From positions 1 to 20,534 of IMG/VR virus record IMGVR_UViG_3300032116_001594: a DNA stretch of 20,534 bases; one strand, given 5' to 3'. Of this stretch, positions 1 through 20,534 are shown in pieces. The stretch comes from a virus. The position numbers and the translations under genes were made by a program. Every line of letters starts with the position of its first letter. Positions within the stretch are counted from its first letter, which is position 1. A model generated the notes under the pieces. That model worked only from the letters and a program-made list of their open reading frames with translations, had not been told where the DNA came from and did no database searches.

Positions 1-190
1 ACTCGCCTCCAAAAAAACGTGGAACCTTGACCAACCGAATCACTGCAATGCCGCGGACCTCGTCGCGACGGTACTGCACGTAGACCATGTCACCCTCGAC
101 CCGCAGCAGCCGCCCGTGCCGCAGGTGGTACGTGCCGTGCTCGACCCAAAAGACGAGCCCTTCGTCGCTGACGAACTCCGGTGCGATCAC
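1..190 (-). CDS. Small beta-rich hypothetical protein, 3' end cut by window edge
   Basis: Reading the minus strand leftward from a GTG at 190-188, an open frame runs for 63 codons to the window edge without a stop. The GTG overlaps the TGA of the upstream HTH gene (GTGA, 190-187), and a GGGAGGAG ribosome binding site lies a few bases before it, so the start is well supported. The visible protein begins (M)IAPEFVSDEGLVFWVEHG and continues with alternating hydrophobic and charged residues, including VEGDMVYVQYRRDEVRG. This is typical of a small beta-barrel-like fold. I do not recognise the family. It is the last visible gene of the leftward early operon that starts near 1003. The total length is unknown. 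Confidence 0.6.
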   Translation of the reverse strand, partial: MIAPEFVSDEGLVFWVEHGTYHLRHGRLLRVEGDMVYVQYRRDEVRGIAVIRLVKVPRFFGGE

Positions 191-738
191 AGGCTCCTCC
201 CGTGAAATCCACCGTTGCGAAAAGTGAACGCCTTGAGCCCGCTGCCGGTGCTATCTGGCCCGTCGTGGATCTCGCGGCGTATCGGCCGCTCACGCAGCTC
301 CTGGGCGAGGGCACGCAGCCCCGGTGCGATGCTCAACGATGACGCCGACGCGGCGTCTTCTTCGGCGCTGACGAACTCGGGTTGATACTCCCGCGTCAGC
401 GGCTCCAGGCGACGCTCCAGGCCCTGCTCGTCAATGATCCGATCGACGATGTGGGCACTGGCCCGGATCGCGAAACAGATGTCGGCCTTTCGCGTGCCAG
501 CGGCGTAAAGCTCCACGACCCGAGCGACCACGTCCGCAGGCAGCGGCATCCGCGGCTTCGTCTTGTGTGGCTTCCGGCGACGGTCGCCCCACTTGTGCAA
601 CTCGGATAGCCGCCGCACCATCCGCCGAGGGATGCCGCAGTGCTCCGCGATCTTGTCGGCAGGCTCGCCCGCGATCCACAGCTGCCGTGCGATGGCGACG
701 GTGTCCGGGTGAACGAGGTCTGGTCTTGAGCGTTGCAT
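187..738 (-). CDS. Double helix-turn-helix DNA-binding protein
   Basis: The product is 183 residues. Two predicted HTH units are visible: residues about 12-50 (DTVAIARQLWIAGEPADKIAEH followed by CGIPRRMVRRLSELHKW) and about 68-110 (LPADVVARVVELYAAGTRKADI, then IRASAHIVDRIIDEQ). Each has the 'hydrophobic helix, turn with Gly, recognition helix' pattern of resolvase/transposase-type HTH domains. The rest, from about 115, is Ala/Glu/Arg-rich and ends in an apparently disordered tail. The likely role is sequence-specific DNA binding, for instance regulation of early genes. A small-terminase-like role is possible but unsupported, because the large terminase is at the other end of the window. The ATG at 738 has an AAGGAAGG binding site. 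The stop overlaps the next gene. Confidence 0.6.
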   Translation of the reverse strand: MQRSRPDLVHPDTVAIARQLWIAGEPADKIAEHCGIPRRMVRRLSELHKWGDRRRKPHKTKPRMPLPADVVARVVELYAAGTRKADICFAIRASAHIVDRIIDEQGLERRLEPLTREYQPEFVSAEEDAASASSLSIAPGLRALAQELRERPIRREIHDGPDSTGSGLKAFTFRNGGFHGRSL

Positions 739-760
739 GGGGTGCCTTCCTTGGCGGTGT

Positions 761-1003
761 TTAGAAGGGCAGCACGTTGCCCGTGGGCCACGCTCGCTGG
801 TCGAGGATCACCACGCCGAAGTCGCTATCGACGACGAGCATCCCGTCGGCGTCGTAGCCCGTGACGATGCCATCGGCGTAGCTCGCTGGGCTCCAGCCCT
901 CCAGGCGGAAGGCCACGCCCTCACCGATGGCGTAGCGTGGCGTGCCGTAAACGTCGGCCATACCGGCGACCGCTGCCATGTACTCGTTGCTGTGTGCGTC
1001 CAT
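761..1003 (-). CDS. Hypothetical 80-residue early protein
   Basis: The product is 80 residues, beginning MDAHSNEYMAAVAGMADVYG. It is acidic, with beta-strand-like segments (YAIGEGVAFRLEGW, DGIVTGYDADGMLVVDSDFG) suggestive of a small SH3/KOW-like barrel, but I do not recognise the family. The ATG at 1003 is preceded by GGAGGAACATAGGC, a strong ribosome binding site with 8-base spacing. It is the first gene after the tandem-repeat promoter/operator at 1031-1080. It is followed 22 bases later by the double-HTH gene, so the two are probably co-transcribed. Confidence 0.6.
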   Translation of the reverse strand: MDAHSNEYMAAVAGMADVYGTPRYAIGEGVAFRLEGWSPASYADGIVTGYDADGMLVVDSDFGVVILDQRAWPTGNVLPF

Positions 1004-1030
1004 GCCTATGTTCCTCCGTGAAAAGGGTTA

Positions 1031-1080
1031 TCTACGCTGTCGTTAGTTGAACCTATACGCTGCCGTTAGTTCCGTCAACC
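1031..1080 (-). promoter_or_regulatory. Leftward promoter/operator with two tandem 23-bp repeats
   Basis: On the plus strand, 1031-1048 (tctacgctgtcgttagtt) and 1054-1071 (tatacgctgccgttagtt) match at 16 of 18 positions, exactly 23 bp apart. Read leftward this gives TTGACG, then AACTAACGGCAGCGTATA, then a second AACTAACGACAGCGTAGATA. A -35-like TTGACG (1079-1074) and TATAGG- or TAGGTT-like -10 sequences are present, though the spacing is not ideal. The same AACTAACG core lies between promoter elements at 2070-2099 and 2410-2439. The best reading is an operator for a phage regulator controlling the 1003-to-1 operon. Confidence 0.5.
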
Positions 1081-1086
1081 ATTTTT

Positions 1087-1569
1087 TCATCGGGTCGCTA
1101 CGGCAGCACCCTCGATGATGGCAATCGCCCGATCGGCTTCCTGGCGGTGTTCGCTGATGTTGACCGTGAACCGCTCGCCGTCGATCGCCATGATGAACTT
1201 TTCGCCCTGAAGGATTGTCACGGCCTCGTCACGGGTGATCTCTACGCAGACCATTTTCTTGCGAATCTTCATCTGGACATTACGCACGGTTTCCATGTTG
1301 TCCGAGCGGTACCGTGCCGCCTTGATTGGGCCCTTCATCATGTCGTCGGGCAACCAGAGGCGGAACCCTGTGTCGATGATCCCAAGGCCGTAGGCGTTTT
1401 CGTCGAGGCGGGAAATCACCACGCCCGCCGTCTTTTGATCGGAACACTGCATTCCGATCGCAATCTCTCGGCTGCCGTCCAGTTCGTCGATCTTGTCGAT
1501 CACCGTGAACTCGCCAGCACAAGCAACCGCCGCCGCCATCCAAGCCACCATCGCAAAAGTCGTTTTCAT
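1087..1569 (-). CDS. Secreted hypothetical protein (signal peptide)
   Basis: The product is 160 residues from the ATG at 1569. That start is chosen because GAGGAGA sits 7 bases upstream and the protein then opens with a clear signal peptide (MKTTFAMVAWMAAAVACAG, cleavage near residue 19). The frame stays open 26 codons further upstream, but that part is not signal-like. The mature part is beta-rich: FTVIDKIDELDG, MQCSDQKTAGVVISRLDE, AARYRSDNMETV, and a C-terminal ILQGEKFIMAIDGERFTVNIS. This layout recalls small periplasmic beta-sandwich proteins, but I cannot name a family. A secreted product in a phage early region is typical of a moron or lysogenic-conversion gene, which is inference only. 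Its leader GGAGACaAAACG closely matches that of the next gene upstream (GGAGACgAAACG). Confidence 0.65.
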   Translation of the reverse strand: MKTTFAMVAWMAAAVACAGEFTVIDKIDELDGSREIAIGMQCSDQKTAGVVISRLDENAYGLGIIDTGFRLWLPDDMMKGPIKAARYRSDNMETVRNVQMKIRKKMVCVEITRDEAVTILQGEKFIMAIDGERFTVNISEHRQEADRAIAIIEGAAVATR

Positions 1570-1606
1570 CGTTTTGTCTCCTCGTTTGGTTTCGGTCTGA
1601 AAGAGT

Positions 1607-1642
1607 GCCACCCGTTTCGCACCTGTCGGCTGGCCGGGTGGC
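1607..1642 (-). other. Inverted repeat in the leader of the secreted-protein gene
   Basis: GCCACCCG (plus strand 1607-1614) is a perfect 8-bp inverted complement of CGGGTGGC (1635-1642), with a 20-base loop. It lies between the 120-residue gene ending at 1663 and the secreted-protein gene starting at 1569. No T-tract follows on either strand, so it is not a convincing intrinsic terminator. It could be a leader RNA hairpin, an operator or chance. Confidence 0.25.
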
Positions 1643-1662
1643 CCCACCTTGTGCGGTTCAGG

Positions 1663-2025
1663 TCAGGCGGAAACCTTGACCACCCTCGCCGTGACGTGCT
1701 GCGGCCCCTTGTCGAACCACCAGCCAGCCAGGCCGGGGCTGCGGCTGTTTGCCCGAGACTGAGCCGCCTCCAGCGTCATGCGTGTGCAATCGACGATCAC
1801 CCGGAGAAAACCGTCATCGGCGATGAAGCCCACTACGACCACGTAGTCGTTTCGCTCGGCTCGCTTGCCGCCAATCACGCTAGCCTCGATGCCGATGCCG
1901 TCTTCGACAAGGTTGACAACTAGCAGCTTCGTCGCTGAACCGCGCTTGATGCGGCTCACGCTCACGTCGTTCACGGCGGCCGCCACAATCCCAGCCGCGT
2001 CGATGTCGTTGGTGGTGGAGTTCAT
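1663..2025 (-). CDS. Hypothetical 120-residue early protein
   Basis: The product is 120 residues. It starts MNSTTNDIDAAGIVAAAV and contains a basic stretch (SRIKRGSATK), then a beta-rich core (LLVVNLVEDGIGIEASVI, RNDYVVVVGFIADDGFLRVIV). It has no signal peptide or membrane segment. The ATG at 2025 has a GGGAGA binding site with suitable spacing. The promoter-like site at 2070-2099 lies directly upstream, so this is probably the first gene of its transcript. Function not recognised. Confidence 0.6.
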   Translation of the reverse strand: MNSTTNDIDAAGIVAAAVNDVSVSRIKRGSATKLLVVNLVEDGIGIEASVIGGKRAERNDYVVVVGFIADDGFLRVIVDCTRMTLEAAQSRANSRSPGLAGWWFDKGPQHVTARVVKVSA

Positions 2026-2069
2026 CGTTTCGTCTCCCGTTTGCGTGTCGTTCGTTTCCCGTCTGATCT

Positions 2070-2099
2070 AATATACGCACTAGCGTTAGTTTGGTTCAA
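2070..2099 (-). promoter_or_regulatory. Leftward sigma70-like promoter with AACTAACG element in the spacer
   Basis: On the minus strand, TTGAAC (2099-2094) and TATATT (2075-2070) are separated by 18 bases. The spacer contains AACTAACG (2091-2084). The site lies 45 bases upstream of the ATG at 2025. The -35/AACTAACG/-10 arrangement is repeated at 2410-2439, and a variant at 1031-1080, which supports a real regulated promoter over chance. Confidence 0.55.
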
Positions 2100-2100
2100 G

Positions 2101-2129
2101 CCGAGATTCCGATTTTTCTCGGATTTTTT
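2101..2129 (+). terminator. Possible plus-strand intrinsic terminator
   Basis: CCGAGA (2101-2106) pairs with TCTCGG (2117-2122) and is followed by a run of six T (2124-2129) on the plus strand. The stem is only 6 bp. No plus-strand gene ends here, so the terminator would have to act on antisense transcription. On the minus strand the hairpin follows the stop of the HTH gene at 2131 but has no T-tract after it. Confidence 0.25.
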
Positions 2130-2130
2130 C

Positions 2131-2397
2131 TCAGGAAGCTTTTCGCCGGGGATTCCGGCCCTTTTTCACGGTCTTGGCGGCACGCTTGCCGACCGACCGG
2201 GTGGACAGGCCCTTACTGATCTGGGCGACGAGGTCTCGATGGACCACCCAGGCACGTTCCCCAGCCTTCCAGCACAGCCCCTGCGTTTCCCATTCCTCGT
2301 GGCGCTCGCCCAGGAGGAGACGCAGCCAGCCGTCAGTACAGCCAGCCAGCTGTGCCGCTTCCTTCACGGGGAGCCATTCGCGATTTGGGCTTGCCAT
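2131..2397 (-). CDS. Excisionase-like winged helix-turn-helix protein
   Basis: The product is 88 residues, starting MASPNREWLPVKEAAQLAG. The pattern is that of small phage excisionase/MerR-like DNA-binding proteins (HTH_17 type): a helix-turn-helix (VKEAAQLAGCTDGWLRLLLGER, about residues 11-32), a wing (LCWKAGERAWVVHRDLV), and a basic tail (KRAAKTVKKGRNPRRKAS). The start at 2397 is preferred because GGAGG lies 7 bases upstream. An in-frame ATG at 2403 sits only one base from that site. The gene lies next to and diverges from the integrase, with the putative attP between them, which fits a recombination directionality factor. It could instead, or also, be the regulator that binds the nearby AACTAACG sites. 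Confidence 0.65.
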   Translation of the reverse strand: MASPNREWLPVKEAAQLAGCTDGWLRLLLGERHEEWETQGLCWKAGERAWVVHRDLVAQISKGLSTRSVGKRAAKTVKKGRNPRRKAS

Positions 2398-2409
2398 AAC
2401 CATACCTCC

Positions 2410-2439
2410 ATGATAGATGCGACAGCGTTAGTTGGTCAA
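2410..2439 (-). promoter_or_regulatory. Leftward promoter/operator upstream of the excisionase-like gene
   Basis: TTGACC (2439-2434), an 18-base spacer containing AACTAACG (2433-2426), and TATCAT (2415-2410) on the minus strand. The -10 box lies so close to the start codon that transcription would begin around 2403, inside or after the ribosome binding site. Either the message is nearly leaderless from the ATG at 2403, or the true -10 is elsewhere and this copy acts mainly as an operator. An adjacent inverted repeat, AAACCG (2438-2443) with CGGTTT (2451-2456), may add to the regulatory site. Confidence 0.5.
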
Positions 2440-2539
2440 ACCGCAAAGAACGGTTTGCTGCGGCGTCGGCCGCTGCGTACCGTTCAAGTGCCGCCCGACC
2501 CGTGCGGCCCCTCGATAGGGACCGCAAAGGGCAGGCAAG

Positions 2540-2600
2540 TGGCGGGGGTAGGATTCGGAGCCCACGCCGAAACGGTCGATACAGGCCGTACAAAACGGCC
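2540..2600 (-). other. Putative attP: tRNA-3'-half-like sequence with anticodon-arm-like core
   Basis: Read on the minus strand, GGCCG-TTTTGTA-CGGCC (2600-2584) has the exact geometry of an anticodon stem-loop: 5-bp stem and 7-base loop with U33. After an 18-base variable-arm-like stretch comes a T-arm-like hairpin, GTGGG (2565-2561), loop CTCCGAAT, CCTAC (2552-2548), then CCCCGCC plus A as a 3' acceptor half (2547-2540). No D-arm or matching 5' acceptor strand lies upstream, and the T-loop is degenerate, so this is not a working tRNA gene. Tyrosine integrases commonly target anticodon loops, using the stem as inverted core sites, and their attP restores the 3' half of the tRNA. The position, 100-160 bases before the integrase, fits. 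The rest of the 2440-2698 gap shows no gene. Confidence 0.35.
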
Positions 2601-2698
2601 CGTTATCCAAAAATCGCCACGCTCAGGAGCCCCAGGACACGGCGACGGATTCGCAATCTCACACGGACGTAGGTAACTCTTTTTAAGGAGACCACCCC

Positions 2699-3556
2699 GT
2701 GCGACTCGACGCATTCTTCAACGACGTGTACCGCGTGCTAAAACTCCGCGGGAAATCGCCCCGCTCGGTGCTCCTGCACCAGATCGCGATCCGGAACTTC
2801 GGCCGGTGGCTCGAACGCCCGGCCACGCTGGCCGACCTCGACGACCTGACACTCGCACGGTACTTAGACTTTCGGGGGACTCAAGTCGCCCCGCACACCG
2901 TGGAACGTGAGCGGAACTCCCTGTGTGCCCAGTGGCGGCTCGCCTGTGACCGCGGGCTCCTGGCGGTGCGGCCGACTATCCAGCCGCAGCCGCTGCCCCA
3001 GAAGATCCCCACGGCATGGACCGTGGCCCAACTCGACAGGCTCTTCCAGGCGGCCCGGCACGCCCGCGGCACAGTCGGGCCCGTACCGGCATCGGTGTGG
3101 TTCCCGGCCCTCCTGACGCTGGCCTGGGAGTCGGGCGAGCGTATAGGGGCTCTCCTGGCCGCCCAGCGGGAAGACCTGTCCGGCGGCCGGTTGGCGATCC
3201 ACGCCGACGCCAGGAAGGGCAGGCGGGAGCCCAAGATGCACCACCTATCCGCGGGCTGCGTGGCCCAGCTGCACGCGGCACGGGCCCCCGGGCGTCCCGA
3301 GGTGCTGTGGTGGCCGATGGCCCTGCCGTCGCTCTACGATCGGCTCCACAAGATCCTCGACGACGCCGGGCTTCGCGGGAAACGGGTGGCCTTCCACCAG
3401 ATGCGGCGGTCGGCGGCCACGCACCTCACCGCCGCTGGTGGCGACGCTCAGGCGTTTCTCGGGCACCTGGAGCCGCGGACTACGAAGGCGTACATCGACC
3501 CGAGGATCCTGCCGCAGGCGGCCCCGGCGTGGTCGATCCTGCCTCGGCTCAAATAG
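2699..3556 (+). CDS. int: Tyrosine recombinase / phage integrase
   Basis: The product is 285 residues. It catalyses site-specific recombination between phage attP and host attB. An N-terminal SAM-like core-binding domain covers about residues 1-90 and the catalytic domain about 105-275. All six catalytic residues of the family are visible: Arg148 (ESGERIGALL), Lys173 (ADARKGRREPK), His233 and Arg236 (FHQMRRSAATHL), His256 (FLGHLEPRT) and the nucleophile Tyr265 (KAYIDP). It lacks the extra N-terminal arm-binding domain of lambda-type integrases. The start is GTG at 2699, with AAGGAG (2685-2690) 8 bases upstream. It is the only plus-strand gene here, divergent from the excisionase-like gene and convergent with the tail-tip gene at 3620. 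Confidence 0.93.
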   Translation: MRLDAFFNDVYRVLKLRGKSPRSVLLHQIAIRNFGRWLERPATLADLDDLTLARYLDFRGTQVAPHTVERERNSLCAQWRLACDRGLLAVRPTIQPQPLPQKIPTAWTVAQLDRLFQAARHARGTVGPVPASVWFPALLTLAWESGERIGALLAAQREDLSGGRLAIHADARKGRREPKMHHLSAGCVAQLHAARAPGRPEVLWWPMALPSLYDRLHKILDDAGLRGKRVAFHQMRRSAATHLTAAGGDAQAFLGHLEPRTTKAYIDPRILPQAAPAWSILPRLK

Positions 3557-3577
3557 CAGCAAGGACGGCGACGGCCA

Positions 3578-3613
3578 GGGGGAGGAACCGACCGCCGCCG
3601 CCTCGCGCCTCCC
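3578..3613. terminator. Weak GC-rich hairpin between convergent genes
   Basis: GGGAGG (3580-3585) is complementary to CCTCCC (3608-3613), with a 22-base loop, in the 63-base gap between the convergent integrase and tail-tip genes. It has no T-tract on either strand. The position suggests a bidirectional transcription stop, but the sequence evidence is weak. Confidence 0.2.
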
Positions 3614-3619
3614 GGGGGG

Positions 3620-3910
3620 TCAACCGATGCCAAACCTGCGGCCCACCTCGTTCAGTGCCTCCTGACGCTTGGCACAGCCACAGTCGCCGCCGACGACCGC
3701 ACTGACACGCTCCTTCGTGATGCCGACGGCGGTGAGCCCTGCGGCGACCATGTCGCCCAGTCCGGGGCGAGCGTGCGGGTAGGCGGGGTGCGTCTCGTCC
3801 ACGACAATGGATTCGCCGTCATCCGATACGATGCAGGCCCGCACCTCCTCCAGCGTGTAGCCACGCTCGTCGCATCGTGCCAACAAATCAGACAGCACGC
3901 ATGTAATCAT
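3620..3910 (-). CDS. Small conserved phage tail-region protein
   Basis: The product is 96 residues, beginning MITCVLSDLLARCDERGYTL. The ATG at 3910 overlaps the TGA of the fibre-like gene (ATGA), so I start here and not at the in-frame ATG further upstream. The protein has an acidic middle and a characteristic C-terminus, VGGDCGCAKRQEALNEVGRR, with paired cysteines (Cys-Gly-Cys). I have the impression that similar short endings occur in other small phage tail-module proteins, but the function is unknown. It is the last gene of the leftward structural operon. It may bind a metal or assist the preceding tail-fibre protein. Confidence 0.6.
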   Translation of the reverse strand: MITCVLSDLLARCDERGYTLEEVRACIVSDDGESIVVDETHPAYPHARPGLGDMVAAGLTAVGITKERVSAVVGGDCGCAKRQEALNEVGRRFGIG

Positions 3911-4785
3911 GGCAGCGGATTGCAGTCGCATAGCCCGTTGAAAATCTCAACCACGCCAGCACTCCCGGCAGCGTTGCGCGTGTCGATATTAACGGACGTG
4001 TATCCTGCTGGCTTTTTAATACACTTACTTACTGATGGTACTCCTGTGCCAGTGTATAGTTCTATGTTTGGTAGCCCGGCACCAGTTATCCAAACCCTTA
4101 TTCTTTCAGGCGAAGAAATAGACATCGCGATCTCAATCAAAAGGCAAGACTCAGATGACGGGTATGCAGCAGTCGAGGACGGTGCCCCAGAAAACTCAGC
4201 AGACCACTCCAGCCGCTGGCTACATATGCCGAGCTTTAGTTCTCCGACCTTAGAAATCGCCGGATTAGAAAACTGCGGCTGAGGGTACGCACCGGACCGC
4301 ACAATATCAGACGAAAGGAATACCAACCCTGCCTTGCTTGTGTATGGGCAGGTGTTTATTTCCTTCTCGTAGTCCGCAGCCCACAGCGGCTTCAGCCCAC
4401 CGCCTCCGTTGTCTGTTGTCATCCTTGCGTACAGTAGTGCCTTGCCAGGCAACGACCTCGGCCAGACAACCCAGACGCCGAAGTCTATTGCTACATAGAC
4501 TCCGCTGAATCTAGTTCCATACCCGGACCAAAAACTCGCACATTCGTTAGCCGTTGTATTAACCCACCAGTCCGACGGCGGGGTCGTGCCTACGGGCTGC
4601 GTGCCGATGTTGAATACATTCGGCGGAGCTATAGCCGTGCCATTCGTGCTCCAGATTTGTTTTGATGTAAAAAACGGTTGCGCCCACGCGTCTGCCATTA
4701 CCCACCCGCTTTGGTCTGTGCGGATACATTCAACGCACACGCAGGCCCCGGTCCCACAGCACGGACACCCCGGCATGAGCACCAT
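3907..4785 (-). CDS. Tail-fibre/tip-like protein with Cys-cluster N-terminus
   Basis: The product is 292 residues. The start at 4785 is chosen because GGAG lies 8 bases upstream and it follows the preceding stop by two bases. The N-terminus is a tight cysteine cluster (MPGCPCCGTGACVCVECIRT, six Cys within 16 residues), probably a metal site or disulfide knot. The rest is Trp-, Thr- and Ser-rich and beta-strand-like (SGVYVAIDFGVWVVWPRSLPG, SPERIRVWITGAGLPNIEL), ending GLCDCNPLP. The place at the end of the tail operon and the composition suggest a receptor-binding or fibre role; no family is recognised. Local GC is clearly lower than in neighbours (about 40-57% in hand-counted 60-base lines at 4021-4200), suggesting recent acquisition. 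Confidence 0.55.
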   Translation of the reverse strand: MVLMPGCPCCGTGACVCVECIRTDQSGWVMADAWAQPFFTSKQIWSTNGTAIAPPNVFNIGTQPVGTTPPSDWWVNTTANECASFWSGYGTRFSGVYVAIDFGVWVVWPRSLPGKALLYARMTTDNGGGGLKPLWAADYEKEINTCPYTSKAGLVFLSSDIVRSGAYPQPQFSNPAISKVGELKLGICSQRLEWSAEFSGAPSSTAAYPSSESCLLIEIAMSISSPERIRVWITGAGLPNIELYTGTGVPSVSKCIKKPAGYTSVNIDTRNAAGSAGVVEIFNGLCDCNPLP

Positions 4786-4787
4786 CG

Positions 4788-5132
4788 CTAGCACTCCGCG
4801 GAGATCAAATACCACGACCCGTTGCCGCCCTTTGCGACGATCACCCACTTCCCGGTGGCGACGTTTGCAAACTTGTTGACGCATTTCTCTAGCGTCACCG
4901 CCGGGCTCGCCGCCGTCTCGCTAGGAGGCGTCCCGCTTTCGTACAGCGTGATCGTGGCGAGCGTGCCCTTGTTCCATGCGGCCGTCGTTTTCCCCAGCCG
5001 CACGGGATCGCCGCCGTCGTCGCCGCGGTAGGGATACCAACCGCCGACGCTAGTGTCCCCGACACGCTCGACCGTGCGGACGACGTTTGAAATCCGGGCA
5101 GCGTCTTGGCGGGTGAATCCGACGGGCTTCAT
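4788..5132 (-). CDS. Conserved phage tail-tip-region protein, unknown function
   Basis: The product is 114 residues. An N-terminal helical part (GFTRQDAARISNVVRTVERV) is followed by a beta domain (LGKTTAAWNKGTLATITLYE, VNKFANVATGKWVIVAKGGN) ending GSWYLISAEC. This combination, 'R.D..RI..aVr.vE' plus 'KT.aAW.KG' plus 'fa.i..GKWV' plus 'WYLI.AEC', recurs in tail modules of unrelated phages as I recall it, without an assigned function. The start at 5132 lies one base after the preceding stop, so translation is coupled; no strong binding site is seen. It is probably a minor virion or tail-tip protein. Confidence 0.6.
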   Translation of the reverse strand: MKPVGFTRQDAARISNVVRTVERVGDTSVGGWYPYRGDDGGDPVRLGKTTAAWNKGTLATITLYESGTPPSETAASPAVTLEKCVNKFANVATGKWVIVAKGGNGSWYLISAEC

Positions 5133-5133
5133 G

Positions 5134-6081
5134 TCATATCTTCGCCGGGGGGGAGCCTACGGTCCCCTGGAAGTCGGCGGTGCCGTATGGCTTGAACTTC
5201 AGCAGGACGGGATTCGGACCACCAGGAGCCGGGGGCGGATCCATGGCACCGCCAGAGCCGTTTAACGCCACGGGCTCCTTCACGGGCTTCTTGTCCTGCC
5301 CGAGGATCGGCCCGAGTTTCGTTGCCGACGGCGTGTGGATGCCGTCGTTGCCGACCTTCTGCACATATCCCCGGTCGATCACCTGGAGATCCCAGCCGCC
5401 TTTGAGGAACACGAACTCAAACGAGCACTCGACGTACTTCAGCGGGTGTGCCCCCTGGCCCTCGGTCTTCCATGACCACCGGCTGGAATCGCACATCCAC
5501 TCGCGGGCGGCACCGCCAGCCCAGGCGGCGTCATTGATCTTTCCGAGGATTTGATCACGCTTGACGGTCATCGCCGTATAGGTCGGGAAACACTTAACGA
5601 GCGTTAGCGATGGAGACGGCTGCTTCTTCTCGGCGTCGTCAAACGGGATGCCCGCACTATTCGCGACCGCCTTGCCGTCCTCGTCTTTTGTGAACGGAAC
5701 CATGACTTGCGACGTGCCACCAGACCACACCGCCTTTGGCATGATGGCCGGCGTCGTTTCCGGGTCGGGCGGCACGGTATCGCTCGGCTTCTGCTCCTGG
5801 CGGTCTTCGTCTTTTTGCTCGACCTTCTGATATTGGATCGTCACTTCGTACAGCAAGAGCGAAGAGCCACGCGGCTTCACGTCGAACTTCTGGGCACGTG
5901 AGTACGGGTCCTCCGGGTGGGCTGCCCATAAGCCGATGCCGGGGGCGTTCATGATTTCGATCATCGGCGTGGCCGGATCGTCGATCTGCACCGTGAACGA
6001 TCGGGTGAACTCAAGCCCCGACTTGGCGTCGATCGACAGCGACCTTGAAGCGGCGGATTCTGTGTGTGCAATCACGCTCAT
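5134..6081 (-). CDS. Putative tail hub / minor tail protein
   Basis: The product is 315 residues, directly downstream of the tape measure with an ATGA overlap, the usual place of distal-tail or hub proteins. Visible segments are an N-terminal beta-rich region (LEFTRSFTVQIDDPATPMIE), a strand ending LLLYEVTIQYQKVEQKDEDR, and a charged, Pro-rich disordered insert (about residues 90-110). A second folded part contains GGAAREWMCDSSRWSWKTEG and FEFVFLKGGWDLQVIDRGYV, and the C-terminus is Gly/Pro-rich and flexible. The 'FEF..kGWd..iidrGYv' stretch resembles beta-sandwich phage tail proteins. Assignment rests mainly on position. Confidence 0.5.
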   Translation of the reverse strand: MSVIAHTESAASRSLSIDAKSGLEFTRSFTVQIDDPATPMIEIMNAPGIGLWAAHPEDPYSRAQKFDVKPRGSSLLLYEVTIQYQKVEQKDEDRQEQKPSDTVPPDPETTPAIMPKAVWSGGTSQVMVPFTKDEDGKAVANSAGIPFDDAEKKQPSPSLTLVKCFPTYTAMTVKRDQILGKINDAAWAGGAAREWMCDSSRWSWKTEGQGAHPLKYVECSFEFVFLKGGWDLQVIDRGYVQKVGNDGIHTPSATKLGPILGQDKKPVKEPVALNGSGGAMDPPPAPGGPNPVLLKFKPYGTADFQGTVGSPPAKI

Positions 6082-7637
6082 TGAAGTGCAAACGCCTCCA
6101 TGCCTTCGTCGGCGGTGTTATCAACCACCTCCCCCAAGAGCCCGACCATTTCCCGCTGCGTTGCGAGCTGCTGATCCTCGACGGTGTTCTTGTTTCCGTA
6201 GATCAGCCGTAGGATTTCCCTATTGCCTTCCTTGGTGCGGGCGTCGAGTGCCGACACGAGCTTCGACGTATCGACCTCAACGCGGACGGGATCGGCTGGC
6301 TTTGCGTCGGGCTGTCTCGCTGGAACATCGACAGCATTGCGGGCCGCCAGCATCGCTTCCCGGGCTCGCTTCACAGCGTCCGAGAATGGCGTCGCTACGG
6401 CCTTGCCAGCCTCGCTGGCACCATTCCAGGCGTTCTTAAATGCCGCGTCCCGCTCTCGAATGTCCCTGTCGATTCCTCGCCGCAGTTCCTCGTTGAAGAG
6501 CTTGGCACTGTTAACAATGCGATCGAGCGACGACGTGTCGAATCCAAGATAAGAGCCGATCGACTTCGCCACGTTCGCCAGGCGGATCACGACCTCCGAC
6601 AGCCCGAGGACGATCGTGGATAGCCCGGCCTGGGCAGCGTTGAAGACACCCGTCAACGCCTGACCGGCCCGGAAGAACACATCCCGCAGCGTGCTTGAGA
6701 TGGCCTCCCACGATATAGAAACCTGTGAGGCGTAATCCCACACGGCAGTGAATGACGCCGTGAACGTATCCGCCACGCTGGCGAGGTATTCCGCCCCGGA
6801 GATCAGCGAGTCAGCAATGTACTCCCCGACCTTGGCCCCGCCGGTGCTTTGAACGAAATCGGTCCACATACGGTTGATCGCCGTGATCGCCGGGGCGAGG
6901 TTCGCTACGACCTGTTGAATCACGCCCTCGATCGACTTCTTGACCAGCGTCCACGAGTCGTTCATGGCCTCGACGTTGGTGCCTTGTACGTTGCTGAGGT
7001 TGAGGCCAAGCCTCTCGGCCATTTCCGCCGCCTCGCGGATTCCGGTGGCACCGCTCTGGAATAGCGGCAGCAGCTCGGCCCCCGACTTGCCGAACAGGGC
7101 GATGGCCGCGGCCGATCGTTCCGCCGCCGTCGGCAGCGCCGAAATAGAGTCCGCGATGGCGTCAAACCGGCCCCGCGGGTCGAGCTTCCCAAGATCGTCC
7201 AAAGACAGACCGATCCTCGCGAAGGCGTCGGTGGCCTTCTTACTGCCCCGCTGGGCCTCAATGAACGCCCGGTCTGCCTTGGTCATGGCACCGGCGAGCG
7301 TGCCGACGGACACGCCAGCCAAGTCAGCCGCGAGGGACAGACCGCTCATGTCCTGGTAGGACACGCCCAGGCGGGCGGCCATCTTCGACAGCTGGTCGAT
7401 CGTTTCCGACGATTTCCCGGCGAACGACGCAAACGACTTCGCCGCGGATGTTATCCCAGAGGCTATCGACCCGAACAACTGGGCGGCGTTGATGCCGACA
7501 AGGGCATTTAACGACGACTTCAGGGACGCCACGTCGCCCGATAGCGACCTCAAGGCCGACGCCGCCTGTTTCGTGCCGGATGTCAGGCCGCTCGTGTCGG
7601 CGGTGAACATCGCGGATATACGGGACATGCCTGCCAT
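6078..7637 (-). CDS. Tail tape measure protein
   Basis: The product is 519 residues and sets tail length during assembly. Features are an N-terminal start of the family (RISAMFTADTSGLTSGTKQA) and Ala/Ser/Leu-rich helical repeats. There is a typical TMP segment (DQLSKMAARLGVSYQDMSGL, IALFGKSGAELLPLFQSGA) and hydrophobic helices near 265-370. A charged C-terminal coiled coil ends MVGLLGEVVDNTADEGMEAF. It is short for a siphovirus TMP, so the tail should be short, under 100 nm by the usual ruler relation. It follows the G/GT chaperone genes, the canonical order. The start at 7637 has AAGG at suitable spacing; an in-frame ATG also occurs at 7628. Confidence 0.9.
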   Translation of the reverse strand: MAGMSRISAMFTADTSGLTSGTKQAASALRSLSGDVASLKSSLNALVGINAAQLFGSIASGITSAAKSFASFAGKSSETIDQLSKMAARLGVSYQDMSGLSLAADLAGVSVGTLAGAMTKADRAFIEAQRGSKKATDAFARIGLSLDDLGKLDPRGRFDAIADSISALPTAAERSAAAIALFGKSGAELLPLFQSGATGIREAAEMAERLGLNLSNVQGTNVEAMNDSWTLVKKSIEGVIQQVVANLAPAITAINRMWTDFVQSTGGAKVGEYIADSLISGAEYLASVADTFTASFTAVWDYASQVSISWEAISSTLRDVFFRAGQALTGVFNAAQAGLSTIVLGLSEVVIRLANVAKSIGSYLGFDTSSLDRIVNSAKLFNEELRRGIDRDIRERDAAFKNAWNGASEAGKAVATPFSDAVKRAREAMLAARNAVDVPARQPDAKPADPVRVEVDTSKLVSALDARTKEGNREILRLIYGNKNTVEDQQLATQREMVGLLGEVVDNTADEGMEAFALQ

Positions 7638-7640
7638 CGG

Positions 7641-8323
7641 TCACCTTCTCGCGTCAAACTGTGCCTTGATCTGCGGGATCTTCTTCAACTCCTCGATCAT
7701 CTCGATCTCCGTCTGATTCATGCCGCGGTATTTCCCGCCACCCGGCATGAACCGCTCCTCTAGCTCTCCCTCGACCTTCGCCCCAGCCGCTGCCGCCACG
7801 ATCGTCGCCAGCCGCCCGGTGCGTCGCCACGGATCACCCCAAGGGGCCAGGCGGTACATGGCCGCCCATTCCCAAAAGAGGTTCATCGGTAGGCGTTCTG
7901 CAAATGCGTCAACGTCCCATTCTTTCATCTCCAGGGCGAGCCGCATAAGGAACTCACGCAGCGGCTCACCCTCCGTCAGTTTTTTTCCGCTTCCTCGATC
8001 TTTCCGTCCACCTTTAGGACCGTGCGGCAGCATTCCTTGTAGAGAAACACCACCGACGCGGCGTCCTGCATCAGCAGCTCAAGCGCCTCCGAATCGGTCA
8101 GCATCCGCGTCCCGTCCGGGTTTGCCAAACACACGCCGATGGTCTGCACGATCGTCTCCGGTGGCGGCTCCCCACCACCGACCGACATATTCAACGCGAC
8201 AACACGCTGCCATTCGCCGTACGACGGATAGCGGAGTAGCACCGAATCCGGCCACCCCGGAACCGATACCGCGACCGTCCCCCGCGTCGGCTTCACCCCT
8301 CGAAGTTGTTCCTTTGTCAGCAC
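7641..8323 (-). CDS. Tail assembly chaperone GT, made by -1 frameshift
   Basis: This fusion joins the G protein (8323-7979) to the T frame (to 7641) through a -1 slip at A-AAA-AAC (7985-7979). The product would be about 227 residues: 115 from G, then LTEGEPLREFLMRLALEMKE onward. The T part carries the family signature of phage tail assembly protein T, DVDAFAERLPMNLFWEWAAM followed by YRLAPWGDPWRR. It ends in a charged helix (EIEMIEELKKIPQIKAQFDA). As in lambda gpG/gpGT, the fusion would bridge the tape measure and tail tube protein during tail assembly and is absent from virions. The T frame alone has an ATG at 8033 but no convincing independent binding site. Confidence 0.8.
7935..7985 (-). 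promoter_or_regulatory. -1 ribosomal frameshift signal (slippery heptamer and stem-loop)
   Basis: On the minus strand the zero-frame reads GAA AAA AAC TGA, giving the classical heptamer A-AAA-AAC (7985-7979) with the G stop codon immediately after it. Eight bases on (7978-7971), GGTGAGCCGC (7970-7961) pairs with GCGGCTCGCC (7944-7935): ten pairs, one of them G-U, with a 16-base loop. Heptamer, 8-base spacer and downstream stem match the standard bacterial/phage -1 frameshift layout. The slipped frame continues straight into the T coding sequence. Confidence 0.85.
7976..8323 (-). CDS. Tail assembly chaperone G
   Basis: The product is 115 residues, starting at GTG 8323 (MLTKEQLRGVKPTRGTVAVS). 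It contains a short strand region (VPGWPDSVLLRYPSYGEWQR) and helices (MLTDSEALELLMQDAASVVF), and ends KIEEAEKN at a TGA directly after a slippery heptamer. Size, position between tail tube and tape measure, and frameshift linkage to a T-like frame identify it as the short chaperone of the G/GT pair. The GTG lies one base from the stop of the tail tube gene, so translation is coupled. Confidence 0.8.
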   Translation of the reverse strand: MLTKEQLRGVKPTRGTVAVSVPGWPDSVLLRYPSYGEWQRVVALNMSVGGGEPPPETIVQTIGVCLANPDGTRMLTDSEALELLMQDAASVVFLYKECCRTVLKVDGKIEEAEKN

Positions 8324-8324
8324 C

Positions 8325-8807
8325 TCATACCCCCGTTAGCTGAAAACTAGCCGTCCCCTCCACCACCGCGTTCACGGCCGCGGTCATGTCGTAGCCAAGA
8401 AGCATTCCGTTAAGCGAAAACTTGATTGTGTTCTGCGGGTGTGTGACGACCATCGTCTGCACGTTCCCGACCATCGCGTCACCAAGTTTCCCGACCCCAT
8501 GCCATGAGATTTCGACCGTGCCGGGAGTGATGTCCCCGGCGATCAAATGGCGGATCATGCCCGAGTGCGTCGCAGCCCCGTTCGCCCCCGTGAACGACTT
8601 GTACGAGCTAGCCAGCCCGGTCACGTCCTCGGTCGAAACCTTCGGGCTGCCGTACTTGAAGCTCGTGAGGCTTCCGAGAACGATTCCGCCCCACGAGACG
8701 GTCAGCCCCTGGGAGTCCTCGATCAGCGTCCCATGGCCGAAACACCTTGGGCATTGCTGAAGAGCAAATATTCCGGTGCCGCCGCATTTCGGGCAGGTGT
8801 AGGCCAT
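8325..8807 (-). CDS. Tail-tube-like protein with N-terminal DnaJ-type zinc motif
   Basis: The product is 160 residues. Residues 5-26 hold two CxxCxGxG repeats (CPKCGGTG, Cys5/Cys8; CPRCFGHG, Cys19/Cys22), a four-cysteine zinc finger like that in the DnaJ central domain. From about residue 34 comes a beta-rich tail-tube fold (LTVSWGGIVLGSLTSFKYGS, GDITPGTVEISWHGVGKLGD, NTIKFSLNGMLLGYDM, AVVEGTASFQLTGV). The C-terminus matches that of the neighbouring protein at 8823-9269 (xxAAVNxVxxGxAxFxLT), so the two are paralogues. The ATG at 8807 has AGGAGG upstream. A zinc finger fused to a tail tube subunit is unusual; it could aid assembly, decorate the tail or contact the host. Confidence 0.7.
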   Translation of the reverse strand: MAYTCPKCGGTGIFALQQCPRCFGHGTLIEDSQGLTVSWGGIVLGSLTSFKYGSPKVSTEDVTGLASSYKSFTGANGAATHSGMIRHLIAGDITPGTVEISWHGVGKLGDAMVGNVQTMVVTHPQNTIKFSLNGMLLGYDMTAAVNAVVEGTASFQLTGV

Positions 8808-8822
8808 GCCTGCCTCCTAAGA

Positions 8823-9269
8823 TCACGGCGTATACGAAGCGTCGAGAACCGTGAGGTCGAACTTTGCACTGCCCCGGATCACGTCGTTCACCGCCGCGTC
8901 GAGTTGGTACTCGGTGCATTTCGCCTTGCCCTTGATCTTGAGCTTGGCCCCGAGGTCGATGTTGTGTTCGGCGTTGAGTTCCGGCTTTTGGAGATCGAGG
9001 AAGTCGATGCTGATCGTGGCAATGACGCCCGTACCGCCCGACGACGTGACCTCGTTCAGCGGGGGCGACTGATAGACCTTGTTACTGCCGCTGGCGAGAC
9101 TCAGATCCGATACGTCGATCTGTGCCGCACCGGCGGCCGATGTCGAGCCGCCGCCGAACGTGACCGATACCTTCGTGGCCTTGAACGCCACGGCGTTAAA
9201 CGTGACGGTCGAACCCTGCGAATCCGTGAATGCCGGACCTCCTGAACTTGTGGTCGTAGGACTCGCCAT
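8823..9269 (-). CDS. Major tail tube-like protein (paralogue without zinc motif)
   Basis: The product is 148 residues, beginning MASPTTTSSGGPAFTDSQGS. It is almost wholly beta-strand: VTFNAVAFKATKVSVTFGGG, VIATISIDFLDLQKPELNAE, and a C-terminal QLDAAVNDVIRGSAKFDLTV. The last segment aligns with the end of the next gene (MTAAVNAVVEGTASFQLTGV). It lies just after the tail terminator gene and two genes before the chaperones, the normal place of the major tail protein. GAGGAA lies 8 bases before the ATG at 9269. Which of the two paralogues forms the main tube cannot be told from sequence; this simpler form is my first choice. Confidence 0.7.
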   Translation of the reverse strand: MASPTTTSSGGPAFTDSQGSTVTFNAVAFKATKVSVTFGGGSTSAAGAAQIDVSDLSLASGSNKVYQSPPLNEVTSSGGTGVIATISIDFLDLQKPELNAEHNIDLGAKLKIKGKAKCTEYQLDAAVNDVIRGSAKFDLTVLDASYTP

Positions 9270-9270
9270 G

Positions 9271-9669
9271 TCACGGTTCCTCGTAGAATCGGATCTGGAA
9301 TGTCATTTGGACTGTGTACGCGACCGGCGTGTCGGAGCCGCTTTCAAACGACGGCTCCGCGTCAGCCTCGTCGGTCAACTCTGTCGACGTGATCGTCACG
9401 CCAGACGCTGATCCCGTGAAGTTATCGACGCCGGCTCGCACCCTGTCGGCCAGCTTCTTGGCGTCCATGTAGTGGGACGCGTAGACCTCAACCGTGAACG
9501 TCGCCAGCGGGCATCCGGCGTTGTCTTCCAGCGTCCGCTCCCGGAACGTCTGCGTACGCGAGAACGCAACGAACGGCAGGGCCGCAGCACGCGGCACGTA
9601 CGCCGGATAGGCACGACAGCCCGACGCCGCCTCGATCGCACCGGAGAGCCACGATTCGGGGAACGCCAT
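9271..9669 (-). CDS. Tail terminator / tail completion protein (DUF3168-like)
   Basis: The product is 132 residues. It has the usual shape of DUF3168/gpU-like tail terminators: an N-terminal helix (WLSGAIEAASGCRAYPAYVP), then ALPFVAFSRT. A strand TFTVEVYASHYMDAKKLADR leads into VRAGVDNF, and the protein ends with an AYTVQMTFQIRFYEE strand. The 'VEVYA...A..LAdrVR.al' and terminal 'm.f.irfye' patterns are characteristic. It would cap the tail tube and join it to the head connector. The start overlaps the stop of the preceding gp10-like gene (TGATG). It sits between gp10-like and tail tube genes, in canonical order. Confidence 0.8.
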   Translation of the reverse strand: MAFPESWLSGAIEAASGCRAYPAYVPRAAALPFVAFSRTQTFRERTLEDNAGCPLATFTVEVYASHYMDAKKLADRVRAGVDNFTGSASGVTITSTELTDEADAEPSFESGSDTPVAYTVQMTFQIRFYEEP

Positions 9670-10160
9670 CAGCGACCCCTCCCGGCAAGATACCTCGGCA
9701 GGTAACGCTTGGCGGCTTCGAGCGATTCCGTTAGGTGCCGCTCCAGGGCGATAAGGCCGGTGGTCTGGGCCTGTCGTAGCACGCCGTTGGCGAAACCGGT
9801 CGCCGGGCCGCGGCCACGATACGCCCCGGTCTTCGTGTAGCGGTCCTTCGTGCCGTCGTTCACGATGATGGCGTGGTAGCCCTTCTTACTCTTGGACCGG
9901 CCGTAGCCGACGCGGGCGTAGGGCTGGCCCTTGCCCACTCCGCTCCGTAGGAATCCGGTGACGATGGTCACTGACTTCTTTAGGTTGCCGCTCAGTTTCG
10001 GGGCCGCGGATTTGAACGAAGACTCTAGGTTCGTTTCCTTGACGGCCTTGCGGATGGCAGACTTTATGAACCTCCGCTGGAGCGTCCGCGGCAGTTCCTG
10101 GTAGCCCTCGGCCAGGTCGCGGAGTTGCCGCTGGTATCCGGCGGCGTCGAAGCTGATCAT
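9669..10160 (-). CDS. HK97 gp10-like head-tail protein
   Basis: The product is 163 residues, of the HK97 gp10/putative minor structural family. It has an N-terminal helix (GYQRQLRDLAEGYQELPRTL) and a helix of basic residues (FIKSAIRKAVKETNLESSFK). The family hallmark follows: APKLSGNLKKSV (the 'aP..tG.Lr.Si' motif), then ARVGYGRSKSKKGYHAIIVN and GPATGF (compare 'H.....R.a.pFm.pA'), and a C-terminal helix. It acts at the head-tail interface during joining. The ATG at 10160 overlaps the preceding stop (ATGA). Confidence 0.85.
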   Translation of the reverse strand: MISFDAAGYQRQLRDLAEGYQELPRTLQRRFIKSAIRKAVKETNLESSFKSAAPKLSGNLKKSVTIVTGFLRSGVGKGQPYARVGYGRSKSKKGYHAIIVNDGTKDRYTKTGAYRGRGPATGFANGVLRQAQTTGLIALERHLTESLEAAKRYLPRYLAGRGR

Positions 10161-10489
10161 GCCCGCTCCTCACACATGACTTCGTGTTCTTCGCGGTAGC
10201 CCCGCTCGACCACGCTCGACACGTAGAGCAGCCGGTGGCCGCGGCTCTCCCAGCGGATTCGCATTCCGCCAGCGAGCCCCGGGCAAAACGGCATCCGCAC
10301 CATGTGCGACACCGTGCCGCCGGTCTGGCTGTTGATTTGCTGCTCCGAGTAGCCAATGGCCTCGACGCTGGCCCGCCGCTGGGCGTACTCCCGCCACTCG
10401 ATCTGGACGGATTCGCCCATCTCGTTTCGGCGCTGCTCGGCCGCCTCGATCACGACCTTTTCGCGGAGCGGCCCTCTGGGCAGTGCCAT
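10157..10489 (-). CDS. Head-tail joining / stopper protein
   Basis: The product is 110 residues from the ATG at 10489, or 115 from the in-frame ATG at 10504. The later start is preferred because AGGTG lies upstream of it and it follows the connector stop by one base. Signature segments are REKVVIEAAEQRRNEMGESV, IEWREYAQRRASVEAIGYSE, VSHMVRMPFCPGLAGGMRIR and HRLLYVSSVVERGYREEHEV. These match the phage head-tail joining family (SPP1 gp16/HK97 gp7-type stopper): 'R..I...t...d..G......W......+A.v....g.E', 'h.v.mRy...i...mRi' and 'r.y.I..v.....r...l.l.c.e'. It closes the connector after packaging. Confidence 0.8.
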   Translation of the reverse strand: MALPRGPLREKVVIEAAEQRRNEMGESVQIEWREYAQRRASVEAIGYSEQQINSQTGGTVSHMVRMPFCPGLAGGMRIRWESRGHRLLYVSSVVERGYREEHEVMCEERA

Positions 10490-10490
10490 A

Positions 10491-11111
10491 TCAGCACCTG
10501 CCATTCCATGAGACGGACCCGAGCATCTGACGAACCGCCAGGTCTTCCCGCAGGATCACGCTCGGATCGTCGCCACGCGAGCCGTACAGCTGGGCCACCA
10601 TCCGCATGATCGCGGCCTTCACCGGCATGGGCACGCCGAGCGGGTCCACCGTGCCGCCCCACCACTTGATGGTGGCATTGCCGTCGCAGCAATACCCCGA
10701 GATTCCCCGCAGGAGCCGCACGCGGCCCGGCAGCTCGTCCGGGTCCACACGCAGATCCTCGTCATTCACGTACGAGATCGATCCGTCGTCCTCCTCGTAG
10801 GTGATCATGACCGAGTGTTCATCGTCATAGAGCAGCGGCGGATACGGCATCTCGACGCCGCGGCACGTGCAGGTGTTCCAGTTGGAAAACTTCGCCTGCC
10901 ACCGGGTCGCCGTGAACGTGCGGCTCGTGAACTCCTCGGCGGCGTACCGGCACGCCGAGATCAGGGCCCCGATGTAGGCGTCGTCGTCTGCCTGCTCAGG
11001 CAGGAGCCGTAGATGCTCCTTAGCCTCGGCCACCGACACGGGCTCGACCGCTGGCTCCACGATCCGACGGACCGACCGGAAGATGCTCGGCGTCGTTAGG
11101 AGCGTATACAC
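10491..11111 (-). CDS. gp6-like head-tail connector protein
   Basis: The product is 206 residues from GTG 11111 (MYTLLTTPSIFRSVRRIVEP). The core is that of the HK97 gp6/phage_connect family: PVSVAEAKEHLRLLPEQADD, then DAYIGALISACRYAAEEFTS, then RTFTATRWQAKF. It ends with a helical part, PVKAAIMRMVAQLYGSRGDD. These helices form the ring under the portal. An insertion containing NTCTCRGVEM and GYCCDGNAT adds cysteines not usual for the family. The start lies one base after the stop of the small head gene, so translation is coupled. The order (capsid, small protein, gp6, stopper, gp10) is canonical. Confidence 0.85.
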   Translation of the reverse strand: MYTLLTTPSIFRSVRRIVEPAVEPVSVAEAKEHLRLLPEQADDDAYIGALISACRYAAEEFTSRTFTATRWQAKFSNWNTCTCRGVEMPYPPLLYDDEHSVMITYEEDDGSISYVNDEDLRVDPDELPGRVRLLRGISGYCCDGNATIKWWGGTVDPLGVPMPVKAAIMRMVAQLYGSRGDDPSVILREDLAVRQMLGSVSWNGRC

Positions 11112-11112
11112 G

Positions 11113-11307
11113 TCAGCCCTCGTCGTGAGCGATATGGGCGGTTCTCTTGTTGGACTGCTTCGCCGTGGCGTGCCGAACCTGCGGCCTGTCGCCCTCGATG
11201 ACGGCGACGCCGTGGGTCACCAGCTGCTCCGCTTCGTAGTCCGTAGCCTCGCGGACTTCGCCCACGGAGTACGGGCCCAGCGGCTTCAGATAGCGAACGA
11301 GTGGCAC
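11113..11307 (-). CDS. Small head-module protein
   Basis: The product is 64 residues from GTG 11307, with GAAGGAGG five bases upstream, a very strong binding site. Sequence MPLVRYLKPLGPYSVGEVRE then ATDYEAEQLVTHGVAVIEGD, with a basic C-terminus. Short proteins of this kind ('V+fl.p...Y..Ge....' then 'A..Li..G.A') sit between capsid and gp6 genes in many HK97-like phages and have no firm function. It lies after the terminator hairpin that follows the capsid gene, so its expression depends on readthrough. Confidence 0.65.
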   Translation of the reverse strand: MPLVRYLKPLGPYSVGEVREATDYEAEQLVTHGVAVIEGDRPQVRHATAKQSNKRTAHIAHDEG

Positions 11308-11327
11308 GGTGGCCTCCTTCGGGTATG

Positions 11328-11369
11328 AAAACCCCGGGCACGCCGCAGGTAGCGACGACGTGCCCGGGG
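11328..11369 (-). terminator. Intrinsic terminator/attenuator after the major capsid gene
   Basis: On the minus strand, CCCCGGGCACG (11369-11359) pairs perfectly over 11 bp with CGTGCCCGGGG (11342-11332), with a 16-base loop, followed by TTTT (11331-11328). It lies 17 bases beyond the capsid stop and before the next head gene. Partial termination here would raise capsid message over connector and tail genes. Confidence 0.75.
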
Positions 11370-11385
11370 GTGGCGAAGGCTGACG

Positions 11386-12651
11386 TTATGCCGACTTGAG
11401 GGCCGCGAGGTACTTGGACGCCATCACCGCGAAGGCGTAGCGAGCCGTTCCGACGAACACCGTCTGGTCGTACTCGATGGCCCGCTCCCAGCTGGAGCGG
11501 ATCGTGAGACCACGCTTGTAGCCGATCGCGGCGGCCATCGAGAAGTCGCCGTAGACGGCGTACGTCTTCGCGGGCAGGAGCGAGGTCTTGATGACCGGCG
11601 ACCCGAAGATCGTCTGGGTCACGCCCTGCGTCACGTTGACGCCAATGGCACCGGCCGCAAGGCCCATGACCTTGGTCCAGCCCTCGTCGCTGACGAGCCA
11701 GACACGGTTGCCCGCCATCGGATCGACCTTGCCGATCACGGACGCGATCTCGTCGATCGTGACCTTGCCGGCGGCGGCCGTCGTGACAGTCTGCCCGGAC
11801 GGGATGCTCGGGACGATGCCCGCGAACCCGATCTTGGCGTCGCCCTGGATCAGCGTCTTGTCGAGCTTCTTGGCGAACGCGTTGCCGATGGTGCGGGTGA
11901 CCACCTGGGCCACCGACACGTACGCGTCTTCCATCAACTCGTTGGAGACCTGGGCCCGAGCGCCCATCTTCTTGAGATCGAGCGTAGCCCGCTTGGTGTT
12001 GGGCTTGATCGGCAGGATCTCGCAGTTCTCCTCGTACCAGTCGGCTTCCTGGATGTCTTCGCCGAGCGGCACATACATGCCGTTGGTTCCGACCTGGAGC
12101 CACGTCGCCAGCTTCGCGGCGACCGACTCGTAGTTGATGACGTTCAGGATGCCCCGATACATCTCGTGGGCGACGAGTTCCGAGCCGCGGCCGTCGTACA
12201 GGGTCGACTTCTCGCCCATGCTATCGGGCTCAAGCGTGTCGTTCACCCCGATCGGGTGCGTCGACGCGGTGACGGCACGGATCTCGCGGATACGGCCGTG
12301 GGCCAGATCGACAAGCGACTTGCCGACCGCCTCGGCGGTCTCGATCTCGAATCCCCGCTGCTCGCCCATGATCGGGAGCGGCTTGAGGGCGGTCGCGGTG
12401 ACGGTCCGCTTCGGGGCGACCACGAGCCCGGCGTTCGTCACGCTGGCGGTGCTGCGGGTCTCGGCCTGGGCGAGGACTTCCTCGACCTTCTCGGTCCGCT
12501 CGATCTGGTCAAGGACAGACCGGAGTTCGGTGGCCTCGGCGTCGACGGTGGCAGCCTGCTCCTCGGTCGGGGCGGCGGCATCGGAGAGGGATCGGACTTC
12601 GGTGGCGAGGGTCGCCTTACGCTCGTGGAGCTTCTGGAGTGCGGGGGTCAT
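11386..12651 (-). CDS. Major capsid protein, HK97 fold
   Basis: The product is 421 residues. The N-terminal 1-75 or so is a charged coiled coil (LQKLHERKATLATEVRSLSD, ELRSVLDQIERTEKVEEVLA), the delta/scaffold domain that the prohead protease removes. The HK97 core follows: VINYESVAAKLATWLQVGTN, PLGEDIQEADWYEENCEILP (E-loop region), LDLKKMGARAQVSNELMEDA (spine/P-domain motif) and FGSPVIKTSLLPAKTYAVYG. It ends VFVGTARYAFAVMASKYLAA. These are the order and motifs of the phage_capsid family. The ATG at 12651 has AAGGAAA upstream. The gene is separated from the prohead protease by about 4.3 kb of unrelated genes, which is unusual. Confidence 0.93.
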   Translation of the reverse strand: MTPALQKLHERKATLATEVRSLSDAAAPTEEQAATVDAEATELRSVLDQIERTEKVEEVLAQAETRSTASVTNAGLVVAPKRTVTATALKPLPIMGEQRGFEIETAEAVGKSLVDLAHGRIREIRAVTASTHPIGVNDTLEPDSMGEKSTLYDGRGSELVAHEMYRGILNVINYESVAAKLATWLQVGTNGMYVPLGEDIQEADWYEENCEILPIKPNTKRATLDLKKMGARAQVSNELMEDAYVSVAQVVTRTIGNAFAKKLDKTLIQGDAKIGFAGIVPSIPSGQTVTTAAAGKVTIDEIASVIGKVDPMAGNRVWLVSDEGWTKVMGLAAGAIGVNVTQGVTQTIFGSPVIKTSLLPAKTYAVYGDFSMAAAIGYKRGLTIRSSWERAIEYDQTVFVGTARYAFAVMASKYLAALKSA

Positions 12652-12735
12652 CGTGTCGGTTTCCTTGTGAGGGTGCCGAACGACGCCGTCGCCCGGTTTG
12701 GGGCAATCGTCGAAAAACGAAAACGACCCGTGAAG

Positions 12736-13017
12736 TTACTTCGTCGGATTGGCGATCTTCTCAACGATCGACCGCACCTCGGGATCGTCGCGGACCAACT
12801 GCGTGAGCTTCACGCCCACGAGATACCAGAACTCCCGGCCGGGCTCCTTCTTGAACTGACGCAGCACGAACGCCGCGATCTCGCGGAACGCCTCGGCCCG
12901 TGCCGGCAGGTCGGGTGCCGTCTCGGCCTTGTGCAGCATCGCGAGGATCGGCCGCCAGTGCAGCACCTCCGTCACGTCGTCGATGATGCCGCCTACGGGC
13001 TCGGGAGCCGGTCGCAT
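12736..13017 (-). CDS. Small helical hypothetical protein
   Basis: The product is 93 residues, starting MRPAPEPVGGIIDDVTEVLH. It is mostly helical and amphipathic (WRPILAMLHKAETAPDLPAR, AEAFREIAAFVLRQFKKEPG, FWYLVGVKLTQLVRDDPEVR). It has no membrane segment or signal peptide. It overlaps the end of the preceding membrane protein gene by 25 bases, a long overlap that supports coupling but leaves the start uncertain; a GTG further in is possible. It is the last cassette gene before the capsid. Function unknown. Confidence 0.5.
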   Translation of the reverse strand: MRPAPEPVGGIIDDVTEVLHWRPILAMLHKAETAPDLPARAEAFREIAAFVLRQFKKEPGREFWYLVGVKLTQLVRDDPEVRSIVEKIANPTK

Positions 13018-13367
13018 AGGTCATCCAGTTGTTTCTGAATCGCCATGAGGAGGGCCCGGTTTTCGTTCTGTAGGTTCGTGATTGCCTCGACGCGACGCCC
13101 ATCTTCGGCGTCGTTGCTCGTGATCTCTTCCTTCAGGAGTTTGTTGGTTTCAGCGATGGCCCGCACGGCCTCGCGGTATTCCGCCATCAGCGGCTCTAGC
13201 ACCTTGGACGCGGCCCACCACCCGCCGACGAGTAGCACGACAGGGGCCAGGCCGAACCGGTCGAGGCCACGCATCAACTGATCGGTCGCCTGCCGCTGCA
13301 CCGACGCCGGGGCCTTCCGCCTGGCTCGCGGCTTAGGGCGGGCGGCGTCTAGGTTCCCTTCGGTCAT
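12993..13367 (-). CDS. Membrane-anchored coiled-coil protein (possible holin-like or accessory lysis protein)
   Basis: The product is 124 residues. It has a basic N-terminal segment (ARPKPRARRKAPASVQRQAT), one hydrophobic segment (FGLAPVVLLVGGWWAASKVL, about residues 37-56), and then a long charged coiled coil (YREAVRAIAETNKLLKEEIT, VEAITNLQNENRALLMAIQK). The positively charged N-terminus and single span suggest an inner-membrane protein with a helical domain. Such topology is seen in some holin-like and spanin-like phage proteins, but no family motif is evident. It starts four bases after the stop of the PEP-CTERM gene with no clear binding site, so it is probably translationally coupled. 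Confidence 0.5.
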   Translation of the reverse strand: MTEGNLDAARPKPRARRKAPASVQRQATDQLMRGLDRFGLAPVVLLVGGWWAASKVLEPLMAEYREAVRAIAETNKLLKEEITSNDAEDGRRVEAITNLQNENRALLMAIQKQLDDLCDRLPSP

Positions 13368-13371
13368 ATGG

Positions 13372-13851
13372 CTACGGGCGGCTGCGTGCCCTCATGTAGA
13401 ACCCGGCCGCCAACACCGCACCGGCTACGAGCAACGCTAACGGGCCGGGCTCGGGCACCACAACCAAATCGTATTGAGAGCCGTCAACCACACCGGTGCG
13501 GATCTCCCAGCCCGACGACGCGAACGTCTGGAAGTCGATCACGTCGCCGCTCGCGGGCGTGGACCACGACGCGTTGATGATGCGGAGCGGGATGTTCTTG
13601 AACCCGTCGACATCCACCGGAATCGGTGCCGCGGTCCAATCGGCGGCCGTCAGCGTTTGCCCTGTGATGAGCCACTGTTGGGCGGTCGTGTTTGCCATCT
13701 GCCATTGGAGGTCTGGGGCCGCCACGGCGGGCCGCAGCGATGCATACGAGCCGACCGGGTTGGCTGTTCCGTTGGCGATCCATCGGCCTGTCAGAGTTCC
13801 GATGGCCGTCGTCGTGGTCGTGCTGGTTGGAACGAGGGTGATCGTGCTCAT
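13372..13851 (-). CDS. PEP-CTERM sorting-signal protein encoded by the phage
   Basis: The product is 159 residues. The C-terminal 28 form a complete PEP-CTERM signal: VPEPGP (from residue 132), a hydrophobic span LALLVAGAVLAAGFYM, and a basic end RARSRP. In hosts with exosortase this tripartite tail directs membrane anchoring, cleavage and cell-surface or exopolymer sorting. The body (Thr/Ser/Ala-rich, with WIANGTANPVGSYASLRPAV, AADWTAAPIPVDVDGFKNIP and SSGWEIRTGVVDGSQYDL) looks like a beta-sandwich surface protein. No N-terminal signal peptide is visible, although PEP-CTERM proteins normally have one; export is therefore unexplained. The ATG at 13851 overlaps the previous stop (ATGA). Confidence 0.65.
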   Translation of the reverse strand: MSTITLVPTSTTTTTAIGTLTGRWIANGTANPVGSYASLRPAVAAPDLQWQMANTTAQQWLITGQTLTAADWTAAPIPVDVDGFKNIPLRIINASWSTPASGDVIDFQTFASSGWEIRTGVVDGSQYDLVVVPEPGPLALLVAGAVLAAGFYMRARSRP

Positions 13852-14261
13852 GGGATCGGCTCCAGGGTACAGACACCGTTTCTGCACACCTTGCGGTATG
13901 CAATGGGTTTCGCCGCGGCCGGTGGCGGCGTCGGTGCCGCTGGCTTCGGGGCCTCGGCGGCCTTGAACGCTTCGGCCTCCGCGGGCGTGTCGAACGCCGC
14001 CGCAGGTTTCTTCCCGGTGCCGTTGCACGCCCCGCATTTCACAAACACGGTGCCGTCACCGAGTTTTCCGGTGCCGCCGCACTCCTCGCAGGTGTCGCCC
14101 TGGTCCGGCTTGTCTGGGCTCGGCACCTTCAGCGGTGGAGCCTCGCGGGCCACGTGCAACGCCAGCCACGCCCCGAGTCGGCACTCCTCGTGCAGCGTCA
14201 ACGCCGGGGCCGTGGGGCCGCAGCCCGCGACGAAGATCACGAGCGGCAGGAGGCGTTTCAT
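13848..14261 (-). CDS. Lipoprotein with DnaJ-type CxxCxGxG zinc motif
   Basis: The product is 137 residues. It starts MKRLLPLVIFVAGC, a lipoprotein signal with Cys14 as the lipidation site (VAGC). Residues 58-83 carry CEECGGTG and CGACNGTG (Cys58/61/76/79), the four-cysteine zinc site of DnaJ central domains. An Ala/Pro-rich linker follows, and the end is YRKVCRNGVCTLEPIP with two more cysteines. It is probably a periplasmic or outer-membrane-attached protein; the zinc site may be structural or redox. GGAGG lies 8 bases upstream, and the start overlaps the protease gene stop (ATGA). The same motif, with shared DNA sequence, is present in the tail tube gene at 8807. Confidence 0.7.
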   Translation of the reverse strand: MKRLLPLVIFVAGCGPTAPALTLHEECRLGAWLALHVAREAPPLKVPSPDKPDQGDTCEECGGTGKLGDGTVFVKCGACNGTGKKPAAAFDTPAEAEAFKAAEAPKPAAPTPPPAAAKPIAYRKVCRNGVCTLEPIP

Positions 14262-15289
14262 ATCAACGCCTCCAGCCCGAGATCAGGCAGTTGCCGCGGC
14301 TCCCACTTTTGAACCGTGTTCACGGCCGAACAGAACCGCGACGAGATGTCGGACCACTTCGCCCAGAACGAACCCTCGGGGATTGAGTATTCCGCCCCGC
14401 GAATCTTTGTCGGGCCCGAAATCCACGACTTGCCCCACGAGTTTTGCACGAGGATCAACCCGCCGCCGTATTTCTTCCGCGTCTCTTCGCGGTCGTCCAC
14501 GCCCAGGTAGGCGAGGGCGTGCGACCATCGGCCACTCCTCGACGATACGCCGTCCTCGTTTCTCTTCGACGAGAATCCCTCGCCGCCGCAGCTGGTCAGT
14601 GCGAACCCCGAGGCGATCATGTCGCGAACTTCCTCGTAGGACTTGCACCGCGTCACCGTCGAGACCTTGTGGCCGCCGAGGGCCTTGATAACGTCCTCGG
14701 GCGGGCGGTTGCTGCCGTACTTGTGGGCGGTCGCCTTGGAGTACTTCGTCAGATCCCAGTTTGCGTCGGGGTGGTTCCGGCGGCTCACGGCACCGATCTT
14801 GCCGATGGCGACTTCGAGGGCGGCCTCGCACGACCAGCCGTCTCCCGAGTAGCCACGGCACGCGTAGATCGCCTCCGGGGCCAGCACGCCCTGGGAGATG
14901 CCCTCGGGCACCGTGATGGGCGGCCCGGATAGACCGTGGTTGATCGCGGTCGAGAGCGTTCCGAGGATGGCATTCTTGGTCGAGTGGCTGACACAATCGC
15001 CCACAACCTGGGCGGCACCAGGCAGCGCCGTGCGGCCGAACGCCTTGAATATCTCCTCAGAGATCAGGCAGAGCTTCCCCTGGCCTTGCTCCATGAACCC
15101 GTAGGCACCGGCGACCTCAGACGCCTCCCACAGCCCGCCGGCCTTGATGACCTCGTCCTGCAACCGCTCGCGGCCTTCGGGATCGTGCCACGCCCCGATG
15201 AATCCTTGTGCGTACGCTTCCGCCGGGTTGTCGAGTTCTGCCGGTTGAAGCTCCCACTTCACTTTCTCAAGACGAGGTAGGTCGGGCAC
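14258..15289 (-). CDS. Papain-like (C1 family) cysteine peptidase
   Basis: The product is 343 residues from GTG 15289 (GAGGTG upstream). The papain catalytic set is visible in order: Gln94 and Cys99 (AAQVVGDCVSHSTKNAI), His257 (GRWSHALAYLGVD) and Asn283 within VQNSWGKSW, the hallmark NSWG segment. Additional cysteines (144, 154, 215, 234) could form disulfides. There is no signal peptide and no obvious prodomain; the N-terminal 85 residues are a helical region of unknown role. It lies in the cassette between prohead protease and capsid. Possible roles are degradation of host envelope protein, a lysis enzyme acting with the nearby membrane proteins, or a virion-associated peptidase. Family assignment is firm; role is inference. 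Confidence 0.8.
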   Translation of the reverse strand: MPDLPRLEKVKWELQPAELDNPAEAYAQGFIGAWHDPEGRERLQDEVIKAGGLWEASEVAGAYGFMEQGQGKLCLISEEIFKAFGRTALPGAAQVVGDCVSHSTKNAILGTLSTAINHGLSGPPITVPEGISQGVLAPEAIYACRGYSGDGWSCEAALEVAIGKIGAVSRRNHPDANWDLTKYSKATAHKYGSNRPPEDVIKALGGHKVSTVTRCKSYEEVRDMIASGFALTSCGGEGFSSKRNEDGVSSRSGRWSHALAYLGVDDREETRKKYGGGLILVQNSWGKSWISGPTKIRGAEYSIPEGSFWAKWSDISSRFCSAVNTVQKWEPRQLPDLGLEALI

Positions 15290-15293
15290 GATT

Positions 15294-15725
15294 TCACCTC
15301 ACGGCCTTTCCGGCCTCGATGAGGGCCGACGATACCTGCTGCCGCATGGCATCGGTCACCTGCGTCACGTCCCTGCCCATCGCCTTCATGATCTCTTGGT
15401 TGATCGCCGCGGCGACCGCCGGATACTTCCGCGAAGGGTTATGGCTCACGTAGTCGAACTCCGTGACGGCCTTCACGTAACGCTGCAGCTCCTCGGTCGT
15501 GTTAACGAGCCCGAGTTTGTCGGCCAAGAGCATTTCCCCGGCGGCGTCCAGTGCCTCGGATAGAACCTCCCGGTCCTTCGCCTCCATCGACGCAGCCGCC
15601 GTATGGAGGCTCGACATCGAGCCCGTGTACGGACCCGCCGGGCCGGGCGTGACCGCCGCGGGACCAGCGAACACGTACCACAACACAGCCGCCGCCACCG
15701 CGTAACGGATCAAGTCGCCGTTCAC
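15294..15725 (-). CDS. Membrane-anchored hypothetical protein
   Basis: The product is 143 residues from GTG 15725, which overlaps the preceding TGA (GTGA) with GGAGG upstream. An N-terminal hydrophobic segment (RYAVAAAVLWYVFAGPAAV, about residues 7-25) acts as a signal anchor or signal peptide. A Pro/Gly linker follows, then a helical domain (AKDREVLSEALDAAGEMLLA, TEELQRYVKAVTEFDYVSHN, AAINQEIMKAMGRDVTQVTD). No family recognised. It lies directly before the papain-like protease gene and could anchor or escort it. Confidence 0.55.
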   Translation of the reverse strand: MNGDLIRYAVAAAVLWYVFAGPAAVTPGPAGPYTGSMSSLHTAAASMEAKDREVLSEALDAAGEMLLADKLGLVNTTEELQRYVKAVTEFDYVSHNPSRKYPAVAAAINQEIMKAMGRDVTQVTDAMRQQVSSALIEAGKAVR

Positions 15726-15991
15726 TTGGTGGGGCCTCCTCCGATCAGGATCATGGCAGCCTGCCCGAGCAGGTCCGCCGCCTTGGGGTTGATTCCCCGC
15801 ACGGCGTCCTGCATGTCGAGCACTTCCGTGATGAGCGAGGAACGCCCAGCACCGGCGGCGGAAGTCTTGGGCTTCGCCGCCGCCGGTGCGTGGGACATTT
15901 GCTGCTCAACGTATGCCTTGATCTTGGGCCAGAACACGACGGCGATAACCGCCGCGACTGCCAACATCTGGGGCTGCGTTAGTTGCGGCAC
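15722..15991 (-). CDS. Small single-span membrane protein
   Basis: The product is 89 residues from GTG 15991. I chose this start because GGAGGA precedes it at good spacing; the frame is open further upstream but overlaps the CHG-repeat gene. The protein begins MPQLTQPQMLAVAAVIAVVF and has one membrane span (about residues 9-21). A WPKIKAYVEQQ helix and an Ala-rich linker follow, then a C-terminal helical stretch (SSLITEVLDMQDAVRGINPK, AADLLGQAAMILIGGG). It starts 13 bases inside the end of the CHG gene. It may be holin- or anchor-like; no family recognised. Confidence 0.55.
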   Translation of the reverse strand: MPQLTQPQMLAVAAVIAVVFWPKIKAYVEQQMSHAPAAAKPKTSAAGAGRSSLITEVLDMQDAVRGINPKAADLLGQAAMILIGGGPTK

Positions 15992-16362
15992 GAGCAATCC
16001 TCCGGGCAGTCGCAGGTGACCGGGATCGCCTGGGCCGTGCCATGGCACGATGCAGACGCCTTCTTGGCCTGCGAGCCGTGGCAACCTCGGGACGCGACCC
16101 GCTCGGCACGAGCCGAGGCACGATCAGCCCGAGCATCCGCCCGAGCAGAACGCCTATCAGCCCGCCGCTCCGCACCGGTGGTGCGACCGTGGCAGCCGCT
16201 TTCCGCCTGCTCCGCACCGTGGCACGACGCCGCGGCCGGGGCAGCCGAACCGTGGCAGCCCGCAGCTGCCGTCGGTGCCGAGTCGTCAGGGGACGCACCC
16301 GCGAGGGCGACGCCCACCAGACCCGCGAACACCATGCCAGCAAACATGAGATAGGAACGCAA
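15979..16362 (-). CDS. Secreted Cys-His-Gly ('CHG') repeat protein
   Basis: The product is 127 residues, starting at TTG 16362 (AAGG 7 bases upstream); an in-frame ATG at 16347 would still leave most of the signal. N-terminal signal peptide MRSYLMFAGMVFAGLVGVAL with cleavage near AGA-SP. The mature protein has five Cys-His-Gly tripeptides (Cys36, 47, 57, 94, 106). They are split by a highly basic/acidic block of R-A-D/E-R-x-A-R repeats (about 66-91), and a final CDCPEDCSC cluster follows. No CxxCH haem motif is present. The repeated Cys-His pairs suggest metal binding or disulfide cross-linking outside the cytoplasm. I know of no characterised family; the name is descriptive. Confidence 0.65.
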   Translation of the reverse strand: MRSYLMFAGMVFAGLVGVALAGASPDDSAPTAAAGCHGSAAPAAASCHGAEQAESGCHGRTTGAERRADRRSARADARADRASARAERVASRGCHGSQAKKASASCHGTAQAIPVTCDCPEDCSCRN

Positions 16363-16392
16363 AGGATCACCTTCTTTCTGTGGTTGAGGGTT

Positions 16393-17001
16393 TCAGGACT
16401 TCCGTTGACGGCCAGATTCGGGCGCGTCGGTTTCGTCGGTGCCAGGCTCGTAACCGGGCATTGGCCGGCGGTCGTCGGAACGCTTGCCGTCAGCCTTGAA
16501 CGACGCGGGGCCGTTCTCGGTCGAGGGGGCAACCTTCGTGCCCTCGCCCTTCTTGCCGTCGACCTTTGAATGACCTTCGGCGTCGGTTGTCACCGTCGCG
16601 GGGGTCACCATCTCCGTGATCTCGGCAACCGGGACGGCACCGAACCCGCCTGGGATGGCAGGGGCGATCGTGTCCGCAGCCGTGAACGAGAACACCGCCG
16701 GGGGCGACTGATTGCCCGCGTCGTCGATGTCAACGAGACGCATATCGACCTCGTCGCCCTCGTTGAACTTGAGACCACCGAACTTGATCGTGGTGCCGGG
16801 GGTGTCGATCACACCGGCCTCTTCGCCGTTCACGCGGAGCGTAAGCCGACGGGTCACCACGTCACCATCCGACGGGGCAGCAACAGAAACTTCGTACACC
16901 AGAGCCATAGGGAATCCCTCCTCTTTGACGATCCGAACCTCTGCCTCCGGACGTGCCGGGGCACTGTGCCCCGAGATCCACCGCCAGAAGGTGTTGAACA
17001 T
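16393..17001 (-). CDS. Ig/FN3-like beta-sandwich protein with alternative starts
   Basis: The product is 202 residues from the ATG at 17001, which overlaps the protease stop (TGATG) and has AAGAGG upstream. A second in-frame ATG at 16908 has an even better site (GAGGAGG, 8 bases) and would give a 171-residue form lacking the Trp-rich leader MFNTFWRWISGHSA. The domain ALVYEVSVAAPSDGDVVTRR, LTLRVNGEEAGVI, DMRLVDIDDAGNQSPPAVFS and FTAADTIAPAIPGG has the strand pattern of an Ig/FN3 domain. The tail is hydrophilic and disordered (GKKGEGTKVAPSTENG). Possible roles are virion decoration or surface adhesion. It is the first gene of the accessory cassette. Confidence 0.6.
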   Translation of the reverse strand: MFNTFWRWISGHSAPARPEAEVRIVKEEGFPMALVYEVSVAAPSDGDVVTRRLTLRVNGEEAGVIDTPGTTIKFGGLKFNEGDEVDMRLVDIDDAGNQSPPAVFSFTAADTIAPAIPGGFGAVPVAEITEMVTPATVTTDAEGHSKVDGKKGEGTKVAPSTENGPASFKADGKRSDDRRPMPGYEPGTDETDAPESGRQRKS

Positions 17002-17939
17002 CACCGATACCTCTTGCACGCGTACCACTGACCGCCGGAGCCTTGGGCGGTCCCTTGATCGACCACAGCCATGCCACTGTTGCTGTAACAGCAATTCGCC
17101 AGCGCTGACTCCGGGCTGGGCCCTGAGCCGCAGCCCTCGTAGCCGCGGTTTCCGCCGAAGTGGCCCACGCGGCCGAGCCGTGCTTGGATCTCGGCCACGC
17201 CTTGGGCCGTCGAGGTGTCGCCGCCCGCCGGGGCCGCAGCGTAAGACGATCCGCTCGACCGCCGCCGTCCGATGGCGTGAGCGTCGCTCATGACCAGCAT
17301 CACCAGGAGCAGGGCACCCACGCAGCGGGCCAGCGTCAGCACCGCAGCCGCCCGGGACTTGGTCGCCTTCCACCGCTGCGACTCACTGAATGGCACCTTT
17401 GCCTGCTCGGCCTGCCACGCCTGGAACGACCGAACGCTTACCGCCGTGGCGTCGTACGCTGGCTGCGTCACGAGCGACACGTCGTACAGGTTCGACGCCT
17501 TGCGGATGTAGCGGGTCGTGCTGCCGTCTTCCTCTTGAACGTACCGCTCGTCACCCTCGGCAACCGTGAACGCGAACGAACTGCCAGAAATGTCGCCGCG
17601 ACGCACCAGGGTTAAGAGATCCCGGGCCAGCGTCGTCTCCGGGGGGTCGATCTCGTAGCGGAGGCCCTTGTCGTCGCTCCACAGCCGGAGCGTGCCCGAC
17701 GTGGTACGCCCGAGGAGCGAGCCGCTTTCGTGGTTCCACAGGGCGACCACGTCCTGCCTCTTGCGGGCGAGAAGGTGGTCAAACGCCCCAGGCTCGATGA
17801 CCTCGCGGAACCCGCCGAGGTCCTTGCTCTTGGAGTTGTAGACCGCCGCCAGGCCGCGGATCTTGGGGGCCGACCCGGACCGCTCCTCGACTTCAAGGGG
17901 CTCAGTGTCGGCGGTTTCCATGAAACGGCGTTCAATCAT
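17001..17939 (-). CDS. HK97-family prohead protease with C-terminal secreted-type extension
   Basis: The product is 312 residues. Residues 1-175 form the phage prohead protease (serine peptidase): KIRGLAAVYNSKSKDLGGFR, EVIEPGAF, His70 in ALWNHES, the Ser region ISGSSFAF (118-124), and YDVSLVTQPAY. It cleaves the capsid scaffold domain during maturation. Residues 196-222 (RAAAVLTLARCVGALLLVML, then VMSDAHA) look exactly like a signal peptide or membrane span. Then comes a Ser/Ala linker and a Cys-rich domain, GNRGYEGCGSGPSPESAL, ANCCYSN and QWYACKRYR. The latter resembles short secreted planctomycete domains from memory. The frame is continuous with no obvious internal start, although a GTG exists at Val182. 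The start overlaps the portal stop (ATGA). Confidence 0.85.
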   Translation of the reverse strand: MIERRFMETADTEPLEVEERSGSAPKIRGLAAVYNSKSKDLGGFREVIEPGAFDHLLARKRQDVVALWNHESGSLLGRTTSGTLRLWSDDKGLRYEIDPPETTLARDLLTLVRRGDISGSSFAFTVAEGDERYVQEEDGSTTRYIRKASNLYDVSLVTQPAYDATAVSVRSFQAWQAEQAKVPFSESQRWKATKSRAAAVLTLARCVGALLLVMLVMSDAHAIGRRRSSGSSYAAAPAGGDTSTAQGVAEIQARLGRVGHFGGNRGYEGCGSGPSPESALANCCYSNSGMAVVDQGTAQGSGGQWYACKRYR

Positions 17940-19240
17940 TGCTCGGACTCCACGGGGGTCTGTTCAGCCGGGGCCGCCGCTGGCTCCAGGCCCTTCATCA
18001 TTGGCTGCTCGTACGCCTGGCTGATCGGCCGTAGGTTGTTCACGGGGATGAACGGTTCGTCGGCGGCCTTGGCGTCGAGCGGCGGCAGGTCTTCGAGTTT
18101 GCGGACCTCGTTAATCGTCATCACGCCGCTGCCCAGCATCGCCTGGTAGTACGCCGCACGGGCGGCCGAGTCGCCACGCAGCACGCCGCGAACGTCGAGC
18201 TGGAAGGCGTAGTCGGGCAGGCCGTCGAGTAGGCCACGAGTGAACGACGATTCGACCCGGCGGCACCACGGCACCAGAGCGTGCATCCACGTCAGGGCCT
18301 CTTGTTCAGCACTCGCACCGGAGCCCGGCATCCCGAGCATCGACGGCGGCACCCGCATGGCACGGGCCACCTCGTAGACGCAGAACTCGCGAACCGCGGT
18401 CCACTGGGAAGCCTCGTTAGTCACGCCGGGCAGCTGTTTGACGGAAACGCCGTTTGGCAACACCGCTGTACGCCCGGCGTTGCCGACGCCGCGGTGAATC
18501 TGCTCCCACTGTTGGCGGAGTTTCGTCAGCGCCTCCTGCGGCACCGGCTGGCTCGTCTCAAGGATCACGCCGGGCCGGGCGTCGTTCGCCCAAAACCGCT
18601 GGGCGTAGAGATCCATTGAGCGGGCCTGTTGGATCACACCGGATGCCAGCGTCAGCGGCACCATCCCGGCATATCCGTTATCCGTCAGATAGCGGGTGTG
18701 GATGATCCGGTCCGACCGGAACCGGCGGGCGGAATCCGGCTGGCCTCCGTCGGCCATGTAGTCGTAGACGACCTCGTTGGTGACCAGCTGCGACGGCGTC
18801 ACGTGCGACGGGTGCAGCGGCCACAGTTCCGACACGCGGCCCCGCGAGTCGTAGACCTTGAGCAGGTAGGCGTTTCCCCACGTGGCAACGTGCCCGACGT
18901 GCTGCTCCAGCATCTCGTAGGACGACTGCATCGGGTTTGGCCGGTCGTGTACCAGGGTGTACAGCGGGTGGGCCTCGGCACGCTCGCGGACATCGCCCCG
19001 AGTGTTGAGCAGGTGAAACGGCAGGCTCGCCACGCTCTCCGAGATGACCCGGACCGCCGCGTGAAACGCCGCCAACTCAAATGCGTGCCGCTGCGTTACG
19101 TCGGTTCCGTCCTGCGGGCCGATCCAGCGAATGGGGCCCAGCGAGTTGTCGAAGAACCACGGCCGCGTGAACGCATCACGGACCTCGCTGCGTTTGGGCA
19201 GCACGGCCGTAATCGCGGCAGATAGGCGTTCTCGGATCAT
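17936..19240 (-). CDS. Portal protein, HK97 family
   Basis: The product is 434 residues from the ATG at 19240 (AAGGTG upstream). The frame is open for 42 more codons but would overlap the terminase and is Arg/Trp-rich nonsense-like. Family segments are QRHAFELAAFHAAVRVISES, VASLPFHLLNTRG, HPLYTLVHDRPNPMQSSYEM, GNAYLLKVYDSRGRVSELWP, YAQRFWANDARPGVILETSQ and AMRVPPSMLGMPGSGASAEQ (the 'fgVPp.llG' motif). It ends AMLGSGVMTINEVRKLEDLP. This order is diagnostic of HK97-type portals. The dodecameric portal is the DNA entry/exit vertex and docks the terminase and the gp6-like connector. Confidence 0.92.
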   Translation of the reverse strand: MIRERLSAAITAVLPKRSEVRDAFTRPWFFDNSLGPIRWIGPQDGTDVTQRHAFELAAFHAAVRVISESVASLPFHLLNTRGDVRERAEAHPLYTLVHDRPNPMQSSYEMLEQHVGHVATWGNAYLLKVYDSRGRVSELWPLHPSHVTPSQLVTNEVVYDYMADGGQPDSARRFRSDRIIHTRYLTDNGYAGMVPLTLASGVIQQARSMDLYAQRFWANDARPGVILETSQPVPQEALTKLRQQWEQIHRGVGNAGRTAVLPNGVSVKQLPGVTNEASQWTAVREFCVYEVARAMRVPPSMLGMPGSGASAEQEALTWMHALVPWCRRVESSFTRGLLDGLPDYAFQLDVRGVLRGDSAARAAYYQAMLGSGVMTINEVRKLEDLPPLDAKAADEPFIPVNNLRPISQAYEQPMMKGLEPAAAPAEQTPVESEQ

Positions 19241-19298
19241 GCGGCACCTTGCGGATGCCGTATCGTCGACGTATGCAGGGCGACCCGTGAAGTTTGCC

Positions 19299-20534
19299 CT
19301 ACCCGATCGACATGATGTCCCACGACGCCACGGTCTGTTCAGCCACCGTCGCCAGCGCCAACGCATTGATCAGAGCGATCACGCCGTCGATCATCTTGCC
19401 GTTGCGTTTGTCGGGTTTCACCATCCCCGTAGCGTCGGTGTACATGACCGTGTTCAGGGCGTTCATCGTCAGGATGGGGTTACCTCCGTGGTGCAGCCGC
19501 TTCTCGGCCACGATTCCCTCTAGGTACTTCGACGGGGCGTTGAGGCTCGACGTGTTCTGCCGCACGACCTGGACCTCGATGCCTTCACGCTGCAGGAACG
19601 TCGCCAGCGGCCCGGCCTGCCACGGGTCCGTGCCCACCTGAACGATCTGGCACTCCCGGCCGATAGCGATGATGTCAGCCGCCACCCGCTCGTGATCGAG
19701 CCGGGCCCCGTCGGTCACCGTCAGGAGCCCGTCACGCACCCACTGCGTATAGGGAAACCCGGTGTCACGCTCGCGGATGCCAACCGATTCCGACGGCACC
19801 CAGTACTTCATATGCACCGCGTAGGTGCCGTCCTCGTTCTTGGACACGAACGCCGCCGAGGTCATGTCGATATTCGACGCCAAGTCGATGCCGACCCACA
19901 CGGCACGCCCGGCCAACTCGCCAGGGTCGCCGTCGCACGCCTGCCACCGGGCCGGATCGAAGAACTTCCGGTCGATGTCGCTCCACACGTTGAGCCGGTA
20001 CCTAAGGAACGACCCCAACTTTCCGGGCGACGTGGTCGCGTCCTTGTACTCGTTGGCGAACGCCTTGGGGTCGATCGTCACGCCCATGGAAGGGTTCGCC
20101 TTCTTCCACGTTTTGGGGCTGGCGTAGTCGTCTGTTTCCTTGGCTGCGTAGACGCGACCAAAAAACGTGGGGTTTATGTTTGGGTCACCGCCCCAGCACG
20201 GATCGACCCGCATTGCATCTTCCCACCACTCGTAGCCGATGCCCGTACGGTCGTCGCCCGCGGTGCTGATGGCAACACAGAGCGGCTGCTGACGTGCGGC
20301 ACCGGCGTAGACCAACGCCCGTACGAGATCCGGTTTCCGGTGGGCGTGCAGCTCGTCCACGATGACCGCTGATGCGTTAATGCCTTCCGCTCTCCACGAG
20401 TCGGCGGCCAGGCACGTGTACCTGCTGGCGGTCGGCTTATGGACGATGGTCGACCGCGAGTCGATCACCTCCAGAACCCGCGAGAGTTCCGGGTTTGCCC
20501 GAACGCTTGCAGCCACGTCCCTATAGATGAGCCC
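19299..20534 (-). CDS. terL: Terminase large subunit, 5' end cut by window edge
   Basis: 411 residues are visible, and the frame is open to the window edge. The N-terminal ATPase Walker A part lies outside; Walker B is present (ASAVIVDELHAH), followed by a coupling-motif-like CVAISTAGDD. The nuclease domain (RNase H fold) shows VWVGIDLASNIDMTSAAFV (first Asp), a second acidic segment VQVGTDPWQAGPLATFLQRE, and GKMIDGVIALINAL (third Asp). The protein is the HK97/lambdoid-type packaging motor and nuclease. Other family features are GYEWWEDAMRVDP, SMGVTIDPKAFANEYKDA and FLRYRLNVWSD. It ends 58 bases before the portal start. The small terminase is not in the window and is probably just upstream. 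Confidence 0.93.
   Translation of the reverse strand, partial: GLIYRDVAASVRANPELSRVLEVIDSRSTIVHKPTASRYTCLAADSWRAEGINASAVIVDELHAHRKPDLVRALVYAGAARQQPLCVAISTAGDDRTGIGYEWWEDAMRVDPCWGGDPNINPTFFGRVYAAKETDDYASPKTWKKANPSMGVTIDPKAFANEYKDATTSPGKLGSFLRYRLNVWSDIDRKFFDPARWQACDGDPGELAGRAVWVGIDLASNIDMTSAAFVSKNEDGTYAVHMKYWVPSESVGIRERDTGFPYTQWVRDGLLTVTDGARLDHERVAADIIAIGRECQIVQVGTDPWQAGPLATFLQREGIEVQVVRQNTSSLNAPSKYLEGIVAEKRLHHGGNPILTMNALNTVMYTDATGMVKPDKRNGKMIDGVIALINALALATVAEQTVASWDIMSIG

Follow-up and report, generated by a model that had tools for sequence, protein, structure and literature searches.

A conserved papain-like protease module in phages of apparent planctomycete hosts, a candidate lysis module

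Organization of the locus

The analysed window covers positions 1–20,534 of the viral record IMGVR_UViG_3300032116_001594, a linear IMG/VR fragment of an incomplete genome in which the TerL gene runs past the end. Nine ORFs, all on the minus strand, occupy positions 12736–17001 and are bounded by prohead protease and major capsid genes (Table 1). The upstream flank was identified as an S78/HK97 prohead protease (PF04586, E 3e-42; TIGR01543, E 2e-32) and the downstream flank as an HK97-type capsid gene (phrog_10, E 2e-42). A previous sequence-only reading had described nine same-direction genes separating protease from capsid; all nine exist and their junctions are tight, measuring -1, +30, -13, -4, +4, -4, -4, +4, -25 and +84 bp from the prohead protease through the capsid gene. 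A coding-potential gene caller recovered eight of the nine and missed the CHG-repeat protein because of its odd composition. No sigma-70-like promoter was found within positions 11000–18000, and the best terminator-like hairpin (11369–11332) lies directly past the capsid gene. The nine-gene block occurs a second time in contig L002, with proteins of 100% identity.

Table 1 Features of the block and its upstream neighbour
Feature	Length (aa)	Position	Strand	Characteristics
Prohead protease (S78)		17001..17939	-	Upstream neighbour of the block
Ig protein	202	16393..17001	-	Family cl18, profile match 100%, E 1.5e-61
CHG-repeat protein	127	15979..16362	-	N-terminal signal/TM; 9 Cys including 5 CHG
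MPa	89	15722..15991	-	Single N-terminal TM
MPb	143	15294..15725	-	N-terminal TM and helical domain; family cl1
Papain-like cysteine peptidase	343	14258..15289	-	Without signal peptide
CxxCxGxG lipoprotein		13848..14261	-	Family cl2, profile match 99.5%
PEP-CTERM-like protein		13372..13851	-	C-terminal motif, TM, basic tail
MPc	124	12993..13367	-	One TM, then predicted coiled-coil-like tail; family cl29
orf93	93	12736..13017	-	Soluble; weak profile match to cl27

The papain-like peptidase

The peptidase has no match in Pfam or NCBIfam up to E 0.1. Its AlphaFold model (pLDDT 83.3) retrieved 76 PDB structures at E<=1e-3, nearly all of those listed being C1A peptidases, with 3ois as the best match (E 4e-9). 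Residues Q94, C99, H257 and N283 are unchanged in 13/13 aligned sequences, and the tetrad comes with an NSWG motif. Strict-pattern catalytic motifs were found in 54 of the 65 family members, while the others deviate at one pattern. Through its predicted fold and these residues, the enzyme is assigned to a divergent clade of C1A. An identity as NlpC/P60 or CHAP peptidoglycan peptidase was rejected, since the fold search gives C1A proteases; the BFVD matches were mainly C1 peptidases as well, together with two proteins annotated as N-acetylmuramidase or peptidoglycan-binding. Homologues from several planctomycete prophages carry an N-terminal TM anchor. In the family of the complete temperate phage G014, the enzyme is replaced by a type B that is 30–34% identical, retains Q/C/H/N and sits between conserved flanking genes. 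The family went undetected by tblastn in 50,697 deposited phage records.

Partner proteins

Three partner families keep a regular position around the peptidase gene in 87 clustered loci: cl18 (Ig) lies directly upstream of it in 47, cl1 (MPb) immediately upstream of it or of the Ig gene in 78, and cl2 (lipoprotein) downstream in 74. The Ig protein, for which "Ig-like" is the label of the sequence-only reading, has no match in Pfam or NCBIfam and is by profile a member of the conserved phage family cl18. MPb matches cl1 at 98.7% (E 2.6e-15); its model is confidently helical (pLDDT 89.9) and found nothing among PDB folds at E<=1e-3. The lipoprotein contains two CxxCxGxG motifs and a C-terminal CxxxxC, the CxxC..CxxC pattern being retained in 49 of 53 family members. 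MPc matches cl29 at 95.7% (E 3.5e-9). A BhlA-like identity of cl29, an impression by eye, was dropped as no such Pfam match appeared. MPa is the positional counterpart of the small TM proteins cl7/cl48 (97% match to each other), with a weak profile match to cl48 (10%, E 7e-4). Similarly, orf93 probably belongs to cl27, a family usually located upstream of the module, on the basis of a weak profile match (40%, E 5e-5).

Neither the CHG nor the PEP-CTERM protein matched any module family in the profile comparison, and both are local additions to the module. The PEP-CTERM assignment of the sequence-only reading stands in part: the motif (TIGR02595, 17.7 bits) passes the NCBIfam cut-off of 16 and falls under the Pfam cut-off of 20.7. 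Translated from ATG 13851, its only sensible start, the protein lacks an N-terminal signal peptide.

The prohead protease is extended at its C-terminus by a stretch that contains Cys residues and a signal/TM-like segment (residues about 199–217) and that may be a further envelope-directed domain. The complete relative G025 encodes a separate secreted, Cys-containing protein of 200 aa upstream of MPa.

Conservation and position of the module

Profile comparison showed that the Ig protein, MPb, the peptidase, the lipoprotein and MPc form a module present in more than 100 viral contigs, to which orf93 and MPa match weakly. It is carried by temperate phages of 35 kb, one phage of 62 kb and phages of 200 kb, and also by prophages in the chromosomes of Planctomycetota. 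Most of the temperate relatives have it upstream of TerS-TerL, the lambda-like lysis position. In G014 (34,969 bp, with a 127-bp terminal repeat) it is placed between RusA/HTH-regulator genes and TerS-TerL-portal-protease-capsid, and it is present in each of the 19 G014-family members in which this region is covered. In planctomycete prophages it is found upstream of terminase-like genes or, in one case, between head and tail genes, and in the present record between protease and capsid. The description of the block as an inserted accessory cassette therefore misplaced the emphasis: the module belongs to the core, and what varies is where it sits. Judged from gene order and profiles, unrelated genomes keep the module together, and this synteny led us to reject a chance insertion or a degenerating block. 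In the relatives, neither a unique or degenerating block nor a canonical endolysin, the two observations named as refuting, was encountered. Based on prophages and MAGs, the phages carrying the module appear to infect planctomycete bacteria.

In the 200-kb group, a PG_binding_1/cysteine-switch matrixin adjoins the peptidase, with catalytic and switch motifs in 38/38 sequences. Its PG_binding_1 match may reflect the pro-domain and not peptidoglycan binding. The matrixin is absent from the present record and from the mid-size relatives.

Search for conventional lysis genes

Tailed phages are thought to require a peptidoglycan-degrading enzyme for host burst. Since the present record is a fragment, a missing endolysin means little there, and the search was repeated on complete relatives. 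In G025 (complete, 62 kb), none of the 22 Pfam families at E<=1e-3 is muralytic. For G014, the PHROGs comparison comprised the best 25 of 78 families, so that the Pfam run was the main test; it gave no muralytic family among the 25 best (down to E 2e-4). Phage_lysozyme, Amidase_2, M15_4 and SLT were each found in 0/30 records in every set of relatives searched. Likewise, inspection by eye revealed no endolysin near TerL in distant TerL relatives without the peptidase (L281, L298, L300, L302, L306 and others), which yielded no control suited to an enzyme swap. A muralytic protein beyond recognition could be encoded among the uncharacterised genes of G014 and G025.

Among small TM proteins of the 200-kb relatives, Phage_holin_10 (E 0.0024) and PHROG matches to a holin (E 0.05) and an Rz-like protein (E 0.14) stayed sub-threshold. 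Within the module, the holin candidates are single-TM proteins only; the spanin candidates are a lipoprotein and TM-plus-coil proteins, for which no family match was found.

Proposed role in lysis

We consider it probable (about 60%) from gene content and order that the block serves late in infection as a co-transcribed module for envelope disruption (lysis), in which the recognisable enzyme, a protease, takes the place of the endolysin. This reading is based on the conserved synteny, the lambda-like position, the lack of a recognisable muralytic enzyme in complete relatives, the exchange of the enzyme between conserved flanks, the N-terminal anchors of prophage homologues and the second protease beside the peptidase in large phages. 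The module would be produced late with the head genes, as gene order and tight overlaps suggest. One or more of MPa, MPb and MPc, judging by topology, may permeabilise or organise the inner membrane in a holin/spanin-like manner, and the soluble peptidase could enter the periplasm via the small TM proteins; in some prophages, the observed anchor would allow self-export. The peptidase would then digest the protein by which the envelope of planctomycetes is held together, possibly assisted in the periplasm or outer membrane by the Cys-rich lipoprotein, perhaps through thiol or metal chemistry. In the 200-kb relatives, the cysteine-switch metalloprotease would act alongside. Planctopirus limnophila can dispense with most genes of peptidoglycan synthesis, and one of its proteins, the Cys-rich YTV protein, has been suggested to affect wall rigidity (PMC10632474), which makes a protein target in the envelope plausible.

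A wider proposal is tentative: planctomycete phages from 35-kb temperate ones to those of 205 kb would share a lysis module that is transferable and protease-based, with papain replacing the peptidoglycan hydrolase and an MMP-like zymogen added in the large phages. Enzymes of family C1A are not known to cleave peptidoglycan, which speaks against lysis by a protease. So does the finding that planctomycetes possess peptidoglycan and are lysozyme-sensitive (PMC4432640).

The sequence-only reading had paired a lysis role with surface modification or superinfection exclusion, and whereas its lysis half gains indirect support, exclusion became less likely. Here the protease and its anchored partners would act by trimming receptors on the host or by blocking phages that arrive later, which accords with the signal, lipid or TM targeting of several products, with the resemblance of the PEP-CTERM and CHG extras to surface proteins, and with the swapping of type A and B enzymes, equally compatible with an arms race. 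Exclusion genes are usually patchy in distribution. The module, however, lies amid late structural genes without a promoter-like site of its own, occurs in phages of ~200 kb as well as in temperate ones and is carried by every region-covering member of the G014 family, and we regard this role as unlikely.

It is also rather improbable that the peptidase and the Ig protein are packaged into the virion and act on the envelope at penetration or on virion proteins during assembly. The adjoining capsid and protease genes, the head/tail location in one prophage and a weak match of the Ig protein to the virion protein family phrog_28751 (E 0.097) point in this direction, but the partners bear signal peptides, lipoboxes or TM segments, unlike virion proteins, and most temperate relatives have the module outside the head genes, before TerS. 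The enzyme of the record has no signal peptide, and a strongly hydrophobic N-terminus occurs in only 1 of the 65 members of its family, as expected of a cytoplasmic protease for host takeover or counter-defence with small membrane genes as unrelated neighbours. Against such a role, which seems quite improbable, stand the neighbours, which recur in unrelated genomes and in the G014 family accompany two papain types, together with the anchored prophage homologues and the late position of the module.

No paper on lysis by planctomycete phages was found in the literature that was searched. Complete phages that lack a recognisable endolysin and carry, where it normally lies, a conserved protease module would represent a new lysis solution. 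If the proposal is true, the planctomycete envelope would have a load-bearing network of protein, and the module would supply genetic and biochemical means to address the long-standing dispute over whether protein, peptidoglycan or both hold these cells.

Comparison with known systems

The phage enzyme has the predicted fold and tetrad in common with peptidase family C1A (papain; xylellain, Lpg2622, cathepsin B); it differs in having no recognised typical pro-domain and in being phage-encoded within a conserved module. The protein of the 200-kb relatives shares HExxHxxGxxH, the RCGxPD cysteine switch and an MMP-like pro-domain with matrixins/matrix metalloproteinases (M10A), from which its phage origin beside a papain sets it apart. 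The lipoprotein has its two motifs in common with DnaJ-type CXXCXGXG zinc domains (sub-threshold match, E 0.029), but with two repeats only, secreted or lipid-anchored, and without J-domain. The PEP-CTERM-like protein resembles PEP-CTERM sorted proteins in its C-terminal PEP motif, TM and basic tail, and lacks their N-terminal signal peptide. With the holin-endolysin-spanin cassette the module shares the arrangement of a soluble enzyme with small TM proteins and a lipoprotein on its flanks; in contrast, its enzyme is a protease instead of a peptidoglycan hydrolase, and none of the partners attains the threshold of a holin or spanin family. Anchor-bearing versions of the peptidase recall the SAR endolysins, and the module of the temperate relatives, like the S-R-Rz/Rz1 cassette of lambda, precedes the terminase genes.

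Gene order and sequence features of the window

On the minus strand of this linear viral fragment (20,534 bases, IMG/VR), TerL, truncated by the contig end, is followed by portal, S78 prohead protease, nine ORFs, HK97-type capsid, connector and tail genes and the tape measure; the integrase lies on the plus strand. The nine ORFs, which the sequence-only reading had described as a cassette separating prohead protease from capsid, are present as it stated apart from corrections of detail. They are closely spaced, with 4-bp start/stop overlaps at several junctions (gene calls from a home-made gene caller). No sigma-70-like promoter was found inside the block, a consensus that may not be that of the phage's lineage, and the best terminator-like hairpin lies downstream of the capsid gene. 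A second contig, L002, carries the same block, extended upstream of TerL by TerS and a methyltransferase-like gene.

Since a separate secreted protein with a similar N-terminus exists in the complete 62-kb relative G025, the prohead-protease gene of the window may be a fusion or contain an internal start. The gene for the 96-aa protein in the table could serve as a marker of planctomycete phages.

Features in the window and its relatives
Feature	Location	Observation
Prohead protease, C-terminal third	window 17001-17939 (whole gene)	~110 extra residues with signal/TM-like stretch, RRxSSG and Cys residues
Secreted Cys-containing protein	G025, L310:12116-12718	upstream of MPa; N-terminus resembles the prohead-protease extension
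Tail-region protein	window 8325-8807	opens with CPKCGGTG...CPRCFGHG, the CxxCxGxG motif of the lipoprotein
96-aa protein	window 3620-3910	RGYTLEEVRACIVSDDG...ETHPAYP; close relatives in G025 and at the G014 terminal repeat
MMP-like metalloprotease	L064:7887-8714 and 37 other unique sequences, ~200-kb relatives	zinc site and cysteine switch intact; adjoins papain-like protease
Type A/type B papain	L157, L161, L162, L175, L192, L198, L212, L214, L163, L172, L167 (and L246 to L273)	one or the other occupies the same locus; neighbours conserved
Module, window		between protease and capsid
Module, G014 family		before TerS-TerL
Module, 62-kb phage		present
Module, ~200-kb phage group		inside genomes also encoding fused Rpb2/Rpb1 polymerase and Volactin

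A papain-like enzyme within a movable module

The 343-aa papain-like protein had no match in Pfam, PHROG or NCBIfam, and sequence search without structure reached papain weakly. Its AlphaFold model (pLDDT 83.3, pTM 0.86) resembles C1A peptidases, with xylellain, Lpg2622 and cathepsin B among its matches, and Q94, C99, H257 and N283 are invariant in a 13-sequence alignment. The window enzyme, a relative's papain, the divergent type B papain and the matrixin were all absent from 50,697 deposited phage records (tblastn).

Relatives in IMG/VR numbered 25 by single-sequence scan and at least 127 by profile scan. Clustering of neighbour genes at 87 papain loci yielded the module families in a fixed order: a small TM protein (cl7/cl48), the MPb family cl1 (78 loci), often the Ig family cl18 (47), papain, and the CxxCxGxG family cl2 (74). 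In mid-size phages the TM proteins cl28 and cl29 follow the CxxCxGxG protein, and the soluble cl27 lies upstream of the module. Profile-profile comparison matched the window genes to these families at 100% (Ig), 99.5% (lipoprotein), 98.7% (MPb) and 95.7% (MPc), weakly for orf93 (40%) and MPa (10%), and found no counterpart for CHG and PEP-CTERM. L027, the relative whose capsid is closest (71%), has a papain only 42% identical to that of the window and retains the order papain-MPc-orf93-capsid. The module is thus conserved yet movable, with different genomic addresses in different phages.

In the ~200-kb phages (L064 and relatives), the RNA polymerase is a single chain of ~1470 aa with Rpb2 and Rpb1 domains, and the actin is of the Volactin family. 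Their matrixin ORF, which retains HExxHxxGxxH and the RCGxPD cysteine switch in 38/38 unique sequences, is the only place among the relatives searched where PG_binding_1 was found. This match may simply be an MMP-type pro-domain, since the ORF also aligns with full-length pro-MMPs; the arrangement resembles the zymogen of animal matrix metalloproteinases.

Hosts of the viral contigs were inferred from prophages and MAGs. Besides G032, papain homologues occurred in chromosomal contigs of 13 of 391 sampled Planctomycetota genomes, compared with one weak extra match in 291 genomes from the phylum of a Synechococcaceae MAG. The planctomycete homologues are divergent. Their flanking genes encode small membrane proteins of a similar kind and secreted proteins rich in Cys, and the loci either precede terminase-like genes or separate the head genes from the tail genes (names assigned by eye). 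On the contig binned as Synechococcaceae, L141 (L033), a subtilisin-like protein (by eye) precedes the papain homologue, as if the module's second protease had been swapped.

A putative protease-based lysis module

Exact terminal repeats close four genomes: the temperate 34,969-bp relative G014 (127 bp), G025 (127 bp) and two of ~204 kb (123 and 127 bp). A Pfam scan of all 56 called proteins of G014 gave no muralytic family among the best 25 of 41 families (down to E 2e-4), these being packaging, head, replication and regulatory families. None of the 22 families of G025 at E<=1e-3 was muralytic, and Amidase_2, Phage_lysozyme, M15_4 and SLT had no match in sets of 30 relatives each. A muralytic fold may be hidden among genes without assigned function in these genomes. 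G025 (L308-L311) also encodes gamma-glutamylcyclotransferase-like and class-II glutamine amidotransferase domains, kinds named in Phage-ZRK32 (PMC10945688).

Several of the papain homologues on planctomycete chromosomal contigs (L034, L312, L135, L137, L138, L140) bear an N-terminal membrane segment, suggesting that they act outside the cytoplasm. We favour the block as a putative lysis or envelope-disruption module whose enzyme would be a protease, because of its late position, its inheritance as a unit, its small membrane partners and lipoprotein, the anchored enzyme variants and the lack of a recognisable muralytic enzyme in complete relatives. From their topology, the small membrane partners and lipoprotein are candidates for holin and spanin roles; the conserved Cys motifs of the lipoprotein prompt the speculation that it might act as a thiol or metal helper.

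Planctomycete walls were long held to consist of protein. The cells do have peptidoglycan, however, and are sensitive to lysozyme (PMC4432640); P. limnophila can nonetheless dispense with most of its peptidoglycan-synthesis genes, and an influence on wall rigidity has been suggested for a Cys-rich YTV protein (PMC10632474). A phage enzyme that putatively digests envelope protein is in keeping with this picture. Release of progeny does not always involve lysis, as Phage-ZRK32 reminds us: this planctomycete phage was described as leaving its host without lysing it (PMC10945688).

In the G014 family the module was present at all 19 loci extending into the region. Many contigs of this family start ~455 bp before TerL (L145, L147, L153-L156, L165, L171 and others), which suggests that a hypervariable or repeated stretch there breaks the assemblies. 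Most of the 19 loci encode a ~306-aa papain (type B) in place of the ~332-aa G014-type enzyme (type A); the two share 30-34% identity with Q, C, H and N retained, and the flanking module genes are mostly 45-85% identical despite the exchange. Endolysin genes are known to be exchanged within a fixed partner set, and the exchange of papains among constant partners can be likened to theirs.
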